From Sinomonas sp. ASV322 (GTDB taxonomy: Bacteria > Actinomycetota > Actinomycetes > Actinomycetales > Micrococcaceae), in NCBI RefSeq assembly GCF_030908245.1, contig NZ_JAVFJJ010000014.1, positions 24,117-88,116 of the forward strand: a stretch of 64,000 nucleotides of DNA, read 5' to 3'. Below the pieces are notes generated by a model. The model was not told where the DNA came from, did not search any database, and worked only from the letters and a program-made list of their open reading frames with translations. The translations under genes and the position numbers were made by a program. This document shows positions 1 through 64,000 of this stretch, piece after piece; the first letter of the stretch is position 1, and each line of letters opens with the position of its first letter.

Positions 1-75
1 ACCCCCCCCCGCCCCCCCCACCCCCCCCCCCCCCCGCGGGGGCGGCCCCCGGGGGGGGGGGCCCCCCCCGCCGTG
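1..75. other. C/G homopolymer tract at window start
   Basis: Almost only runs of C, then G, then C, with a single A at 1 and at 20. The G run at 51-61 followed by a C run is self-complementary. Nothing codes here. It follows the gpmA stop on the minus strand and looks like a contig end or sequencing artefact, though a GC-rich terminator remnant cannot be excluded. Confidence 0.7.
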
Positions 76-88
76 GTTCGCGCGAAGG

Positions 89-835
89 CTACTTCTTGCC
101 CTGGTTCTTGACGGCCTCGATCGACGCCACGGCAGCCTCAGGGTCGAGGTACGTGCCGCCCGGGTTGGTCGGCTGGAAGTCCTCGTCGAGCTCGTAGACG
201 AGCGGGATGCCCGTGGGGATGTTGAGGGCCGCGATGTCCTCGTCGCTGATCCCGTCGAGGTGCTTCACGAGGGCGCGCAGCGAGTTGCCGTGCGCCGTGA
301 CGAGGACGGTCTTGCCGGCCTTGAGGTCTTCCTTGATGTCCGACTCCCAGTACGGGAGGAGACGGATGAGGACGTCCTTGAGGCACTCCGTGCGGGGGAC
401 GTCGTCGCCGAGGTCCGCGTAGCGCGGGTCGCCGACCTGGGAGAACTCGGAATCGTCCGCGAGCGCCGGCGGCGGGGTGTCGTAGGAGCGACGCCATTCC
501 ATGAACTGCTCCTCGCCGAACTCCGCGAGCGTCTGGGCCTTGTCCTTGCCCTGAAGGGCGCCGTAGTGGCGCTCGTTGAGGCGCCAGGAGCGCTTGACGT
601 CGACCCAGCCGCGGTCGGCCTCCGCGAGCGCGATGTTCGCCGTGTTGATCGCACGCTTGAGGCGGGACGTGTAGAGGATGTCCGGGAGCAGGCCCTTCGC
701 GGCGAGCAGCTCGCCACCGCGCCGAGCCTCTTCGCGGCCCTGGTCATTGAGGTCCACGTCAACCCAGCCCGTGAAGAGGTTCTTGGCGTTCCAGTCGCTG
801 TGCCCGTGGCGCAGCAGGATCAGCGTGTAAGTCAT
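89..835 (-). CDS. gpmA: 2,3-bisphosphoglycerate-dependent phosphoglycerate mutase
   Basis: Cytosolic glycolytic enzyme interconverting 3- and 2-phosphoglycerate through a phosphohistidine. At 248 residues it has the normal family length. The RHG motif places the phospho-acceptor at His10, the second catalytic histidine is His182 in TAHGNSLR, and the acid/base Glu89 sits in RLNERHYG. The protein matches the family from end to end and the ATG start is unambiguous. It ends close to the ATPase gene of the bacteriocin cassette (9-nt gap), but it is a housekeeping gene with much higher GC3, so the cassette appears to have inserted upstream of it. Confidence 0.97.
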
Positions 836-844
836 GGAGACATG

Positions 845-1492
845 CTATCGGGCGGGCTGATCCAAGCTCATGCGCTCGTCACATGCTGCCATGAGGCTCT
901 CGTCATGCGTCGCAATGACGACGGCGGCTCCCCGGGCCGCTTCTCCCACGAGGAAGCTCGTGACGAGGTTCCGGTTGTCGAGGTCGAGGGAGGCGGTCGG
1001 CTCGTCGGCGAAGATGACGTCCGCCGAGCGAAACATTGCACGGGCCAGGCCGACGCGCTGTTTCTCCCCGCCGCTCAGCGTCGAAACCTTGTCCGAGGAC
1101 CGGCCGCCCAGCCCCACCCGTTCGAGGACCTCCTCGACGGCCGTCTTGTGGCCCGCCCGGAGGCCGAAGAGGGGCAGCCTCGACAGCGCCACGTTGTAGG
1201 CGATCGATTCCTCGTCGATGAGCCCATAGTCCTGGAAGACGAACGCCGCGTGCCGCTGCCAGAACCCACGACGACGGCGGTCCTCCCAGCGGGTGGCGTC
1301 TTGGCCTTCGACGAGGACTCTGCCGCCGTCGACACGACGGAGGAGGCCGAGCACGTTGAGCAAGGTGGTCTTGCCGGATCCGCTCGGACCGACGAGCGCG
1401 AGAGTGCTGCCGGGCTTCGCGGCGACGCTCCGCCGCGTCACGACGTCGTGCCCGTCGATCGTGACGGTCACATTCTCTGCGGTGATTTCCAT
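845..1492 (-). CDS. Bacteriocin-type ABC transporter ATPase (lactococcin 972 group)
   Basis: A 215-residue ATPase. Walker A GPSGSGKT is at 35-42, the signature LSGGEKQR at 139-146, Walker B VIFADEP at 159-165 and the switch His at about 196 (ATHDE). The size and VFQDYGLIDEESIAYN region resemble the ATPases encoded with lactococcin 972-like bacteriocins. A longer reading frame runs upstream, but the ATG at 1492 lies just after the permease stop (11-nt gap), so I chose that start. It is the last gene of the three-gene operon and presumably powers the membrane protein encoded at 1504-3516, for secretion or immunity. Confidence 0.88.
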   Translation of the reverse strand: MEITAENVTVTIDGHDVVTRRSVAAKPGSTLALVGPSGSGKTTLLNVLGLLRRVDGGRVLVEGQDATRWEDRRRRGFWQRHAAFVFQDYGLIDEESIAYNVALSRLPLFGLRAGHKTAVEEVLERVGLGGRSSDKVSTLSGGEKQRVGLARAMFRSADVIFADEPTASLDLDNRNLVTSFLVGEAARGAAVVIATHDESLMAACDERMSLDQPAR

Positions 1493-1503
1493 GGTGTTCC
1501 CCT

Positions 1504-3516
1504 TCAGGCTTTGCGGGCGAGCGTCTTCGCGAAGACGCTCTTGACGGACGTCAGGTGCAGGGCCACCGAGATGGCGAGGTACAGAGGTATCTCGGCCAGG
1601 GTCCAGAGGACTTCCGGCCTCCTTCCCCCGCCGAGCACGGCGAACAGGGCGATGCCGAGAGCCGTAGCGAGCGCTGCCTCCCACACGATCCGGCTCGCGA
1701 GTGACTTCAGCCAAGGCCAGCCGGCCGCCCTCTGGGCGAAGAGGCGTTTGGCGCGCGAGATGGCATAGATCATGGCCGAGACCGCAATACTCATAGTGAG
1801 TGCGAGCAGTACGAGGGCGAACGAGAGGGTCTTGAGACCGGCGGACTGGTTCTGGAGCTGGCTGTTGTAGAGCGCGGCATCGGAGATCCGGTCGACCGAC
1901 AGGACGGCAGGTTCGAGGGGCGACGACTCGAGGTAGTCCCTGACCCAAGCAGCATCGGTGAAGGAAAGGTTCCCTGACGAGAGCAACGCGCCGATAGTGC
2001 TGTCCTTGAGCGCCTCGGCCGGGCGGGTGACAACGACGATGAGCGGATTACTGAAATACGCCATTTCACCGGGGCCCGGGGGCATTGCAGGGAAAGGCTC
2101 CGCGCCGGCATAGCGGTAGTACGTGAGGTTCTCACCTATACCGCCCAGTTTTCTCCCCGAACGATTCCACAAACTGAACTGGTCGCCCCAGGTCGCGCGA
2201 ACTTCTTCAGGAAGGCTCTCGTAATCGACCTTCTCTCCCGCCGAGCCAAGGGCATCGGTATCTGTGGCATTCGACCCAATGAGCGGCGAGATCTTTTGGA
2301 GATAGTCCGGGTTGACGAGAACGATGCAGTCAAACTCCCCGACCTCAGCGCGATTCCTCCGTGAGGGATCGCTGCCACTCCGTGGAGCGAGGGCGTACGA
2401 GAATGTGAGCTTTCCGGCATGTGAGGCGGCGGCGACCATGTCACGAAGGGGTCCGTCGTATGTGCGGGAGAACTCCTCCGGCGTTCCGCCACTACCCGAC
2501 AGCCGCAGCGCCACGTTGTCCTTGAGCACGTGCCATTTCGCGTTCTGGTTCGAGAGATTCGTGGCCTCGGCGATGGACGCCCCCACCACGGGGAGCATGA
2601 CGGCGACCAGCACGAGCGTGGCCGCCTTCAACACCTCGCTCGAGGCGCGGAAATGCCGCTCGGGCGGCTCACGCGAGGCGATTCCGTCGACACTCGGCCA
2701 CGTCATGGCCCCGATCACGAGCGCGCATGCGAGCATCCCGGCGACGGTGGCTGCTAGTAGGAGCCCCAGCACGGAGAGGAACTCCGCGAGATGGGACGCC
2801 TTGCCCTGGAGGGCGACGGCGACGACAGCGACCACGACTCCGACGAGCGCAGGTCCCGCGAACGAGGAAACCACCGAGAGCAGGTCCTCAAGGACAATCC
2901 TCGGCGTCGGCGCGCCGTTGAGGACCTTAAGCGCCCGAGCCTTCGCCCGCAATACGTACCACGTGACAACCATCGTCCCGGCGAGGATCACGCATGTGAG
3001 AAAGGCCAGCCACGCGCCGGTCCCCACGAGGGACTGGACAAGGATGTCGCTTGCCTTCTTGGGCATGACATTTCGGTCGATCCCATGGGCATCGACCCAC
3101 AACACAAGTTCCGCGACCGCCTCTCGGGCGCCCGAGTAAACGTAGGGACCGTTGAGGGAGGCCGCACCGAGATCACGCGCCGAACGAAGTTCGCCGTGCA
3201 TACCCGGCTTGAACCAATCAATGTCCTGCGGTTCTGACGGGCCGCTGCTCCCGAAGACGTAAAGCGAGCGCGAGTTGAAGAAGTCGCTGGGATCCGCCAC
3301 GACCTTGGCGATCCGCAGACCTGTCCGGTCCGCGAGCGAGCCGAGTTCCGCGACGACCTGATCCTTCGAAATCTTGCTGTGTGTGAAGTCGAGGCTGGCC
3401 GTGTAGTCGGAGCGCCACGGAAACGCGCTCTCTTCGGTCGTGATCACGATCCCGGCGAGCAGGGACAGGAAGATGACGATACCGAAGGAGGTGATCCTGA
3501 CGAGAGCTTTGAGCAT
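1504..3516 (-). CDS. Bacteriocin-associated integral membrane protein (putative permease)
   Basis: 670 residues. An N-terminal membrane segment (about 8-27) is followed by an extracytoplasmic stretch of about 140 residues. A cluster of hydrophobic segments (about 165-190, 213-235, 245-270, 297-315) follows, then a second large outside domain and three C-terminal segments, giving 7-8 in all. This is the layout of the roughly 650-residue bacteriocin-associated membrane proteins found with lactococcin 972-like peptides. Its partners are the ATPase downstream and the precursor peptide upstream. The family is thought to act in export or producer immunity; which one applies here is not visible. GC is clearly lower than in flanking housekeeping genes, suggesting transfer. 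Confidence 0.85.
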   Translation of the reverse strand: MLKALVRITSFGIVIFLSLLAGIVITTEESAFPWRSDYTASLDFTHSKISKDQVVAELGSLADRTGLRIAKVVADPSDFFNSRSLYVFGSSGPSEPQDIDWFKPGMHGELRSARDLGAASLNGPYVYSGAREAVAELVLWVDAHGIDRNVMPKKASDILVQSLVGTGAWLAFLTCVILAGTMVVTWYVLRAKARALKVLNGAPTPRIVLEDLLSVVSSFAGPALVGVVVAVVAVALQGKASHLAEFLSVLGLLLAATVAGMLACALVIGAMTWPSVDGIASREPPERHFRASSEVLKAATLVLVAVMLPVVGASIAEATNLSNQNAKWHVLKDNVALRLSGSGGTPEEFSRTYDGPLRDMVAAASHAGKLTFSYALAPRSGSDPSRRNRAEVGEFDCIVLVNPDYLQKISPLIGSNATDTDALGSAGEKVDYESLPEEVRATWGDQFSLWNRSGRKLGGIGENLTYYRYAGAEPFPAMPPGPGEMAYFSNPLIVVVTRPAEALKDSTIGALLSSGNLSFTDAAWVRDYLESSPLEPAVLSVDRISDAALYNSQLQNQSAGLKTLSFALVLLALTMSIAVSAMIYAISRAKRLFAQRAAGWPWLKSLASRIVWEAALATALGIALFAVLGGGRRPEVLWTLAEIPLYLAISVALHLTSVKSVFAKTLARKA

Positions 3517-3555
3517 GGTGAAGTGGGCCCCTTGGAGGAGTGCTGGAAATGCGGG

Positions 3556-3593
3556 CTCGCTTTTGGCGCGCGGGACCGCGCGCCAAAAGCGAG
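3556..3593. terminator. 18-bp perfect inverted repeat between precursor and membrane-protein genes
   Basis: Arms 3556-3573 and 3576-3593 are exact reverse complements (CTCGCTTTTGGCGCGCGG), leaving only 2 nt between them. On the minus strand the hairpin begins 15 nt after the precursor stop and ends about 40 nt before the next start. There is no T-run after it, so a partial terminator or processing signal is more likely than a full stop. It would favour excess precursor mRNA over transporter mRNA. Confidence 0.7.
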
Positions 3594-3608
3594 ATTTGTC
3601 AGCGCAGA

Positions 3609-3902
3609 CTACCCGCAGACCCAGTAGTACCAGCGGTTATTGGTCCAAATGGTGGCAGTATGCCACGCATTCGACCATCTCCCAGGCCAAGTTTCGGCGG
3701 TGCGCTGGGTGCCCCAGTCATTCACGACGGTCGACCCATGGCACCGATCGACGAGGTAATCCGAGTAGATCCCCCCGTTGTACCCGTAGTTCCACGTGCC
3801 GCCCTCGTTGGGGTACTGCGTCCACGCATTTGCGGCCGCCGCGCCTGTCGTCGTCAGGAGGCCGGTCAAGGCGAGGCCGGCCATCACCTTCTTTGCCTTC
3901 AT
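3609..3902 (-). CDS. Lactococcin 972-family bacteriocin precursor
   Basis: A 97-residue secreted peptide. A lysine-rich N-terminus, a hydrophobic core (about 7-25) and AAAANA before Trp27 form a Sec signal peptide, leaving a mature chain of about 71 residues. The mature part carries the family hallmarks: GGTWNYG near the start, GGIYSDYL, an internal Trp/Gly-rich segment and an aromatic C-terminus (RWYYWVCG). Lactococcin 972 itself blocks septum formation by binding lipid II; that activity is only inferred here. Two cysteines (Cys54 and Cys96) could form a disulfide, which as far as I recall the type member lacks. The ATG at 3902 is chosen because it begins the signal peptide; a longer frame upstream is not plausible. 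It is the first gene of the cassette. Confidence 0.88.
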   Translation of the reverse strand: MKAKKVMAGLALTGLLTTTGAAAANAWTQYPNEGGTWNYGYNGGIYSDYLVDRCHGSTVVNDWGTQRTAETWPGRWSNAWHTATIWTNNRWYYWVCG

Positions 3903-3974
3903 GTTGTCCCCACTCCCGTAGATGCAAAGGGGACAAGTCCAACCGTGCAAAGGATCCAGTCCCCCTGATGGATG

Positions 3975-3995
3975 CCGCGACCGCATGTGTCGCGG
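3975..3995. promoter_or_regulatory. Inverted repeat upstream of the bacteriocin gene
   Basis: CCGCGAC (3975-3981) and GTCGCGG (3989-3995) are separated by 7 nt, about 73 nt upstream of the precursor start. It could be a regulator site or a leader hairpin. No regulator gene sits next to the cassette, so the assignment is weak. Confidence 0.35.
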
Positions 3996-4060
3996 TGATC
4001 CGACTTTTCCCGGCATTCGGATTCCGGTCAACACTGAATCGCGTAAGGCGGACCACGCCT

Positions 4061-4168
4061 CAGTGGTGGGCTCGACTTGGAAACCGCCAAGTCGGACGAG
4101 GACGCAGTGGTGGACGGGCTGCGCCCCAACGGGCTCCGTGGTGGCCGCAAATAGCCCTCAGTGGTGGG
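4061..4168. repeat. Repeated CAGTGGTGG motif
   Basis: CAGTGGTGG occurs at 4061, 4105 and 4159, with a variant CCGTGGTGG at about 4135, around the 3' end of the methyltransferase gene. The last copy encodes that gene's final His-His-stop. A small hairpin (CGACTTGG 4073-4080 with CCAAGTCG 4087-4094) lies among them and may terminate the methyltransferase transcript. Confidence 0.4.
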
Positions 4169-4976
4169 GTGCCACGGCGCCCCACGCGACCGTGAGCTCG
4201 CCGAGCCGCCAGCGCGCGGGCCCGTCGGCGAGGGGCCACCCCGACTCCCGCATGGCGCGGGCCATCGCGATCCAGCGCTGACGGTTGCCGAACGGGGCGA
4301 GAGACGCGGCGGCGAGCCACGCGCCGTCGAGCGCCTGAAGAAAGTCGTACACGGGCTCGCCGGGGACGTTCCGGTGGATGAGCGCCTTCGGGAGCCGCTC
4401 GGCGACGTCGGACGGCCGCTCGAAGGAACCGAAGCGCACGGCAACTGACAGCGTGCGGGGGCCATCGGCGTCGAGCGCCACCCACGCGGCGCGGCGCCCG
4501 ATCTCGTCGCATGTGCCCTCGACGAAGAGCCCACCCGGCGCGAGCCGCGAGCAGACGAGCTCCCAGATGGCGCCGACGTCGCCCTCTTCGTACTGCCGGA
4601 GGACATTGAAGGCGCGGACGAGCGCGGGCGGCTCGGCGACGGAGAGCTCGAAACCGCCGAGCCGGAAGTCGAGGCCGTCCCGCTCGAGCGGCTTCGCGGC
4701 GGCGACACGGGTCGGCTCGATCTCGACTCCCGTGAGCCGAAAGTCCTCGCGAACGGCGCGGAGGCGATCGAAGAGTTCGAGGGCGGTCGTGGGCGACGCG
4801 CCGTAGCCGAGGTCGACGGCGAGCGGTGCGCCGGGGAACGACCTCAGGCGGCGCGCGTGGGCCCCCGTGATCCAGCGGTCGACGCGCCGCATGCGATTGG
4901 GGTTCGTGGTGCCTCGGGTGACGTTGCCCACGGGTCGGCCGCGGGTGGCCCGGATGGGGGCCGCCTTCTGCACCAT
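4158..4976 (-). CDS. Class I SAM-dependent methyltransferase-like protein
   Basis: 272 residues. The glycine-rich SAM-binding loop appears as VDLGYGASPTT (about residues 54-64), followed by GVEIEP as the acidic end of strand 2 and a later RAFNVLRQYEEG segment, consistent with a Rossmann-fold methyltransferase. No substrate-specific domain is recognisable. It lies just upstream of the bacteriocin cassette and 10 nt downstream of the DUF2516 gene in the same direction, so the two may be cotranscribed. Both look like ordinary chromosomal genes. The ATG at 4976 is used; a methionine 28 residues in (MRRVDRWI) is an alternative start. Confidence 0.75.
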   Translation of the reverse strand: MVQKAAPIRATRGRPVGNVTRGTTNPNRMRRVDRWITGAHARRLRSFPGAPLAVDLGYGASPTTALELFDRLRAVREDFRLTGVEIEPTRVAAAKPLERDGLDFRLGGFELSVAEPPALVRAFNVLRQYEEGDVGAIWELVCSRLAPGGLFVEGTCDEIGRRAAWVALDADGPRTLSVAVRFGSFERPSDVAERLPKALIHRNVPGEPVYDFLQALDGAWLAAASLAPFGNRQRWIAMARAMRESGWPLADGPARWRLGELTVAWGAVAPHH

Positions 4977-4986
4977 GGGCGGCGCG

Positions 4987-5298
4987 TCAGCGTGACGAGA
5001 CGGCCGGACGCACGTCGGCGAGATACACGCCCGCAGCGGTGGCGGCGGCGATGTTGAAGAGGCTCATGCCGAAGAACGGATTCGGCACGGGCAGCGCGGA
5101 GATCACGCCCACGAACGCGGCCGCGCCGGTGATGCCGAGCCAGAAGCCCTTCGTGCGCTTGGAGCCTGCCTCGAACGCGCGCGGCTTCCGCACGGTGCAG
5201 TCGATGAAGGCCCAGAGCGTGAGCGCAGCGCAGAAGATCGAGACGAGGAAGGAGATCCCGAAGTCGGTGTAGAAGATCAGAAGGCGGCCGCTCACCAT
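4987..5298 (-). CDS. DUF2516 family membrane protein
   Basis: A 103-residue protein with an N-terminal membrane segment (about 12-32), a basic cytoplasmic loop containing FEAGSKRTKGFWLGIT and two further hydrophobic segments (about 55-70 and 76-95). Order and spacing fit the actinobacterial DUF2516 family, whose function is unknown. It directly precedes the methyltransferase gene on the minus strand. Confidence 0.8.
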   Translation of the reverse strand: MVSGRLLIFYTDFGISFLVSIFCAALTLWAFIDCTVRKPRAFEAGSKRTKGFWLGITGAAAFVGVISALPVPNPFFGMSLFNIAAATAAGVYLADVRPAVSSR

Positions 5299-5340
5299 CC
5301 CAGCCTACTCAGCGCCGGGCGCTTGGCGGAAAAAGGGGTC

Positions 5341-6504
5341 TCAGTCGAGCGCGTCGAGCCCCTGGGCAAGATCGGCCCACAAGTCGTCGACGTTCTCGAT
5401 GCCCACACTGAGCCGCACGAGCCCCTCGGGCACCGTGAGCGGTTCCGCGGTGTGGCGACGACGCCGCTCGATCGTCGACTCGACGCCGCCGAGCGAGGTC
5501 GCAGGGAGCCACAGCGCAAGGGAGGCGACGAGCGCGTCAGCCGCGGCGGCGTCGTCCAGCTCGATGCTGATGATCGAGCCGAAGCCATCGAACTGGGCCG
5601 CCGCGCGCTCGTGCCCCGGGTCCGAGACAAGTCCGGGGTAGCGCGTGCGGCGCACCGCGGGGTGGCCCTCGAGGCGACGCGCTAGCTCGCCCGCCGTCTC
5701 CTGCGAGCGCTCGACCCGCAGCGCGAGGGTGCGGAGCCCGCGGAGGCCGAGCCAAGCCTCCATCGGCCCGGCGATCGCGCCGTGCAGCGTGCGGTGCGCG
5801 AGGAGGCGAGCGCGGAGCGCGTCGTCGGCGGTGACGGCGAGGCCGAGGAGGACGTCGGAATGCCCCGCGAGATACTTCGTGGCCGAATGCACGACGACGT
5901 CGGCGCCCACGCTGAGCGGTCGCTGGCCGAGCGGCGTGCTGAACGTGTTGTCGACGACGACGAGCGCCCCGACGGCGTGGGCCGCGGCGACGAGCGCGGG
6001 GACGTCGGCGACCTCCATCATGGGGTTCGTGGGGCTCTCGATCCACAGGAGATCAGCGCCGTCGAGCGCGGCGACGACCGCCTCGGTGTCCGCGATGTCC
6101 ACGGAGCGCAGCTCGAGCTCGCCCCGCTCCCCCTTGCTCTGCGCGAGGCCGAGCGTGCCCGAGTACGAGTGCGCGGGCGCGACGAGCACGCCGCCGACGG
6201 GCACGAGGCTCAAGGCCCCGGCGATGGCACCCATGCCCGACGAGAAGAGGAGGGCGGGCACGTCGGTGCCTTCAAGTCGAGCGACGGCCTCCTCGAACGG
6301 CTCCCACGTGGGGTTCGAGAACCGCGCATAGCCCCGCGCGCCCTCGCCGACCGAGCCGAGCCCCACAAACGTCGACGAGAACACGACGCTCGGGTTGACC
6401 GGAGTGTCGTGGCCGCGTTCCGGGCGGCCCGCGGCCACCGCGAGCGTCTCGGGGGAAAGAGCCGCGAGGGCATCGGAGTCCAGGTGGGGGTACGCGTCCG
6501 CCAT
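5341..6504 (-). CDS. Cys/Met-metabolism PLP-dependent enzyme (cystathionine gamma-synthase/lyase type)
   Basis: 387 residues, the usual family length. The PLP-binding lysine is Lys210 in SATKYLAGH, preceded by VVVDNTFSTP (Asp185), and the substrate-binding tyrosine/arginine region is YARFSNPTW. These features define the trans-sulfuration PLP family. Sequence alone does not separate gamma-synthase, gamma-lyase and methionine gamma-lyase activities. The start is the ATG at 6504. Its AGGAGG sits only one base upstream, which is unusually close, so a leaderless transcript is possible. It is divergent from tmk. Confidence 0.88.
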   Translation of the reverse strand: MADAYPHLDSDALAALSPETLAVAAGRPERGHDTPVNPSVVFSSTFVGLGSVGEGARGYARFSNPTWEPFEEAVARLEGTDVPALLFSSGMGAIAGALSLVPVGGVLVAPAHSYSGTLGLAQSKGERGELELRSVDIADTEAVVAALDGADLLWIESPTNPMMEVADVPALVAAAHAVGALVVVDNTFSTPLGQRPLSVGADVVVHSATKYLAGHSDVLLGLAVTADDALRARLLAHRTLHGAIAGPMEAWLGLRGLRTLALRVERSQETAGELARRLEGHPAVRRTRYPGLVSDPGHERAAAQFDGFGSIISIELDDAAAADALVASLALWLPATSLGGVESTIERRRRHTAEPLTVPEGLVRLSVGIENVDDLWADLAQGLDALD

Positions 6505-6621
6505 GCCTCCTAGGGTATGACGAGTTCTCGCGCGGACCGCCGCTGGTTCTCCCTCGCGACTTCTCCTCCACATCTAGGCCCTGGGCACGCACCTGGAGCG
6601 AGCAGTCGGTAGGCTTGGTGG

Positions 6622-7395
6622 GTGCCCTCGGACTCCGCGGCTTCTCCCACCACGCCCGCACTCGCTTCTCCCACCACGCCCGCACTCGCTTCTCCTGCCC
6701 TGCGCTCCCCTGCCCTGCCTCTTCCAGGCCTCTTTGTCGCGTTCGAGGGCGGCGACGGCGCCGGAAAGTCGACGCAGGCGAGGCTCCTCGCGGAGGCCCT
6801 CCGCGACGCGGGCCACGACGTGCTGCTCACGCGCGAGCCCGGCGGGACACCGATCGGCGAGAAGCTCCGCTCCCTCGTGCTCGACCACGGCCACGGCGAA
6901 GTCGACCCGCGCACGGAAGCCCTCATCTTCGCGGCAGCCCGGGCGGCGCACGTGGCCCAGGCGATCCGGCCGGCCCTCGGGCGTGGCGAGGTCGTTCTGA
7001 CCGACCGGTACATCGGCTCGTCAATCGTGTATCAGGGCGTCGGACGCGGGCTTGGCGCCGAGGCCGTCCGCGATCTCAACGCGTGGGCAACGGACGGGCT
7101 GTGGCCCGATGTGACCGTGCTGCTCGATGTCGACGAGGCCGAGGGACGCGCGCGGCGCACGGCCGGCGACGCCGCCGAGGACCGCCTCGAGTCCGAGCCG
7201 GACGCATTCCACCGGGACGTCCGGACCGCGTTCCTCGAACTGGCCGCGGCACAGCCGGACGCCTATCTCGTGCTCGATGCGCGGCGCGACTCAGCAGACC
7301 TCGCAGGCGAGATCCTCGCCGCGGTTGGCCGGGCGCTCGAGGCGAGGGCCGCCGTCGTGCGTTCTGCGCCGGGCCCCCGGGGAGGGCGCCCATGA
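6622..7395 (+). CDS. tmk: Thymidylate kinase with repetitive N-terminal extension
   Basis: Converts dTMP to dTDP. The family domain starts only at about residue 36 (GLFVAFEGGDGAGKST; P-loop 42-50), followed by LTREPGGT and the LTDRYIGSS motif. From the GTG start at 6622 the product has 257 residues, and its first 35 are a low-complexity Ser/Pro/Ala segment encoded by a 24-bp tandem repeat. Either translation begins further in, or the extension is a lineage-specific tail. The TGA overlaps the holB ATG by 4 nt, so the two genes are translationally coupled. Confidence 0.93.
   Translation: MPSDSAASPTTPALASPTTPALASPALRSPALPLPGLFVAFEGGDGAGKSTQARLLAEALRDAGHDVLLTREPGGTPIGEKLRSLVLDHGHGEVDPRTEALIFAAARAAHVAQAIRPALGRGEVVLTDRYIGSSIVYQGVGRGLGAEAVRDLNAWATDGLWPDVTVLLDVDEAEGRARRTAGDAAEDRLESEPDAFHRDVRTAFLELAAAQPDAYLVLDARRDSADLAGEILAAVGRALEARAAVVRSAPGPRGGRP
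6641..6688 (+). repeat. 24-bp tandem repeat (2 exact copies plus a degenerate third) in tmk
   Basis: Copies at 6641-6664 and 6665-6688 are identical and begin CTTCTCCCACCACGCC. A degenerate third copy follows to about 6728. The period is a multiple of three and encodes ASPTTPAL repeats. Confidence 0.85.
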
Positions 7396-8534
7396 CGGTC
7401 TGGGACCAGCTCGTGGGGCAGGCGTCCGTCGTCGAGCAGCTCCGCCGGGCTGCGGCGGGCGAAGGCCTCACCCACGCGTGGCTCTTCACGGGTCCGCCCG
7501 GGTCGGGGCGTTCGACGGCGGCCAAGGCGTTCGCGGCGGCGCTCAACTGCGAGGTCGACGACGTCACGGCGCGGGGCTGTGGCGTGTGCGCCGGGTGCCG
7601 CGCGGTGCTCGCGGAGTCGCACGGCGACGTGACGTTCGTGCGAACGGAAAGGGTCACGATCACGATCGACGAGGCCCGCGAGCTCGTCGCGAAGTCGGGC
7701 GACCGGCCGTCCACGGGGCGGTGGCGGATCATCGTCGTCGAGGACGCGGACCGCATGGCCGAGCGCACCACGAATGTGCTCCTCAAGGCCATCGAGGAAC
7801 CGACGCCGCGCACGATCTGGATGCTGTGCGCGCCGTCCCCCGCAGACGTCCTGGTCACGATCCGCTCGCGCTGCCGGCCCGTGGGGCTGCGCCTCCCGCC
7901 CGCCGCGGACGTCGCGGCTCTGCTCGTCGAGCGCGACGGCGCCGACCCGGCCCTCGCACTGCAGGCCGCCCGCTCGGCCCAGAGCCACATCGGCATCGCA
8001 CGGCGGCTCGTGCACGACGCCGCGGCCCGCGAGCGGCGGACCGCGACCGTGCGGCTTCCCCTCACGCTCTCGACCGTCTCGCAGGCCGTGAACCTCGCGG
8101 AACAGCTCGTGAAGATCGCGACGGACGAGGCCGCGAGCTCGAACGAGGAGCGCGACGCGCGCGAGCGCGCACGGCTCCTCGAGAGCCTCGGCGTCGGCGC
8201 CGACGAAAAGCTGCCCCCGACGCTGCGCGCCCAGCTGCGGCAGCTCGAGGAGGACCAGAAGCGGCGCGCCAAGCGGTCCGTGACCGATTCGCTCGACCGA
8301 ACGCTCACGGATCTGCTCTCGTTCTACCGCGACGTGCTCGTGCTCCAGCTCGGCGGCGCGGTCGAGCCGGTCAATGCCGAACTCGCGGCCGAGATCGCGG
8401 AATTCGCGGCCTCGTCGACGGCAGACGTAACCCTCGCGCGCATGGACGCGATCAATACAACGAGACAACGCATCACGACATCCAACGTGGCTCCGCTCCT
8501 CGCGGTCGAAGCCATGGCCGTCAGCCTGATCTGA
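7392..8534 (+). CDS. holB: DNA polymerase III subunit delta'
   Basis: Clamp-loader subunit of the replicative polymerase. 380 residues from the ATG at 7392, which overlaps the tmk stop as ATGA. The AAA+ domain has a Walker A-like GPPGSGRS at 34-41, a four-cysteine zinc module (Cys53, 63, 66, 69; GCGVCAGC) and the sensor/Walker B region IIVVEDADRM, as in other delta' proteins. The C-terminal helical domain is present. The pairing with tmk is conserved across actinobacteria. Confidence 0.93.
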   Translation: MTVWDQLVGQASVVEQLRRAAAGEGLTHAWLFTGPPGSGRSTAAKAFAAALNCEVDDVTARGCGVCAGCRAVLAESHGDVTFVRTERVTITIDEARELVAKSGDRPSTGRWRIIVVEDADRMAERTTNVLLKAIEEPTPRTIWMLCAPSPADVLVTIRSRCRPVGLRLPPAADVAALLVERDGADPALALQAARSAQSHIGIARRLVHDAAARERRTATVRLPLTLSTVSQAVNLAEQLVKIATDEAASSNEERDARERARLLESLGVGADEKLPPTLRAQLRQLEEDQKRRAKRSVTDSLDRTLTDLLSFYRDVLVLQLGGAVEPVNAELAAEIAEFAASSTADVTLARMDAINTTRQRITTSNVAPLLAVEAMAVSLI

Positions 8535-8547
8535 GGAGAAGAACCCC

Positions 8548-10146
8548 GTGACGACGCCCGCCCCGAGCCAGGGCCCCGCCCTGCCCGCCGCCGGCACGGC
8601 CCGCCCGCGCACCCTCGTCGTCGTCCTCGTGTGCCTCGCCGCGCTCACTCTCACCCTCACGGGCTGTCTGCCGCTGCTCGCCCCGCCGTCCACCTCGGGC
8701 CCGAGCACAGAGGCGTCCGCGACGGCCGGTGCGCCGCCCGAGCTCGCGAGGTTCTACCAACAGCAGATCCAGTGGTCGCCGTGCGAAACCGAGAGCGGCC
8801 GGTCCCAGTTCGAGTGCACGCAGGTCATGGTCCCGATCGACTATGCGAAGCCCGACGGCGACACGATCAAGCTTGCTGTGATCCGGCTCAAGAATTCGAA
8901 GGCGAAGTCCAACTTGTTCGTCAACCCCGGCGGGCCGGGGGTCTCGGGGTACGACCTCGTCCGCGACGCGGGAACGACGATGTTCACGGAGAAGCTCCGC
9001 GGCACGTACAACCTCATCGGCTGGGACCCGCGCGGCGTCAAGCGTTCCGCCCCGGTCACCTGCCTCGACGCGGCGAAGCAGGACGCCCTCCGTCAGGAGA
9101 GCCCGGACGAATCGACCGACGCCGGCCTCGCGGAGGCGTTCGCGCTGCAGGACAAGGTCATCGACGCGTGCAAGGCCAACACGGGGCCGATCCTCGCGCA
9201 CACGGACACGCTCAGCTCCGTCAAGGACATGGACATCCTGCGAGCCGTCGCGTCGGGGCGCTCGAAGCTCGACTACGCAGGCTTCTCCTACGGGACGCAG
9301 CTCGGCTCGGTCTATGCCGGGCTCTTCCCGGACCGTGTGGGGCGCTTCGCGCTCGACGGCGCGCTCGACCCGAGCCTCGACAACCGCGAGATCACGCTCG
9401 GGCAGGCGAAAGCCTTCGAGGACGAACTGCACGCCTACCTGCGCTCGTGCCTCGCGAAGTCCGGCTGCCCGTTCAAGGGGAGTGAGGACGATGCGATCGG
9501 CCAGGTCCAGTCGCTCGCCCAGTCAGTCCAGAATCAGCCCCTGCGCAACAACGACGGCCGGCTCCTGCCGATCGCCGACTTCATCAACGGCCTCGTGTAC
9601 GCGCTGTACTCCGACCAGAGCTGGCCGGCGCTCACGCAGGCGTTCGCAGCCGCGCTCCGCGGGGACGGCTCGGGCATGATGCGCATTTCCGACTTCGCGG
9701 CGGACCGGGTGCAGGACGGCACGTACTCGTCGAATGGCTCGTTCGCCTTCCTCGCGTACAACTGCCTCGACTACTCCATGGCGTCCGACACCGCGAGCAT
9801 GCGGGCCGAGGCGGACGAGCTCAAGAGGGCGGCCCCGACCTTGGGAGAGTTCTTCGCGTACGGCGGCGTCACGTGCCGCGACTGGCCCTACAAGCCGGTC
9901 GACGCCGACCCCAAGCCAGCCCGCTACACGGGCAGCAGCCCGATCCTCGTCGTGGGCACGACGGGCGACCCCGCAACCCCGTACCCGTGGGCGCAGGCCC
10001 TGCGCTCACAGCTCGGCAACGCGTCCCTGCTCACGTGGAACGCCCAAGGGCACACGGCGTACGGACGGGGATCGGCGTGCATCGACGACGCCTTCGACGG
10101 CTACCTCGTCGACGGGAAGCTCCCACAGGACGGCAAACGCTGCTGA
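8548..10146 (+). CDS. Secreted alpha/beta-hydrolase lipoprotein (tripeptidyl aminopeptidase type)
   Basis: 532 residues. The N-terminus carries a hydrophobic stretch ending in the lipobox LTGC (lipidated Cys40). The hydrolase core contains NPGGPG (126-131, oxyanion region), the nucleophile elbow GFSYGT (Ser247), Asp474 in GTTGDPATP and His502 in QGHTAYG. The C-terminal half matches the TAP-like extension of actinobacterial secreted tripeptidyl aminopeptidases. It probably trims extracellular peptides at the cell surface. The GTG start at 8548 is 14 nt after holB with AGGAG just upstream; it may be read through from tmk-holB. Confidence 0.88.
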   Translation: MTTPAPSQGPALPAAGTARPRTLVVVLVCLAALTLTLTGCLPLLAPPSTSGPSTEASATAGAPPELARFYQQQIQWSPCETESGRSQFECTQVMVPIDYAKPDGDTIKLAVIRLKNSKAKSNLFVNPGGPGVSGYDLVRDAGTTMFTEKLRGTYNLIGWDPRGVKRSAPVTCLDAAKQDALRQESPDESTDAGLAEAFALQDKVIDACKANTGPILAHTDTLSSVKDMDILRAVASGRSKLDYAGFSYGTQLGSVYAGLFPDRVGRFALDGALDPSLDNREITLGQAKAFEDELHAYLRSCLAKSGCPFKGSEDDAIGQVQSLAQSVQNQPLRNNDGRLLPIADFINGLVYALYSDQSWPALTQAFAAALRGDGSGMMRISDFAADRVQDGTYSSNGSFAFLAYNCLDYSMASDTASMRAEADELKRAAPTLGEFFAYGGVTCRDWPYKPVDADPKPARYTGSSPILVVGTTGDPATPYPWAQALRSQLGNASLLTWNAQGHTAYGRGSACIDDAFDGYLVDGKLPQDGKRC

Positions 10147-10148
10147 TC

Positions 10149-10199
10149 CCCGCCGGGCGCTAGCCCACGGCGGCGCCAGCCTCGCGCTTACCCGGCGGG
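10149..10199. terminator. Inverted repeat between convergent genes
   Basis: CCCGCCGGG (10149-10157) pairs with CCCGGCGGG (10191-10199), enclosing a GC-rich loop, between the convergent lipoprotein and HAD genes. A bidirectional terminator is the simplest reading. Confidence 0.5.
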
Positions 10200-10203
10200 C
10201 TGC

Positions 10204-10926
10204 CTAGCCTGCAGCGACGGCGCCTCGGCCCCACAGGAGCGCGGGGAGGTCCGCGACCGAGCGGACGACGGCGGTCGCCCCCGCCGCGCGCAGCTCGCCT
10301 GCGCCTTGGGCCCCCGTGAGCACGCCGACGGCGGCGCCCGCTCCCGCGCGGAGTCCGGACGTGATGTCCGCGGCGGTGTCCCCCGCGACGAGGACCGTCC
10401 GGACGTCCTCGACGTCGAGCGCGAGGACTGCCGTGAGGATCATGTCCGGAAACGGCCGGCCCCGGCCGGCGTCCTCGGGGCATAGCGAGAGGTCGGCGAG
10501 GCCCATCCACCCGAGGGCCTCGAGGACGCTGTTCTGGGTATGCCGGCCGAACCCGGTCGCGAGGGCCACGAGGACCCCATGCTCGCGCAGCGCGTGAACC
10601 GTCTCTTCCGCGCCTTGCACTGCGCGGAGACAGCCCTCGCCGATCATCCGGTCGTACTCGACGGCGAAGGCGCGCGACGCTGCTCGGGCCGCGTCGGCGT
10701 CGTCCGCAAAGAGCCGTTCGAAAACCTGGGCGCGGTCGAGTCCCGCGCTGCGCCGCGACATCGCGAGCGCGGCCTCGAGCCGCTCCCCTGCGACCCCCAC
10801 CTCGCGGAGTGCTATCGCAACCGCCCGCTCCGCCGCCCCTCCGTCAACGACGGTCGTGCCGTTCATATCCAGCACGGCGAGGCGGATGCCGCTCGCGAAG
10901 GCGGGCGGCAGGTTCTGCGCAGTCAC
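10204..10926 (-). CDS. HAD-family phosphonatase-like hydrolase
   Basis: 240 residues from the GTG at 10926, which has GGGGGAA just upstream. A longer frame from an ATG at 10998 adds an unlikely N-terminus. HAD motif I is LAVLDMNGTTV (nucleophile Asp19), motif II ATGFGR, and motif III/IV GRPFPDMI followed by VAGDTAADITSG. The DMNGTT form and cap size fit the phosphonoacetaldehyde hydrolase-like branch. No phosphonate genes are nearby, so the substrate is open. It is convergent with the lipoprotein gene. Confidence 0.8.
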   Translation of the reverse strand: MTAQNLPPAFASGIRLAVLDMNGTTVVDGGAAERAVAIALREVGVAGERLEAALAMSRRSAGLDRAQVFERLFADDADAARAASRAFAVEYDRMIGEGCLRAVQGAEETVHALREHGVLVALATGFGRHTQNSVLEALGWMGLADLSLCPEDAGRGRPFPDMILTAVLALDVEDVRTVLVAGDTAADITSGLRAGAGAAVGVLTGAQGAGELRAAGATAVVRSVADLPALLWGRGAVAAG

Positions 10927-11110
10927 GCCAGGTTCCCCCGATTCTCTTGGGCGCCGAGTCATCCCGACGGCTGAGTTCCGAGAATGCCATCCGCTCACGA
11001 CTCATCCCTGAATTCGCCACGTACGGCGGGTGAACTCCGTATTCGGCGTCCGAGAAAAAATCTCGTCCGAAATCGCGTCATACGGCGAGCCGTGCTTGTT
11101 CTCCTAAGCA

Positions 11111-11141
11111 GGTGGCCGCCACGCTGGGGGTGGCGGCCACC
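11111..11141. terminator. 12-bp perfect inverted repeat
   Basis: GGTGGCCGCCAC (11111-11122) and GTGGCGGCCACC (11130-11141) with a 7-nt loop, in the intergenic stretch between the HAD gene start and the small ORF at 11172. No T-run follows. It may be a leader hairpin of the small ORF or an operator. The surrounding 10927-11171 shows no other gene. Confidence 0.55.
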
Positions 11142-11171
11142 GCCAAGCGGCAACACAATCGGGAGCAAGTC

Positions 11172-11441
11172 GTGACGGGGACATCGGCGCTGGAGAGACT
11201 GCAGGTCAGCAGGCAGCTGCGGGCGGCACTGAAGGGGGACGGCGCTCGCCGCATGGTGGGCACGGTCGGATCGGTGGACATCGTGGTGTATCCGAAGCGA
11301 CCAGGTGGCCGCGAGAGCACCCTCGCATGTCTCCGGGGGCGCGGCGGGAGCGCCTATGTGGACTCGGCGCACTACCGATCGTGGCGCCTTTTCTCGGCGG
11401 CGGTCGCGTGCACTGTCGACTATCTGGCGAAGCCGGCCTGA
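11172..11441 (+). CDS. Small hypothetical protein
   Basis: Not recognised. 89 residues from the GTG at 11172, chosen because GGGAG lies 6 nt upstream and because the longer start at 11112 would fall inside the stem of a 12-bp hairpin. The product is basic, with an even spread of residues (MVGTVGSVDIVVYPKRPG, then AYVDSAHYRSWRLFSAA) and no membrane segment. A short RNA- or DNA-binding protein is possible, but nothing proves it. It lies just before tRNA-Thr. Confidence 0.45.
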   Translation: MTGTSALERLQVSRQLRAALKGDGARRMVGTVGSVDIVVYPKRPGGRESTLACLRGRGGSAYVDSAHYRSWRLFSAAVACTVDYLAKPA

Positions 11442-11449
11442 GTCCCGTT

Positions 11450-11479
11450 TTGACCCGGGGCGGCGTGCTCCACTAGAGT
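11450..11479 (+). promoter_or_regulatory. Promoter of tRNA-Thr
   Basis: TTGACC (11450-11455) and TAGAGT (11474-11479) are separated by 18 nt, and the tRNA begins 37 nt after the -10 box. Confidence 0.65.
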
Positions 11480-11516
11480 ATTCACTCGGTGGTTCGCCTT
11501 GGCGAGCGGCCTGATT

Positions 11517-11589
11517 GCCTCCCTAGCTCAGACGGTAGAGCGTCTCACTCGTAATGAGAAGGTCAGCGGTTCGATCCCGCTGGGAGGCT
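11517..11589 (+). tRNA. tRNA-Thr (anticodon CGT)
   Basis: 73-nt cloverleaf. The acceptor stem GCCTCCC (11517-11523) pairs with GGGAGGC (11582-11588). The anticodon stem is TCTCA/TGAGA with loop CTCGTAA, and the T-arm contains GGTTCGATCCC. CCA is not encoded. Its 3' side borders a region of gene remnants and then the pilus locus, so it is a plausible island insertion point. Confidence 0.95.
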
Positions 11590-11595
11590 CTGTAG

Positions 11596-11627
11596 AAACC
11601 CCCTCGCCGCCCGGTGAGGGGGTTTTT
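11596..11627 (+). terminator. Rho-independent terminator of tRNA-Thr
   Basis: AAACCCCCTC (11596-11605) pairs with GAGGGGGTTT (11616-11625), followed by further T residues. Confidence 0.85.
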
Positions 11628-11733
11628 CCGTTAACGGTCCCGTAGACGAGCCACTCGACCGGGACGCCCGTCTTGAGAGCCCACAGACGCAGCGTCTGAG
11701 CGCGCGGGTGGATCTTGCCGTTGATCCAAGTGC

Positions 11734-11871
11734 AACATCCTCAACCCCGGAGCCATCGTCGTCGGCGGAGCCCTCAGCCGCGCTGCCCTGGACGCCCAGC
11801 GGGCCATAGCCAAGGGGATCCAGCGCAGTGCGCTGCTGGTCAATCACGACGTCGGGGGCTGCCCACACTGA
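11734..11871 (+). pseudogene. C-terminal remnant resembling a ROK-family protein
   Basis: A 45-codon stretch reads NILNPGAIVVGGALSRA and ends in TGA at 11869. The NLLNP..VVVGG pattern is typical of the C-terminal part of ROK sugar kinases and regulators. There is no start and no upstream kinase domain (the tRNA terminator lies just before it), so it is a fragment. The call rests on this short motif only. Confidence 0.45.
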
Positions 11872-11971
11872 TCCCCCGATCAGTGGTGCGAAAGATGAGG
11901 GCCCGTCGAGACCAACCCCCAGGTCTTGATGGGCCTTCCGCCTTTTACGCTCAAGCAGCGTGCGCCAGATC

Positions 11972-12363
11972 TCATGCGGCCTCTGACTCCAAGGCGATCC
12001 AGAGCAGGCGGGCTCGCTCGGCGTTGTGCACCGCACGGTGCGCGCGCTCGCAGGGCGCGGGAATCCCGGCCTCGCGCAACGCGGACGAAAGGCTGATCCG
12101 CCCGCCCATGCGGAATAGGGCCCCAGCCAGGGCCATCGTGCATACAAGACCGGTGAACCGCGGCCCACAGACCGCGGCCCGGTCATATTCGCGCAGGACC
12201 AGCTCGACATCGACGCGACGCCGTGGCCGCCGAGCAGGTGCCCGTCGAGGATCCCGAGCAGGTCCCGGTCGATGTCCCGGAATGACGGGGCGGTGTCGAG
12301 CTCGCGCCCCGTGATCTCGTGGATCTCCTCGGCGACCAGGAACGGTGCGTATCCTCTGTCGCC
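11972..12363 (-). pseudogene. Degraded DnaQ-like (DEDDh) exonuclease domain
   Basis: Two reading frames join into one domain. The first reads FLVAEEIHEITGRELD and continues through APSFRDIDRDLLGILDGHLLGGHG. The second reads VDVELVLREYDRAA, then LVCTMALAGALF and AHRAVHNAERARLL, to the stop at 11972. This follows the IHGIT...AP.F..I...L..LLDG..LVGHNV.FD...L..EY pattern and the closing AHRA..DA motif of DnaQ-type exonucleases. The frames are separated by what looks like a 5-nt duplication (GCGTC) near 12215. The last catalytic Asp is Asn, and exonuclease motif I is absent. Confidence 0.5.
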
Positions 12364-12384
12364 GAGACAGCTCCGGGGTCCAGG

Positions 12385-12642
12385 TCAACGTTCTGGAGGA
12401 GCCGCCGGAGCCTGCTTCTTGAATCGCAGGGCGACCGAGATTCTCGAAGGCCGGATGCCCAGTGCAGCCCCGGCGATCCTTCGCGCGTACGAGTCGATCA
12501 TGTGGGCGTCCCGGGTTGCAGTACCCGTCCCGAGTTCGGGCAGGAAAACCTCCCACCAATCGCCGTGGCGGACCACGACCGCTTCCACAGCGGCCTGCGG
12601 CGTCCTGGCACCCATCGGACCTGTCCCTTCTTCCCACGCCAC
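12385..12642 (-). CDS. HicB-like small protein, possibly a remnant
   Basis: An 85-residue ORF containing VRHGDWWEVFLPELGTGTAT, then an alpha-helical segment (MIDSYARRIAGAALGI) and a basic end. The WWEV..PELG..T pattern resembles the antitoxin fold of HicB-like proteins. No HicA-like partner is visible and the genes around it are decayed, so it may itself be inactive. The region 11631-12384 holds only the two remnants annotated above. Confidence 0.4.
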   Translation of the reverse strand: MAWEEGTGPMGARTPQAAVEAVVVRHGDWWEVFLPELGTGTATRDAHMIDSYARRIAGAALGIRPSRISVALRFKKQAPAAPPER

Positions 12643-12699
12643 GTGGATTGGAGCCGGCGCGAGTCCTGAGAGCCCTTGAACTGATGGCGTGGCCTCGGG

Positions 12700-12876
12700 C
12701 TAGGGAGGGCCAGCAGGGGTCGTCGCAACGGTAGCGTTCTGGGGAGCCACGAGCTGCGCGACCGCCGGAAAGACCCACGCAAACAGCAGGACGACGACGG
12801 CGAGCAGCAGCAGCACGCATTGAATCGCCTTCGCGAGCGGCGCCCCGGGCAGAATCCGCCACAGCGTCGCGTACAT
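12700..12876 (-). CDS. Small single-pass membrane protein coupled to class E sortase
   Basis: 58 residues, with one long hydrophobic helix (about 17-42) and a short polar tail rich in Thr/Pro. Its ATG overlaps the sortase stop (TGATG), indicating translational coupling. I recall a similar short protein next to class E sortases in other Micrococcaceae; its function is unknown. It would be the last gene of the pilus operon here. Confidence 0.7.
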   Translation of the reverse strand: MYATLWRILPGAPLAKAIQCVLLLLAVVVLLFAWVFPAVAQLVAPQNATVATTPAGPP

Positions 12877-13559
12877 CACCGGCCTCCCTTGATCTCGGCC
12901 GGTTCGCCGCTCGCCCGAGGGACAAAGCGGTCGAACAGCGCGTGCACGATGTACCGGTCGGTCGATCCCCAGCGCGGATTGCATGACGTGAGAGTGAGCC
13001 AGCGCTGCGTTGGAGTTTGCCCCGGATGGTCCGGAACCGGCGCGACCACGTCGACCTGGGTCGGCCGGACGATCTCGTGCCCTTGGGCCTTGTACATGTA
13101 CCAGCCGTCCTTCGTCTCGATGACCATCGCGTCCCCGGGCTGGATCGCGTCGATGTCGATGAGCGGGTTCCCCGCCCCGGAGCGGTGCCCCGCGAAGGAC
13201 GCGTTCCCCACCTGCCCGGGAAGCGCGGTGCCTTCGTAGTGGCCGACGTTGTGGAGGAGGACGTCGAGCCCCACCCCTTCGCCAATGGGCTTCGCCCATG
13301 TTCCCCCGAGGCGCGGGATCCTGATGACACCGAACAGCTCTCCATGCTTGAGCTTCTCCTCGAGCACCGGGATGGTGCCCGGTGCCGATGTTTCCGGGCG
13401 CCGAGCCTCGAACTCCTGCGACAGCCGACCGGCCTGCGCGTCCTGCGCCGCTCCCGCGGTCCAGCCCACCCAGCCGAACTCCCACACGAAGAACAGGACC
13501 AAAAGCAGCCCTGCTGTCACGAGCAGCTCGCCCGCAGCAACAAGCAGCTTTCTGATCAC
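12876..13559 (-). CDS. Class E sortase
   Basis: A 227-residue membrane-anchored transpeptidase. An N-terminal membrane helix (about 7-29) is followed by the sortase barrel with catalytic His125 (FAGHRSG), Cys193 (LTLTSCNPRWGS) and Arg202 (DRYIVHA). The TxTSCxP and absence of a C-terminal membrane segment fit class E, which attaches proteins to peptidoglycan and usually prefers LAXTG-type signals. In this pilus locus it may carry out the housekeeping step of anchoring the finished fibre, working with the class C enzyme encoded upstream. Confidence 0.88.
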   Translation of the reverse strand: MIRKLLVAAGELLVTAGLLLVLFFVWEFGWVGWTAGAAQDAQAGRLSQEFEARRPETSAPGTIPVLEEKLKHGELFGVIRIPRLGGTWAKPIGEGVGLDVLLHNVGHYEGTALPGQVGNASFAGHRSGAGNPLIDIDAIQPGDAMVIETKDGWYMYKAQGHEIVRPTQVDVVAPVPDHPGQTPTQRWLTLTSCNPRWGSTDRYIVHALFDRFVPRASGEPAEIKGGR

Positions 13560-13781
13560 GCTCTCTCACACTCCTTATAGGGTCGGGCCGACGGCGACCC
13601 ACGAGCCGACGTCGCTGGGGCCCCTCGCCGTCCGCGACGAGCTGGGGCACGCCCGTGGCGGGGCAGCCAGCGCAGAGCTTCTGGGGCCGAGGAGACCTCG
13701 CAGTCTGCACTGCACTCCCTGATCCTTTGCGGGCCGCCGAGCGCCCAGTGAATACGCCACACGGCGCACGGTCCGACGGGA

Positions 13782-14735
13782 TCATCGGCGTCGACGGTTC
13801 CAGGCAAGGGAAGCCAGGTAGAAGGCCAGCAGGCCGCCGATGAGGTACGCCGCCCAGAATGGGAATCCAATGTTGGTTTGGCGTCCCGCCAGAGTCTTCT
13901 GTTCCGGCGAGTCCTTGGGAATGTCCGCGATCCGTGAGGCGTGGACCAGGAGCCTGTGCGAGTTCACTCCAATGGGGGTGCACGTCACCAAGGTGATGGA
14001 ATCCTCGCCGGGGGTGACTTTCAGGGACGAGATGTCGTCCGGCTTGACCACCTCGATCTTGTCCACCCGGTACAAGAATGTGCGGTCCATGACTTCGGTG
14101 GAGAAGATGTCGCCGGTTTTGGCGCCGCGGAGGGGGTTGAAGAGTTCGGCGTTGGGGATTCCCGAGTGTGAGGTCAGGACACTGTGCGTTCCGGGGCCTC
14201 CGACAGGCAGGGAGGAGCCGTAGAGGTGGCCGACTCCCTTGGCCAGGACGTCGTCGCTGGTTCCGTGGTAGATCGGCAGGTCGATGTTCAGGGAGGGGTA
14301 GCGGAGTCTGCCGATCACCTCGTCGTCGGCCACGTTCAACTGGCTTTGGTAGTCCCGCAGCTGCCCTTCCAAGGCCGGGGTGGGGGCTTGCGCGGAGTAG
14401 GGGTCCCGCAGCTGTCCGGAGGGGATCCGGGAGTTGTATTCGCGCGCCCGGTCCAACACTTTCGTCCTGGCCGAAGGTTCAAGCTGTTCGACTTCCTGGG
14501 CGTAGCCGGAAAGCTGGCTGTTGTGGGAGATCGAGCTGAACCAGTCTGCTGCCTGGGGGTAGAGGACCAGGCCTAGCCCGATGGCCGCGATGACCATCAT
14601 CGCTGCAAGTCTCCGAGCCGCAAGGCCGGAGTGGCCCTTCCATCCAGCCGCTCCTCTGCGGGTTAGGCGGCGCCGGGTGAGGTCATTCGGGCCAGGTTCG
14701 GAACCCTCCATGAATTCTTCGAGGGTTTGGGTCAT
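13782..14735 (-). CDS. Class C (pilin-polymerising) sortase
   Basis: 317 residues from the ATG at 14735, which has AGAGG 5 nt upstream. The first membrane helix is at about 43-60 and the second at about 290-312. Catalytic residues are His190 (LTSHSG), Cys252 (TLVTCTPIG) and Arg261. The DPY tripeptide at 111-113 is the lid motif of class C sortases that plugs the active site. Two membrane helices plus lid define a pilus polymerase. It lies directly downstream of the major pilin. The 222-bp gap to the class E sortase shows no gene. Confidence 0.92.
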   Translation of the reverse strand: MTQTLEEFMEGSEPGPNDLTRRRLTRRGAAGWKGHSGLAARRLAAMMVIAAIGLGLVLYPQAADWFSSISHNSQLSGYAQEVEQLEPSARTKVLDRAREYNSRIPSGQLRDPYSAQAPTPALEGQLRDYQSQLNVADDEVIGRLRYPSLNIDLPIYHGTSDDVLAKGVGHLYGSSLPVGGPGTHSVLTSHSGIPNAELFNPLRGAKTGDIFSTEVMDRTFLYRVDKIEVVKPDDISSLKVTPGEDSITLVTCTPIGVNSHRLLVHASRIADIPKDSPEQKTLAGRQTNIGFPFWAAYLIGGLLAFYLASLAWNRRRR

Positions 14736-14837
14736 TGGGGCCTCTTGCTTTGATGGACGCGAGCGGTGTGGGGGCATCCACCAAGCGGTGGATGCCCCCA
14801 CACCCTGCGTCAAGGGACGCAGGTCACCGAGGGATGC

Positions 14838-16307
14838 TTACTCTGCCTCGTTGCGCTTCCGGCGGCCTGTGACCATGAAGAGGCCTGCACCTGCCAGGAC
14901 GAGGATGCCGCCGGCGGTCAGGGCCCAGGTTCCTGCGCCACCGGTGAGCGGCAACTGGAATCCGGCGTTGTGCGGGACGTTGTTGACCGTCACGGTGACG
15001 ACTGTCGGATCGGAGCTGGTGACCGTGGTCTGGACCGGCTGGGCGAGGAGCTCGTAGCCGGCCGGGGCCTGGGTCTCCACGAGCCAGTACGCCTGGTAGC
15101 CGGGCTGGCCCGGGCTCACGGCAGCCCCGTTGGCCCAGTTGGAGTAACGCAAGCCGGAGATGACCAGGTTGCCGCTGGCATCGGTGGTCCAGGAGCTGAT
15201 ACCGGCGATGGTGATCGCGTTGGTGCCGGCCAGGGCATCGGCCTGGGTCGGGTACACCGAGAACACGGCGCCGGCCAGGGCCGCGGAGGTCTTGGAATCC
15301 TGCTTGTGAAGGACAATGTCGCCCCACTTGGTGATCACCGGCGGAGTGACCACGGGACCGTTGGGCTGTCCGGGGGTGATGGCGAAGCTGGCCGCGTTGG
15401 GGTAGACGAAGGCCGTGTTGGAGATCTGGCCGACCGTGTTGACCGTGGTGTTCACTGTCACCACGACCTTGGCCGTGGGGTTGGCGGCCAGGATCGCCCG
15501 GCCGCTGGCGGTGAAGTCGACCGTGAGGGTGTTCGTGGCCGTGTTGAACGCGATGGTGTAGTCCGTGCCCAGGGTCAGCGTGGCATTGTTGGACAGCTTT
15601 ACCGTCGCGCTGGAGTAGGTCAGTTTCGGGTCGAGCTGATCCACGATCCGGTAGCCATCGATCGGGTTCACATTAGGGATGTCTGCCGTGATGGTCCACT
15701 GAACCGGGTCGCCGAGCTTGATAGCGGGAGCGTCCGTGACGGTCTTCGTCGCCCCGGTCACCGCGTTCTTGGGGTAGACGTTGACGTTGTACATCCAATT
15801 GTTCTCGTTCACCGGGTCCGTCATCGGGAGCGTGACCAAGAACGGGGCAGCCGGGGTCACACCGGCCGGGTAGCCGGTTTCAGTGACCAGGTACAGGCCC
15901 AGGGGAAGGTTCGACAGCGTGGCCGCACCCGTCGCGTCGGTCGTGGCCGTGACCCCGGGGGTTGCCGCCTGCGCGGCGGCCTGGGCTGGTGTCAGGGCCG
16001 CGGCCGCGGTCCAGCCCGCGTTGGTCGTCAGGTCGATGTTGTTGACCTTCTGGACCGTGAACGTGACACCGGCCATGGGCGTCAGGCCCGCGAGCTGGGT
16101 CGGGGTCAGTGCTGTTCCGTTGTTGGGCAGGTTGGTCGGCGTTGCCGGCGTCTGGTACTTGTGGATGGACAGCGTAGCTGTCTTGGTCGGGTCGATGTTG
16201 GAAATATTCGCGGCGTTGGCGCCCCCGATTCCGAAGGCAAGCATGCCTGCGGAGGCTATCGCGGCCAGCGAGGCCAGAATGCCTCGTCTCACCTTCGATG
16301 ATTTCAT
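14838..16307 (-). CDS. Major pilin, SpaA/FimA-type, LPLTG anchored
   Basis: 489 residues from the ATG at 16307 (AAAGGAA upstream). A signal peptide (about 1-33) is followed by isopeptide-domain modules. The pilin motif VYPKN is at 177-181, with Lys180 as the likely nucleophile for polymerisation. E-box-like segments are LVTETGYPAG (Glu143) and YWLVETQAPAGYELL (Glu411), which support internal isopeptide bonds. The sorting signal LPLTG is at 452-456, then a hydrophobic span and a basic tail. All the elements of a sortase-built shaft pilin are present, and the class C sortase is next in the operon. Confidence 0.93.
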   Translation of the reverse strand: MKSSKVRRGILASLAAIASAGMLAFGIGGANAANISNIDPTKTATLSIHKYQTPATPTNLPNNGTALTPTQLAGLTPMAGVTFTVQKVNNIDLTTNAGWTAAAALTPAQAAAQAATPGVTATTDATGAATLSNLPLGLYLVTETGYPAGVTPAAPFLVTLPMTDPVNENNWMYNVNVYPKNAVTGATKTVTDAPAIKLGDPVQWTITADIPNVNPIDGYRIVDQLDPKLTYSSATVKLSNNATLTLGTDYTIAFNTATNTLTVDFTASGRAILAANPTAKVVVTVNTTVNTVGQISNTAFVYPNAASFAITPGQPNGPVVTPPVITKWGDIVLHKQDSKTSAALAGAVFSVYPTQADALAGTNAITIAGISSWTTDASGNLVISGLRYSNWANGAAVSPGQPGYQAYWLVETQAPAGYELLAQPVQTTVTSSDPTVVTVTVNNVPHNAGFQLPLTGGAGTWALTAGGILVLAGAGLFMVTGRRKRNEAE

Positions 16308-16369
16308 CGTGTTCCTTTCATTAGTGGTCCCCAGGTCTGTGCATGAAGCTGCGCCCGGCAATCCGGGCT

Positions 16370-19300
16370 TCATGGGGTTTTCTCCGCTCGCCGGCGGTTG
16401 ATGACGGCGAGGGAAGCGAGGAGGAGCAGCAGTCCCAGGACGCCGGCCCCATAAAGGGCGAGAGTGCCTGGTCCGCCGGCGGAGGGAAGTTTCACGGCCG
16501 GCACATCCTTGACGGTGATAGTCAGGGCGTTGACGGTCACGCCGGTGCCCGCGGTCGCCGGATCCAGGGTGATGGTGCCGTTGGCCGCGACGGTGAACTT
16601 CACCGGGGTGGCCAGCAAGGAGTACCCGCTGGGCGCTTGCGTCTCCAGCAGCCAGTACGTTCCAGGGAGCAGGTTGCGCACCTCGCTCAACCCGGTGGAG
16701 CCGGAGACGGCGCCGGTCACTCCGACCACCGTGGTGCTCATTTGACCGGCGTTGTCGGTGTGGATCTCAAACGTCGCGCCGGCCAACGGAGCTGTGGATC
16801 CCTGGGTTTGCCCGGGTCCGGACTTCTGAACGAACAGGTGGCCGGTGGTGGGGTTCGTGGTGGAACACGCCGGGTCAAGGGGTGCGGCGCTGCCCGTGAC
16901 GCATCGTGCCGGGGGGATGACCGCATTGCCGGTCGCCGCATTCCTCAGGGTGGCCAGCCATGCACTGGAGTTGACGGTCACCGAATACGTCAAAACCGCG
17001 GTCCCGTTGCCAGGGAGAGTGAATGAAGGTGAGACCAGCCTGTTGTCGGCACCAGGATCCGGAACCGCGACGGATGTACCGCCGTTGATGGTGAGCTTCG
17101 CCGAACCGGCGGTGAAGGTGGCGTTGTTGAGGACCTGGCTCAGGTCATCGGTGAGGATGACCCCGGTGACGGGATTCACGGTGGAATTGGTGGCGGTCAC
17201 GGTGTAGGTGATCACCCTGCTTGCGCTGGGGTCACCCGGGTTGATCGCAGTCCCGGAGGGCGGGGAAGCCGTCTTTCCGAGCGTCCATGAGCCCACGGGG
17301 TTGACCGTGCAGGTGGTGCTGCCCGCAGGACAGCTTGTCGGCGGGGTTGTGGTGGTTGAGGGTGTCAGGTAATTCTCGATCGAGGCGTTGCCAAGCTTGA
17401 CGGCGTCGTTGACTTTCACCTGATAGGTCACGACACTCTTCGCGCCCGCAGCCACGGTGCCGGTGATCCCCAGAGTGGGCGGACTCGCGGTGGCGTTGTT
17501 GGCCACCACCAGGGCGGTCCCGCTGGTGCTGGTCGTGGTGATGGAGTTGGCCACGAGGGACGTGTCGTCCAGGACGTTCCCCAGCCAGTCGGTGTAACTT
17601 ACCGTGGCCGGGGCGGTACCGGTGGTGTTGTCGAAGGTCAGCGAGTACGTGAGGACCTGTCCCGGCTGGACCATGGTCCCGGCCGCCGGATCCACGCTCT
17701 TGGAGGCCACCAGGTTGGGGGCGGCAATCGGGGTCACCGTCGGGTCTGTGCTGCCAGGCTTGGTTGGATCGTCGGTAGGGATCGGGGGCGAGCCGACGAA
17801 GACGACTGTGCCTTGGTTGCGCACCTCGCCGGCGGCCAGTGCTGAGGAGTTGACCACAACCTGGAAGGTGATTGTTGCGGTGTCGCCGGCAGGGATGACG
17901 CCCCTGAAGCTCGTGGTGCTGCCGTTGACCGGTTGGGCGGTGGTGTACGGCATCGCACCGCTCGAATCGGCCACGGCAGTGCCGTTGAGCTTCGTCGAGC
18001 CAGGAACGTAAGTCGACCCAACGGGGATCGAGTCTTGGAAGGTGGCACCTGTAGCGGAGAGGCTGCCGATGTTCTTGACGGTGATCGTGTAGGTCAAGGT
18101 GGTGCCCACGGTCACGGGACCGGGCGGCGAGACGGTCTTGCTCGCGACAAGCTGCGGCTTGGGCAGGGCGCAGGAAGCCAGGTCGGCGGCGTTGCCGTAG
18201 GTCGCGCTGCTGAACGTGGTGGCCAGGGTCGTCGTGCCTGTGTCCTTGTTGACGGTGTACAGGTTCGAGTTGGTTCCGTCGTTCGTCGTCGCGTAGAGGG
18301 TGCCGTTCGTGTCGAAGGCCAGGCCGTTGTAGAACTTGTTCCCGCCCGGGGAAGTCATGACGCCGACGAGGGTCGCCTGCGGGGTGGCCGTGGCCAGCTG
18401 TGCGGCCGAGATCGTGTAGAGGTAGGTCGTGGGGGTGGTGATGCTGCCGCCTGAACCGGTGGAGACGAGCGCCCACATGTTGCCGAGGCCATCGAAGGCG
18501 ATGTCGCCCGATGTCAGCGTTGTGGGATTGATCGTGCCACCGTTCCCGTCAGGGAACGAAGCAGTCTTAGCGGTCGAGATCCCGCCCGTGGGGGTCCACG
18601 AGTAGAAGTTGCCATCGTTGGAGAAAGTCCACAGGGTGCCGGACGCATCGAAGCCCAGCCGGTTGGTCTGGAACGCGGAGATGCCCGAGGCCACCTGCTC
18701 TTGGACGCCCGTGGTCAGGTTCACCCGGTAGAGATTCGACAAGAACGTGTTGCCGGATCGGGCGGTGTAGTAGACGTACCCGGGGTCTTTCGGGTTCATG
18801 GCGATGGCAGAGGTGCTCGCGTACGAGCCGGTCTGGCCCGGCGGGGATAGGGTCGCTACATTCTGCAGGGTAGGGAGCACTGTTCCGATGCTGCCCGGGG
18901 TGGCGCCTGCAGCGACCGATCCGTACCAGATCGCATCGCACGTGTAGTTAGAAGGGGTCGCGACATCGACCGTGGCCTTGGCAGCGACTTGAGACTGGGC
19001 ACCCGCGCAGCCAGCCCACCAGCTGCAGTCGGTGTTGAAGGCGAAGGTCGCCGTGTTGGTCGTGGTGACCGTGACCGTCTGCGCGCACGTGAAGGTGACG
19101 GTGGCGCCGCCGGGGATGTAGTACCTGGCCCGAATAAAGTCATAGCTCAGCTGGCTGCTCGACGGCGTGCCGCACTTGTCGTCAGTCGCGCTCACAAAGT
19201 ATTCAGGCGCCGTCGTATTATTCGTGACCGTGTAGGTGTAGGTGATTTGCCCGCCGCCGAGCGGAAGGCTGTAGGTGCTGGCAGCCTTCGTCGCCGTGAT

Positions 19301-19519
19301 CCGCCCATCGGCCGAGGTGACACTCCCGCCCGACCCGCCCGCATTCGCCGCAGGGGCGCTTGCTGCGGCCTGGAACGCGACAAGCAACGCGACGATCAGG
19401 GAAGCCGCCATGATCGCGGCGACTGGGCGCTGGAATCCCCCAGCTCTCCTGAACCTGCCGAGCACCGTCCGCGCTGCTGACAGGATCGCAAACGGCAAGG
19501 TCTCGCGCCTGGTCGGCAT
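16370..19519 (-). CDS. Large pilus adhesin / tip-type protein with propeller-like and DUF11-like repeats
   Basis: 1049 residues from the ATG at 19519, preceded by GGGGGG. Order: signal anchor (about 35-58); Cys-containing N-terminal domain; a region (about 210-430) of repeated blades such as LGFDASGTLWTFSNDG, IAFDGLGNMWALV and LAFDTNGTLYATTNDG resembling a beta-propeller; at least three DUF11-like modules (PQLVASKTVSPPG, PNLVASKSVDPAAG, SWTLGKTASPPSG); a SpaA-like domain with E-box YWLLETQAPSGYSLL; and the sorting signal LPSAG at 1011-1015, hydrophobic span and basic tail. There is no pilin motif, so it is probably a tip or anchored adhesin rather than the shaft. LPSAG departs from LPXTG. First gene of the operon; lower GC than the chromosome. 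Confidence 0.88.
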   Translation of the reverse strand: MPTRRETLPFAILSAARTVLGRFRRAGGFQRPVAAIMAASLIVALLVAFQAAASAPAANAGGSGGSVTSADGRITATKAASTYSLPLGGGQITYTYTVTNNTTAPEYFVSATDDKCGTPSSSQLSYDFIRARYYIPGGATVTFTCAQTVTVTTTNTATFAFNTDCSWWAGCAGAQSQVAAKATVDVATPSNYTCDAIWYGSVAAGATPGSIGTVLPTLQNVATLSPPGQTGSYASTSAIAMNPKDPGYVYYTARSGNTFLSNLYRVNLTTGVQEQVASGISAFQTNRLGFDASGTLWTFSNDGNFYSWTPTGGISTAKTASFPDGNGGTINPTTLTSGDIAFDGLGNMWALVSTGSGGSITTPTTYLYTISAAQLATATPQATLVGVMTSPGGNKFYNGLAFDTNGTLYATTNDGTNSNLYTVNKDTGTTTLATTFSSATYGNAADLASCALPKPQLVASKTVSPPGPVTVGTTLTYTITVKNIGSLSATGATFQDSIPVGSTYVPGSTKLNGTAVADSSGAMPYTTAQPVNGSTTSFRGVIPAGDTATITFQVVVNSSALAAGEVRNQGTVVFVGSPPIPTDDPTKPGSTDPTVTPIAAPNLVASKSVDPAAGTMVQPGQVLTYSLTFDNTTGTAPATVSYTDWLGNVLDDTSLVANSITTTSTSGTALVVANNATASPPTLGITGTVAAGAKSVVTYQVKVNDAVKLGNASIENYLTPSTTTTPPTSCPAGSTTCTVNPVGSWTLGKTASPPSGTAINPGDPSASRVITYTVTATNSTVNPVTGVILTDDLSQVLNNATFTAGSAKLTINGGTSVAVPDPGADNRLVSPSFTLPGNGTAVLTYSVTVNSSAWLATLRNAATGNAVIPPARCVTGSAAPLDPACSTTNPTTGHLFVQKSGPGQTQGSTAPLAGATFEIHTDNAGQMSTTVVGVTGAVSGSTGLSEVRNLLPGTYWLLETQAPSGYSLLATPVKFTVAANGTITLDPATAGTGVTVNALTITVKDVPAVKLPSAGGPGTLALYGAGVLGLLLLLASLAVINRRRAEKTP

Positions 19520-20122
19520 TGATCCCCCCAACTCTTCGGAATCGACACGATGCCGTTCCGGGGCCTCTGACTTCGGATGCGGACGCCGACAAGCACGCAC
19601 ACGCTGATTGCCGCGGCCCGAGATCCCAGGACATGGGTGGCGTCCTGGGCCGGGCCTGCAGGCCTCCCGCGTTACGGGAGCTCGACCTGTCTGCGGGAGC
19701 TGGGGATTCCCACAGTCAGGCGCTCTGGGCCGTCCGAGACCCGAGCGTAGGGCGCAAATGTGCCCTCTCAGGGCGGTGGTGAGAAAGTTCCGTACAGGCG
19801 GGCCAACATTCGAGGGCGAGATGAGGCCCTCATCCGTGCTGAGCGGGCCCCGAGGACCACCGGATCAGTGTTCCGGACCGAACGCGACGCCGGACTCCCA
19901 CGTCCGCTGCCTTGTGGGACTCGATCCGCGGCAGCCGTCGCGCATCCCCCTGCCCGGGGACAGGAGCCGCCAAACCCGTATTCCGTCGACAGGAATGCCG
20001 TCACGAACGCGAATACCGGTCCTCTCAGGAGAGGGGGCGAGCCTGATCAGCGGCTCAGATCACGTGGTCCACTTCTGCGGCGGCTCCCTGGTGGACCATT
20101 CGCACCTTGGAGGTTAACGGCG
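19520..20122. promoter_or_regulatory. Divergent control region between pilus operon and LuxR regulator
   Basis: About 600 bp without a convincing gene. It contains an inverted repeat CCCAGGAC/GTCCTGGG (19625-19632 and 19642-19649), a second CTCCCG/CGGGAG (19664-19669 and 19675-19680) and a direct repeat CGGGAGCT at 19675 and 19694, 19 bp apart, so two adjacent copies lie on nearly the same helix face. These are the best candidates for the regulator's binding sites. The stretch 19760-20122 is open in the regulator frame but has poor coding character and is probably a long leader. Confidence 0.5.
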
Positions 20123-22660
20123 TTGTTCGACCATGAAGTCAGCCGTGTCTTGGATTATGTGGCCCAAGGCCTGAACGTGAGGATCACTGGCCCTGCGGGC
20201 AGCGGCAGAACCACCCTCGCCCGCCAGATCGCCGTTGAGCTCGACAAGGCAGGGTTCGAGGTCCAGAGCATCTTCGCGACTCCGTCCCTTCGGACGGTCC
20301 CCTTTGCCGGGATCCTCCAGATGGGGCCGGACCTCCAGCCACGCCCCTCCGGGGTCGTTGGGTTCGCCAGCCTCCTTGCCGAGCGGACCTCGAGGCCGGG
20401 GGACCATGCCTTGGTCGTGGACAATCTGGAATGCCTCGATCCTGAGTCTCTCTCCGTGCTCGACAGCGTCCTGCTCCGAACGCACGTTCCACTCATCACG
20501 ACAACAGCCAATTCACCCCTTCGGCCCGGGACGCCAGATCCCTTGGCACTCAGGGCCTCCGCAACCGTTCCCATCGCTGCGCTGCGTTATGAGCAAGTGA
20601 CCTTGCTCGCAGCGCAGATCCTGGGCGGCCCAGCGGATGCCGATCTCATTGCCCGAATCCACACCAAGTCTGGCGGCAATCTCCGCCTTGCCGTCAGGAT
20701 CATCGAGACCGGGATGCTCAGCAGGAGGATCGTCTTACGTGAGGATCGCTGGCACATGAGCGGGGAAACCCTCATGAACGAACACCTCAAGAGCACGGTC
20801 GAGACCTACCTCGACGGGCTCGGGAACGATGAACTCCGGGCGCTCACCTCGATGGCTCTGAAGGGGGATAGCCCGGTTGATACTCTCGTCGAGTCCCTCG
20901 GGGTCGAGTTCCTCGACGGCCTTGAGCAGCGTGGGCTGGTCGTAGCGTTGCCCGGCCCTGACGGAGGCCCGCTCGTCTCGGTATTCCCTCCCGTCCTGGA
21001 GGACTACCTCCGGGACCACGCGCGCGCTACGCGTCGGATTCTCAGCAGCGGCTCCGGCGGCGACCCTCCGGTAGTGGGCGTCGGGATCCTCACGCAGAAC
21101 CGCGTCCGGAAGTCGGCTCTCGAGGAACTCAGGGCCGAACTCGCAGGCAACCACACGGCCTCGGCCCGGCGCTTCCATCGCACCCTCGAGGCCCTCGAAC
21201 AGCTGCATTACCAACGCTGGGCCGCACATCCGAGCCTGCCCAACGCTGTCGCATTCCTGAAGGTCTGCTGGGGCGCACCAACCGACCGCGACCGCGTCGC
21301 AGACATCTTCTCCCTGACCAGCCTCCAGGGAGGCGACCCGGACGATGCACTGTTCTTCGCCATCACCCAAGCTCTGTGGACCGCCCTCGAAGCCGAAGAT
21401 CTCGACCATGCCACGAAGATCATGTCGGACCTGGCGCGGACCGTCCCCGAACGCGCCGTCGAGGCCCGGGCCTGGACCCTGTTCCTTCAGGCAAGCTACA
21501 GCGGCATGCCAGCAGACCTCGATTCGCTGCTGGACGGCCTCACCGGAGCAGATCCCGCCGCCGGCGTCGTGCCCCTCGTCAAGGGCATTCTCGAGCTGTA
21601 CCGGTTCAACCCCGACAGAGCACTCGCCGCCATCGAGTCCGTTCCGGAGTCCGGAATCCTTCCCCGCTTCGAACCGCTCATCCGCGGGCTCGCGCTCTTC
21701 GCCTCGGGCCGGGTCGACGACGCACTGAGCTACGCGCTCGAGCGTCGGAAAGACGCCCTACAGCGAGTCGACCAGCTCAGTCTCGTCACGAGCACCTATG
21801 TCGCAACCCTCGCCCTGCTCTACCGGGGACTGTTCGACGAAGCCGAATACCTCATGGGCTGGGCCTTCGCCCTGCGCCGACCAGGGTTCCTCGTCGGATC
21901 CCTGTACAACGCCATGCTTCGCCTCTCCTCACTCCGAGACAACGCGGGGTTACGTCCCCTCGCCGAACGCGCAGCCGAAGGAATCCCCGAAGTCGGCCCG
22001 CTGCCAGCAACAGGCCGGGGCGCCTACGATCTCGCAGCCAGGCCCCCGCACACCGCCGACGACTTCGACACCGCCGCAGTCCAAATCCTCGACACCGCCC
22101 TCGATCACGGGTACATTCTCGAAGCCGTCCAGAGCGGCCTCTTCCTGCTCTGCCTGCTCCCTGGCCCCAAGATCTTGGCACGGCTCCGCGAGAAGCTGGG
22201 AGCGTGCGCAAACGCCGCTCACTCCCAGCTTCTCGCCGTCGCACAAGCCGCTCTCGACGCCGACATCAGACGGCTGGAACAACTGCTCGCCGGCTATGCC
22301 CCAGACGGAGACGCCTACCAGATTTCGATGCTCCTGCGCGGCGCCAGCAGTCGCTTCCGCTCCGCGGGAGACTATTCCACAGCCGCAGCTATCGGGCGCG
22401 CGGCGAATACCTTGACCCCCCGAATCCCCTCCGAGGGCACATACATCGTCTTCGAGCCAGGAGCCCGGAAAGCAGGCCCCCTCACCGAGCGCGAGAAGGA
22501 GGTCGCTCTTCTGGCTTCAGCGTTCGGCAACCAGGACATCGCGGCACAGCTGAAACTGAGCGTACGCACGGTAGAGAGCCACATCTCCAACGCGCTCCGC
22601 AAGACCGGTGCCATTTCCCGCGAGGAGCTCACAGAGATCACGCGCAACCTCCACACCTAG
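20123..22660 (+). CDS. Large LuxR-family ATPase transcriptional regulator of the pilus locus
   Basis: 845 residues from a TTG at 20123, chosen because GGAGG lies 9 nt upstream and because the sequence before it looks non-coding. Walker A GPAGSGRTT is at 23-31 and the Walker B-like ALVVDNLECLD follows, then a long helical middle region (TPR-like in style) and a C-terminal LuxR helix-turn-helix (PLTEREKEVALLASAFGNQD and SVRTVESHISNALRKTG). This is the layout of LAL/STAND-type activators. It faces away from the adhesin gene across a repeat-bearing 600-bp gap, so it most likely controls the pilus operon. GC is lower than in the flanking chromosome. Confidence 0.85.
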   Translation: MFDHEVSRVLDYVAQGLNVRITGPAGSGRTTLARQIAVELDKAGFEVQSIFATPSLRTVPFAGILQMGPDLQPRPSGVVGFASLLAERTSRPGDHALVVDNLECLDPESLSVLDSVLLRTHVPLITTTANSPLRPGTPDPLALRASATVPIAALRYEQVTLLAAQILGGPADADLIARIHTKSGGNLRLAVRIIETGMLSRRIVLREDRWHMSGETLMNEHLKSTVETYLDGLGNDELRALTSMALKGDSPVDTLVESLGVEFLDGLEQRGLVVALPGPDGGPLVSVFPPVLEDYLRDHARATRRILSSGSGGDPPVVGVGILTQNRVRKSALEELRAELAGNHTASARRFHRTLEALEQLHYQRWAAHPSLPNAVAFLKVCWGAPTDRDRVADIFSLTSLQGGDPDDALFFAITQALWTALEAEDLDHATKIMSDLARTVPERAVEARAWTLFLQASYSGMPADLDSLLDGLTGADPAAGVVPLVKGILELYRFNPDRALAAIESVPESGILPRFEPLIRGLALFASGRVDDALSYALERRKDALQRVDQLSLVTSTYVATLALLYRGLFDEAEYLMGWAFALRRPGFLVGSLYNAMLRLSSLRDNAGLRPLAERAAEGIPEVGPLPATGRGAYDLAARPPHTADDFDTAAVQILDTALDHGYILEAVQSGLFLLCLLPGPKILARLREKLGACANAAHSQLLAVAQAALDADIRRLEQLLAGYAPDGDAYQISMLLRGASSRFRSAGDYSTAAAIGRAANTLTPRIPSEGTYIVFEPGARKAGPLTEREKEVALLASAFGNQDIAAQLKLSVRTVESHISNALRKTGAISREELTEITRNLHT

Positions 22661-22744
22661 CCTTCCGCTGAGGCTCGGCTAGGGCAGCTTGACAAGGCTA
22701 CCGAGACTCTCCCAGATTTTGGGGACAGGCTCGGAGGCCCCCGG

Positions 22745-22778
22745 GACCCGCTTCACGACGGGTCAGGGAGGGGCTTTT
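22745..22778 (+). terminator. Terminator after the LuxR regulator
   Basis: GACCCG (22745-22750) pairs with CGGGTC (22759-22764). Flanking CCCCC and GGGG extend the stem imperfectly, and a TTTTT tract follows at 22774-22778. Confidence 0.6.
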
Positions 22779-22799
22779 TGCGCGGCTTCGCGATCCCAT

Positions 22800-22818
22800 G
22801 GTGCTACACGGGTGCTAC
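22800..22818 (+). promoter_or_regulatory. Direct repeat GGTGCTAC upstream of the antitoxin gene
   Basis: Two copies of GGTGCTAC (22800-22807 and 22811-22818), 11 bp apart, end 9 nt before the antitoxin start. One helical turn apart at the promoter, they are a good candidate for an autoregulatory antitoxin site. Confidence 0.55.
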
Positions 22819-22827
22819 GCTGGGCAG

Positions 22828-23085
22828 ATGCGAACTATCACGCAGCGAGAGCTTCGCAACGACAACGCCGAGGTGATCCGCGCCGTCGAACAAGGCGAGT
22901 CCTTCCTCGTGACCAAGAACGGCGTGAGCGTCGCCGTCCTGCGCCCAGCGCTGCCTTCGGAAAAGAACCCCGGCCTTCCCTTGAGCCGCCCCGCGAAACG
23001 ACGGCTCCGCTTCACGGACCTGCCGCGGGTCACGAGCCCCGTGCCGACTCAGACCACTCTCGACGAACTGCGCGAGGAGCGCTGA
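22828..23085 (+). CDS. Phd/YefM-family antitoxin
   Basis: 85 residues from the ATG at 22828. The Phd fold is shown by MRTITQRELRNDNAEVIRAV, then GESFLVTKNGVSVAVLRP. The C-terminal half (residues 55-85) is the variable toxin-binding tail. The antitoxin should bind the repeats just upstream and neutralise the PIN toxin encoded 4 nt downstream. A start 30 nt earlier exists but would place the operator repeats inside the gene. Confidence 0.88.
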   Translation: MRTITQRELRNDNAEVIRAVEQGESFLVTKNGVSVAVLRPALPSEKNPGLPLSRPAKRRLRFTDLPRVTSPVPTQTTLDELREER

Positions 23086-23089
23086 GTCC

Positions 23090-23482
23090 ATGCCGGCTTG
23101 GTACATGGACACATCCGCTGCTCTCAAGCTCATCGTGGAGGAACGAGAGTCGGCTGCCCTCGCGGAGTCCATCGATTCAGCCGAGGCCGTGCTCGTCGCA
23201 TGCCGGCTGCTCGAGACCGAGATGCGGCGCGCCGCCCAGCGCGATCCGTCCATCCACCAGGACCTCGTCTCGACATTCCTCGAGGGAGTCGACCTCTACG
23301 AGATGCCGGCGTCCCTATTCCGGCAGGCAGGACTCCTCCCGGGAGCCTCCCTCCGGTCGTTGGATGCGCTCCACCTCGCCGCGGCGGTAGCGCTCGATGT
23401 CGACGCCATCGCAACGTACGACATCCGGCTCGGCGACGCGGCCCTCGAACTCGGCATCGACGTCGTCCGGCCGGCCGTGTAG
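23090..23482 (+). CDS. vapC: VapC-type PIN-domain ribonuclease toxin
   Basis: 130 residues. PIN acidic residues are visible: Asp7 in YMDTSAALKL, Glu45 region (RLLETEMRRAA), Asp in LRSLDALHLAAA and Asp in ATYDIRLGDAA. These make a metal-dependent RNase site; VapC toxins usually cleave tRNA or rRNA. It overlaps no other gene and is 4 nt after the antitoxin, forming a two-gene operon. Phd-like antitoxin with VapC-like toxin is a common pairing. Confidence 0.9.
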   Translation: MPAWYMDTSAALKLIVEERESAALAESIDSAEAVLVACRLLETEMRRAAQRDPSIHQDLVSTFLEGVDLYEMPASLFRQAGLLPGASLRSLDALHLAAAVALDVDAIATYDIRLGDAALELGIDVVRPAV

Positions 23483-23510
23483 CGAGCGCGCCCAGATCTA
23501 CCTGGGCCCG

Positions 23511-25673
23511 TCACCCCGCGCGGACGGCAGGCTCGTGCCGGAGGTACTCGCGGCGGAAGCGACCCGTGCCTGCCGTCAGCGCGCGGAGCTCGACGGCGTA
23601 GCGGAGGAGTTCGGCGTCGGGCACTTCCGCGCTGATCTCGGTGGTCTCGCCGCCCGACGACGTCGTGCCCGTGAGCCGCCCGCGCCGCGCCGAAAGATCG
23701 CTCATGACGGAGCCGACGTAGTCGTCCGGGACGCTGATCGTCACGGAGGACACGGGCTCGAGCAGTTGGATCTTCGCCGCCGCGGCGGCCTCGCGGAGCG
23801 CGAGCGCGCCGGCCGCCTGGAACGCCGCGTCCGAGGAGTCGACGCTGTGCGTCTTCCCGCCGATGAGCGTCACCCGGATGTCGACGACGGGGAAGCCCGC
23901 GGAGACGCCCTTCAGCATCTGCGAGCGCACGCCCTTTTCGACTGACACGACGAACGGACCGGGGATGACGCCCCCGACGATCCGGTCGACGAACTCGAAC
24001 CCCGCTCCCCTCTCGAGGGGCTCGACCTCGATATCGCAGATCGCGTACTGGCCATGGCCGCCGGATTGCTTGACGTAGCGCCCGTGGCCCGCCGCGGGGG
24101 CGGCGAACGTCTCGCGGAGGGGCGTGACGACGTCGACCGTCTGAAGTTTGACGCCTTGGTCCCGCAGCCTGTCGAGCACGACGTCCGCGTGGGCCTCCCC
24201 CATGCACCACAGGATGAGCTGATGTGTCTCGGGATTGCGCTCGACGCGGAGCGTCGGGTCCCCCGCGGCAACCTTCGCGAGGCTCTTCGCGAGGGCGTCC
24301 TCGTCTCCGTGGGACGCGGCCTCGATCGCGACCGGCATAAGGGGCTCGGGCATGTCCCACGGATTGATGAGGAGCGGCGTGTCCCGGGCCGACACGGTAT
24401 CGCCCGTCTCGGCGGAGGCGAGCTTCGCGAGGGCGCAGATGTCCCCGGCGACGACCCGCGGCACGGCCCGCAGGCTCGCCCCGAACGGCGCGTACAGGTG
24501 GCCGACCCGCTCGTCGCTGTCGTGGTCCGGGTGGCCGCGGTCGGCGAGGCCGTGGCCACCCACGTGCACGGGCGTGTCCTCGCTCAGCGTCCCCGAGAAG
24601 AGCCGGACGAGGCACACGCGCCCGAGGAACGGGTCCACCGTGGTGCGCACGACCTCGCCCACGAGGGGGCCGGCCGGATCGCACGTGAGTTGACGGGCCG
24701 GCTTCCCGTCGAGATCGGTCACGGATGGCACGGCGTGCTCGGCCGGGGACGGGAAGCCGCGCACGAGCAAGTCGAGGAGCTCGGCCGTGCCGATCGCCGT
24801 GGTCGCCGCGGTCGCAAGCACGGGGAAGAACGTGCCACGGGCGACGGCCGTCTCGAGGTCATCCACGATCGCGTCGAGAGCGATGTCGTCCCCTCCGAGG
24901 TAGCGGTCCATGAGCGTCTCGTCCTCGCTCTCGGCGATGATGCCTTCCATGAGCTCGCCGCGCGCGAGGGCGAAGCGCTCGAGCTGGTCCTCGCCGCCGG
25001 GGCGGAGCACGGGCTGGAAGGCCCCGTCGGAGTAGTCGGAGACCTCCCCGGACAGGAGGTTCAGCACCCCGATGACCGCGCCGTCGCTCTCGACGGGCAC
25101 GGACAGCGGGAGCACCGACTCGCCGAACGCTGCGCGGCATTCCGCCAGGACTGCGTCGTAGTGAGCGCGAGGGTGGTCGAGGCGGCTGATGACGACGGCG
25201 CGGGGCATCCCCACGCGCTCGCACTCGCCCCACAGCGCGATCGTCGCCGCGTCGACGCCGTCGACCGCCGAGACGACGAAGAGCGCGCCGTCCGCCGCCC
25301 GGAGGCCCGCGCGCAGCTCGCCCACGAAGTCCACGTAGCCCGGGGTGTCGAAGAGGTTCACCTTGACCTCGCCGACGACGATGGGCGCAACCGAGAGAGC
25401 GACCGACCGCTGCTGGTGGACCGCGACGGGATCCGCGTCGCCGACCGTCGTGCCGTCCGCGATCGAGCCCATGCGCGTGATCGCCCCGGTCGAGGCGAGA
25501 AGGGCCTCGAGCAGCATCGTCTTGCCCGCTCCTGAGCGCCCGACGAGCACGATGTTCCGCACGAGCTCGGGGCGGTCGACGCCGGTCGGCGCACCGGAGG
25601 GCTCGGCGCGTTTGGGCTCGACCCCGGCTCGGCCCGAGCCTTTCGACGTGCTGTTTGTGCCTTTCATCGACAT
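23511..25673 (-). CDS. Elongation factor G-like protein EF-G2
   Basis: 720 residues from the ATG at 25673 with GGAGGTG upstream. G1 is VGRSGAGKT (45-52), G3 DTPGY, and the usual NKXD G4 motif is SRLD, as in the EF-G2/FusA2 branch. The EF-G domain order continues to the C-terminus (for example the YVGSVMSDLSARRGRLTG segment of domain V). EF-G2 proteins bind GTP and the ribosome but are not the main translocase, and their role is unsettled. An N-terminal low-complexity tail of about 35 residues is present. Convergent with vapC. Confidence 0.88.
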   Translation of the reverse strand: MSMKGTNSTSKGSGRAGVEPKRAEPSGAPTGVDRPELVRNIVLVGRSGAGKTMLLEALLASTGAITRMGSIADGTTVGDADPVAVHQQRSVALSVAPIVVGEVKVNLFDTPGYVDFVGELRAGLRAADGALFVVSAVDGVDAATIALWGECERVGMPRAVVISRLDHPRAHYDAVLAECRAAFGESVLPLSVPVESDGAVIGVLNLLSGEVSDYSDGAFQPVLRPGGEDQLERFALARGELMEGIIAESEDETLMDRYLGGDDIALDAIVDDLETAVARGTFFPVLATAATTAIGTAELLDLLVRGFPSPAEHAVPSVTDLDGKPARQLTCDPAGPLVGEVVRTTVDPFLGRVCLVRLFSGTLSEDTPVHVGGHGLADRGHPDHDSDERVGHLYAPFGASLRAVPRVVAGDICALAKLASAETGDTVSARDTPLLINPWDMPEPLMPVAIEAASHGDEDALAKSLAKVAAGDPTLRVERNPETHQLILWCMGEAHADVVLDRLRDQGVKLQTVDVVTPLRETFAAPAAGHGRYVKQSGGHGQYAICDIEVEPLERGAGFEFVDRIVGGVIPGPFVVSVEKGVRSQMLKGVSAGFPVVDIRVTLIGGKTHSVDSSDAAFQAAGALALREAAAAAKIQLLEPVSSVTISVPDDYVGSVMSDLSARRGRLTGTTSSGGETTEISAEVPDAELLRYAVELRALTAGTGRFRREYLRHEPAVRAG

Positions 25674-25722
25674 GAGCACCTCCCGATCGAACGCCCGTGG
25701 GCGGTGGCCGCGAGCCATCACC

Positions 25723-26196
25723 TCATGGTGTGCCCTCGGACCCATCTGCGGATAGGGCTGAGCGCCAATAGGAGCTGCCGTCGCGCTCGCGGGCCAGGAC
25801 GCCGTCGTCGACCATCGCCCGGCGGACGCGCGGCACGTCGGTCACGAACTCGCCCAGACGCGCGTTGAGCTCGGGCTCCGACACCCTCTCGTCGGTCGCG
25901 ATGATGCGTTCTGCGAGGCCGGACAGGGCCACGAGCCGCTGCCCCAGATGCCGCGGGAGCTGTTCGAGCTTGGGCTCGGGCTTCGGCGGCAAGGCTGCTC
26001 GGGCATGGTCGAGCAGCGCCCTCAACGCGGCTTCGTCGACGCGGACCCGGCCGCCGGGAAGCTCTTCGATCACTCCGGCGGAATCGAGGAGGCGATCCGC
26101 GGCCGGGTCGGCGGGGACGCCGTCGTGATGGCCGAGCGCGATCTGGGCGAAGCGCTCCCTCGCCCGGCCGTTGGACATCGCGGCGAGAAACCGCAT
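25723..26196 (-). CDS. DUF2087 domain protein
   Basis: 157 residues. The C-terminal 70 residues (ERVSEPELNARLGEFVTDVP, then RRAMVDDGVLARERDG) match the winged-helix-like DUF2087 domain, found in small DNA-binding-like proteins. The N-terminus (MRFLAAMSNGRARERFAQIALG) is helical. The start at 26196 has GGAG at the proper distance; an ATG 15 nt upstream lacks one. It lies 49 nt upstream of the EF-G2 start, in the same direction, and may share its transcript. A regulatory role is likely but not shown. Confidence 0.72.
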   Translation of the reverse strand: MRFLAAMSNGRARERFAQIALGHHDGVPADPAADRLLDSAGVIEELPGGRVRVDEAALRALLDHARAALPPKPEPKLEQLPRHLGQRLVALSGLAERIIATDERVSEPELNARLGEFVTDVPRVRRAMVDDGVLARERDGSSYWRSALSADGSEGTP

Positions 26197-26266
26197 GTGC
26201 TGCTCCTGCATGGTTCCACTGTGCACAGTTCCGCGGCGGAGCGCATCCCCCGGGGGGCTGGAGGCG

Positions 26267-27469
26267 TCACGCCGTGGCGATCGCCGCGCCGAGCCGGGCC
26301 ACGCCTTCCGCGAGGGTCGCCTCGTTCTCGAGCGAGAACGCGACGCGCAGGTTGCCCTGCCCCTGGCCGTCCGCGAAGAACGCCGTCCCGGGCACGAACA
26401 CGACGCGATTCTCGATCGCGGCATCGAGGACGTGGCTGGCGGACGCGCCCTCGGGCAGGGTGAGCCACGTGAAGAAGCCGCCGCGCGGCACGGACCACTG
26501 TGTGCCCGCGGGGGCGTGGGCCACGAGAGCGTCCTGGACGGCCTGCGAGCGCGCGAGGTACAGGGCACGGGCGCGGTCCAGGACTCCGAGCCAGTCGTGC
26601 CGCGTCACGTACTCCTCGATGATCATCTGGCTCAGGACCGACGCGCAGATCGTCGTCGCCTCGGCGGCGAGCTGGAGCCGGCGACGCGCGGAGCGCGGCA
26701 CGGCGGCCCAGCCGACGCGGAGTCCCGGCGCGACGATCTTCGAGAACGAGCCGAGGTAGAAGACGTTCTCGGGGTCGAGGTCGTGGAGGCTCGGGAGGGT
26801 CACGCCGTCGAACGCGAGGAGGCCGTAGGGGTTGTCCTCGATGATCGCGATCCCGGCGTCGGCGCAGATCCGCACGATCTCGGGGCGGCGATCGGCCGCG
26901 AGCGTGATGCCAGTGGGATTGTGGAAGTTCGGGATGGTGTACAGCGCCTTGATCCGCCGGCCCTCGGACCGGACCTGCGCGATGGTGGCCTCGAGCGCGT
27001 CGGGCCGCAGCCCGCCGTCGTCCATCGGCACGTGTACGACGCTCGCCTCGAGCCCCGCGAACACCCCGATCGCGCCAACGTAGCTCGGGCCCTCGGCGAG
27101 GACCACGTCCCCCGGATCGCACAAGAGCTTGACGACGAGTTCGAGGGCCATCTGCGAGCCTGCGGTGATCTGGATCGAATCGGGGTCGACGGCGATGCCT
27201 TCCGCGTCCATGACGCGGACGACGGCGGCCCTCGCCCCGTCCGTGCCCTTGCCGGCTCCATACTGGAGCGCGTCGAGGCCGCGCGTCGCGACGAGGCGCG
27301 CGGCAACGTCGCCGAGCTCGCCGAGAGGGAGGACCGAGAGATCGGGGTTGCCGCCCGCGAGGGAGATGACCCCGGGCTGCATCGAAACGGCCCAGAAGTC
27401 CCGGACGGGTGAAGGCCGGTAGCCCTCCGCGCGGGCGGCGAACAGGGGGAAGTCGAGAGTTGTCGTCAT
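26267..27469 (-). CDS. PLP-dependent class I/II aminotransferase (2-aminoadipate / MocR-catalytic type)
   Basis: 400 residues, with AAGGA upstream of the ATG. The PLP lysine is Lys244 in GSFSKIVAPGLRVG, the cofactor-binding Asp/Tyr segment is IIEDNPYG, and the substrate-binding region has NFHNPTG. It resembles the broad-specificity aminotransferases that act on 2-aminoadipate or aromatic/branched substrates. It converts an amino acid to its 2-oxo acid. Position next to TetR and two amino-acid importers, with a TPP-dependent 2-oxo-acid enzyme further on, suggests it may feed that enzyme. Confidence 0.82.
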   Translation of the reverse strand: MTTTLDFPLFAARAEGYRPSPVRDFWAVSMQPGVISLAGGNPDLSVLPLGELGDVAARLVATRGLDALQYGAGKGTDGARAAVVRVMDAEGIAVDPDSIQITAGSQMALELVVKLLCDPGDVVLAEGPSYVGAIGVFAGLEASVVHVPMDDGGLRPDALEATIAQVRSEGRRIKALYTIPNFHNPTGITLAADRRPEIVRICADAGIAIIEDNPYGLLAFDGVTLPSLHDLDPENVFYLGSFSKIVAPGLRVGWAAVPRSARRRLQLAAEATTICASVLSQMIIEEYVTRHDWLGVLDRARALYLARSQAVQDALVAHAPAGTQWSVPRGGFFTWLTLPEGASASHVLDAAIENRVVFVPGTAFFADGQGQGNLRVAFSLENEATLAEGVARLGAAIATA

Positions 27470-27507
27470 GGGGGTCCTTGCGGGTGGGTGGGCAGGTGGA
27501 GGCGCGG

Positions 27508-28146
27508 CTAGGCGCCGAGGTCGATGCCTAGCTCATCGGCCGCGAAGCGGTGGAGGAGTTCGTGCATACGCCGCTCGGTCATGCCGTACGTCGCGTTGAC
27601 GGCCTGCATCGCGAGGCCGTCGGAGAGGGCGAGGAGGGCGTGGGCGAGTTCGTCGACAGGGCGCCGGGGCTTCGCGGCGCCCGAGTCGATGGCCTCGGAG
27701 ATCGTGTCGTGGAACATCCGGTGCCAGAAGATCAGGCGTTCGTTGACCTTCTCTCGCAGGCTCTCGTCGAGCCGTGCCGCGGCGTAGAGCTCGAGCCAGA
27801 AGCCCCACGCGTCGGCGAAGTCCTTCTCCCCCACGACCGCGTAGTCGAGGAGGGCGCTGAGCCGCTCGGCGGGGCTTCCGCCCTGTTCGGAGATCGCGCG
27901 CCACTCCCCCTCGGACTCAGCGACGCGCTGATCGATGCAGGCGTCGACAAGACGGTCCCGCGTGCGGAAGTAGTGCTGGATCATCCCGATGCTGAACCCG
28001 CTCGCCTCCGACACGGCGGCGAACGAGCAGCCCGCCACGCCGGAGGCCACGATCACGGTGGCCGTGTGCCGCAGGATCTCGGCGCGACGCTCGGCGATGG
28101 CCTCTTCCGTGACGGCGTTGGTACGCCTCCGGACAGTCGTTCCCAT
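27508..28146 (-). CDS. TetR-family transcriptional regulator
   Basis: 212 residues. The N-terminal helix-turn-helix reads AAVSEASGFSIGMIQHYFRTRDRL at about 43-66, typical of TetR. The C-terminal ligand domain is not specific. GGAGGG precedes the ATG. It is divergent from the substrate-binding protein gene, and a 17-bp palindrome overlaps that gene's promoter, so local repression of the transporter is the simplest model. It ends 38 nt before the aminotransferase start and may be cotranscribed with it. Confidence 0.85.
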   Translation of the reverse strand: MGTTVRRRTNAVTEEAIAERRAEILRHTATVIVASGVAGCSFAAVSEASGFSIGMIQHYFRTRDRLVDACIDQRVAESEGEWRAISEQGGSPAERLSALLDYAVVGEKDFADAWGFWLELYAAARLDESLREKVNERLIFWHRMFHDTISEAIDSGAAKPRRPVDELAHALLALSDGLAMQAVNATYGMTERRMHELLHRFAADELGIDLGA

Positions 28147-28211
28147 CCGAGCCCTCCTCTCGTCAGTTCTGCACGCGAAGCTTCGCTTTCTAGCAACCTA
28201 GCGGACGCCTC

Positions 28212-28254
28212 TTGACAGTGGCCTCCGCCACACAAAGAATAAGTTGCACTTATT
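28212..28254 (+). promoter_or_regulatory. Promoter with overlapping TetR-type operator
   Basis: TTGACA (28212-28217) and AAGAAT (28235-28240) are separated by 17 nt. The palindrome AATAAGTTGCACTTATT (28238-28254; 7-bp arms, 3-bp centre) overlaps the -10 box and the likely transcription start. Such AT-rich sites are typical TetR operators, and a tetR-family gene is divergent here. Confidence 0.72.
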
Positions 28255-28285
28255 GAAGTTATCAACATCATTCTGGAAGGCCCCC

Positions 28286-29251
28286 ATGAAAGCGCTGGCC
28301 CGCAAGACCCTCTTCGCCCTCACCGCCGTCGCGCTCGTCGCAGGCACCGCCGCCTGCACGAACACCGAGTCTCCCGCGGCAGTCAGCGGCAACGCGCCGA
28401 GCGGCTCGGCAAGCGCCCCCACGGGCGTTGGCGCAGGCGGGCGGGCCGCGGCCGGCGCCGTCAAGGCCGACCCGGCCGTGCAGGCCCTCGTCCCGGACGC
28501 GTTCAAGTCGAAGGGCACGCTCCAGCTCGTCACCGACCCGACGTACGCGCCGATCGACTTCACCGACGACCAGGGCAACATCGTGGGCCTCGAGCCCGAT
28601 CTCGCGGTGGCCGCCGCGAACAAGATGGGCCTCAAGGTCAACTTCAACAAGGGCGACTTCAACGGCATCATCGCCGGCATCCAGGCGCGCCGCTACGACG
28701 CCTCGTGGGCTGCCTTCTCGGTCACAGCCGACCGCGAGCAGCAGGTGAACATGGTGAGCTACCAGAACGCCGGCACCGCGATCATGGTCAAGCACGGCAA
28801 CCCGGACAAGGTCGCGCAGGTCACTGACCTGTGCGGCAAGACCGTCGCGGCGCAGACCGGGACGACGCAGGCCCTCACCGACCTCCCGACGTTCCAGAAG
28901 CAGTGCTCGGACGCGGGCAAGCCGCAGATCACGGAACTGATCCTCCCGCAGCAGGACAACGTCAACCAGGCCGTGCAGACGGGCCGGGCGGCCGCGATGG
29001 CCGCCGACAATGCGCTCGTCGCGTACTACAGCCAGCTCCAGCCCGACCTCTTCTCCCAGGTCGACAGCATCCTTGTCGACACGGCCCCCGAGGCCGTCAT
29101 CGTCCACAAGGAAGACACGGCGCTCGCGAAGGCGTTCAAGGCCGCCATCGATTCGCTCATCGCGGACGGGACCTACGGGAAGATCATGGGCGCGTGGAAC
29201 CTCGGCTCCTCCAAGGTCACCTCGGCCGCCGTGAACCCCGCGGCATCATGA
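28286..29251 (+). CDS. Amino-acid ABC transporter substrate-binding lipoprotein (cassette 1)
   Basis: 321 residues from the ATG at 28286 with GGAAGG upstream. Signal peptide with lipobox-type AGTAAC (Cys24). The SBP family 3 fold is shown by TLQLVTDPTYAPIDF at the mature N-terminus, the GLEPDLAVAAANKMG segment and the closing ADGTYGKIMGAW. It should capture a polar amino acid or derivative outside the membrane. The stop overlaps the permease start by 4 nt (ATGA). First gene of the TetR-controlled operon. Confidence 0.9.
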   Translation: MKALARKTLFALTAVALVAGTAACTNTESPAAVSGNAPSGSASAPTGVGAGGRAAAGAVKADPAVQALVPDAFKSKGTLQLVTDPTYAPIDFTDDQGNIVGLEPDLAVAAANKMGLKVNFNKGDFNGIIAGIQARRYDASWAAFSVTADREQQVNMVSYQNAGTAIMVKHGNPDKVAQVTDLCGKTVAAQTGTTQALTDLPTFQKQCSDAGKPQITELILPQQDNVNQAVQTGRAAAMAADNALVAYYSQLQPDLFSQVDSILVDTAPEAVIVHKEDTALAKAFKAAIDSLIADGTYGKIMGAWNLGSSKVTSAAVNPAAS

Positions 29252-30164
29252 GCCGCGTTCCCACGATGGAATCGACCGAAGCCGCGACCCACGAACGGGT
29301 CGACTTCCTCGCGATGTCAGGCCGGCCCGTGCTCAAGCGGCGCCGGCCCGGGCAGGCGGTCGCCATCGTCGTCCTCGTCGTCGTGCTCGCGATCGCGGCC
29401 GTGACGCTCGTGACGAACCCGGGGTTCGGCTGGCCAACGGTCGGCAAGTATCTCTTCGACACGCGCATCCTCGCGGGCCTCGCGATGACGCTCGAGCTCA
29501 CGGTCGTCGCCGAGGCGATCGGCTTCGCCGTCGGCATGGTCCTCGCCGTCATGCGGATGAATGACAACCGCATCATCTCTGGGGTCGCGAGCGCCTACAT
29601 CTGGTTCTTCCGCGGCACCCCGCTGCTCGTGCAGCTCCTCTTCTGGGGCTTCTCGGCCGCGCTGTTCCCGAAAATCGGCATCGGCGTCCCGTTCACGGGC
29701 CTCAACCTCGTCGAATGGAACACGAACGACCTCATCTCGCTCATGACCGCCGCGATCCTCGGCCTCGGGCTCAACGAAGCCGCCTACACGGCCGAGATCG
29801 TCCGCGCGGGCCTCCTGAGCGTTCCCGCAGGGCAGACCGAGGCGAGCCGCGCGATGGGCTTCAGCCGGCTGCGCACGCTGTGGTACGTCGTGATCCCGCA
29901 GGCGATGAAGGTCATCATCCCGCCCATCGGGAACAACGTGATCTCGATGCTCAAGACGACGTCGCTCGTGATCGTCATCGGCGTTGGCGACCTGCTCTAC
30001 AACGCGCAGCAGATCTACGCCCAGAACCTGCGCCAGATCCCACTCCTCATCGTCGCGAGCATCTGGTACGTGGTCCTCACGACCGTCCTGAGCCTCTTCC
30101 AGGCCCGCCTCGAGCGGCGCTACTCGAAGGGCGCCGCCCGCGTGACCGGAAAGGAGGCCCGCTG

Positions 30165-30165
<1 letters not shown>
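29248..30165 (+). CDS. Amino-acid ABC transporter permease (cassette 1)
   Basis: 305 residues. A cytoplasmic N-terminus of about 40 residues precedes the membrane helices, and the HisM-type permease signature includes [13 protein letters not shown] and the EAA-like loop [21 protein letters not shown]. It uses the same operon as the binding protein and the ATPase, overlapping each (ATGA upstream, TGATG downstream), so the three genes are coupled. Confidence 0.9.
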
Positions 30166-30923
<758 letters not shown>

Positions 30924-30937
30924 TGCGGCCGTCGCCC

Positions 30938-31858
30938 TCAGGGCTTGGGCCCGCGTGGCATCGCCTCAAGCGGCCGCTCGTAGCGCTCCTGCACGATGGC
31001 GAGGTGCACCCACGACTCGACGGACGCGACCGAGGCGAGGGCCCGCGCGTCGTCCATGAGCCGGAGCGCTTCGGCGGGCGTCGTGACGCCGACGGTCGCG
31101 ACGAGGTCGAAGCGGCCGAAGCAGGTCGTGACGAACTCGACGCCTTGCGTCGTGGCGAAGAACGCGACGGCCTCGTCCGCGGGGCCGCGGGTGCGCACGC
31201 CGAAGCCGACGGCGAACGACGGCGTGTCCCCCTTTCGCGTGCGGATCGCGCCGATCTGCATGACCCTCGCGCCAAGCAGCCGCAGGACCCTCGTGCGAGC
31301 GGCACTCGTCGAGAGGCCGATCTCCCGCCCGAGCGCCTCGAAGCCGATGCGGCCGTCGCGCTGGAGGACGGTCATGAGATCGAGGTCGGTCTCGTCGAGC
31401 TCGATCCCGGGTGTGGGCGGCTCGGCGCTCAGGAAGAGGCTTTTCGCGATGTCGCGGTAGAGGAGGACGTCGACGCGCTCGACCCCGGGCACGGCGCGCA
31501 CCGCGTCGATCTGCGCGTAGAGATCGGGCATTCCCGGGTGGCGAAACTCCGCCACGATTCCCGCGGCGCCCGACGTGAGGGACACGAAGACGCAGCCGTC
31601 CAGGTCCTTGAGCTGCTCGGCGACCTCGCCGGCGGGGCGCGACACCGTGATCGAGAGGTGCGCGAGGGCATTGAGGCCGAGGACGCGCGGGTGGACGGCG
31701 GCGACGATGCGGAGGTGGCCGCTTTCCGTGAGCTCGCTGACGCGGGCACCGACCACGGCCCGGCTCACCCCGAGCTGACGCGCGAGGTCGCTGAACGAGA
31801 CACGGCCGTCCTGCTGGAGGGCTCGGACGAGGCCCTCGTCCAGTTCCGCGGTGGTCAT
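30938..31858 (-). CDS. Double-length Lrp/AsnC-family regulator
   Basis: 306 residues, twice the usual Lrp length. An AsnC-type helix-turn-helix sits at the N-terminus (LDEGLVRALQQDGRVSFSDL, then LARQLGVSRAVVGARVSEL) followed by a RAM-like domain. A second helix-turn-helix begins at about residue 152 (LDETDLDLMTVLQRDGRIGF, then IGLSTSAARTRVLRL) with a second RAM domain. Such fused forms act as pseudo-dimers within one chain. It is divergent from cassette 2 with a spaced inverted repeat between them, so amino-acid-responsive control of that transporter is likely. Confidence 0.85.
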   Translation of the reverse strand: MTTAELDEGLVRALQQDGRVSFSDLARQLGVSRAVVGARVSELTESGHLRIVAAVHPRVLGLNALAHLSITVSRPAGEVAEQLKDLDGCVFVSLTSGAAGIVAEFRHPGMPDLYAQIDAVRAVPGVERVDVLLYRDIAKSLFLSAEPPTPGIELDETDLDLMTVLQRDGRIGFEALGREIGLSTSAARTRVLRLLGARVMQIGAIRTRKGDTPSFAVGFGVRTRGPADEAVAFFATTQGVEFVTTCFGRFDLVATVGVTTPAEALRLMDDARALASVASVESWVHLAIVQERYERPLEAMPRGPKP

Positions 31859-31956
31859 CTTCCCATTCTCCGTTCCCCCCTCGGCCGACGGCGGCCAGCC
31901 GCGAAACGGCGTGCCGAGGAATGATCTGAACGATCTTCGCCACAGAATACGACAGA

Positions 31957-31988
31957 TTTGCTGTTTTGGATGATTTTCGCAGCAAATT
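31957..31988. promoter_or_regulatory. Spaced inverted repeat in the Lrp/SBP divergent region
   Basis: ATTTGCTG (31957-31964) and CAGCAAAT (31981-31988) are exact reverse complements 24 bp apart centre to centre. A third related GGCAAATT lies near 32003. The AT-rich half-sites in an otherwise very GC-rich sequence are good Lrp-family binding candidates. Confidence 0.6.
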
Positions 31989-32086
31989 AGCTTGCGCCGA
32001 CGGCAAATTGGCCTTACCGTGTGACTGTCGCCACACGGCGCCTCGTCCCCCGTCCGCGCAGTCACGTCCCCCTTTGGAGTTCCCCC

Positions 32087-32950
32087 ATGCGCACTTCCGT
32101 CCTCGCCGCCGCTGCGGCCGCCGCCCTCCTCCTCGCCGGCTGCTCCGGCGCCGCGACTTCCGCGCCCGCATCGTCCGGCGGGGCCGCCTCGTCCGGAGGG
32201 GCCGCGGCCGCCCCCGCCGGTCTCGTGACCTCAGGCAAGTTCACGCTGTGCATCGACCCCGAGTACGCGCCGCTCGAATACTTCGAAAACGGCTCGAGCG
32301 GGAACATCGTGGGCTTCGACGCCGACGCGGCCCGTGCGCTCGCGAAGCACTGGGGCGTCGAGACGAAGTTCGAAGTCTCCGCGTTCGACGGACTCATGCC
32401 CGCGCTCCAGGCGAAGCGCTGCGATGCGATCTTCGGCGGCCTCTACATGACCGAGACGCGCCTCGGCGTCGCGGACGCGGCAGCCCTCATGAAGACCGGG
32501 CCCTCGATTCTCACGAGCCCTGCGCGCCAGAAAGACTTCACGAAGCCCACGGACCTGTGCGGCGTCTCCGTGGCGGCACAGTCGGCGTCGGCGAACGCGG
32601 CGAAGATCAAGTCGCTCGCCTCCGATTGCCAGGCCGCGGGCAAGCCCGCTCCGAAGCTCGCCGAGTACCCCAAGACGGCCGAGACCGTCCTCGCGGTCAT
32701 CAACGGCAAGGCCGACGCGCTCATCGAAACCGACGTCGCCGCCGCCTACATGGCCTCGCAGAACGAGGGCAAGCTCGTCATCGCGAAGGGCGTCTTCGCC
32801 CCCGACACGAAGTTCGGCGTGTTCTCGCGCAAGGGAGACAAGCTCTCCCCCGCGATCGCGGACGGCATCAAGGCCCTGCGCGCTGATGGGACGCTCGCGA
32901 AGATCGCCGAGCAGTACAAGCTCGACCAGTCCACGGTCACCGTCGACTGA
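32087..32950 (+). CDS. Amino-acid ABC transporter substrate-binding lipoprotein (cassette 2)
   Basis: 287 residues from the ATG at 32087 (TTGGAG upstream). The lipobox is LLAGC (Cys19), followed by an Ala/Ser/Gly linker. The SBP family 3 fold is shown by KFTLCIDPEYAPLEYF, IVGFDADAARALAKHWG and the closing ADGTLAKIAEQYKLDQ. The mature domain contains three cysteines (in LCID, KRCD, DLCG/SDCQ regions), as in cassette 1's DLCGKTV. The ligand is unknown. Codon use (ACG-rich) matches its upstream neighbours rather than the permease that follows. Confidence 0.9.
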   Translation: MRTSVLAAAAAAALLLAGCSGAATSAPASSGGAASSGGAAAAPAGLVTSGKFTLCIDPEYAPLEYFENGSSGNIVGFDADAARALAKHWGVETKFEVSAFDGLMPALQAKRCDAIFGGLYMTETRLGVADAAALMKTGPSILTSPARQKDFTKPTDLCGVSVAAQSASANAAKIKSLASDCQAAGKPAPKLAEYPKTAETVLAVINGKADALIETDVAAAYMASQNEGKLVIAKGVFAPDTKFGVFSRKGDKLSPAIADGIKALRADGTLAKIAEQYKLDQSTVTVD

Positions 32951-32970
32951 ACTGCCGCTAGGACATCTCT

Positions 32971-33714
32971 ATGGAATTCGATATCGGAGTCTTCCTCCAG
33001 CAGCTCGCGAGCCCGGACTACGCCAAGGGCGCCCTGCTCTCGGTCGGGGTCGCGGTGCTCGCCCTCGTCCTCGCCACCGCGATCGGCTTCGCCCTGGCCC
33101 TGGGCAAGACCTCGGGCACCCGGTGGGCCCAGGCCACCGCCTCGGCCTACATCTGGTTCTTCCGAGCCATCCCGGCCCTGCTCGTGCTGCTGATCATCTG
33201 GAACGCGTTCCCGCAGCTGTTCCCGATCCTGCGCCAAGACTGGTTCTCCCCATTCCTGGCCGCGTTCGTCGGCCTAGGCATCGTCGAGGCCGCCTTCATG
33301 GCAGAGATCATCCGCTCGGCCCTGCTCAGCGTGGACGAGGGCCAATACCTTGCCGCCCGCGCCCTCGGCATGGCCCCCGCCAAGGTCATGGCCAAGGTGA
33401 TCCTCCCCCAGGTCGTGCGCATCGCCCTGCCCCCCACCGGCAACGAGTTCATCGGCCTCGTGAAGTTCTCCTCCCTCGCCTCGGTCATCTCCCTCCAAGA
33501 GCTGCTCACTACCGCCCAGGTCGGGGTCAACATCACCTTCCGCTACGCCGAGTACTACGCCGTCGCCATCATCTACTACCTCGCCATCGTCACCCTCCTG
33601 ACCCTCGCCCAGAACGCCGTGGAAAAGAAGTTCCTCTGGACCTCCCGCAAGGCCCCCACCCGGCCCGCCCCCGCCCAAGCCGAGGGCACCGCAACGGAAG
33701 GAGCACCGGCATGA
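32971..33714 (+). CDS. Amino-acid ABC transporter permease (cassette 2)
   Basis: 247 residues, a compact HisM-type permease with IWFFRAIPALLVLL and the EAA-like loop RALGMAPAKVMAKVILPQVVR. Its hydrophilic C-terminal tail is Pro/Ala-rich. The stop overlaps the ATPase start (ATGA). Codon use shifts here to ACC, GCC and CTG, unlike cassette 1 and the binding protein just upstream. Confidence 0.9.
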   Translation: MEFDIGVFLQQLASPDYAKGALLSVGVAVLALVLATAIGFALALGKTSGTRWAQATASAYIWFFRAIPALLVLLIIWNAFPQLFPILRQDWFSPFLAAFVGLGIVEAAFMAEIIRSALLSVDEGQYLAARALGMAPAKVMAKVILPQVVRIALPPTGNEFIGLVKFSSLASVISLQELLTTAQVGVNITFRYAEYYAVAIIYYLAIVTLLTLAQNAVEKKFLWTSRKAPTRPAPAQAEGTATEGAPA

Positions 33715-34514
33715 ACAGCCAGCTCATCCCCGGCCTAGGCCCCGCCCCCGCCCGCCCAGACGCCCCCGTCCTCGAGGTCCGCGGGCTCGCCAAGGCCTAC
33801 CACGGCCAGAGCGTGCTCAAGAGCGTGGACTTCAGCATCCGGCGCGGCCAGGTCAAGGCCGTCCTGGGCCCGTCCGGCTCGGGCAAGTCCACCATGCTCC
33901 GGCTCATGGCCCTCCTCGAGCCCGCCGACGCAGGCCGCATCCTCCTCGACGGGCACGAGCTCGGCGGCCTCGGCGCCCGCGGGAAGCCCAAGCCCGAGCG
34001 TGCCCTGGCCCGCGAGCGCCAGTCCATCGGCATGGTGTTCCAGAGGTTCAACCTCTTCCCCCACCTCACCGCCGCCCGCAACGTCGCCCTCGGCCTCACC
34101 GCCGTGAAGGGCACCCACCACCGCGACGCCCACGACCAGGCCATGGCCATGCTCGAGCGCGTCGGCCTCGCCCACCGCGCTGGTCACTACCCATCGGAGC
34201 TCTCCGGCGGGCAGCAGCAGCGCGTCGCGATCGCCCGCGCCCTGGTCATGAACCCCACCGTCCTGCTCTTCGACGAGCCCACCTCCGCCCTGGACCCAGA
34301 GCTCGTCGGCGAGGTCCTCAAAGTCATGGAAGACCTCGCCGAGGACGGCATGACCATGATCGTCGTCACCCACGAGGTCCGCTTCGCCCGCCGCGTCGCG
34401 GACGAGGTCACGCTCTTCGACGAAGGCGTCATCGTCGAAGCCGCAGCGCCAGACGAGTTCTTCGACAACCCCCACCACGAACGGACGCGGCGGTTCCTGA
34501 GCCACGTCCATTGA
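33711..34514 (+). CDS. Amino-acid ABC transporter ATPase (cassette 2)
   Basis: 267 residues with an N-terminal extension of about 20. Walker [10 protein letters not shown], signature LSGGQQQR, Walker [13 protein letters not shown] and VVTHEVRFARRV are present. A run of over 30 nt around [13 protein letters not shown] looks identical in DNA to the same part of cassette 1, otherwise codon choice differs. The 78-bp gap to the next gene is rich in AGCAGCAA-like repeats and holds no gene. Confidence 0.9.
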   Translation: MNSQLIPGLGPAPARPDAPVLEVRGLAKAYHGQSVLKSVDFSIRRGQVKAVLGPSGSGKSTMLRLMALLEPADAGRILLDGHELGGLGARGKPKPERALARERQSIGMVFQRFNLFPHLTAARNVALGLTAVKGTHHRDAHDQAMAMLERVGLAHRAGHYPSELSGGQQQRVAIARALVMNPTVLLFDEPTSALDPELVGEVLKVMEDLAEDGMTMIVVTHEVRFARRVADEVTLFDEGVIVEAAAPDEFFDNPHHERTRRFLSHVH

Positions 34515-34592
34515 TGCCCGCGGAGCAGAACCGCGCAGCAAAACCGCAGCAAGATCCAGCAGCAAGACACAGCAGCACGTAGGAGCATTCCG

Positions 34593-36302
34593 TTGCGTAA
34601 ACTCGCCACCTTCCACCGATCCGCGTCCGACGCGGCCCCCGTCATCCTCACGGGGGCCACGTTCCACACGCTCGAGCCAGCAGCATCGGGGGACCCGGCC
34701 GCGCCCGAGGCCGTGCTCGTCTTCGGCGCCGACATCGCGGCCGTCGGTTCCCTCGAGGAGTGCCGCGCCGCCGCGGCCCAGGTGAGCCCTACGGAACCAG
34801 ACGTGACGGACCTGGGCGGCGCCGTCGTCGTCCCCGGCTTCATCGACGCCCACGCGCACCCCCTCATGCTGGGCCAGATGATGACGTGGGTGGACTGCGG
34901 GCCGGAGAAGGCGGGATCGATCCCCGAGATTGTCGCGCTCCTGCGCGGCGCGGCCGAGCGGACTCCCGCGGGGCGGCCCGTGCGAGGCTTCGGCTACGAG
35001 CACCGCAACCTCGCAGAGGGCCGGCACCCGACGCGCTTCGAGCTCGACGGCGTCGCGACGGACCGCGAGGTGTACCTCATGAACGCGTCGGGGCACGGCG
35101 GGGTCGTGAATTCGTACACGCTCGGGCTCCACGGCGTCACGCGGGAGACGCCGAACCCGAAGGGCGGCGAGTTCTTCCGGGACGCGGACGGCGAGCTCAC
35201 GGGCGAGCTCTCCGACGCGGCCTGCAACGTGCTCACGGGCCTGCACGGGGTCAAGATCGGCCACCACGGGCCCAACTTCCACCTCGCCGACGAGCCCGAG
35301 GAACATCTCCGGCAGCTCGCCGCGGCACAGGAGAACTTCCTCGCGGGCGGCGTCACGACGATCGGCGACGCGCAGGTCTCGCGGCGCGAGTTCGACATGT
35401 ATCTGCGGCTCGCGGGCGCCGGCGGGCTCAAGACCCGCGTGAGCATGTACCTGCTCTCGCATCTCCTCGACGAGGCGCTCGAGATGGGCCTGCACGGCGC
35501 GTTCGGGAACGACATGCTGAGCTTCGCGGGCATCAAGCTCTACGCCGACGGCACGCTCGGCGGCTGGACGGCGTACTTCCCCGACGGCTACGTGGGCGAC
35601 CCGTGCCGCACAGGCCAGCTCTACCACGAGCCGGACGAGTACCGCGAGCTCGTGCGCCGTGCCCATGCGGCCGGGCTCCAGACGGCGACGCACGCACAGT
35701 CGCCGACAGCGCTCGAGATGGTCATCGGCGCGATCGAGGCGGCGCAGGCTGAGAGGCCCGACGACGACGCGCGGCACCGGATCGAGCATTGCGGCCTGCC
35801 GACGTCCGAGCAGATTGAGCGCATGGCTGCCGCGCGCATCTACCCCGTGAACCAGCCGCAGCACCACTACAACTGGGGCGAGGGCGTCACCGCGGCAATC
35901 GGAACGCCCGGCGAGCGCTTCAACCCGCTCGGCGAGTTCGTCGCGGCGGGTGTGCCCGTGACGATCAGCTCCGACGCACCCGTCGCGGACCCGCGCCCGC
36001 TCGAGGCGATCCAGGCCGCCGTCACACGCGTCACGCGGCGCGGCCACAAGCTCGGTCCCGACGAGTTGCGGATTTCGCGCGAGGAGGCACTGCGCGCGCA
36101 CACGATCAACGCGGCCCGCGTGATTGGGCGCGAGGACGAGCTCGGCTCGATCGCGGTCGGGAAGCGCGCCGACTTCGCGATCCTCTCGGCGGATCCTTTC
36201 GAGGTGCCCGAACACGAGATCGCCCAGATCGAGGTGCTCGCGACGTGGGTTGACGGCCTCGTGCGGCACACCGCCCAGATCAAGCAGCCCGCCGGCGCGT
36301 AG
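34593..36302 (+). CDS. YtcJ-like metal-dependent amidohydrolase (amidohydrolase 3 family)
   Basis: 569 residues from a TTG at 34593, with AGGAG 7 nt upstream. The metal-binding HxH is at 87-89 (GFIDAHAHP), with later family motifs GIKLYADGTLGG, HRIEHCG and ISSDAPVADPRPL. The closing GSIAVGKRADFAILSADPF is the typical C-terminal sandwich of exo-acting amidohydrolases. It hydrolyses an amide or formamide bond; the substrate is unknown. It follows the transporter and precedes the TPP enzyme by 9 nt, so it is part of the catabolic operon. Confidence 0.86.
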   Translation: MRKLATFHRSASDAAPVILTGATFHTLEPAASGDPAAPEAVLVFGADIAAVGSLEECRAAAAQVSPTEPDVTDLGGAVVVPGFIDAHAHPLMLGQMMTWVDCGPEKAGSIPEIVALLRGAAERTPAGRPVRGFGYEHRNLAEGRHPTRFELDGVATDREVYLMNASGHGGVVNSYTLGLHGVTRETPNPKGGEFFRDADGELTGELSDAACNVLTGLHGVKIGHHGPNFHLADEPEEHLRQLAAAQENFLAGGVTTIGDAQVSRREFDMYLRLAGAGGLKTRVSMYLLSHLLDEALEMGLHGAFGNDMLSFAGIKLYADGTLGGWTAYFPDGYVGDPCRTGQLYHEPDEYRELVRRAHAAGLQTATHAQSPTALEMVIGAIEAAQAERPDDDARHRIEHCGLPTSEQIERMAAARIYPVNQPQHHYNWGEGVTAAIGTPGERFNPLGEFVAAGVPVTISSDAPVADPRPLEAIQAAVTRVTRRGHKLGPDELRISREEALRAHTINAARVIGREDELGSIAVGKRADFAILSADPFEVPEHEIAQIEVLATWVDGLVRHTAQIKQPAGA

Positions 36303-36311
36303 AAGGAAGCC

Positions 36312-37949
36312 ATGGAAACGCTCACCGAACAGGCCCTTGAGGCGAGGGTTGCCACGAGCAACGCGGGCCTCGCCGTCATGACGACCCTGCGGAACTACGG
36401 GATCGACACGATTTTCGGCATCCCCGGGACGCACAATCTCGAGTTCTACCGCCACCTCGCTCCCCTCGGTATCCACCCGGTGACGTCCCGCCACGAGCAG
36501 GGCGCGGGCTACGCCGCCGACGGGTGGGCGCAGCAGACGGGCCTGCCCGGCGTCGTCATCACGACGTCGGGCCCGGGGCTGCTCAACGCGCTCTCGGCGG
36601 CGGGGACCGCGTTCTGCGAGTCGCGGCCGCTGCTCATCCTCTCCCCCGGACCGGCCCTCGGCGAGGAGTTCGCGGACCGCGGCGCGCTGCACGAGACGAA
36701 GGACTCGACGGGTGCGGCCGCCGCCGTCGTCGAATGGAGCCGTCGGGTCTCGACGGCCGCGGAGGCCGTCGAAGCCGTGCACGACGCGTTCGCCCTCTTC
36801 CGCGGCACCCGGCCGCGGCCCGTGCACGTCGAGGTGCCGCTCGACGTCCTCGAAGGCGAGGCGGCGCTTCCCGACGGCTTGCTCGCGGCGCGCCCGGCGC
36901 CGTCGCCGGCCCCCGCGGACGACGACGACGTCCGGGCGGCCGTGCGCGTCCTCGCCTCCGCAACGTCCCCCGTGATCCTCGCGGGCGGCGGCTCGCTGCC
37001 AGCGGGCGACGGCGTGCGGCGGCTCGCGGAACTCCTCGGCGCGCCCGTCGTGACGACCCTCAACGGCAAAGCGGCCGTGCCCGAATCGCATCCGCTATCG
37101 CTGGGCTCGGACATCCGCCTCCCGGGCGCCCAGCGGCTGTGCTCGTCCGCCGACGTTCTCCTGATCATCGGATCCAAGGTGGGCGAGGCCGAGATGTGGG
37201 GCGGCGCCGTCGTTCCCTCGGGGACGGTCGTTCGCGTGGACATCCTCGAACGGCAGATGGACACGAATGTCCCGGCGGACGTGCGGCTCGTGGGCCATTC
37301 GGCCGCCGTCGTGCCGCAGCTCGTCGGGGCGCTCGAGGCGACAGGCGCGCACGCCGAAGGCGGCGCTGAGCGAGCCGCGGCCACGCGCGTTCGGCTCACG
37401 GCCGAGGCGCGAGCGATGGCGCCCGGCCTCGCGACCCTCGCGGGCGAGCTCGCGGCGGTGCTGCCGGCGGACGCGATTGTCGCCGGGGACTCGTCCCAGA
37501 TCACCTACTTCGGGACGTCAACCTTCATCCCGCAGGACCGGCCGCATTCCTTCCTCTACACGCCCGCGTACGCGACGCTCGGCTATGGGCTGCCCGCGGC
37601 GATCGGGGCGAAGGTCGCCGCGCCCGGGCGGCCGGTCGTGTGTGTGGCCGGCGACGGCGCGCTCATGTTCGCGATCCAAGAGCTCGCCACTGCCGTCGAA
37701 CAGCGCCTTGACCTCGTCGTCGTGTGCGCGGACAACGGCGGCTACGCCGAGATCCGGCAGAACGAGGCCGATCGGGGGATTCCCGCCGTCGGCGTCGACC
37801 TCCACCAGCCCGATTGGGCCGCCCTCGCGACGGCCTTCGGCGGGCACGGCGTGCGGGTGGGCTCGGCCGCTGAGGTGGGTCCCGCCGTCGTCCGCGCCCT
37901 CGACGCGGGTGGCCTCCAGCTCGTACACGTCCCCCTCGCCCTCTTCTAA
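36312..37949 (+). CDS. Thiamine-diphosphate-dependent 2-oxo-acid decarboxylase / acetolactate-synthase-like enzyme
   Basis: 545 residues. The catalytic glutamate is Glu62 in SRHEQGAGYAADG. The ThDP-binding GDG motif is at 447-449 with Asn475 at its end (GDGALMF...CADNGG). The layout is that of the acetolactate synthase superfamily, which also includes 2-ketoarginine (AruI) and benzoylformate decarboxylases. Biosynthetic acetolactate synthase is unlikely because no ilvN or ilvC follows. With an aminotransferase and amino-acid importers in the same region, decarboxylation of a 2-oxo acid is my preferred inference. Confidence 0.8.
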   Translation: METLTEQALEARVATSNAGLAVMTTLRNYGIDTIFGIPGTHNLEFYRHLAPLGIHPVTSRHEQGAGYAADGWAQQTGLPGVVITTSGPGLLNALSAAGTAFCESRPLLILSPGPALGEEFADRGALHETKDSTGAAAAVVEWSRRVSTAAEAVEAVHDAFALFRGTRPRPVHVEVPLDVLEGEAALPDGLLAARPAPSPAPADDDDVRAAVRVLASATSPVILAGGGSLPAGDGVRRLAELLGAPVVTTLNGKAAVPESHPLSLGSDIRLPGAQRLCSSADVLLIIGSKVGEAEMWGGAVVPSGTVVRVDILERQMDTNVPADVRLVGHSAAVVPQLVGALEATGAHAEGGAERAAATRVRLTAEARAMAPGLATLAGELAAVLPADAIVAGDSSQITYFGTSTFIPQDRPHSFLYTPAYATLGYGLPAAIGAKVAAPGRPVVCVAGDGALMFAIQELATAVEQRLDLVVVCADNGGYAEIRQNEADRGIPAVGVDLHQPDWAALATAFGGHGVRVGSAAEVGPAVVRALDAGGLQLVHVPLALF

Positions 37950-37978
37950 CCCGCGCCCCAACCCGCCCCACCCGCCCT

Positions 37979-37998
37979 TTCCAGTACGCGTACTGGAA
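37979..37998. promoter_or_regulatory. 20-bp perfect palindrome
   Basis: TTCCAGTACGCGTACTGGAA reads the same on both strands without interruption. It lies in the 160-bp gap between the TPP enzyme and the M20 amidohydrolase, about 110 bp before the latter's start. With no loop it is better suited to protein binding than to termination, and is probably an operator for the amidohydrolase gene. Confidence 0.65.
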
Positions 37999-38109
37999 GG
38001 GACACGCCCGAACCGGGGCGCCGGACCCCGTGATTCCGCGGTTCGACCCAGGCCGAGTCCGCCCGACATCGACTGCAGAACCCCCAACGCGTACAGAACG
38101 GAACACGAT

Positions 38110-39684
38110 ATGACCGCCAAGGCGACCGCTCAGCATTGGATCGGCGAGAACATGCCGCGGCTTTCCGAGTGGCATCGCCACATCTGGGAACTCGCCGAGC
38201 CTGCGTGGCGCGAGCACCGCTCGGCGGCGTGGTACGTCGAGAGGCTGCGCTCCGAGGGCTTCTCGGTCGAGGCCGGGAGCGCCGGGATGCCGACGGCGTT
38301 CGCTGCCGAGTGGGAGAGCCCGGCAGGTCCCGGCCCCACGCTCCTCACGTACGCCGAGTACGACGCCGTGCCGGGCAACTGCCAGGCCGCGACGACGTAC
38401 CCCGAACCACGCGACGGGCTCAGCTCGCATGCGCCGGGGCACACCGACCCGCATTCAGCGCTCGGCATCTCGACGCTCGCGGGCCTGCTCGGCACGAAGC
38501 ACGCGATGGAGGTCCACGGCATCTCGGGCACGCTCCGCTACACGGGCGAGCCGGCGGAGAAGGTCCAGGGCTCGAAGGTCGTCCACGGGCTGCGTGGCTA
38601 TTATGACGGCGTGGATGCGATCGTGAGCTTCCACCCCTTCTACATGCTCCCGCTGTGCAACACCGCCCGCTGGGACACGCAGTGCGGCGCGTACTATTCG
38701 CGCGTCTACACCTTCGTGTGCGACGAGCCCGAGACATGGCAGCTCAGCGCCTCCGACGCCGTCAACCCGAACTCCCCCATCCCGGCGTCGCATTCGGCGG
38801 CCCGTGCACCGGGGGCGAACGTCGCGCTCATGGCGATGTACACGTCGTCGCGCGTCATGCAGGACGCGATGCTGCCGAGCTTCGGCGGGTGGAGCCTCTC
38901 CGACGCGATCCTCGCCCATGGGCAGGCGACGGCGGACAACCTTCCCGCGCGCGTCGCCTCGATCCAGTACTCGTGGCGGTGCCCGAATCTCGAGATGGCC
39001 GAGCACGTGCTTGCCGTCCTCGACCGCAACGCCGAACACGCGGCTGCCATGGCGCACTGCCGGCTCGAGACAACGTGGGTCGCGCGGAACCGCCCGGGGC
39101 GGACCAACCATGTGCTCGCCGCGGCGCTCTACGCGAACCTCGAGTGCGTCGGGGCACCCGGGTACGGGCCCGAGGCCGTTGACGCCGCGCGCAAGATCCA
39201 AGCCTCGCTCGGAATCGAGCCGATGGACCGCCCCTTCCTCGAGGAATGCGAGCGGCTCATCGCTCCGCAGGACGCGGAGGCAGCTCTTCGCGAGCATCTC
39301 GCGCCGTGGCAGAAGAACTGGACGAGCGACGACTATGTCGAGATGACGCATTACGCCCCGACCGTGCGCTTCTACGTCTCGCGCCCCGCGCTCAAGCCCG
39401 CGGCCGGACGCGGTCCTTACCCCGCGTGGGTCATGAACGCCCTCGGCGGGATCCCCGCGGCGATCGATCCGACAATTTCCGTCGCCGGGCGCACGATTGC
39501 GGGGACATTCATCGACCTCCTCACGCGGCCCGAGCTGCTCGACGACGCGCGGGCCGAGTTCGACCGGAGGACGGCGGAGGATCCGCAGCCACCGCTCCTC
39601 CCCGCGGACTTCATGCCGCCGACCGAGCTTCCGTGGCCCGACTACCGCCGTGAGGCCGACGGCTCTCGCAGCTGGCAGCCGTAG
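38110..39684 (+). CDS. AbgB-like M20-family amidohydrolase
   Basis: 524 residues. The N-terminus (HRHIWELAEPAWREHRSAAW) and the ALLTYAEYDAVPG segment match the aminobenzoyl-glutamate utilisation B group. The conserved GLRGYYDGVDAIVSFHP and SRPALKPAAGRGPYP regions follow. These enzymes cleave N-acyl amino-acid amide bonds with two metal ions in the cytosol. Histidine and acidic metal ligands are present but I cannot map each by eye. It may release the amino acid imported by the preceding transporters. GGAAC lies upstream, a modest ribosome site. Confidence 0.82.
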   Translation: MTAKATAQHWIGENMPRLSEWHRHIWELAEPAWREHRSAAWYVERLRSEGFSVEAGSAGMPTAFAAEWESPAGPGPTLLTYAEYDAVPGNCQAATTYPEPRDGLSSHAPGHTDPHSALGISTLAGLLGTKHAMEVHGISGTLRYTGEPAEKVQGSKVVHGLRGYYDGVDAIVSFHPFYMLPLCNTARWDTQCGAYYSRVYTFVCDEPETWQLSASDAVNPNSPIPASHSAARAPGANVALMAMYTSSRVMQDAMLPSFGGWSLSDAILAHGQATADNLPARVASIQYSWRCPNLEMAEHVLAVLDRNAEHAAAMAHCRLETTWVARNRPGRTNHVLAAALYANLECVGAPGYGPEAVDAARKIQASLGIEPMDRPFLEECERLIAPQDAEAALREHLAPWQKNWTSDDYVEMTHYAPTVRFYVSRPALKPAAGRGPYPAWVMNALGGIPAAIDPTISVAGRTIAGTFIDLLTRPELLDDARAEFDRRTAEDPQPPLLPADFMPPTELPWPDYRREADGSRSWQP

Positions 39685-39739
39685 GGCAGCCGGCGCGCTC
39701 CCGATCCAACCGCCGGACGCGGCGACTGCCCGGCACGCG

Positions 39740-40789
39740 CTAACCCGGGAGATCGTCGAGGCGCTCGCGGGCGCGCTGAGCCACGCGGCGACGCTGATCG
39801 GCGAGGCGCGCAGCCAGTTTGCGCGAACGTTCGGCGTCGGCAGTCTGCCGTTCGGCGCCGAGCAGCTCCTCCTCGAGGTCAGCAGCCTGGGCGCGGAGTT
39901 CGCGGAGTCGTGCGGCGAGTTCGCCGCGGCGTGCCCGAGTCTCGGAAGTGCGGCGCTCGGCCTCGGCAAGGTCGGCGCTGGCCCGCTCGGCAGCGCGTTC
40001 GGCGTCGTCGGCGTCGGCCTGTGCTCTCGCCTGGGCGGCGCGCTCGCGCTCCGCTCGGCGCCGCGCCTCGTCGTCGGGCTCACGATACGCCGTCGGCTGC
40101 TCCGAGCCCCGAGCCCCCCTCGATTCCGGGGCGCCAGGCGTGGCGTTCTGACCGACAGTCTCCTGAACCGCCACGTCAGGGGCCGCTGCGCCGGCGCTCG
40201 AAACCGCCGCCGCGCCCGGAACCGCTGTTGCGCCCCGGACCGCGGTTGCGCGCCGGACCGCGGTTGCTCCCGGAACCGCAAGCGCCCCCGGAACGGCAAC
40301 CGCCCCCGAGAGGTCGACTGGATCGATGCCGTTGCTCGACAACGCGCGCACGAGCTGCCCACTCGCGGCAGCGAGCCCAGCCTCGGGGTCGGCCATCGCG
40401 GCCCGCAGGGTCTGCTCGACGTCAACCGCCGCGGCGTTGCTGATGGCCGCACCGCATTCCCCAGCGGCCGCGCGGACGTCGGCGACGGCGCCGGCCAGCA
40501 CCTTCTGGCGATCTTGGCCGAGCCGACGCAGAGCGTCAGGGTCGCGCTCGTCTTGGGCGTGGCGCAGCGACGCTCCCAAGCCGAGGACGCCCTCAAGTGT
40601 CCCCGGGCGATGCCGCGCAAGCATGTTCACGGCCCACGCAGCCATGGAGGGCTTGGAAAGCTTCGCGATCTGTTTCGCGAGGAGTGGGTTCCCCTCCGAC
40701 CGGGCGGCCTTGGCCTGATCGTTCCGCGCCGACGTGAACTCCCCGATCGGCAAGCCGTACAGTTCCGCCGCGACCGCAGCCAGATCCAT
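39740..40789 (-). CDS. Hypothetical coiled-coil protein with hexapeptide repeats
   Basis: 349 residues of unknown function. The N-terminal 120 residues (MDLAAVAAELYGLPIGEFTS, then RNDQAKAAR) look globular and helical. The middle has hexapeptide repeats AVPGAL, AVPGAT, AVRRAT, AVRGAT, AVPGAA, encoded by about five 18-bp units near 40210-40308. The C-terminal 130 residues are a charged coiled coil rich in Arg, Ala and Glu. Similar proteins are common in Arthrobacter relatives. Convergent with the M20 gene. Confidence 0.7.
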   Translation of the reverse strand: MDLAAVAAELYGLPIGEFTSARNDQAKAARSEGNPLLAKQIAKLSKPSMAAWAVNMLARHRPGTLEGVLGLGASLRHAQDERDPDALRRLGQDRQKVLAGAVADVRAAAGECGAAISNAAAVDVEQTLRAAMADPEAGLAAASGQLVRALSSNGIDPVDLSGAVAVPGALAVPGATAVRRATAVRGATAVPGAAAVSSAGAAAPDVAVQETVGQNATPGAPESRGARGSEQPTAYREPDDEARRRAERERAAQARAQADADDAERAAERASADLAEAERRTSETRARRGELAARLRELRAQAADLEEELLGAERQTADAERSRKLAARLADQRRRVAQRARERLDDLPG

Positions 40790-40927
40790 GCGTCACATCA
40801 TAAGGCTGGGCATGCAAGGCACGCGGGCCGTGATCCGCACGACGGCGGCCGAGAAGGGCGGCGTGGAAGCGTCTGCGGTGGTCCCGTCGCTGCCTTAGCC
40901 GGACTGGCTCGCGTAGGCTCGGAGCCG

Positions 40928-41542
40928 ATGGCTGAGACGGAGGTTCGGGACGCGTATTCCCGACGGGCGGCGGAATATGCGGAACTGTTCGGGGCGGTGG
41001 ACAAGGCCCACGAACAGGATCAGGGGCTCATCGCGCAGTGGGCGATGACCGTGCGCGGGCCAGTCCTCGATGCAGGTTGTGGGCCGGGCCATTGGACCGC
41101 TTTCCTTCACGACCGAGGCCTTGAGGTCGAAGGCGTCGACCTCACGCCCTCGTTCATTGAGCACGCCCGGACGCATTTCCCTGGTGTGCGGTTCCGAGTT
41201 GTGTCGTTCGCTGACCTTGGAGTTCAGCGCGGCCTTTTTGGAGGGATCCTCTCCTGGTACTCCCTCATCCACATTCCTCCGGATGATCTCGAGTCCGTGC
41301 TGCGCGTATTCGGGCGCTGCATCTCCCTTGGGGGGACGCTCCTGGTGGGCTTCTTCGAGGGTCCCGACGGCGAGGCATTCCCCCATGCTGTCACTACTGC
41401 CTACTACTGGTCCGCCGATGGAATGTCCTCCCACCTTGCCCGCGCAGGCTTCGAAGTCGTCGGCATCCAGGGGAGAACTGATCCTGGACACCGCCCCCAC
41501 GCTGCGATGGTCGCCCGCCGACTCCCCGACGAGGGCGAATGA
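40928..41542 (+). CDS. SAM-dependent methyltransferase
   Basis: 204 residues. The SAM-binding motif I is VLDAGCGPGHWTAFL (about 46-60), with VEGVDLTPSFIEHAR as motif II and the following GILSWYSLIHIPPDDL as the post-motif segment. It belongs to the class I small-molecule methyltransferases; the substrate is unknown. Divergent from the coiled-coil gene. GC is lower here and in the next two genes. Confidence 0.85.
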   Translation: MAETEVRDAYSRRAAEYAELFGAVDKAHEQDQGLIAQWAMTVRGPVLDAGCGPGHWTAFLHDRGLEVEGVDLTPSFIEHARTHFPGVRFRVVSFADLGVQRGLFGGILSWYSLIHIPPDDLESVLRVFGRCISLGGTLLVGFFEGPDGEAFPHAVTTAYYWSADGMSSHLARAGFEVVGIQGRTDPGHRPHAAMVARRLPDEGE

Positions 41543-41656
41543 TGCTTCCAATACCTTCGGGCAGACGCTGAACGCTTACGGCGACGGATCGGCCACAGCA
41601 CCTCTTCGATGGCGATGCCCAACGCACCTTCACTCCGCTGCGCGCGGTCGGGCACG

Positions 41657-42337
41657 TCATCGATGTGCTGCATTCGAGCGGATCGTGACGCCAGCGCTGA
41701 GCTCGAGGGCTCCGGTCGCTCTGCTGTCGACGTGCACCGTGAGGCCTCGGGCCCCGCTCGGCGTGGTTGTCGGGAACCAGTGTCGGCCGGAGGTCACGAA
41801 GATGAGAAGCCCTTCGACGTTTCCAACAGGCTGGAATGTCGGCGCACCGTTACCGTAGGCGTCGATGCCGAACACCGATCCCACCCGCGCCGCGGCTCGG
41901 GGGACGTCTTCGACTGCGATGCCGACCTCGCTGATGCATTGGACGTGCTCCGGGCGGAACGGCCCGATCCGCTCGTCGGGGATGTCCCTGCGGATGATGA
42001 ACTCAAGGATGTTGCCATCGGGGTCCAGGAAGTAGAGGGAGCGAGCGTTCCAGTGCGGCGACGTTTCGAATTCGTCCCTGCCCTCGGCATCGCGCAGCAG
42101 CGGCACGCGGTCGGCGATCCACTCCTTGGCGCTGTCGAACATGAGCCGCGGGACCGTAAACGCGAGATGCTGTCTGCCCGGGCCAATCGACCCCTCGTGA
42201 AGTGCGAGCCGCGACGAGCCCGCCCGTACGGTCAGGGACCTTCCCCTACGGGTCGTGTGAAGCCGGAGGACGGAGCCGTAGAACGACTCCGCGCGGAGAA
42301 CGTCCTCTGTTTCGAAATCCACCGAGATGATGCGCAT
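41657..42337 (-). CDS. VOC (glyoxalase/dioxygenase) superfamily protein
   Basis: 226 residues from the ATG at 42337 (GGTGGGG upstream). An N-terminal VOC module is seen in MRIISVDFETEDVLRAESFY, QHLAFTVPR and LYFLDPDGNILEFIIRRD (metal-ligand Glu), followed by a second half-module (VGIAVEDVPRAAARVGSVFG). Such proteins are metal-dependent lyases, dioxygenases or resistance proteins. Divergent from soxR, so redox-linked control is possible. Confidence 0.82.
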   Translation of the reverse strand: MRIISVDFETEDVLRAESFYGSVLRLHTTRRGRSLTVRAGSSRLALHEGSIGPGRQHLAFTVPRLMFDSAKEWIADRVPLLRDAEGRDEFETSPHWNARSLYFLDPDGNILEFIIRRDIPDERIGPFRPEHVQCISEVGIAVEDVPRAAARVGSVFGIDAYGNGAPTFQPVGNVEGLLIFVTSGRHWFPTTTPSGARGLTVHVDSRATGALELSAGVTIRSNAAHR

Positions 42338-42401
42338 GGTCCCCACCCAACATGCTCAAGCCCGCTTGAGGTCAAGTTCGCCGGAGTGGCATCCTTGAAC
42401 G

Positions 42402-42887
42402 ATGCCCCGGATCGCCCCCGACGAACTCCTCGCCATCGGCTTTGTGGCGCGTCGTTCCGGGACGAGAGTCTCCGCACTGCGCTACTACGAAGAGCGCGGC
42501 CTCATCCGCGCGGTCCGGTCGGAGATCGGCAGACGACTGTTCCCGCGCCACACGCTGCGCCGGCTGGCCGTGATCGCCGCCGGGCAGCGCATCGGGCTCT
42601 CATTGGAGCAGATCAGCAGCACGCTCAGCGGCGTCCCAGCTGATCGCGCTCCGACCCAGCGCGAGTGGACGCGGATCAGCGCCGATTGGGCCCGGCTGGT
42701 CGCAGCCCGCATCGCCGAGCTCCAAGCCCTCCAGAATGACCTCGAAGGGTGCATTGGCTGCGGCTGCCTCTCCTTGGGGCGCTGTACCCTGTTCAATCCC
42801 AGCGACGCCGCAGCTTCGGAAGGCCCAGGCTCCCGGTGGGTCAGATCGGCATCGGCCCCAACCTCGACCGGCCAAACGAAGCCATAG
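42402..42887 (+). CDS. soxR: SoxR-type redox-sensing MerR-family regulator
   Basis: 161 residues. The MerR winged helix is at the N-terminus (GFVARRSGTRVSALRYYEERG). The [2Fe-2S] ligands are Cys117, Cys120, Cys122 and Cys128 in CIGCGCLSLGRC, the CX2CXCX5C signature of SoxR. It senses redox-active compounds and activates divergent or nearby promoters; the VOC gene at 41657 is the immediate candidate. The C-terminal tail is a little longer than usual. Confidence 0.93.
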   Translation: MPRIAPDELLAIGFVARRSGTRVSALRYYEERGLIRAVRSEIGRRLFPRHTLRRLAVIAAGQRIGLSLEQISSTLSGVPADRAPTQREWTRISADWARLVAARIAELQALQNDLEGCIGCGCLSLGRCTLFNPSDAAASEGPGSRWVRSASAPTSTGQTKP

Positions 42888-42964
42888 CCGGCAAAGAGGG
42901 CATGCTCGCTCACTTGAGCACCTGCGGGGGCACTTCACGCAATCAGATGCCGATTGGTCGTGTC

Positions 42965-44917
42965 CTAAAAGGGCGGAGGATCGGAGCTCCGTCCGTGCAT
43001 CGCAGCGCCGCCGTCGCCAACCGCGTCCGCCGAGGACTCTCCCGTTCCCGCCGCGCGTTGCCCTGAAGCCGAGGGTTCCCCTACACCCACCACGCGTTGT
43101 CCTGAAGCCGAGCGTTCCCCTACTCCCGCCGCGCGCTGTCCTGAAGCCGAGCGTTCCCCTACTCCCGCCGCGCGCTGTCCTGAAGCCGAGCGTTCCCCTA
43201 CTCCCGCCGCGCGTTGCCCTACTCCCACCACGCGTTCCCCCACGGCCTGGTCTTTCTCGTCGTCACAGTCAGAAAGCTCCGCCAGATCGACGCCGGCGGG
43301 TCCTGCGACGGCACGACCTCCCAACGGCGAGACCCAGATGATGTCGGAGACTCCGCCGTCATTCGTTCGGTCCCTCGTTCGCGGAGGGAGCCGTTGCGCG
43401 TTCCAGTGCCCGAGACTCTTGAGCGCGTGATGCTTGGTGCAAAGCGCCTGCAGATTGTCCGAATCAGTGTGGCCGCCGTCCTGCCATTCGACCATGTGAT
43501 CGATCTCGGCAGTTCGGGCGGGCCGCGCGCAGCCAGGGAATTGGCAGGTGCCGTCCCGATACTCGATGAAGCGACGGAGTCCCTTCGGCGGGCGATACGC
43601 AGTTCTCCCGAGAACGAGGGGAACGCCGTCGACGCTCGTCGCGAGCCGCTGCCACGTGGGCGCGGCGAGGGCAAGGTTGCGCGCGGTCCCCGCGTCCACG
43701 ACGCCATATCCTTCGAGTTGAGCGTGTTCATCATTCGCACCGAGCAGCGTTGCCGCGGAAATGTGGACCACGATCTCTGCTGTGGGCCGCGGGACGCCCA
43801 CAATCGGTGCGCCTGCGATGCCCGAGTCCGCGTTCGTGGCGCCCACCCCGGGGACGAGAGCTCGACCTCCGGAGTAACCAGCGTCTGCAACGCCGCCAGA
43901 CCCGCCGTCGCCCGCACCGCTCCCGACCGAACCGGCACAGAGTGCACCTGCGGCCTCCCCGCCGTCGCCCGCACCACCCGCGCCAGCGGCGCAGCCAGAC
44001 ATTCCGTCCCATGCGACGCTCCCGACACGACCGGCGCCGTCGGGGGCATGAATGCCAGAGGGCTCAGAGGTCTGATCGCCGAGAACGAGGCAGGCCAGCG
44101 CGTCTGCCCGCAGCTGAGGAAGGGTACGCCCGTCTTCCGGGTCAGCGCCGCGCTGGGCCCGAGCGAGGGCATCGAGCCGGTTGAACGCGGCGAGCCCTGC
44201 CTCTGCGGGGATGAAAGCGCTCAGAGTGCACATGCCGTCAGGCTCGGGCCGGAATGCGACATGCCGATCGGCCTTCGCTCGTGCCTTGCGCGAGCGAAGC
44301 GACTCGGGATGAAGTTTCTCCCGGAGAGCCCGAACGGCGCGCCGGAACTCAGCAGCAGTGCGCTTGCGTCCCGTGCGCGTCTCGAGGCGCCCCAGGGCCT
44401 TGATCCCGAACTCCTCGGCGACGCCCTCAGGCAGCGTCGCAGTTTCTTCTGTCACGGCGCGGGCATGAGCCTCGGACAAGATGCCGCCCTCAAGCCGTTG
44501 GAGCACGGCGAGCTGGGGCCCGCAAAGTGCCTCGGAGGACCTCACGAGCCGTGCCGCCGCCATCTCCGAAATGCACTCGGCCACCGCGACCTCCGACACG
44601 GCGAGCGCGTGCGCGACGTCGCCGTTGAACCGCACCGGCTGGCCTTCCGCCTGGCCTGCCCATTTCTCCGCCGTCTGGCGCGCATCCTCTTCGAACCCGA
44701 CGCGAATGCGTTCGACCGCAAGAGCCTCGAGAGCACCAAGGAAAGAGCGGACTCGCCCGATATCGACAAGCACGCGCCGCGCCTGCTCAGCCGAGAGGAC
44801 GGTCGGATCCGGATGCCATAGGGACCCCTCGAGATGCGAATCCGGCCACGGCTCGTAGACGACGGCGTCCCAACGCTTCGCCGCGGCCATCTGGCCTGAA
44901 TCTAGATCCCTGAGCAT
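42965..44917 (-). CDS. 13E12/DUF222 HNH endonuclease with repetitive C-terminus
   Basis: 650 residues. The N-terminal DUF222 domain (residues about 30-300) is followed by a low-complexity Gly/Ala linker and an HNH nuclease (CQFPGCARPARTAEIDH, then NLQALCTKHHALKS). The last 110 residues are 13-residue repeats of the type GVGERSASGQRAA, encoded by a 39-bp minisatellite. Members of this family are multicopy in actinobacteria and are thought to be mobile or DNA-modifying. No intron or intein context is visible. Confidence 0.85.
   Translation of the reverse strand: MLRDLDSGQMAAAKRWDAVVYEPWPDSHLEGSLWHPDPTVLSAEQARRVLVDIGRVRSFLGALEALAVERIRVGFEEDARQTAEKWAGQAEGQPVRFNGDVAHALAVSEVAVAECISEMAAARLVRSSEALCGPQLAVLQRLEGGILSEAHARAVTEETATLPEGVAEEFGIKALGRLETRTGRKRTAAEFRRAVRALREKLHPESLRSRKARAKADRHVAFRPEPDGMCTLSAFIPAEAGLAAFNRLDALARAQRGADPEDGRTLPQLRADALACLVLGDQTSEPSGIHAPDGAGRVGSVAWDGMSGCAAGAGGAGDGGEAAGALCAGSVGSGAGDGGSGGVADAGYSGGRALVPGVGATNADSGIAGAPIVGVPRPTAEIVVHISAATLLGANDEHAQLEGYGVVDAGTARNLALAAPTWQRLATSVDGVPLVLGRTAYRPPKGLRRFIEYRDGTCQFPGCARPARTAEIDHMVEWQDGGHTDSDNLQALCTKHHALKSLGHWNAQRLPPRTRDRTNDGGVSDIIWVSPLGGRAVAGPAGVDLAELSDCDDEKDQAVGERVVGVGQRAAGVGERSASGQRAAGVGERSASGQRAAGVGERSASGQRVVGVGEPSASGQRAAGTGESSADAVGDGGAAMHGRSSDPPPF
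43063..43218 (+). repeat. 39-bp tandem repeat, four copies, in the HNH gene
   Basis: Units start at 43063, 43102, 43141 and 43180, each beginning CTGAAGCCGAG. The middle two are identical and the outer two differ at a few bases. The period is 13 codons, so copy number can change without frameshift. Confidence 0.92.
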
Positions 44918-45037
44918 CGATGTCCCCCATCATCGAACCTTTGCACGCAATACTATCAGAGATCGAGCCTTGTATCGAATATAGATTCGACTGATGGTGA
45001 AGTTCGTTCCTGTGAAAACTGCGGCGACGCGCTTCAG

Positions 45038-45622
45038 CTACGAATCGATCACCGTCATCACGCCCGACGGCTCGTCAAGTGCGTCCGCAGTGATGCGCGC
45101 GGCTTCATCGATCTGCACTCGAGGATGCCCTGGCGGCGCGTCCGGGTAGAACGTCCCGGGCCCATAGAACTGGCCGTAGCGCAGCACGAGCCCGCTCACT
45201 CCCAAGACGGCGCGCTCGAGCTCGTCGACGGCCTCCGCTCCGGGCCCGGCTGGCAGCTCCCACGCGACGCTCTGCGCGATGACCTTCGGATGGCCAGCCG
45301 CCTCGGCAGCATCGAGAAGATGACGTGTTCCTTCCCGGCGGATCCGCGCGTTGTCGTCGCGCTTCGCGGGAAGAGATGCGGCGTCGTCCGGGAGATCGGT
45401 CAGCTGGTGCATGAGCACGCTGGGCGCGAAATCGACGACGGCCGCGATCACTGCGTCGCGATCGTAGACATCGCACACAACGGGAAGGGCCCCGACCTCG
45501 CGCAGCCATGCGGCCCCACCCGCGGAACGGGTCATGCCCGCCACGACGTGGCCCGCGGCAACCAGCCTCGGCACGAGGCGCTGACCAATGACGCCGGTGG
45601 CCCCGGCCACGAAGATGCGCAT
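45038..45622 (-). CDS. Short NAD(P)-dependent epimerase/dehydratase-like protein
   Basis: 194 residues from the ATG at 45622 (GGGGTG upstream). The Rossmann motif is MRIFVAGATGVIGQRLVPRL, then the extended-SDR-like RYGQFYGPGTFYPDAPP. It is shorter than the usual 280-320 residues, yet ends in the ALDEPSGVMTVIDS form normally seen at the end of this subgroup, so it may lack a central section rather than its C-terminus. Substrate unknown. The 120 bp on its 3' side, up to the HNH gene start, hold nothing recognisable. Confidence 0.75.
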   Translation of the reverse strand: MRIFVAGATGVIGQRLVPRLVAAGHVVAGMTRSAGGAAWLREVGALPVVCDVYDRDAVIAAVVDFAPSVLMHQLTDLPDDAASLPAKRDDNARIRREGTRHLLDAAEAAGHPKVIAQSVAWELPAGPGAEAVDELERAVLGVSGLVLRYGQFYGPGTFYPDAPPGHPRVQIDEAARITADALDEPSGVMTVIDS

Positions 45623-45707
45623 GGCACCCCACTGTACGGCCCAGACGCGGAACACAGCCGATGCAGGTCAGGGAGCGGTCGCGCGGAAGGAGGGCCGACG
45701 CAAAGAA

Positions 45708-45736
45708 CGGCCGCGGTGCCCGAGGCGCCGCGGCCG
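45708..45736 (-). terminator. Terminator of the SPW-protein gene
   Basis: CGGCCGCGG (45708-45716) and CCGCGGCCG (45728-45736) are perfect reverse complements. On the minus strand TTCTTT follows the stem. Confidence 0.65.
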
Positions 45737-45758
45737 CTCCGTGAAACGGGATTCCCAA

Positions 45759-46115
45759 TCAGTGCGAGGGCATCATCTTGTGATGCGTGTCGATAGCCGG
45801 CTTGATGGCAGCCGCGGTCACGCCCGCAGCAACGATGCCAGCGATCCAGGATGTCCAGGCCGCACCAGAGGAGCCGGTGTACGACCCAATCCACGGAGAC
45901 ACGAACAGCAGAACGCCGAAAGCAGCCTGCACGTACTCGAGCCACGGTGTGCCCGGCATGGACAGGTTCAGCACAGCTGAAGCGATCAGCAGGATGCCGA
46001 AGACGATCATGAGAGACGTCGCCGCAGCAGACGGCATGGTCACGATCACCGAAAGAGCGGCAACCAGACCGCAGACCCCTGCGACATAGTCTTCCCAGCG
46101 CATCCACTTCTTCAT
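45759..46115 (-). CDS. SPW-repeat membrane protein
   Basis: 118 residues, four hydrophobic segments. The SPW motif occurs once clearly (LLFVSPWIGSYTG) and its degenerate partner earlier (LEYVQAAFG region). The N-terminus MKKWMRWEDYVAGVCGLVAAL is typical of SPW-containing proteins of unknown function. GGGAGGGAG precedes the start. A hairpin (CCCCCGG/CCGGGGG near 46143-46160) lies upstream in an otherwise empty 170-bp gap. Confidence 0.8.
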   Translation of the reverse strand: MKKWMRWEDYVAGVCGLVAALSVIVTMPSAAATSLMIVFGILLIASAVLNLSMPGTPWLEYVQAAFGVLLFVSPWIGSYTGSSGAAWTSWIAGIVAAGVTAAAIKPAIDTHHKMMPSH

Positions 46116-46289
46116 ATGGGTTACTCCCTCCCAACTATCCGCACCCCCGGACTCCCGGGGGAGCCGGTCAGTGGCGGTAGTCGGTGCTTCCGCGCCGGCA
46201 CCCGTAGCCGCTGGCCTCTTCCAGTACACGACGTTGAACGCATGCTGTAAAGGGCACATAAGATCACGAGCCGAGCAAGGTTTTGGGGC

Positions 46290-47228
46290 TCACACGCCCC
46301 GAGAACGCCACCATTCGATGGTCGCAGCGGCCGCCACGGGCAGCGGAGTGGGCTCCATCCCGAGCAGCCTCTGCGTCTCAGCGGAATCCATGACGAACGG
46401 CCGATCGAATTGGTAGAGCATCTCCGACACCGAGCGCATGAGCGGGGCTCCAACGCCAACGAGTCGCACGACCCACCCGGGAATGGCCGAGACGCGAGGC
46501 TCGGGCAGGCCGGCGGCTGTCGCGAACGCCCGGGCCATCTCGCGCTGGGTGAACGCGGGGAGGGTGGGCGCATGCAGCACTCGGTTCCAGAGCTCGCGAT
46601 GGCGGGCCGCAGCGACCATCGCGGCGGCCATGTCGGGGACATACGTGAAGGAATGCGGCTGGTCGGCGCTGCCGATGACCTGAACGCCCTTCCGAGCGAG
46701 GATGCGCGGCACCATGCGGTCGCCGACGTGCGAATTGAGGACGAGCGGCCCGAAGAAGTCGCCCGCAGCCATGGTCACAGTGTTGGCCGCGTGCGCCTCT
46801 CGCTCGCGGATGAGCTGGGTCCGGACGCCGCGCTTGCCGCCGACGGCGTCCCGCGGCGAATCCTCGGTCATGGGCTCGTCGGGGCGTGAGTACGCGTAGA
46901 GGTTCTCGGCGAAGACGACGACGGCGGAGGCCCCTGCGGCGGACCACGCGGCGTCGAGCACCGAGCGCTGGGCGGGCGGGAGCTCCGCGGCCCAGACCTT
47001 CGCGAAGTAGGGCGCATTGAGGGCGTAGAACACGGCCGTGGCGCCGTCGAACGCCTCGGCGAGCCGGGCGCCGTCGTTCGCATCCACGGCGCGGCGCTCG
47101 ATGAGGGGGTGCTCGGGGCCGCCCCCCGAGCGCGTGAGCACTGTGACGCGCTCGCCTTGGGCAGCGAGCTGGGCGGCGACAGTCGAGCCGACGGGGCCCG
47201 AACCGATCACAACGTAAGTCGAGGACAT
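46290..47228 (-). CDS. NAD(P)-binding reductase/epimerase (NmrA-like)
   Basis: 312 residues. The cofactor motif is YVVIGSGPVGSTVAAQLAAQG, and the middle contains VFAENLYAYSRPDEPMTEDS as in actinobacterial NAD-dependent epimerase/NmrA proteins. The C-terminus is a helical cap. It faces a TetR-family gene, with two palindromes in the 130-bp gap, so it is probably the repressor's target. The substrate is unknown. Confidence 0.82.
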   Translation of the reverse strand: MSSTYVVIGSGPVGSTVAAQLAAQGERVTVLTRSGGGPEHPLIERRAVDANDGARLAEAFDGATAVFYALNAPYFAKVWAAELPPAQRSVLDAAWSAAGASAVVVFAENLYAYSRPDEPMTEDSPRDAVGGKRGVRTQLIREREAHAANTVTMAAGDFFGPLVLNSHVGDRMVPRILARKGVQVIGSADQPHSFTYVPDMAAAMVAAARHRELWNRVLHAPTLPAFTQREMARAFATAAGLPEPRVSAIPGWVVRLVGVGAPLMRSVSEMLYQFDRPFVMDSAETQRLLGMEPTPLPVAAAATIEWWRSRGV

Positions 47229-47243
47229 CGGATTTCCTTCGTT

Positions 47244-47264
47244 TGAGAGAGCGCTGCTCTCTCA
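47244..47264. promoter_or_regulatory. Palindromic operator next to NmrA-like gene
   Basis: TGAGAGAGC (47244-47252) and GCTCTCTCA (47256-47264) with a 3-bp centre GCT: perfect 9-bp arms 16 bp before the NmrA-like start. A TetR-type operator. Confidence 0.7.
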
Positions 47265-47291
47265 GTCTGGAGAGCGGATCCACGGAAGTCA

Positions 47292-47323
47292 AGAGCAGTG
47301 CTCACAAAAGTGAGCGTCGCTCT
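47292..47323. promoter_or_regulatory. Second palindromic site in the NmrA/TetR gap
   Basis: AGAGCAGTGCTCAC (47292-47305) and GTGAGCGTCGCTCT (47310-47323), 11 of 14 matching, around AAAA. The core GCTCAC/GTGAGC is exact. It shares the GAGC/GCTC half-sites of the first palindrome, so the same regulator may bind both. Confidence 0.6.
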
Positions 47324-47358
47324 AGACCGGCAGGGCCGCGGGTGGCAGAGTGAAGCGC

Positions 47359-48063
47359 ATGCCAGCTTCTCCCCGGGCGAAGGCCAGAGCCCAGACGATG
47401 ACGGACATCCTCCGGCTCGGGCGTGAGCACCTCGCGACCCATGGCGCAGCGGCGCTGAGCCTGCGCGCGATCGCGCGCGAACTCGGCCTCGTCTCGTCGG
47501 CCGTCTACCGCTACGTCGCGAGCCGCGACGAGCTGCTCACGCTCCTCGTCATCGACGCGTACTCGGACCTGGGCAACGCCGTCGACGCCGCCGTCGACCG
47601 CGTTGCGAGCTCGCACCCCACCGACTATCGCGCGCAGTTCACGGCCCTCGGAATCGCCGTGCGCGAGTGGGCCCTGCGCGAGCCCGCACGCTACGGCCTC
47701 ATCTTCGGGACCCCCGTGCCGGGGTACGCGGCACCGACCGAGCGGACGACCGCGCCGGGCACGCGCGTCGTCGTGCGGCTCATCGGGATCTTCGACGCCG
47801 CGTGGCGGGCGGGGAACCGGCCGAACGACGGCGGCCGCCCCGTGAGCGGTCGACTCGCCGAAGACATTGCTCGGATCCGCGGAGAGGGTGAACTCAGCGT
47901 CGGCGACGAGGCCATCGCGACCGGCGTCCTCGTGTGGACGTCGCTCTTCGGAGCCGTGACGTTCGAGGTGTTCGGCCAGTACGGCCCGGGCACCTTCACG
48001 GACCTCGAGCAGCTCTTCCGCCGCAGCCTCGATCTCCTCGCGGACCTCGGCGGCCTCGGCTGA
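47359..48063 (+). CDS. TetR-family regulator
   Basis: 234 residues. Helix-turn-helix LRAIARELGLVSSAVYRYVAS lies at about 38-58, and the C-terminal domain has the WALREPARYGLIFGTPVPGY segment of the TetR group with a WHG-type ligand domain. The ATG at 47359 is used; a GTG nine bases earlier is possible. It is divergent from the NmrA-like gene and probably regulates it and itself through the two palindromes between. Confidence 0.87.
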   Translation: MPASPRAKARAQTMTDILRLGREHLATHGAAALSLRAIARELGLVSSAVYRYVASRDELLTLLVIDAYSDLGNAVDAAVDRVASSHPTDYRAQFTALGIAVREWALREPARYGLIFGTPVPGYAAPTERTTAPGTRVVVRLIGIFDAAWRAGNRPNDGGRPVSGRLAEDIARIRGEGELSVGDEAIATGVLVWTSLFGAVTFEVFGQYGPGTFTDLEQLFRRSLDLLADLGGLG

Positions 48064-48192
48064 CCGGATGCGGCTGAGCAAGCCCGACCGAGGCCGCAGG
48101 CCGAGCCCACGGCCCTAAGGACTCGGCACTATCCTTGCGCATCCATTACGGTTGGCCCCTGACAACGCGAGTCAGACAGAGAGGACAGCCCG

Positions 48193-48699
48193 ATGACGGC
48201 CACCCAGCGGCCGCGCGGAGCGCACTCGGCCCACGAGTCCGCAGATCCGTCCGGCTCCGGCGGGCTTCAAGAACGACTGCTCGCTGGACTCGGGCTCAGT
48301 GGCTCCGAATATGTCGACGTTCTCATGAGATCTCGACGCGCCGCCGCGACGGGCGCAGCCAAGGACGACAGCGGCGTGCCCGCCTGGGTGAAGGACGCAA
48401 TCCTCGACCCCACCGAGCCGACGTTCGAGACCGCCCCCGTCGCGATCGCCGTCGCCGACTCGGCCGTCGCGGCGTTCCTGAACCTCGCCCCGGACGCCAT
48501 CGCCGACGGCTACCACGCAGCGCACCGCAAATACCCCGACCTCGGCGTTGACGACACGTGCGCCGTGTCGCTGCGCGCACTCAACATCAAATGCCGCGCG
48601 GTCAAGGACGTCGCCCACGGGAAGCCTGTGGCCCCCGTGGGCTATGCCGTGTTCGTGATCGATCTGCTCGACCCGTCCCGCATCACCAAGGTCGCGTGA
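48193..48699 (+). CDS. Hypothetical protein
   Basis: 168 residues, not recognised. No signal peptide or membrane helix. A polar N-terminal 25 residues precede a compact, alternately acidic and hydrophobic body (FETAPVAIAVADSAVAAFLN, then CAVSLRALNIKCRAVKDVAHG) that is probably folded and cytosolic. It stands alone between TetR and the CmtR-like operon, with good GC3 and a clear ATG. Confidence 0.62.
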   Translation: MTATQRPRGAHSAHESADPSGSGGLQERLLAGLGLSGSEYVDVLMRSRRAAATGAAKDDSGVPAWVKDAILDPTEPTFETAPVAIAVADSAVAAFLNLAPDAIADGYHAAHRKYPDLGVDDTCAVSLRALNIKCRAVKDVAHGKPVAPVGYAVFVIDLLDPSRITKVA

Positions 48700-48751
48700 T
48701 CGGCGCGTCGGCCCGATGCCGGACTCCCCGCCGTCGGCCGACCTTTGTTAC

Positions 48752-48768
48752 ATGATTTTCTGTATCAT
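48752..48768. promoter_or_regulatory. CmtR-like operator
   Basis: ATGAT (48752-48756) and ATCAT (48764-48768) flank 7 AT-rich bases, 6 nt before the regulator's GTG. It is the most AT-rich stretch nearby and probably overlaps the promoter, as in autoregulated ArsR-family operons. Confidence 0.55.
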
Positions 48769-48774
48769 TGAACC

Positions 48775-49101
48775 GTGAAGACCTTGACCTCAAGCGGCGT
48801 CCTGGCGCGCTTCGGCAAGGCGCTCGCGGATCCGACCCGGGCGTCCGTGCTCATGCGTTTGAAAGACGGTCCCGCCTACTCCGGCGAGCTGGCCGAGCTC
48901 ATCGGGGTGAGCCGGCAGGTCCTCTCGAATCATCTCGCGTGCCTGCGGGATTGCGGGCTCGCGGTCGCCGAGCCCGAGGGGCGGCGCGTCCGCTACGAGC
49001 TCTCCGACCCGAAGCTCGCCCATGCCCTCGAGGACCTGCTCGGCGCCATCCTGACGGTGGACTCGGTCTGCTCGTGCGACGTGCCGGAGTGCCCCCAATG
49101 A
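48775..49101 (+). CDS. CmtR-like ArsR-family metal sensor
   Basis: 108 residues from a GTG start. The ArsR winged helix contains HLACLRDCGL, so Cys56 and Cys60 match the CmtR Cys57/Cys61 pair, and the C-terminal CSC (Cys99, Cys101) supplies the third ligand, plus Cys106. CmtR proteins bind Cd(II)/Pb(II) and release DNA. The stop overlaps the efflux gene start (ATGA), so sensor and pump form one operon. Confidence 0.9.
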   Translation: MKTLTSSGVLARFGKALADPTRASVLMRLKDGPAYSGELAELIGVSRQVLSNHLACLRDCGLAVAEPEGRRVRYELSDPKLAHALEDLLGAILTVDSVCSCDVPECPQ

Positions 49102-50012
49102 CCGGCCACGACCACTCGCACGCCGACGCGACCCAAGACCGCAAGCGTCTCGTCGCGGCGCTGTGTGTGACGGTGCTGATCCTCGCCGCCGAGATCGTCG
49201 GCGCGGCCCTGTCCGGCTCGCTGGCCCTCCTGGCCGACGCGGGGCACATGTTCACGGACGCCTCGGGGCTCGTCATCGCCCTCATCGCCGCCTCGTTGGC
49301 CATGCGCCCGGCGACGCCCGAGCGCACGTGGGGATACAAGCGGGCAGAAGTCCTCGCGGCGGCGCTGCAGGCGGGGCTGCTGCTCGTCGTCGGCGGGTTC
49401 GTGCTCGTCGAAGCTGTCCGTCGCCTCATCGAACCGCCGGAAGTCGGCTCGTCGGCGATGCTCTGGTTCGGGATCATCGGGCTGACCGGGAACGCGATCG
49501 CCCTGCTGGTCCTGGCCGCGGGCCGGCACACCAGCTTCAACCTGCGGGCCGCCTTCCTCGAGGTGCTCAACGACGCCCTCGGCTCGGCCGCCGTCATCAT
49601 CGCCGCCGTCGTGATTGCCGTGACGGGCTGGACCCGGGCCGATGCGCTCGTCTCGCTTCTCATCGGGGCCCTCATCGTGCCCCGGACGCTCCGGCTGCTC
49701 AAGGAGACCACCGACGTCCTCCTGGCCGCAACGCCCAAGGGACTCGACCTGCGCAGTGTGCGCGACCACATCCTCGCCCTCCCCCATGTCGTGGACGTGC
49801 ATGACCTGCACGCAACGCTCATCGGCACGGGCACCCCCGTCATCACCGGGCACGTGACGCTCAAGGACGAATGCCTCTCGGACGGGCACTCGCAGGAGAT
49901 CCTCGCCCAGCTGCAGGAATGCGTGGCCGAACACTTCGACGTCCCCGTCGAGCACTCCACGTTCCAGCTCGAGTCGGCGGCTCACCGGGACCAGGAACAC
50001 CTCCACCACTGA
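49098..50012 (+). CDS. Cation diffusion facilitator (CzcD-type) metal exporter
   Basis: 304 residues with a His-rich N-terminus (MTGHDHSHAD), six hydrophobic segments and the metal-site motif LADAGHMFTDASGL (HxxxD). The C-terminal cytoplasmic domain ends in a second His-rich tail (HRDQEHLHH). It exports Zn(II), Cd(II) or related ions by proton exchange. It is translationally coupled to the CmtR-like sensor, which fixes its role as metal resistance. Confidence 0.92.
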   Translation: MTGHDHSHADATQDRKRLVAALCVTVLILAAEIVGAALSGSLALLADAGHMFTDASGLVIALIAASLAMRPATPERTWGYKRAEVLAAALQAGLLLVVGGFVLVEAVRRLIEPPEVGSSAMLWFGIIGLTGNAIALLVLAAGRHTSFNLRAAFLEVLNDALGSAAVIIAAVVIAVTGWTRADALVSLLIGALIVPRTLRLLKETTDVLLAATPKGLDLRSVRDHILALPHVVDVHDLHATLIGTGTPVITGHVTLKDECLSDGHSQEILAQLQECVAEHFDVPVEHSTFQLESAAHRDQEHLHH

Positions 50013-50066
50013 ACTGCGCCGCGACCTGTTCGCAACCGGCAGCGCGCATGTGATGATGAGGCTGCC

Positions 50067-51071
50067 ATGAGTCCCCCCACGGCCCTCGCCTACTGGACCA
50101 CCGGCCCGCACGCCGGGGAGCTGCGTCGCGAGCCGCTGCACGAGCCGGGCCCTGGTGAAGCGCTCGTGCGGGCGCTCTATTCCGGCTACAGCCGCGGGAC
50201 CGAACGGCTCGTCCACGCCAATCGCGTCCCCGAGCGCGTCGCGGAGCTCATGGCCGCGCCGCATCAGGAGGGCGCATTCCCGTGCCCCGTCAAATACGGG
50301 TACCTCTCGGTCGGCGTCGTCGAGGATGGGCCGGCGGACATCCTCGGGCACACGGTCTTCTGCCTCTACCCCCATCAGGACCGCTACGTCGTGCGCGCGG
50401 ACGAGCTCGCCGTCGTCCCCCATGGCGTGCCGGCCCGCCGCGCGGTCCTTGCAGGCGCCGTCGAGACCGCCGTCAACGCACTGTGGGACGCCGCGCCCCG
50501 CCTCGGCGACCGCGTCGCGGTCGTCGGATGTGGCCTCGTGGGCTCGGCGCTGCTCACGCTCTTGCGGCGGTTCCCCCTCGCGCGTCTCGAGGCCATCGAC
50601 AGCGATCCGGCGCGCGCGGGGCTCACCGAGCGGCTCGGGGCCGATTTCGCGCTCCCGGCGGACGCGCACGACGACTGCGACGTCGTGCTCCACTGCTCCG
50701 CGAGCGCCGAGGGCCTCGCGCGGTGCCTCGAACTCGTCGGCGACGACGGCGAGGTGACCGAGCTCTCGTGGTACGGCGATCCGCGCGTCGTCGTGCCCCT
50801 CGGGGCCGACTTCCACGCGCGCCGCCTCTCACTCCGCGCGAGCCAAGTGGGCCAGGTCGCGCTCGCGCGGCGACACCGCCGGACGCGCGCGCAGAGGCTC
50901 GCCTTGGCCCTGGGCCTCCTCGCCGACCCCGTGTACGACGAGTTCCTCGGCGGCCCCTCGGACTTCGCCGAGCTCCCTGCCATCGTCGAGGCGCTTGCGT
51001 CGGGCAGACTCGACGGGCTCTGCCACGTGATCCGCTACCCCGGCGCGGAGGAGGATTCATGTACACCCTGA
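50067..51071 (+). CDS. Zinc-type alcohol dehydrogenase-like protein of the PTPS/glycosyltransferase operon
   Basis: 334 residues. The cofactor domain shows VAVVGCGLVGSALLTLLRR, and the fold follows medium-chain dehydrogenases, though the classic structural-zinc cysteines are absent. The N-terminal YSGYSRGTERLVH is characteristic of a subgroup that occurs next to PTPS-like genes in actinobacteria. Its coding end overlaps the next gene by 13 nt. It probably oxidises or reduces a sugar-like or pterin-like intermediate; the pathway is unknown. Confidence 0.8.
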   Translation: MSPPTALAYWTTGPHAGELRREPLHEPGPGEALVRALYSGYSRGTERLVHANRVPERVAELMAAPHQEGAFPCPVKYGYLSVGVVEDGPADILGHTVFCLYPHQDRYVVRADELAVVPHGVPARRAVLAGAVETAVNALWDAAPRLGDRVAVVGCGLVGSALLTLLRRFPLARLEAIDSDPARAGLTERLGADFALPADAHDDCDVVLHCSASAEGLARCLELVGDDGEVTELSWYGDPRVVVPLGADFHARRLSLRASQVGQVALARRHRRTRAQRLALALGLLADPVYDEFLGGPSDFAELPAIVEALASGRLDGLCHVIRYPGAEEDSCTP

Positions 51072-51448
51072 CCGTGCGCGACCACATCATGATCGCCCAC
51101 AGCCTGCACCGGCCCGAGTTCGGCCCAGCCCGGGCCCTGCACGGCGCGACTTACGTCGTCGAACTCACCGTGCGGGCGCGCGAGCTCGACGAGAACGCGA
51201 CCGTCGTGGACCTGGGCGCCCTCGCCCAGATGCTCTCCGACGTGCTCGCGCCGCTCCGCTACCGCAATCTCGACGAGCACCCCGCGTTCGAGGACCAGCT
51301 CACGACCACCGAGGCCCTCGCCCGGCACGTCGCGGAGGAGGTCGCCGCGCGCCTCGGCTCGCGCGCCGGGAACCGCCTCACGGGACTGAGCGTCGTGCTG
51401 CGCGAGCATCCCGATGCGTGGGCCGGATACAGCCTCGAGCTGCCGTAG
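51059..51448 (+). CDS. Divergent 6-pyruvoyl-tetrahydropterin synthase / QueD-like protein
   Basis: 129 residues. The T-fold is indicated by FGPARALHGATYVVELTV and the closing LREHPDAWAGYSLELP. In QueD/PTPS the zinc is held by one His followed by HGH; here MIAHSL is retained but HGH reads HGA, and the catalytic Cys before it is missing, so classical activity is doubtful. It overlaps the dehydrogenase gene by 13 nt and is followed 10 nt later by the glycosyltransferase, so the three genes form one operon. Confidence 0.8.
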   Translation: MYTLTVRDHIMIAHSLHRPEFGPARALHGATYVVELTVRARELDENATVVDLGALAQMLSDVLAPLRYRNLDEHPAFEDQLTTTEALARHVAEEVAARLGSRAGNRLTGLSVVLREHPDAWAGYSLELP

Positions 51449-51458
51449 CCTGGCCTCG

Positions 51459-52667
51459 GTGCGCCTCGATTTCGTCGTCCCCGCGCCGCTCGCGTGGCGT
51501 TCCGGCGGGACCGTGTATGACGAGCGGCTCGCCGCCGCCCTGGCGGCAGCCGGCGCGGACGTCCGCATCACGTCCGCGGAGGGCGCGTGGCCAGTGGGCA
51601 GTTCCGCCGATCGTGCGCGCCTCGGCGCGCTTATCCGAGAGATTGCCGACGACGGCGGAGGGCGCCTCATCGTCGACGGCCTCGTCGGCCTGGGGTGCCC
51701 GGGCGAGATCGCGGGCGCCCGACGCGCGGGGCTCGACGTGTGGCTCCTTGTGCAGATGCTGATCAGTGAGTGGCCAGGCGGCGAGCGGCCAGGCGCAAAG
51801 TGGCCAGGCGCAGAGTGGCCAGGCGGCGAGCGGCCCAGCGGCGAGATCTTGGCGGCTCCGGGGCGTCACGCGGCCCTCGAATCCGCGGCCCTCGCCGCCG
51901 CGTCGGGCGCCATCACGCCGAGCAGCACTACGGCCTCCGAGGTCCTGAGGCGCTACGGGGTCGTCGCCGCCGTAGCGCGCCCCGGCGTCGACCGCGCTCC
52001 GATCGCGCACGGATCGGAACCGCCGCGAATCGTGTGCTTCGCCGCGCTCATGCCGAGCAAGCGACAGCTCGCGCTGCTCGACGCCCTCCGCGGCCTCGCC
52101 GACCTCCCCTGGACTGCCGAGCTCGTCGGCTCCGACCGGGCCGACCCCGAGTACGCGCGGGCCGTGCGCGAGGCCGCCTCTGCGCCGCCGCTGCGCGGGC
52201 GCGTCCGGATCGCGGGCGAGCTCCGCGGTGAGGCGTTCGAGGCCGCATGGGACGCCGCGGACCTCAGCGTGCTCGCGAGCGCGTCCGAGACGTTCGGCCT
52301 CGTCGTCGTCGAGTCGCTCGCGCGCGGCGTGCCAGCGATCGTGCCGGCCGGAACGGGAGCCGAGGAGGCGCTCGGCCTCTCGCGGCGCGGCGGGGCGGGA
52401 TTGGCCGGGGCCGGACTGGCCGAGGCCGGACTGGCCGAGGCCGGACTGGCCGGGGCCGGACTGGCCGGGGCCGGACTGGCCGGGGCCGCATGCCGATTTG
52501 CCGGCGATGTGGGTGCCGCCAGCGACGCAGTCACCGTGCTGCGCTCGTGGCTGACCAACCCCGTCCTCAGGAGTCAGTGGCTGGCCATCGCGCGGGCGGC
52601 GCGACCCGTCCTTCCCGGATGGAACGCGACGGCGCGGGCCGTCCTCGCGGCCGTCGGGCCATCGTGA
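51459..52667 (+). CDS. Glycosyltransferase family 4-like protein carrying two minisatellites
   Basis: 402 residues from a GTG at 51459. The GT-B C-terminal domain is clear: VLASASETFGLVVVESLARGVPAIV with the sugar-nucleotide Glu. The N-terminal half (MRLDFVVPAPLAWRSGGTVYDERL) is the acceptor domain. Two segments are repetitive, a 15-bp minisatellite giving WPGGE/RPGAK pentapeptides near residues 104-128 and another giving GLAGA pentapeptides near 314-343. Both lie between conserved blocks, probably in surface loops. Third gene of the operon. Confidence 0.83.
   Translation: MRLDFVVPAPLAWRSGGTVYDERLAAALAAAGADVRITSAEGAWPVGSSADRARLGALIREIADDGGGRLIVDGLVGLGCPGEIAGARRAGLDVWLLVQMLISEWPGGERPGAKWPGAEWPGGERPSGEILAAPGRHAALESAALAAASGAITPSSTTASEVLRRYGVVAAVARPGVDRAPIAHGSEPPRIVCFAALMPSKRQLALLDALRGLADLPWTAELVGSDRADPEYARAVREAASAPPLRGRVRIAGELRGEAFEAAWDAADLSVLASASETFGLVVVESLARGVPAIVPAGTGAEEALGLSRRGGAGLAGAGLAEAGLAEAGLAGAGLAGAGLAGAACRFAGDVGAASDAVTVLRSWLTNPVLRSQWLAIARAARPVLPGWNATARAVLAAVGPS
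51768..51842 (+). repeat. 15-bp tandem repeat, five copies
   Basis: Units of the form GAGTGGCCAGGCGGC start at 51768, 51783, 51798, 51813 and 51828. In-frame, within the glycosyltransferase gene. Confidence 0.92.
52398..52487 (+). repeat. 15-bp tandem repeat, six copies
   Basis: Units of the form GGACTGGCCGGGGCC start every 15 bp from 52398. The first is GGATTGG..., and the second and third read GAGGCC. In-frame, within the same glycosyltransferase gene. Confidence 0.94.
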
Positions 52668-52675
52668 CGCGCCGC

Positions 52676-52832
52676 CAACGTCCCAGCCTCAGCGCCAACC
52701 TCCCCAACTTCAGAACCGGGTTCCCCAGCTCTAGGACCCCCTCGCAGCGGCGGGCCGCGCTATCCCGGGCGAGCGCCGCCGTCGTACGCCCAGAAGCTGG
52801 GGAGCGCGGAACAGAAGCTGGGGACTCCGGCG
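52676..52832. repeat. Array A: three direct and two inverted 21-bp-class units
   Basis: Direct units start at 52676, 52696 and 52717 (core CAACCTCCCCAACTTC, with variants). A 53-bp spacer follows, then inverted units at 52791 and 52812 (CAGAAGCTGGGGA). The inverted core is the reverse complement of the direct core, so the array folds into a long imperfect hairpin. It lies between the convergent glycosyltransferase and sigma-factor genes. The same design recurs at 54888-55055. Confidence 0.85.
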
Positions 52833-52833
52833 C

Positions 52834-52905
52834 CACCCGACCCCCGGCCCCCGGCCCCCAGCCCCCAGCCCCCAGACTCCCAGCCCCCGGCCCCCGCTCC
52901 AAGCC
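52834..52905. repeat. Low-complexity CCCCCGG/CCCCCAG tract
   Basis: About nine 7-bp units, CCCCCGG or CCCCCAG, with interruptions. It abuts the sigma-factor stop codon. Non-coding. Confidence 0.75.
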
Positions 52906-52906
52906 C

Positions 52907-53650
52907 TCACGCCGCGAGACGCCGCCGCAGGCGGGCGAGCACGCGACGCAAGAGCCGGGACACCTGCATCTGGCTCACGCCAAGCTCGCGCGCGATCTCC
53001 TGCTGGGTCAGCTCCTCGTCGAAACGCAGGTGCAGGAGCACGCGGTCCTGGTCTGTCGCGTCGATGAGCGCATCCACGAGCGATCGGTGCAGATCAACCC
53101 GCTCGAATCCCGGCTCCTCATATGACACGACGACCATGAGGCGCCGTTCGCGCGAATCGTCGGGCGAATCGCCGTGCTCGATCGGGTCAGCGGCCATGGC
53201 CGCGTTCGCGAGCCTGGCCTCCTCGACGTCCTCGATGGGGACACCGAGCTCGGCACTGAGCTCGCACGTCGTCGGTTCGCGGCCGAGGCGCTGCGTCAGG
53301 TCCGGGCGCAGGCGGTTGACCGTGAGCCGGAGCTCCTGAACCGACCGCGGCGGCCGGACGACCCACGACTGATCGCGAAGGTAGCGCTTGATCTCCCCCG
53401 TGATCGTCGGGACCGCGTAGGGCAGGAATCCGTGACCCTGCCCGCTGCGATATCGATGCGCGGCCTTCACGAGCCCGAGGCGCGCGACCTGGCGCAGGTC
53501 CTCCGGGTCGTGGCCGGGGCACCGAAAGCGGCGCGCGAGCGCGTCCGCCACGCCAAGGTACTCGACGGCTAGGTCGTTGGCCTCTTGCGCTGTGGCCAGC
53601 GCATCCGTCGCCCCCGGCGTGGGCAACGGCAGGGTGGGAACGGATGTCAT
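52907..53650 (-). CDS. SigB/SigF-type RNA polymerase sigma factor
   Basis: 247 residues from the ATG at 53650. Region 2 has DLRQVARLGLVKAAHRY and FLPYAVPTITGEIKRYLRD. Region 3 has WVVRPPRSVQELRLTVNRL, and region 4 ELTQQEIARELGVSQMQVSRLLRRVL. This is the stress/sporulation-type sigma-70 family group of actinobacteria. No anti-sigma or anti-anti-sigma gene is adjacent, so control must be elsewhere. The 53651-53907 upstream gap contains no obvious gene. Confidence 0.9.
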   Translation of the reverse strand: MTSVPTLPLPTPGATDALATAQEANDLAVEYLGVADALARRFRCPGHDPEDLRQVARLGLVKAAHRYRSGQGHGFLPYAVPTITGEIKRYLRDQSWVVRPPRSVQELRLTVNRLRPDLTQRLGREPTTCELSAELGVPIEDVEEARLANAAMAADPIEHGDSPDDSRERRLMVVVSYEEPGFERVDLHRSLVDALIDATDQDRVLLHLRFDEELTQQEIARELGVSQMQVSRLLRRVLARLRRRLAA

Positions 53651-53823
53651 CGTGGCCCCTGGGCGGCTTCCGTCGTCATTCCTCGTCTGCGCGGCCTCAG
53701 ACGGCCAGTACGCGATCGCGACGCCGTCTCTTTTCAACCGTAGGCCTGAAAATGGCGGGGAACAACGGACGCCGTTGCGACATGCCTGTGGCGGCGATCG
53801 CACGGGGCACGAGCCGGGCACGC

Positions 53824-53883
53824 CGCGACCCGGGACGCGTTCCGGGCCTGCCGGGGAGGGGCGCGAACGCGTTCCGGGTCGCG
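53824..53883 (-). terminator. Long inverted repeat after the Rho-N gene
   Basis: Arms 53824-53841 and 53866-53883 match at 17 of 18 positions (CGCGACCCGGGACGCGTT and its near complement), with a 24-nt loop. On the minus strand the hairpin begins 24 nt after the Rho-N mini-protein stop. Confidence 0.6.
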
Positions 53884-53907
53884 GGTTGAGTTGCCGGGGC
53901 GTGGTGA

Positions 53908-54081
53908 TCAGTGCTTGCGGAGGGCCGTGATGAGATCGGCCTTTCGCAGCGACGAGTAGCCGTGGAGTCCCATCTCCTTCGCCCTCGCGCGGAGTTGCAT
54001 GACGGTGCGGTCTTCGTACCGAACGACCGCCCCGCGGCGGCCCGTCCTTGCGGCGCCCGCGACTGCCTTGTCCTGTGCCAT
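53908..54081 (-). CDS. Rho-N-domain mini-protein
   Basis: 57 residues. The C-terminal 40 residues ([20 protein letters not shown], then [14 protein letters not shown]) form the SAP-like Rho N-terminal domain, a nucleic-acid-binding helix-extended-helix. The rest is basic. GGGAG precedes the ATG. Such stand-alone domains may bind RNA or DNA; no partner is visible. It lies between vsr and the sigma factor in the same direction. Confidence 0.8.
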
Positions 54082-54241
54082 GGTGCTCCCCTTGCTGGTG
54101 TTGACCCGATGGTGATGGCGGGCCACGGCCCCCTCCCGAAACCCGCGCATAACATATGCACACCAACAAGTCAAATACAACAGCTCGGCCCGCCGGATTC
54201 GCCAGCGTGCGGCACCGTGCGGCACGCTGCCGCAGGGTGCG

Positions 54242-54715
54242 TCAGGGGCCGCCTGCCGCACGCCTCCGTGCTACCCCGCTCGCGGCTCGCCCGACGACGG
54301 CGGCCCGAATCGTCCGCGCAACGGTCGCGGGGTCCTCGTGGCTCCAGAACCGCAGGACGAGCCAACCGTGCGAGGCGAGCGCCGCCGTCGTCTGCTCATC
54401 ACGCTCGCGGTTCCGGGCGATCTTGGGGCGCCAATAGTCCACGTTGCGCTTCGGCTCGATGTAGTGCTCGGGGCACCCGTGCCAATAGCAGCCATCGATG
54501 AAGACGGCGATGCGCGCCCGTGTGAAGACGAGGTCCGCCGTCCTGCGCAGCTCGGGCTCCGGCCGAAACGCGACCCGGTAGCGGAGGCCCATCGCGTGCA
54601 CCGCGCGTCGCACGAGGAGTTCGGGGGCCGTGTCCCGCGAACGGTTGCCCTGCATGGTCTTCCGGATGGCGGGAGTGGAGGCCCAGGAGGGTACGACGGC
54701 GCGCTCCTGGCTCAT
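54242..54715 (-). CDS. vsr: Very-short-patch-repair endonuclease (Vsr)
   Basis: 157 residues. The family motifs are [41 protein letters not shown] (catalytic Asp), [13 protein letters not shown] and [16 protein letters not shown]. Vsr nicks T:G mismatches left by deaminated 5-methylcytosine. It normally sits next to a cytosine-5 methylase, and none is visible in this window, so it is either orphan or serves a distant methylase. The 160-bp gap on its 3' side, to the Rho-N gene, holds no gene. Confidence 0.92.
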
Positions 54716-54752
54716 GCTGCCAGCGTACGCCGGCGGGGCTCGCGCGAGCCCG

Positions 54753-54848
54753 CCCGCCCAAGGGTCACCTACTGCGGGTGCCAGCCCGCCCAAGGGTCAC
54801 CTACCGCGGGTGCCAGCCCGCCCAAGGGTCACCTACCGCGGGTGCCAG
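54753..54848. repeat. 32-bp tandem repeat, three copies
   Basis: Units at 54753-54784, 54785-54816 and 54817-54848 begin CCCGCCCAAGGGTCACCTAC. The first differs at one base. They abut each other without spacers, so this is a tandem array rather than CRISPR. It lies 38 bp upstream of the vsr start. Confidence 0.93.
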
Positions 54849-54887
54849 CCATCTAAGCGAACGACGGCGGCGCCGCCCTCTCCCGTC

Positions 54888-55055
54888 CAACCTCCCCATT
54901 GTTTGGGCCAACCTCCCCATCGTTTGGGCCAACCTCCCCGGTTTTCGAGCGGGCGACGGCGGGACGCGCCGGGAGTTCTAGGCGACACGCCGGGATCCGC
55001 ACCTTGGCCGCCGCAGAAGCTGGGGAAGCCCGCGCAGAAGTTGGGGAGTTCGGGC
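54888..55055. repeat. Array B: three direct and two inverted 21-bp units
   Basis: Direct units start at 54888, 54909 and 54930 (core CAACCTCCCCATCGTTTGGG). A 63-bp spacer follows, then inverted units at 55014 and 55035 (CAGAAGCTGGGGA and CAGAAGTTGGGGA). Period 21 bp in both arms. Same number, order and orientation of units as array A. The whole 54716-55144 stretch has no gene. Confidence 0.88.
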
Positions 55056-55144
55056 GCGTGAGGGCTAGAGGACCGTTGGGCCGTCACGTTTGCTGGGTTC
55101 GGACCCTGCAAACATGACGGCGCAAGCGGAAGGGAGCGTCCTCG

Positions 55145-55999
55145 TCAGGCGAAGTCGCTCACCGCGGGGTCGGGGCCGATGCGGCCCTCGGCGCCCTTGT
55201 CGAGCAAGGCGATCGCGGCAAAATCCTCGGCGTCGAGGGAGACGCCGAGCGAGGCCCAGTTCTCGGCGATGCGCGCCGGAGTGACCGACTTCGGGATCAC
55301 CACGTTGCCGAGCGCGAGATGCCACGCGATGACGACCTGCGGAACGGTCGCGCCATGCTTCTCGGCGATCGCGGCGAGGGTCTGGTCCTCAAGGAGTTCC
55401 TTGCCCTGGCCGAGCGGCGACCACGACTCGTGCAGGATGCCGCTCGAGGACTCGAATGCGCGGAGCTCGGCCTGCGGGAAGTACGGGTGGGTCTCGACCT
55501 GGTTGATGACGGGGAGGACTCCCGTCTCGCGCTCGATCTCCTGGATCGCCTCGACCGTGAAGTTCGAGACGCCGATCGAGCGGACGCGACCCGAAGCCTG
55601 AAGCTTGACGAGCTCCTGCCACGTCTCGACGTACAGGCCGCGCTTCGGCTGGAGCCAGTGGATGAGATAGAGGTCCACGTACTCGAGGCCGAGCTTCTCG
55701 AGCGACTTCTCGAATGCGGGGGCCACGTTGCCGGCGCCCTGGTCCGCGTTCCAGAGCTTGGTCGTGATGAAAAGGTCTTCGCGCGCGAGGGCCGAGGACG
55801 CGATCGCGCGGCCCACGCCCGCCTCGTTGCCGTAGATCGCAGCAGTGTCGATGTGGCGGTAGCCAGCCTCGAACGCCTCGCCGACCGCGCGCTCCGCGAC
55901 GGAGTCCTCGACCTGCCACACGCCGTAGCCGAGCTGCGGGATCTTGAGGCCGTCGTGGAACGTGAGCACAGGGGAAGTCAGGGAATCGGTAGATGCCAT
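55145..55999 (-). CDS. Aldo/keto reductase
   Basis: 284 residues from the ATG at 55999. The catalytic tetrad is visible: Asp in RHIDTAAIYGNE, Tyr in the same motif, Lys in FITTKLW and His in LYLIHW. The C-terminal SVTPARIAENWASL is the NADPH-binding end typical of the 2,5-diketo-gluconate reductase-like group. Cytosolic NADPH-dependent reduction of aldehydes or ketones. No operon partner. Confidence 0.92.
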   Translation of the reverse strand: MASTDSLTSPVLTFHDGLKIPQLGYGVWQVEDSVAERAVGEAFEAGYRHIDTAAIYGNEAGVGRAIASSALAREDLFITTKLWNADQGAGNVAPAFEKSLEKLGLEYVDLYLIHWLQPKRGLYVETWQELVKLQASGRVRSIGVSNFTVEAIQEIERETGVLPVINQVETHPYFPQAELRAFESSSGILHESWSPLGQGKELLEDQTLAAIAEKHGATVPQVVIAWHLALGNVVIPKSVTPARIAENWASLGVSLDAEDFAAIALLDKGAEGRIGPDPAVSDFA

Positions 56000-56092
56000 G
56001 CGCACATCCTGTCACTGCCGTACAAGCGGCAGCGCGCATTTGTCAGATATTTCCGCGAACTTCGCGATCCGCGAAACACGGGAATAATTCCG

Positions 56093-56545
56093 TCAGCCGG
56101 CAGCGCGAAGCCCGGCCAGCTGCTCGGCGAGCTCCACGTGTTCGAGCACCGTCGCGGCCCGGCGCTGCACGGAGAGGGCACCGACCGGGACCGGGCCCAC
56201 GGCGAGGCTCAGCATCGCGGCCGCCTCTGCCGTCGTCGCAAGGGCATTGCCTGCCTTGGAGAGCGCGCGGTGCACGTCTGCGAGGTCGCCCGGGACGTCG
56301 AAATCGTCGCTCGGGGCGAGGCGCTGGCACTTCGCGCACACCGCGCGGACCCTCGGAAGGAGAGCCGAGAGCGCGTCCGCCATGACGACGAGTTCGGCGT
56401 AGAGCTCATCGTCCTCGACGCCCTCGAGGACCTGGTGATAGCGATCGAGGCCGCGCTGGAAGCGATCGTGGGCGCGCCGCCAGAGCCCCTTCCCCAGGTC
56501 GGCGTCGTCGCGGCGCCCGCGCAGGACGTTATCGAGAATCCCCAC
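56093..56545 (-). CDS. Hypothetical protein paired with bpa
   Basis: 150 residues from a GTG at 56545, 8 nt after the bpa stop. Helical throughout, with a CxxC (AVCAKCQRLAPSDD). No domain recognised. The close spacing to bpa suggests cotranscription, so a role near the proteasome or its substrates is possible, but this is inference from position only. Confidence 0.6.
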   Translation of the reverse strand: MGILDNVLRGRRDDADLGKGLWRRAHDRFQRGLDRYHQVLEGVEDDELYAELVVMADALSALLPRVRAVCAKCQRLAPSDDFDVPGDLADVHRALSKAGNALATTAEAAAMLSLAVGPVPVGALSVQRRAATVLEHVELAEQLAGLRAAG

Positions 56546-56553
56546 CCGCGCGC

Positions 56554-57195
56554 TCAGAGGTACTGGCCGGGGCCGTGGTCGCCGTCGTGATGCTCTCCGC
56601 CCTCGCGGGTGCGCAGCTCTCGCACCGGCGCCCGCTGCGGCTCGCCATTCTCGCCGATGACGACCCCAGGCGCGATGACAGTGCCCGGGGGAAGCTGGCG
56701 CAGCTGAACCTGTGAGGCTGCGAGCTGATGCGCGGCCTGCTGCGCGGCGATGGCCGTCTGGATGCCGTGGAACAGGCCTTCGAGCCAGCCCACGAGCTGA
56801 GCCTGCGCGACGCGGAGCTCGGATTCGGACGGCACCGCAGCGTCGCTGAACGGAAGCGAGATCCGATGCAGTTCGTCGACGAGCTCGGGCGCAAGACCGT
56901 CCTCGAGCTCGGCGATCGAACGTTCGTGGATCGCTGCGAGCCGATTGCGTGCCGCTTCGTCGAGCGGCGCGCCTTTGACCTCTTCGAGGAGCTGCCGGAC
57001 CATCGTGCCGATCCGCATGACCTTCGCTGGCTCGTCCACGAGCTCTTGGAGGCTCGAGCGTCGCCGGCGCCCGGCGTCCACGCCGCGGGCACGGCCCTCG
57101 TCGGCATCCCCGCCGGGCTGCTCGATCGCCATCCCCTCGAACGGCTCGTCGACCTGCCCGCCGTCGTGCGCTTCGCTCGCGTGCGCTTCGCTCAT
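56554..57195 (-). CDS. bpa: Bacterial proteasome activator
   Basis: 213 residues. The middle holds the four-helix Bpa/DUF2587 fold (LQELVDEPAKVMRIGTMVRQ, then QLLEEVKGAPL, and AQAQLVGWLEGLFHGIQTAI). The C-terminus ends in GQYL, the motif by which Bpa docks on the 20S proteasome and opens its gate. Bpa forms a dodecameric ring and acts without ATP. Proteasome core genes are not in this window. Confidence 0.94.
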   Translation of the reverse strand: MSEAHASEAHDGGQVDEPFEGMAIEQPGGDADEGRARGVDAGRRRRSSLQELVDEPAKVMRIGTMVRQLLEEVKGAPLDEAARNRLAAIHERSIAELEDGLAPELVDELHRISLPFSDAAVPSESELRVAQAQLVGWLEGLFHGIQTAIAAQQAAHQLAASQVQLRQLPPGTVIAPGVVIGENGEPQRAPVRELRTREGGEHHDGDHGPGQYL

Positions 57196-57260
57196 GTGGC
57201 CATCCTCTCACGGGCCCGCCGGGCCGCTTCCCGCATCCCAGCGCGCACTAGGGCGGCGCG

Positions 57261-58244
57261 TCAGATGGTGAGGAGAACCTTGCCGACGTGCTCGCCCGAG
57301 TCGAAGTACTCGTGCGCCTGCTGGACCTCGGAGAGGGGGAAGGTCCGGTCCACGAGGGGCTTGATGCGCCCTTCCGTAATGAGGGGCCACACGTGCTCGC
57401 GCAGTGCAGACATGATGATGCCCTTCTCCTCGACCGGGCGGGGACGCAGCGCCGTGCCGATGATCGCCGCGCGCTTGTTGAGGAGGAGGCCGATGTTGAG
57501 TTCGGCCTTCGCGCCGCCTTGGAGGCCGATGACGACGAGGCGTCCGTAGGGAGCGAGCGCCTCGACGTTCCGCTCGAGGTACTTCGCGCCGACGACGTCG
57601 AGGATCACGTCCGCGCCCCGGCCCCCCGTCGCGTTGCGGACGGCTTCGACGAAGTCCTGCTCGTTGTAGTTGATCGCGACGTCGACGCCGAGGAACGCAC
57701 GGGCCGTGCTCACCTTCTCCTCGGTGCCGGCCGTCGCCGCGACGCGCGCGCCGAACGCCTTGGCCATCTGGACGGCCATCGTCCCGATCCCGCCCGTCGC
57801 GCCGTGGATGAGGACGAGCTCGCCCGGCTGGAGCTGCGCCGTCATGATGAGGTTCGAGTACACGGTCGCGGCGGTCTCCGGGAGGCTCGCCGCCGTCACG
57901 AGGTCCACGCCGTCGGGGACGCGGAGCACCTGCTCCGCCGGCACGACGACCTTCTCCGCATAGCCTCCGCCTGCGAGCAGCGCGACGACTCGGTCCCCCG
58001 CCGAGAACGGGCGCGTCACCTCCGGCCCGAAGCCCGCGATGCGCCCCGAGACCTCGAGCCCGGGAATCTCGGACGCGCCCGGCGGCGGCGGGTAGAAGCC
58101 CCGTCGCTGCTGGACGTCGGCGCGGTTGATCCCCGCAGCGACGACGTCGATGAGGACCTCGCCCGGGCCCGGCACCGGATCGCCGACCTCACGGACGTCG
58201 AGGGCTTCGGGTCCGCCCGGTTCGGCGATGTACACGGCCTTCAT
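57261..58244 (-). CDS. NAD(P)H:quinone oxidoreductase (zeta-crystallin type)
   Basis: 327 residues from the ATG at 58244 with GGGAGGAG upstream. The N-terminal MKAVYIAEPGGPEALDVREV and NRADVQQRRGFYPPPPG match the quinone oxidoreductase group of MDR proteins. The cofactor loop is VLIHGATGGIGTMAVQMAKA. No structural zinc ligands, as expected. Probably one-electron-avoiding quinone reduction. It is separated from bpa by 65 bp and runs in the same direction. Confidence 0.92.
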   Translation of the reverse strand: MKAVYIAEPGGPEALDVREVGDPVPGPGEVLIDVVAAGINRADVQQRRGFYPPPPGASEIPGLEVSGRIAGFGPEVTRPFSAGDRVVALLAGGGYAEKVVVPAEQVLRVPDGVDLVTAASLPETAATVYSNLIMTAQLQPGELVLIHGATGGIGTMAVQMAKAFGARVAATAGTEEKVSTARAFLGVDVAINYNEQDFVEAVRNATGGRGADVILDVVGAKYLERNVEALAPYGRLVVIGLQGGAKAELNIGLLLNKRAAIIGTALRPRPVEEKGIIMSALREHVWPLITEGRIKPLVDRTFPLSEVQQAHEYFDSGEHVGKVLLTI

Positions 58245-58331
58245 GTTCCGCTCCTCCCGCGGCACTCGCCCCCAGCTGCGCGTGCATCGGTTTCGTCAGG
58301 GTCAGCTGCCTATGAAACACTACTAGTCACA

Positions 58332-58420
58332 AGGAAGGTTGTCCGAGCGGCCTATGGAGCTGGTCTTGAAAACCAGTGTGCGGCAACCCCGCACCAAGGG
58401 TTCAAATCCCTTACCTTCCG
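58332..58420 (+). tRNA. tRNA-Ser (anticodon TGA)
   Basis: 89-nt class II tRNA. The acceptor GGAAGGT (58332-58338) pairs with ACCTTCC (58413-58419). The anticodon stem is CTGGT/ACCAG with loop CTTGAAA. A long variable arm (GTGCGGCAACCCCGCAC) and T-arm with GGTTCAAATCC are present. CCA is not encoded. Confidence 0.96.
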
Positions 58421-58424
58421 CAAC

Positions 58425-58470
58425 GGCCCCATGGCCGCCCTCGCGAGGGCAGCCTTGGGGCCTCTCCTTT
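58425..58470 (+). terminator. Terminator after tRNA-Ser
   Basis: GGCCCCA (58425-58431) pairs with TGGGGCC (58456-58462). Inside is the palindrome GCCCTCGCGAGGGC (58437-58450), and a TCTCCTTT stretch follows. The remaining bases to 58715 hold nothing recognisable beyond the next gene's leader. Confidence 0.6.
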
Positions 58471-58715
58471 CGGGCTGCGACGGATTTCGACCGCGATTGA
58501 ACAAGCGAGATCGGCGCGCCGCGGCGACACGCCCGGGCGGGGCCAATTTCGCGGGTCAAAAGTGGTCGGAATCCGCAGTGCCCTGACGAGGCGTCGGCTC
58601 GAGCAGCGGACCGGATCTGTCCTCTGAACCGGCAGCACGCTCTTGAAAAATGTCGGTGGCCCCGCATAGCGTCGGGAGCGTTACACACCACCACCGTCCG
58701 AGCTAAGGAGCAGTC

Positions 58716-59498
58716 ATGCCCAAGCCCGAAATCACCCCCGGCGCACCCTGCTGGGCCGACCTCATGACGAGCGATATCGAGAAGGCCAAGGCCTTCTATG
58801 CAGAACTCTTCGGCTGGACCTACGAGGTCGGAGACGAAGAGAAGTACGGCGGATACACGACGGCGTGGAAGGACGGCGAGCAGGTGGCCGGCCTCATGAC
58901 GAAGATGCCCGAACAGGCCACGATGCCCGATGTGTGGACCCTGTACTTCAACTCGGCTGATATCAACGAGACGGCGCGCAAGGTCGAAGAGGCTGGCGGC
59001 CAGACCTTCGTGGCCCCCATGGAGGTCCCGGATCAGGGGCACATGGCCGTGTTCGCGGATACCGACGGCGCCGTCTTCGGCGTGTGGCAGGGCACGGGAC
59101 ACGCAGGGTTCGAGAAGGTCGCCGAGCCTGGCTCGCCCGTGTGGTTCGAGAACTTCACGCGCGCGTACGACCCGACCGTGAAGTTCTACCAGGACGCGCT
59201 CGGCTGGGAGACCTCGGTCATGGGCGACTCCCCCGAGTTCCGCTACACGACCCTCGGCTCGGGTGACGAGTCGAAGGCCGGAATCATGGACGCGGTCGAC
59301 TTCCTCCCCGAGGGCGTGCCCGCGAACTGGCACATCTACTGGGGTGTCACGGACGCCGACGCCGCGATCGAGACGGCGACACGCCTCGGCGCACAGGTCA
59401 TCCGGCCGATCGAGGACACTCCGTTCGGCCGGATGGCAACGGTTGCGGACCCGTTCGGGGCGGTCTTCCTCATCAACGAGGGCTTCCGCCAGGACTAG
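58716..59498 (+). CDS. Two-domain VOC-family protein
   Basis: 260 residues. Two VOC modules in tandem: the first with PCWADLMTSDIEKAKAFYAE and FADTDGAVFGVWQG, the second with FENFTRAYDPTVKFYQDALG and VADPFGAVFLINEG. Such double VOC proteins are common in actinobacteria and are often annotated as hydroxylase-like; the true function is unknown. Alone between tRNA-Ser and a phosphoesterase gene, with GGAG upstream. Confidence 0.88.
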   Translation: MPKPEITPGAPCWADLMTSDIEKAKAFYAELFGWTYEVGDEEKYGGYTTAWKDGEQVAGLMTKMPEQATMPDVWTLYFNSADINETARKVEEAGGQTFVAPMEVPDQGHMAVFADTDGAVFGVWQGTGHAGFEKVAEPGSPVWFENFTRAYDPTVKFYQDALGWETSVMGDSPEFRYTTLGSGDESKAGIMDAVDFLPEGVPANWHIYWGVTDADAAIETATRLGAQVIRPIEDTPFGRMATVADPFGAVFLINEGFRQD

Positions 59499-59514
59499 AA
59501 AGCCCGCCGATGCG

Positions 59515-59551
59515 ACGGTGCCCGGGCCTGTTCACAGGGCCCGGGCACCGT
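59515..59551. terminator. Bidirectional terminator
   Basis: ACGGTGCCCGGGCC (59515-59528) and GGCCCGGGCACCGT (59538-59551) are perfect 14-bp arms around a 9-nt loop, between the convergent VOC and phosphoesterase genes. Confidence 0.75.
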
Positions 59552-59588
59552 GCGCGAAGGTCAGCGGGTGAGGGTCAGCGTGCGGACG

Positions 59589-60947
59589 TCAGTTCGCGTC
59601 CTCGACCTTCGCGAAAACGTCCGTCCCGAACGGGCGCAGCCCGGTCTGGCCAGCAAACCCGAGGTGGCCGTGGCCGTCGGACCCGCCGCTCTCGATCCCG
59701 AGCAGGTCCTCATAGCTCCGGAGTGCGGAGTAGTGGTTGTACGGGGTCGTGTTGACGCTGCCCGAAGCGATCCACTTCGAGTTAAGCAGCACAGCACCGA
59801 CGCGCCCGCCGCCCGGGTACTGTCCCGGCGCGGTCGGAGCGGAGCCCCCGAAGAGAGTCATGAGCGTCGGGTAGCCCGGGTTGGCGTTGTCCGGGCCCGC
59901 CTGCTCGCCGCAGCACGCGCTCGAATCCTTCATCGAGGCCTCGTCGAACGTCACGACGACAAGCATTTCACCGCTCTTATAGGCCGGGGAGTCGAGGATG
60001 AGCGGCATCCAGTGCTTGAGCCACAGGTCGGCGGCGACGAGGCCGCCCGTGTGGCCGCCTTCGGTGTTCGGGCCGACACACGTGTCGTCGTGGCCGTCGT
60101 TGCACACGTTGGGCGTCACCATCGCGAACTCGGGAGTGGTCCGCTTCTGCGCGAGGTCCTCGGCGAGGTGGCCCGTGAACGTGTCGCCGTCGGGGCCCGT
60201 CTTCACCGAGCCGAGCGGAACCACGTGCTGGGCGCACGATGCGGCGTTGTCGGTCACCGAGTGGAAGAAGAGGAACGGGACGTGGCGGATCGCGTACTGA
60301 TCGGTCGTCGTCGCATGGTTCGGGAACGTCCCGTTGGCCGCGGGGTGCGCGCAGTCGGTTCCGCCGACCGGGTCCGGGGTGCCGTGGTCGCGCACGGGGT
60401 CATTGCCCATGTCCTCGGCGTACTGGCGCCACGTGAGCTTCCCCCCGTCCTCGCCCTCGTTCTCGCCCGCGCGAGCATCGAGCTGGTCGCCGATCGTCTT
60501 CACCGCGGCAGGGTAGACGCAGCCGCTTCCTTCGACCTGGCCCGGGTACTTGGCCTGATTGGGGTCGAGCGTTCCGGGCGTGACATCGGTGTACGTCGAC
60601 GCGAATGTCTTCGTGTCGGTGATGCAGTCGTTGCCCGAGACCTTGTTGGGCGCCTGGCCCGAGATCTGGGCGAGGTAGTTGTCCGTGCTGAAGTGCCCGG
60701 TCGCGTAGTAGTTGGTTAGCAGCTGGCCCTTCGGCACGATCACGTCGTTGAGGTACTTCGCAGGCGAGGTCGGTCCGAACGACGTATTGAAGTCCTCGTT
60801 CTCGAGGTCGATGACGAGGACGTGCTTGATCGCGCCGTCCGGAGCGGAAGCCGAGCCGTGATCGCTTGCCGCGGCGCCTGAGGCGATGCAGACGGCCGCG
60901 ACCATTGCGGCCGTCGCCCCGACGGCGATGGCGGGTAGTGTGCGCAT
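59589..60947 (-). CDS. Secreted phosphoesterase-family protein
   Basis: 452 residues from the ATG at 60947 with AAGGAG upstream. A signal peptide ends near ASGAAA (about 21-27). The catalytic start is KHVLVIDLENEDFNTSFGP, and later VTFDEAS and NHYSALRSYEDLLG complete the phosphoesterase (PLC-like) family. The cysteines in the mature part fit an exported, disulfide-containing protein. It probably hydrolyses phosphate esters outside the cell; PLC versus acid phosphatase activity is not decided. Confidence 0.85.
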   Translation of the reverse strand: MRTLPAIAVGATAAMVAAVCIASGAAASDHGSASAPDGAIKHVLVIDLENEDFNTSFGPTSPAKYLNDVIVPKGQLLTNYYATGHFSTDNYLAQISGQAPNKVSGNDCITDTKTFASTYTDVTPGTLDPNQAKYPGQVEGSGCVYPAAVKTIGDQLDARAGENEGEDGGKLTWRQYAEDMGNDPVRDHGTPDPVGGTDCAHPAANGTFPNHATTTDQYAIRHVPFLFFHSVTDNAASCAQHVVPLGSVKTGPDGDTFTGHLAEDLAQKRTTPEFAMVTPNVCNDGHDDTCVGPNTEGGHTGGLVAADLWLKHWMPLILDSPAYKSGEMLVVVTFDEASMKDSSACCGEQAGPDNANPGYPTLMTLFGGSAPTAPGQYPGGGRVGAVLLNSKWIASGSVNTTPYNHYSALRSYEDLLGIESGGSDGHGHLGFAGQTGLRPFGTDVFAKVEDAN

Positions 60948-61039
60948 GAAGTCTCCTTGGTGTGAACGCAAAGCACCGGGAGCCTACGGGCGCGACGTGA
61001 ATGACGCGTGAATACGCATGCACGCCTTGTGAAACACGT

Positions 61040-62998
61040 TCAGTGGGCTAAACCCTGTGAGAGGCCCAAGATGGCCCGCGCGATAGCGTCCGCGTCGCGC
61101 AAGGTGCGCTGGCCGCTCGGGTAGGCGGCGCCGTCGTTCGTTTCGCCTGTCGCACCGAACGGGTGCGCCTCCGCGGCAATCGCGGTGCCCCATTGGACCG
61201 CGGAGAGCTGGAGGCCGAGCACATAGACGCCCGGGACCGCGTGGCCATTGACGTCGAGGGGGCGGTACGGCGGTGCCGTGACGTCGAGCCCGCTGGCGGG
61301 ACGCGGAACGCCGTCGGCCCCCGCGAGGTATTTGGGGCGTGCGAGGCCATCGGCGAGGAGCCCGGTGAGGAGGGGCGAATCCGCGGCGGCGACGACGTTC
61401 GCGGGTGCGAGCGCCTCGACCATCGCCGCCGCGTACACGGGCCGGCCGCCCACCCACGGGGACTCGGCGACGAAGCATCCGGCGCCCCGGTCCACGGCAA
61501 ACCGGGGCTCGGGCCCCACCGTGCTCACGACGCCGGCCCGGATGAGCGCCGCGAGCTGCTGGATGCGAATCGCGGGCGGCCCGCTCGCGAGGCCCTCGAC
61601 GAGCCCCTCGAACCAGCCACGGAGCCCGGCGACCCATGATTCCTCGGTGATCCCGCCGTCGGCCACGACCTCCTTGAGGACCGCCCTGCCGCGGTGGAGG
61701 GCGGCAATCGCCATCTTGACCGGATCGTCCTCGCCGCGTGCGGAGCCCGCCGCGTCGTCCTCGAGATAGGCGAGGACGTGGGCGTCGAGCTCGGAGCGGT
61801 TCACGAAATGCCGCCCCGCGAGCGGGGCACCGAGCCCGCGGAGGTCGAGGCGCCTGTCGCGGGCAACCCCAGCGACAACCACGCGTTCCGCGCGCGCTTC
61901 CCAGCCGGCGCCGGGGGTCTCGAGCGCGGCCTGGAGCTCGTCGAGGAACCCGTGCCCGACGGCGCCCGACTCCGAGCGGGCGAGCGTCGAATAGTAGGCC
62001 CAGAGGGTGTCGCGGTGCAGGAGAGGCCAGAAATCGGCATCGAACGACGGCGTGACCCCCGCCGCGCGTGGCGCAAGCGCAGCCTCGCGCGTGAACCAGC
62101 GGAGCCGGACGCCCGGTGCGTAGTACGCGCCGAGCTCGGCCTTGCCGCGGTACGGGACGCCCCGCCGCGAGGCCGCCGCGAGCCGAGGCTCGCGGCCCGA
62201 CGGAACGTATTCGAGCCCCTCGGGTCCCTCCTTGAAGCGCCCGCCGCGCCCCTTGGTGAGGCGCACCATGACGTCGAAGAAGTTGAGCCCCATGCCACGG
62301 ACCAGAACCGTCCGCCCGGCAGGCAGGACGTCCCAGTCGACGTCCGCCGGCGCTGCGGGCGGGAGGTAGGTGAGGCCGAGCCGCGCGGCGGCGTCGACGA
62401 AGTCGCGCTGGGCGCGGTTGGGCCTCGCCGGGACATGGCCGAGGGCGAGGACGACGGCGTCCGCCTGCCGCGCGTGCCCGTCCGCCGTCGTGACGGCCCA
62501 GCCGTGTGGCGTCCGACCGAGCCTGACGACCTCGAGCGCGATGTGCTCGACCGTTGCTCCCTCGGGGGCCGCCGCGACAACCGCGGCGAATGTGTGGGCG
62601 AGGTAGCGGCCGTAGAGGGCGCGCGGCGGGTAGTCCGCGGAAGTGAGGGCCGCGGCCTCCGCCCGCTCGTCGGGAGTGAGGTCTGCCTCGGCGCCTCGGC
62701 GCTCGAGCCATTCGTGGAAGCTCCCGCCGACCCGCGGGGGCGCGACATCGGGCTCGGACGGGATGAGGGTCGGGTAGAGGCACGGCGTGTTCATGAGGAA
62801 CTCGCGCGGCTGCTCGGGCCGCCACACGCGGCCGGACCCCGGCGTGAAGGGATCGAAGACCGTGATCTCGAGCTCGCCGAGGCCCGCCTTGCTCGCGGCC
62901 GGCCAGTTCGCGAGGAGCCGTTCGACGGCGGACGCGCCACGCGGCCCTCCCCCGATGACGGCGACGCGCACGGCCGTCCGTCCTCCTCCCGAACTCAT
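61040..62998 (-). CDS. FAD/NAD(P)-binding protein
   Basis: 652 residues. The nucleotide-binding motif VAVIGGGPRGASAVERLL lies at residues 12-29, followed by the FAD-NAD(P)-binding type segment FDPFTPGSGRVWRPEQPREF. It resembles the large, poorly characterised FAD/NAD(P)-binding proteins of actinobacteria (PF13454-like). The substrate is unknown. It is divergent from the peptidase gene by 58 bp. Confidence 0.8.
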   Translation of the reverse strand: MSSGGGRTAVRVAVIGGGPRGASAVERLLANWPAASKAGLGELEITVFDPFTPGSGRVWRPEQPREFLMNTPCLYPTLIPSEPDVAPPRVGGSFHEWLERRGAEADLTPDERAEAAALTSADYPPRALYGRYLAHTFAAVVAAAPEGATVEHIALEVVRLGRTPHGWAVTTADGHARQADAVVLALGHVPARPNRAQRDFVDAAARLGLTYLPPAAPADVDWDVLPAGRTVLVRGMGLNFFDVMVRLTKGRGGRFKEGPEGLEYVPSGREPRLAAASRRGVPYRGKAELGAYYAPGVRLRWFTREAALAPRAAGVTPSFDADFWPLLHRDTLWAYYSTLARSESGAVGHGFLDELQAALETPGAGWEARAERVVVAGVARDRRLDLRGLGAPLAGRHFVNRSELDAHVLAYLEDDAAGSARGEDDPVKMAIAALHRGRAVLKEVVADGGITEESWVAGLRGWFEGLVEGLASGPPAIRIQQLAALIRAGVVSTVGPEPRFAVDRGAGCFVAESPWVGGRPVYAAAMVEALAPANVVAAADSPLLTGLLADGLARPKYLAGADGVPRPASGLDVTAPPYRPLDVNGHAVPGVYVLGLQLSAVQWGTAIAAEAHPFGATGETNDGAAYPSGQRTLRDADAIARAILGLSQGLAH

Positions 62999-63056
62999 TC
63001 CTTGAGCTTAACGTGCGCCTCTTGCGCTGTCGGAGGGCCGTGCGAGGATGAGCAGC

Positions 63057-64000
63057 ATGACGGACCCCACGGAGACTCCCGCACGAACGCTCGCCCATGC
63101 CCCCGGCGAACCGGTGGACGAGAACCTCTGGCTCGAGGACATCCGCGGCGAGGAACAGCTCGCGTGGGTGCGAGAGCAGAATGCGCGCACGGAGGAACTG
63201 CTCGAGACCGGGGACTACCCCGAGCTCGAGGCCCAGATCCTCGAGGTCATGGACTCGCAGGACCGCATTCCCATGGTCACGAAGCGTGGCGACTGGTACT
63301 ACAACTTCTGGCGGGATGCCTCGAACCCGAAGGGCCTGTGGCGGCGCACGCGCTGGGAAAGCTACATGACCGACTCGCCCGAGTGGGAGATCCTGCTCGA
63401 CGTCGACGCCCTTGCGGCCACCGAAGGCGTCGAGTGGGTGTGGGGCGGCGCCGGCTTCCTGCGCCCCGACGACGGAAAGTCGTGGCGGCGCTGCATGGTC
63501 CGGCTGTCCCCCGACGGTGGCGATGCTGTCACGGTCCGGGAGTACGACGTCGAAGACCGCGCCTTCATCGCGCCCGAAGCGGGCGGGTTCGAGCTCCCCG
63601 CGGCGAAGGGCGGCGTGGACTGGCTCGACGTGGACACGCTCATCGTGTCGTCGACGCTTGGCGAGGACGCCGTGACGACGTCGTCCTACCCGAGGATCGT
63701 GCGCAGGCTTCCGCGCGGCGCGGCCCTTGAGGACGCCGAGGTCATCTTCGAGGTGCCAGCCGATCACCTGATGGGGGGCGCGGGCTTTGACGACACCCCG
63801 GGCTTCGAGCGGCTCCTCGCGAGCGACCGGATCAGCTTCTTCGACGTGCGGCATTCGATCTGGCGCGACGACGCGTGGCGGGAGATCCCCGTGCCGACCG
63901 ACGTGGACATTGACCTCCACCGCGAGTGGATCCTGTTCCGGCCACAGCGTGACTGGGATGTCGACGGCGTTGTGCACGATGCCGGCTCGCTGCTCGCGGC
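63057..64000 (+). CDS. Prolyl oligopeptidase family (S9) peptidase, truncated by window end
   Basis: The first 314 codons are in the window; the frame is open to the last base. The N-terminal VDENLWLEDIRGEEQLAWVREQN is the signature start of S9A-type peptidases, and the rest is the beta-propeller domain (RWESYMTDSPEWEILLDVDAL, then VEWVWGGAGFL). The catalytic domain lies beyond the window. The ATG at 63057 has GAGG upstream; an ATG nine bases earlier is possible. Confidence 0.87.
   Translation, partial: MTDPTETPARTLAHAPGEPVDENLWLEDIRGEEQLAWVREQNARTEELLETGDYPELEAQILEVMDSQDRIPMVTKRGDWYYNFWRDASNPKGLWRRTRWESYMTDSPEWEILLDVDALAATEGVEWVWGGAGFLRPDDGKSWRRCMVRLSPDGGDAVTVREYDVEDRAFIAPEAGGFELPAAKGGVDWLDVDTLIVSSTLGEDAVTTSSYPRIVRRLPRGAALEDAEVIFEVPADHLMGGAGFDDTPGFERLLASDRISFFDVRHSIWRDDAWREIPVPTDVDIDLHREWILFRPQRDWDVDGVVHDAGSLLA

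Follow-up and report, generated by a model that had tools for sequence, protein, structure and literature searches.

Helix-phased inverted repeat arrays dispersed in Sinomonas genomes and their possible partnership with AbiEi_4-DUF559 nucleases

Two arrays of short repeats, A and B, lie in intergenic DNA of the window, the whole 64,000-nucleotide stretch of Sinomonas sp. ASV322 analysed here (Table 1). The direct units of array A start at 52679 (weak), 52700 and 52721 and its inverted cores end at 52804 and 52825; in array B the direct units start at 54892, 54913 and 54934 and the inverted cores end at 55027 and 55048. A sequence-only reading of this DNA had pointed to both arrays, and their positions are confirmed by our unit scan and by shuffle counts: CAACCTCCCCA (at most one mismatch) occurs 7 times in the window against 1.07 expected, a number reached in 0 of 100 shuffles, and the looser CAGAAGYTGGGGA (at most two mismatches) occurs 7 times against 2.29 expected, reached in 1 of 100. 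The two cores described in that reading are both present, although they are not separate but parts of one unit of about 18–21 bp. In the spacer of array B, GGGACGCGCC (54961) and GCGACACGCC (54982) can be seen by eye, 21 bp apart.

The genes around array A are convergent. Relatives of its glycosyltransferase neighbor in G007 and G009 (G numbers denote genomes and L numbers loci) also have an array at that end of the gene. The 32-bp repeat found about 40 bp from array B also flanks a DUF559-type nuclease gene (L401) of the same genome. The other neighbor of array B, vsr, is not favored as its partner because vsr was matched in all 15 genomes regardless of the array, and because the vsr-reductase intervals of four others (G007, G009, G010 and G011, read by eye) contained no units of this type, which we call type 1.

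Table 1. Arrays A and B, with adjacent repeats and genes, in coordinates of the window
Feature	Position	Strand	Basis or remark
Glycosyltransferase gene, ends 11 bp before array A	51414..52667	+	
Array A direct arm, three 21-bp units (first weak)	52679..52741	+	Unit scan
Array A spacer, core-to-core gap 83 bp	52742..52783	.	Unit scan and gap measurement
Array A inverted arm, two 21-bp units	52784..52825	-	Unit scan
Sigma-70 family factor gene, other side of array A, convergent	52907..53674	-	
vsr	54242..54715	-	In relatives with or without array B
Three units of 32-bp repeat, cores 54760, 54792, 54824	54757..54850	+	
Array B direct arm, three 21-bp units	54892..54954	+	Unit scan
Array B spacer, core-to-core gap 93 bp	54955..55006	.	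Gap measurement
Array B inverted arm, two 21-bp units	55007..55048	-	Unit scan
Aldo/keto reductase gene, 3' end towards array B	55145..56005	-	

The type-1 unit is 21 bp long, CTCCCCARCTTCTGCGCCRRC, with the consensus CTCCCCAGCTTCTGCGCCGAC from 84 seed units. The pattern CTCCCCAN{14}CTCCCCA (at most one mismatch) has 59 matches across the source genome (G000; 4.34 Mb in 33 contigs) and 1 in the reversed control. Among 77 related genomes the paired-unit pattern is frequent in G001 (15), G007 (49), G009 (55) and G010 (17), and genomes outside Sinomonas have 0–5 matches, the same level as controls. Several other Sinomonas genomes gave few or variant matches with a high reversed control, because another 21-bp unit is present there. 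From stretches fetched around the paired-unit matches in five Sinomonas species we called 63 arrays, 25 of them in the source genome. The expectation of a dispersed intergenic repeat family in this Micrococcaceae genome is thus borne out, and the genome search that had been proposed for it went far beyond the two original loci. Sinomonas susongensis (NZ_SSNH01000006.1) and G007 also carry the array. A triple-unit scan of the collection returned at least 119 stretches, among which the 16 loci checked comprised 12 with 7-bp tandem repeats and four otherwise; S. susongensis was the single relevant record by title among the matches listed.

Two arms are found in 54 arrays, and in all of them the inverted arm comes after the direct one, with a further inverted unit preceding the direct arm in one case; the remaining nine of 63 have a single arm at the threshold used. 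Calls of units near the threshold vary by scan, so that L037, L041 and L044 receive different innermost units and gaps. The 3+2 pattern shared by arrays A and B, which had been taken for a conserved count, is no rule, since unit numbers in two-arm arrays range from 1+2 up to 12+5 and 8+11.

What is kept is the phase of the two arms. Gaps between innermost cores take the values 61, 73, 82–84, 93–95, 103–105, 113–114, 124–126 and 134 bp, and all 54 measurable gaps fall within 2 bp of 83.3+10.5k. The best period in the range 6–40 bp is 10.55 bp (R=0.91; the maximum in 20 000 uniform draws was 0.50), a statistic in which related arrays are not independent. The sequence-only reading was right to attach significance to a period near two helical turns. 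Thirteen gaps lie at odd turn numbers from the mode; each belongs to a different array, and these arrays come from three to four species. One of the 13 gaps (L044) was read as 82 by another scan. Loss of 21-bp units alone would yield even turn numbers only. At the carD-ispD locus the gaps in four species are 105, 73, 61 and 103 bp. The distance between arms is locked to the helix, and the repeated sites face one side of it.

Arrays are intergenic and lie mostly at gene 3' ends: 30 of the 63 are between convergent genes, 25 between tandem and five between divergent genes, with two undecided and one overlapping a weak predicted ORF. Gene calls for this count came from a simple codon-usage script, and background gaps of at least 150 bp in the same stretches were 36 convergent, 63 tandem and 43 divergent. 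Between tandem genes, the array begins a median of 50 bp past the end of the upstream gene and leaves 146 bp to the next start; three of the five between divergent genes adjoin an IS transposase. The functions of scanned neighbors are diverse. Both flanking genes are kept across at least two species in seven array groups, and we therefore rejected the reading that the arrays are recent mobile copies only. Holding of position across species also fits a host function. The carD-ispD array is present in four of 15 genomes, and 11 of 15 species are without it (by eye). A reading of array-free sites in G006, G007 and G010 gave no empty site with a clear target duplication. In G009, 10 of 11 arrays are no farther than about 1.2 Mb from the end of the contig where an ORF that we take to be DnaA is located. 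Placement near the origin is suggestive only, and sampled GC skew gave no clear picture.

A candidate partner for the arrays came from G007, G009 and G010, where two type-1 arrays flank one gene encoding a protein of 282 aa, in which an AbiEi_4 winged helix is joined to a PD-(D/E)XK nuclease of the DUF559/MTES_1575 kind. The sequence-only reading had suggested a link to a REP-associated tyrosine transposase; what emerged instead is a systematic link to AbiEi_4-DUF559 nuclease genes. AbiEi_4 scores above its cut-off in all three type-1 proteins, and MTES_1575 in one of the three. Relatives of the nuclease were matched in 15/15 Sinomonas genomes, 21/33 other genomes of the family and 17/30 other genomes of the order. 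Nineteen residues are invariant in 36 proteins compared, including the putative core E180, D207, E217 and D219; the only solved relative found was 3hrl (E 1.9e-8). Reading of the flanks suggested a common plan with other units on both sides, namely unit, spacer and inverted unit.

We measured this with a blind statistic, the flank score, defined as the best match without gaps that the upstream flank makes with the downstream one, with a threshold of at least 18. The test took the more complete matches (35 of 67 in Sinomonas, 23 of 30 in other genera and 18 of 30 in other families), from which L449, with overlapping flanks at a contig end, was then removed. The threshold was reached by 17/35 Sinomonas, 10/23 other-genus and 12/17 other-family loci, and by 0/87 control genes, a set that left out genes adjoining called arrays; when those were kept it was 2/145. 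The gene controls are all from Sinomonas, and for the other genera and families the outer windows of the same loci (0/65) serve as the control. The 35 Sinomonas loci lack independence, as 13 of them belong to a single related group (types 2 and 3) and eight of those 13 lie beside infA. Nuclease flanks also exceed 60 controls in the strength of the inverted repeats that they contain (P 6e-5 and 1e-3). Over 531 pairs of non-orthologous loci, the more similar the proteins, the more similar the flanks tend to be (Spearman 0.34, a value reached by none of 1000 permutations), and in such pairs above 60% protein identity flank similarity reaches 15 in only 31%. A 21-bp lag scan of nuclease flanks misses single-unit elements. 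Among 26 type-2/3 flanks examined, 16 had a measurable pair, 15 of them with the span of the type-1 mode. The infA gene is downstream on the same strand in five species, upstream on the other strand in three, and out of reach in five of the 13 loci.

A second kind of nuclease gene has the same sort of arrangement. In G004 and G005, arrays of GAGGGGTCATGTCCCTGCGTT in 21-bp steps flank a gene for a 307-aa protein, which has weak MTES_1575/DUF559 matches below the curated cut-offs along with matches to AbiEi models; two stand-alone arrays in G005 have gaps of 63 and 53 bp. Its homolog in the source genome is 54% identical and is flanked by four and seven units of the 32-bp repeat in inverted orientation. 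A similar core is therefore repeated every two turns in one species and roughly every three in another. The gaps in two stand-alone arrays of the 32-bp repeat, 56 and 43 bp, differ by 13 bp and do not fit a common 10.5-bp lattice.

Several observations were counted against a role for the nuclease. G000 and G001 (two of the five genomes rich in arrays) have no nuclease close to type 1, their best match being 61–62% identical, and at the position of the nuclease in G007, G009 and G010 each has one single array; the gene may have been lost, or another protein may use the arrays there. The type-2 element is undispersed: the source genome has a type-2 gene, and in 325 kb sampled its element occurs once only, at its own gene. 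Flank scores fall below 18 in 18/35 Sinomonas loci, and an up/down permutation test of the 13 type-2/3 loci, the flanks of which include orthologous coding DNA, gave P=0.72. The 56- and 43-bp gaps of the 32-bp arrays are off the lattice, and type-3 units have a 22-bp step.

Weighing these, we consider arrays A and B to be stand-alone, operator-like elements belonging to the AbiEi_4-DUF559 nuclease family and serving as its dispersed target sites, with a probability of roughly 0.55. The arrays form a dispersed family with helix-locked gaps, intergenic placement and positional conservation, and repeats are shared on both sides of nuclease genes, which have conserved nuclease core residues, across an order. 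An unlikely alternative that we take seriously is that an unrelated DNA-binding protein of the chromosome (a nucleoid, insulator or termination factor) uses the arrays as its sites and has a host role at gene ends, the nuclease genes being incidental. Helix phasing demands some protein only, and this proposal accommodates the positions conserved in several species at gene 3' ends, the arrays of G000 and G001 where no type-1 nuclease is present, and the bias of G009 arrays towards the DnaA-bearing contig end. It leaves unexplained why nuclease genes with other unit types have the same two-sided architecture across the order, and why the second nuclease type repeats the arrangement of gene and arrays.

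We think it improbable that the arrays are bidirectional terminators or RNA elements, with arms folding in the transcript or a C-rich direct arm serving Rho. Their location between convergent (30/63) and tandem (25/63) genes would suit this, as would the C-rich strand that meets incoming transcripts. However, a hairpin is disfavored because the arms do not co-vary: in 20 arrays the variable positions compared at 0.472 between arms of the same array and 0.475 between different arrays (permutation P 0.56). The gaps are locked to the helix, Rfam gave no match at E<=1 in window positions 51000–56500, and at carD-ispD, where 11 of 15 species have no array, a terminator-like hairpin (by eye) already precedes it. 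We accordingly do not favor a hairpin or terminator as the main role. Similarly poor odds are given to the idea that a transposase, IS481-like or other, has spread the arrays as miniature inverted-repeat elements. This was raised by IS ends in the source genome, where eight of 10 exact matches have at least one unit adjacent (by eye, some possibly the same insertion), the transposase being closest to the IS481 model (207.6 bits, under its cut-off of 224). Yet the IS ends are unlike the units and by eye fall at differing points of unit or spacer, a pattern expected of an IS with arrays as its targets; the number of units is variable, and no constant termini were seen by eye in 25 elements with their flanks.

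On the nuclease-target interpretation, one winged-helix domain would occupy each 21-bp unit as its footprint. Direct units would place monomers side by side, two helical turns apart, and with the inverted arm whole turns away, the C-terminal PD-(D/E)XK domains of both arms would come to lie over the spacer on one face of the DNA. The 21-bp step, the inversion of one arm and the whole-turn gaps would all be accounted for by a winged helix spanning about two turns and contacting its partners C-terminally. The complete form would be a nuclease gene with one element on each side, its expression perhaps controlled by DnaA at a DnaA-box-like site that precedes the gene. From this form the stand-alone copies would derive, units being gained and lost by tandem duplication. 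We infer that the protein binds the units and cuts, and given the nuclease domain it is plausible that cutting and repair drive spread, expansion or inversion. Recombination between flanking elements could cause the differences in infA orientation.

The arrays resemble REP/BIME-RAYT systems in that a nuclease gene is flanked by two copies of its repeat. Further likenesses are dispersed intergenic repeats, IS landing in repeats and co-divergence of repeat and protein; IS elements reportedly land in REPs. In the published account, REP-RAYT repeats are dispersed and intergenic, the gene for the DNA-processing enzyme lies between its own repeats, and repeats and protein diverge together (PMC2817692). 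The arrays are not filed there because unit and enzyme both differ: REPs are short palindromes, whereas our unit CTCCCCAGCTTCTGCGCCGAC is non-palindromic by eye and its arms do not co-vary, and RAYT is an IS200/IS605-like transposase, whereas the flanked genes match AbiEi_4 and DUF559/MTES_1575. Helix-locked gaps are a further difference from REP/BIME. The view that they are not a known REP or BIME type holds, by the palindrome criterion and, at the flanked genes, by that of an IS200/IS605 transposase.

The operators of AbiEi (AbiE type IV toxin–antitoxin systems; Rv2827c) are similar in their AbiEi-type winged helix, repeats of about two turns and inverted pairs. According to PMC7319586, AbiEi-family antitoxins bind 23-bp repeats arranged as inverted pairs, each repeat taking one monomer; the repeats of a pair are separated by 3 or 13 bp, a 10-bp difference between systems. 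Bending of its own promoter by AbiEi is also described there. The same paper has one pair at one promoter with a DUF1814 toxin, in contrast to the dispersed multi-unit arrays here (PMC7319586). Unlike those antitoxins, our proteins also carry a nuclease domain. Vsr and DUF559/EDxHD endonucleases belong to the same nuclease superfamily (Pfam DUF559, MTES_1575), differing from the proteins here in the N-terminal AbiEi_4 domain and flanking arrays of the latter. Vsr is not known to have such arrays, and none were found with Vsr in the literature searched. Nor did that literature join AbiEi_4-DUF559 proteins to repeats or give an account of such arrays, in keeping with the suggestion that the family is undescribed; no function of the AbiEi_4-DUF559 fusion was found in the searches made. 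What is new is the pairing of helix-phased arrays with AbiEi_4-DUF559 nucleases, which becomes a variant if any pair of repeat and enzyme counts as one kind.

A bolder version, which we hold as tentative and somewhat short of even odds, is a new class of selfish element. In it an AbiEi-type winged helix fused to a PD-(D/E)XK nuclease, perhaps expressed in time with replication through a DnaA box, would bind the helix-phased inverted arrays, and its cuts would make them spread, expand and invert throughout an order of Actinomycetota; dispersed arrays would be non-autonomous copies and landing sites for an IS481-like element. Seen in five species, the 10.5-bp quantisation of the gaps is a clear natural signature of selection for a single face of the helix. 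The two-sided arrays give AbiEi_4-DUF559 proteins a likely DNA target, in an organisation like that of REP-RAYT built on an unrelated enzyme.

Most AbiEi_4-DUF559 genes of Sinomonas, which encode a winged helix and a PD-(D/E)XK nuclease, have a DnaA-box-like site, TTRTCCACA, no more than 170 bp upstream. It matches at 8 or more of its 9 positions in 29/35 of these genes and perfectly in 21/35, against 13/284 and 2/284 control genes, and is often followed by TAGG. At the loci that neighbor infA, the direction of the nuclease gene relative to infA differs between two species sets, with L368, L369, L371, L380 and L381 opposite to L374, L377 and L378. The segment between the flanking elements of the gene looks as if it had flipped.

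A multi-copy IS481-like element is found at contig ends of the window's own genome (C2, C8, C13, C17, C19, C20, C21, C22, C25 and C30). By eye, 8 of its 10 exact end matches in that genome have one or more units of the 21-bp arrays in the neighboring flank, so the arrays look like landing sites of this element. By eye, array spacers also seem to share a second motif, which reads GCGACACGCC or the inverse of this and in many cases is present twice at a distance of 21 bp. On contig C1 of the related genome G009, 10 of the 11 called arrays, a number too small for a claim, lie within about 1.2 Mb of one contig end, where there is an ORF that we take to be DnaA.

Features and example loci (window coordinates or locus numbers)
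Feature	Position or loci	Description
In-frame tandem repeats	52402-52503	15-bp units within the glycosyltransferase gene preceding array A
Second spacer motif, by eye	54961 and 54982; L235, L236, L242, L041	
Long inverted repeat, by eye	about 55086-55128	..GCCGTCAC.TTTGC..GGGT....ACCC..GCAAA.ATGACGGC..
TTRTCCACA upstream of nuclease gene	L366, L367, L371	Sinomonas examples

The long inverted repeat between vsr and the aldo/keto reductase gene recurs at the reductase 3′ ends of G006, G009 and G010, and between these genomes and the window both arms of the stem vary in sequence (both by eye); it may be a terminator or another palindromic repeat family. In G009 (L270) the vsr-reductase interval is filled with other tandem repeats, unlike in sequence (AACGTCGCGCCC.. 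and CCACCGCCGTCG..). This intergenic place thus gathers unlike repeats in different species.
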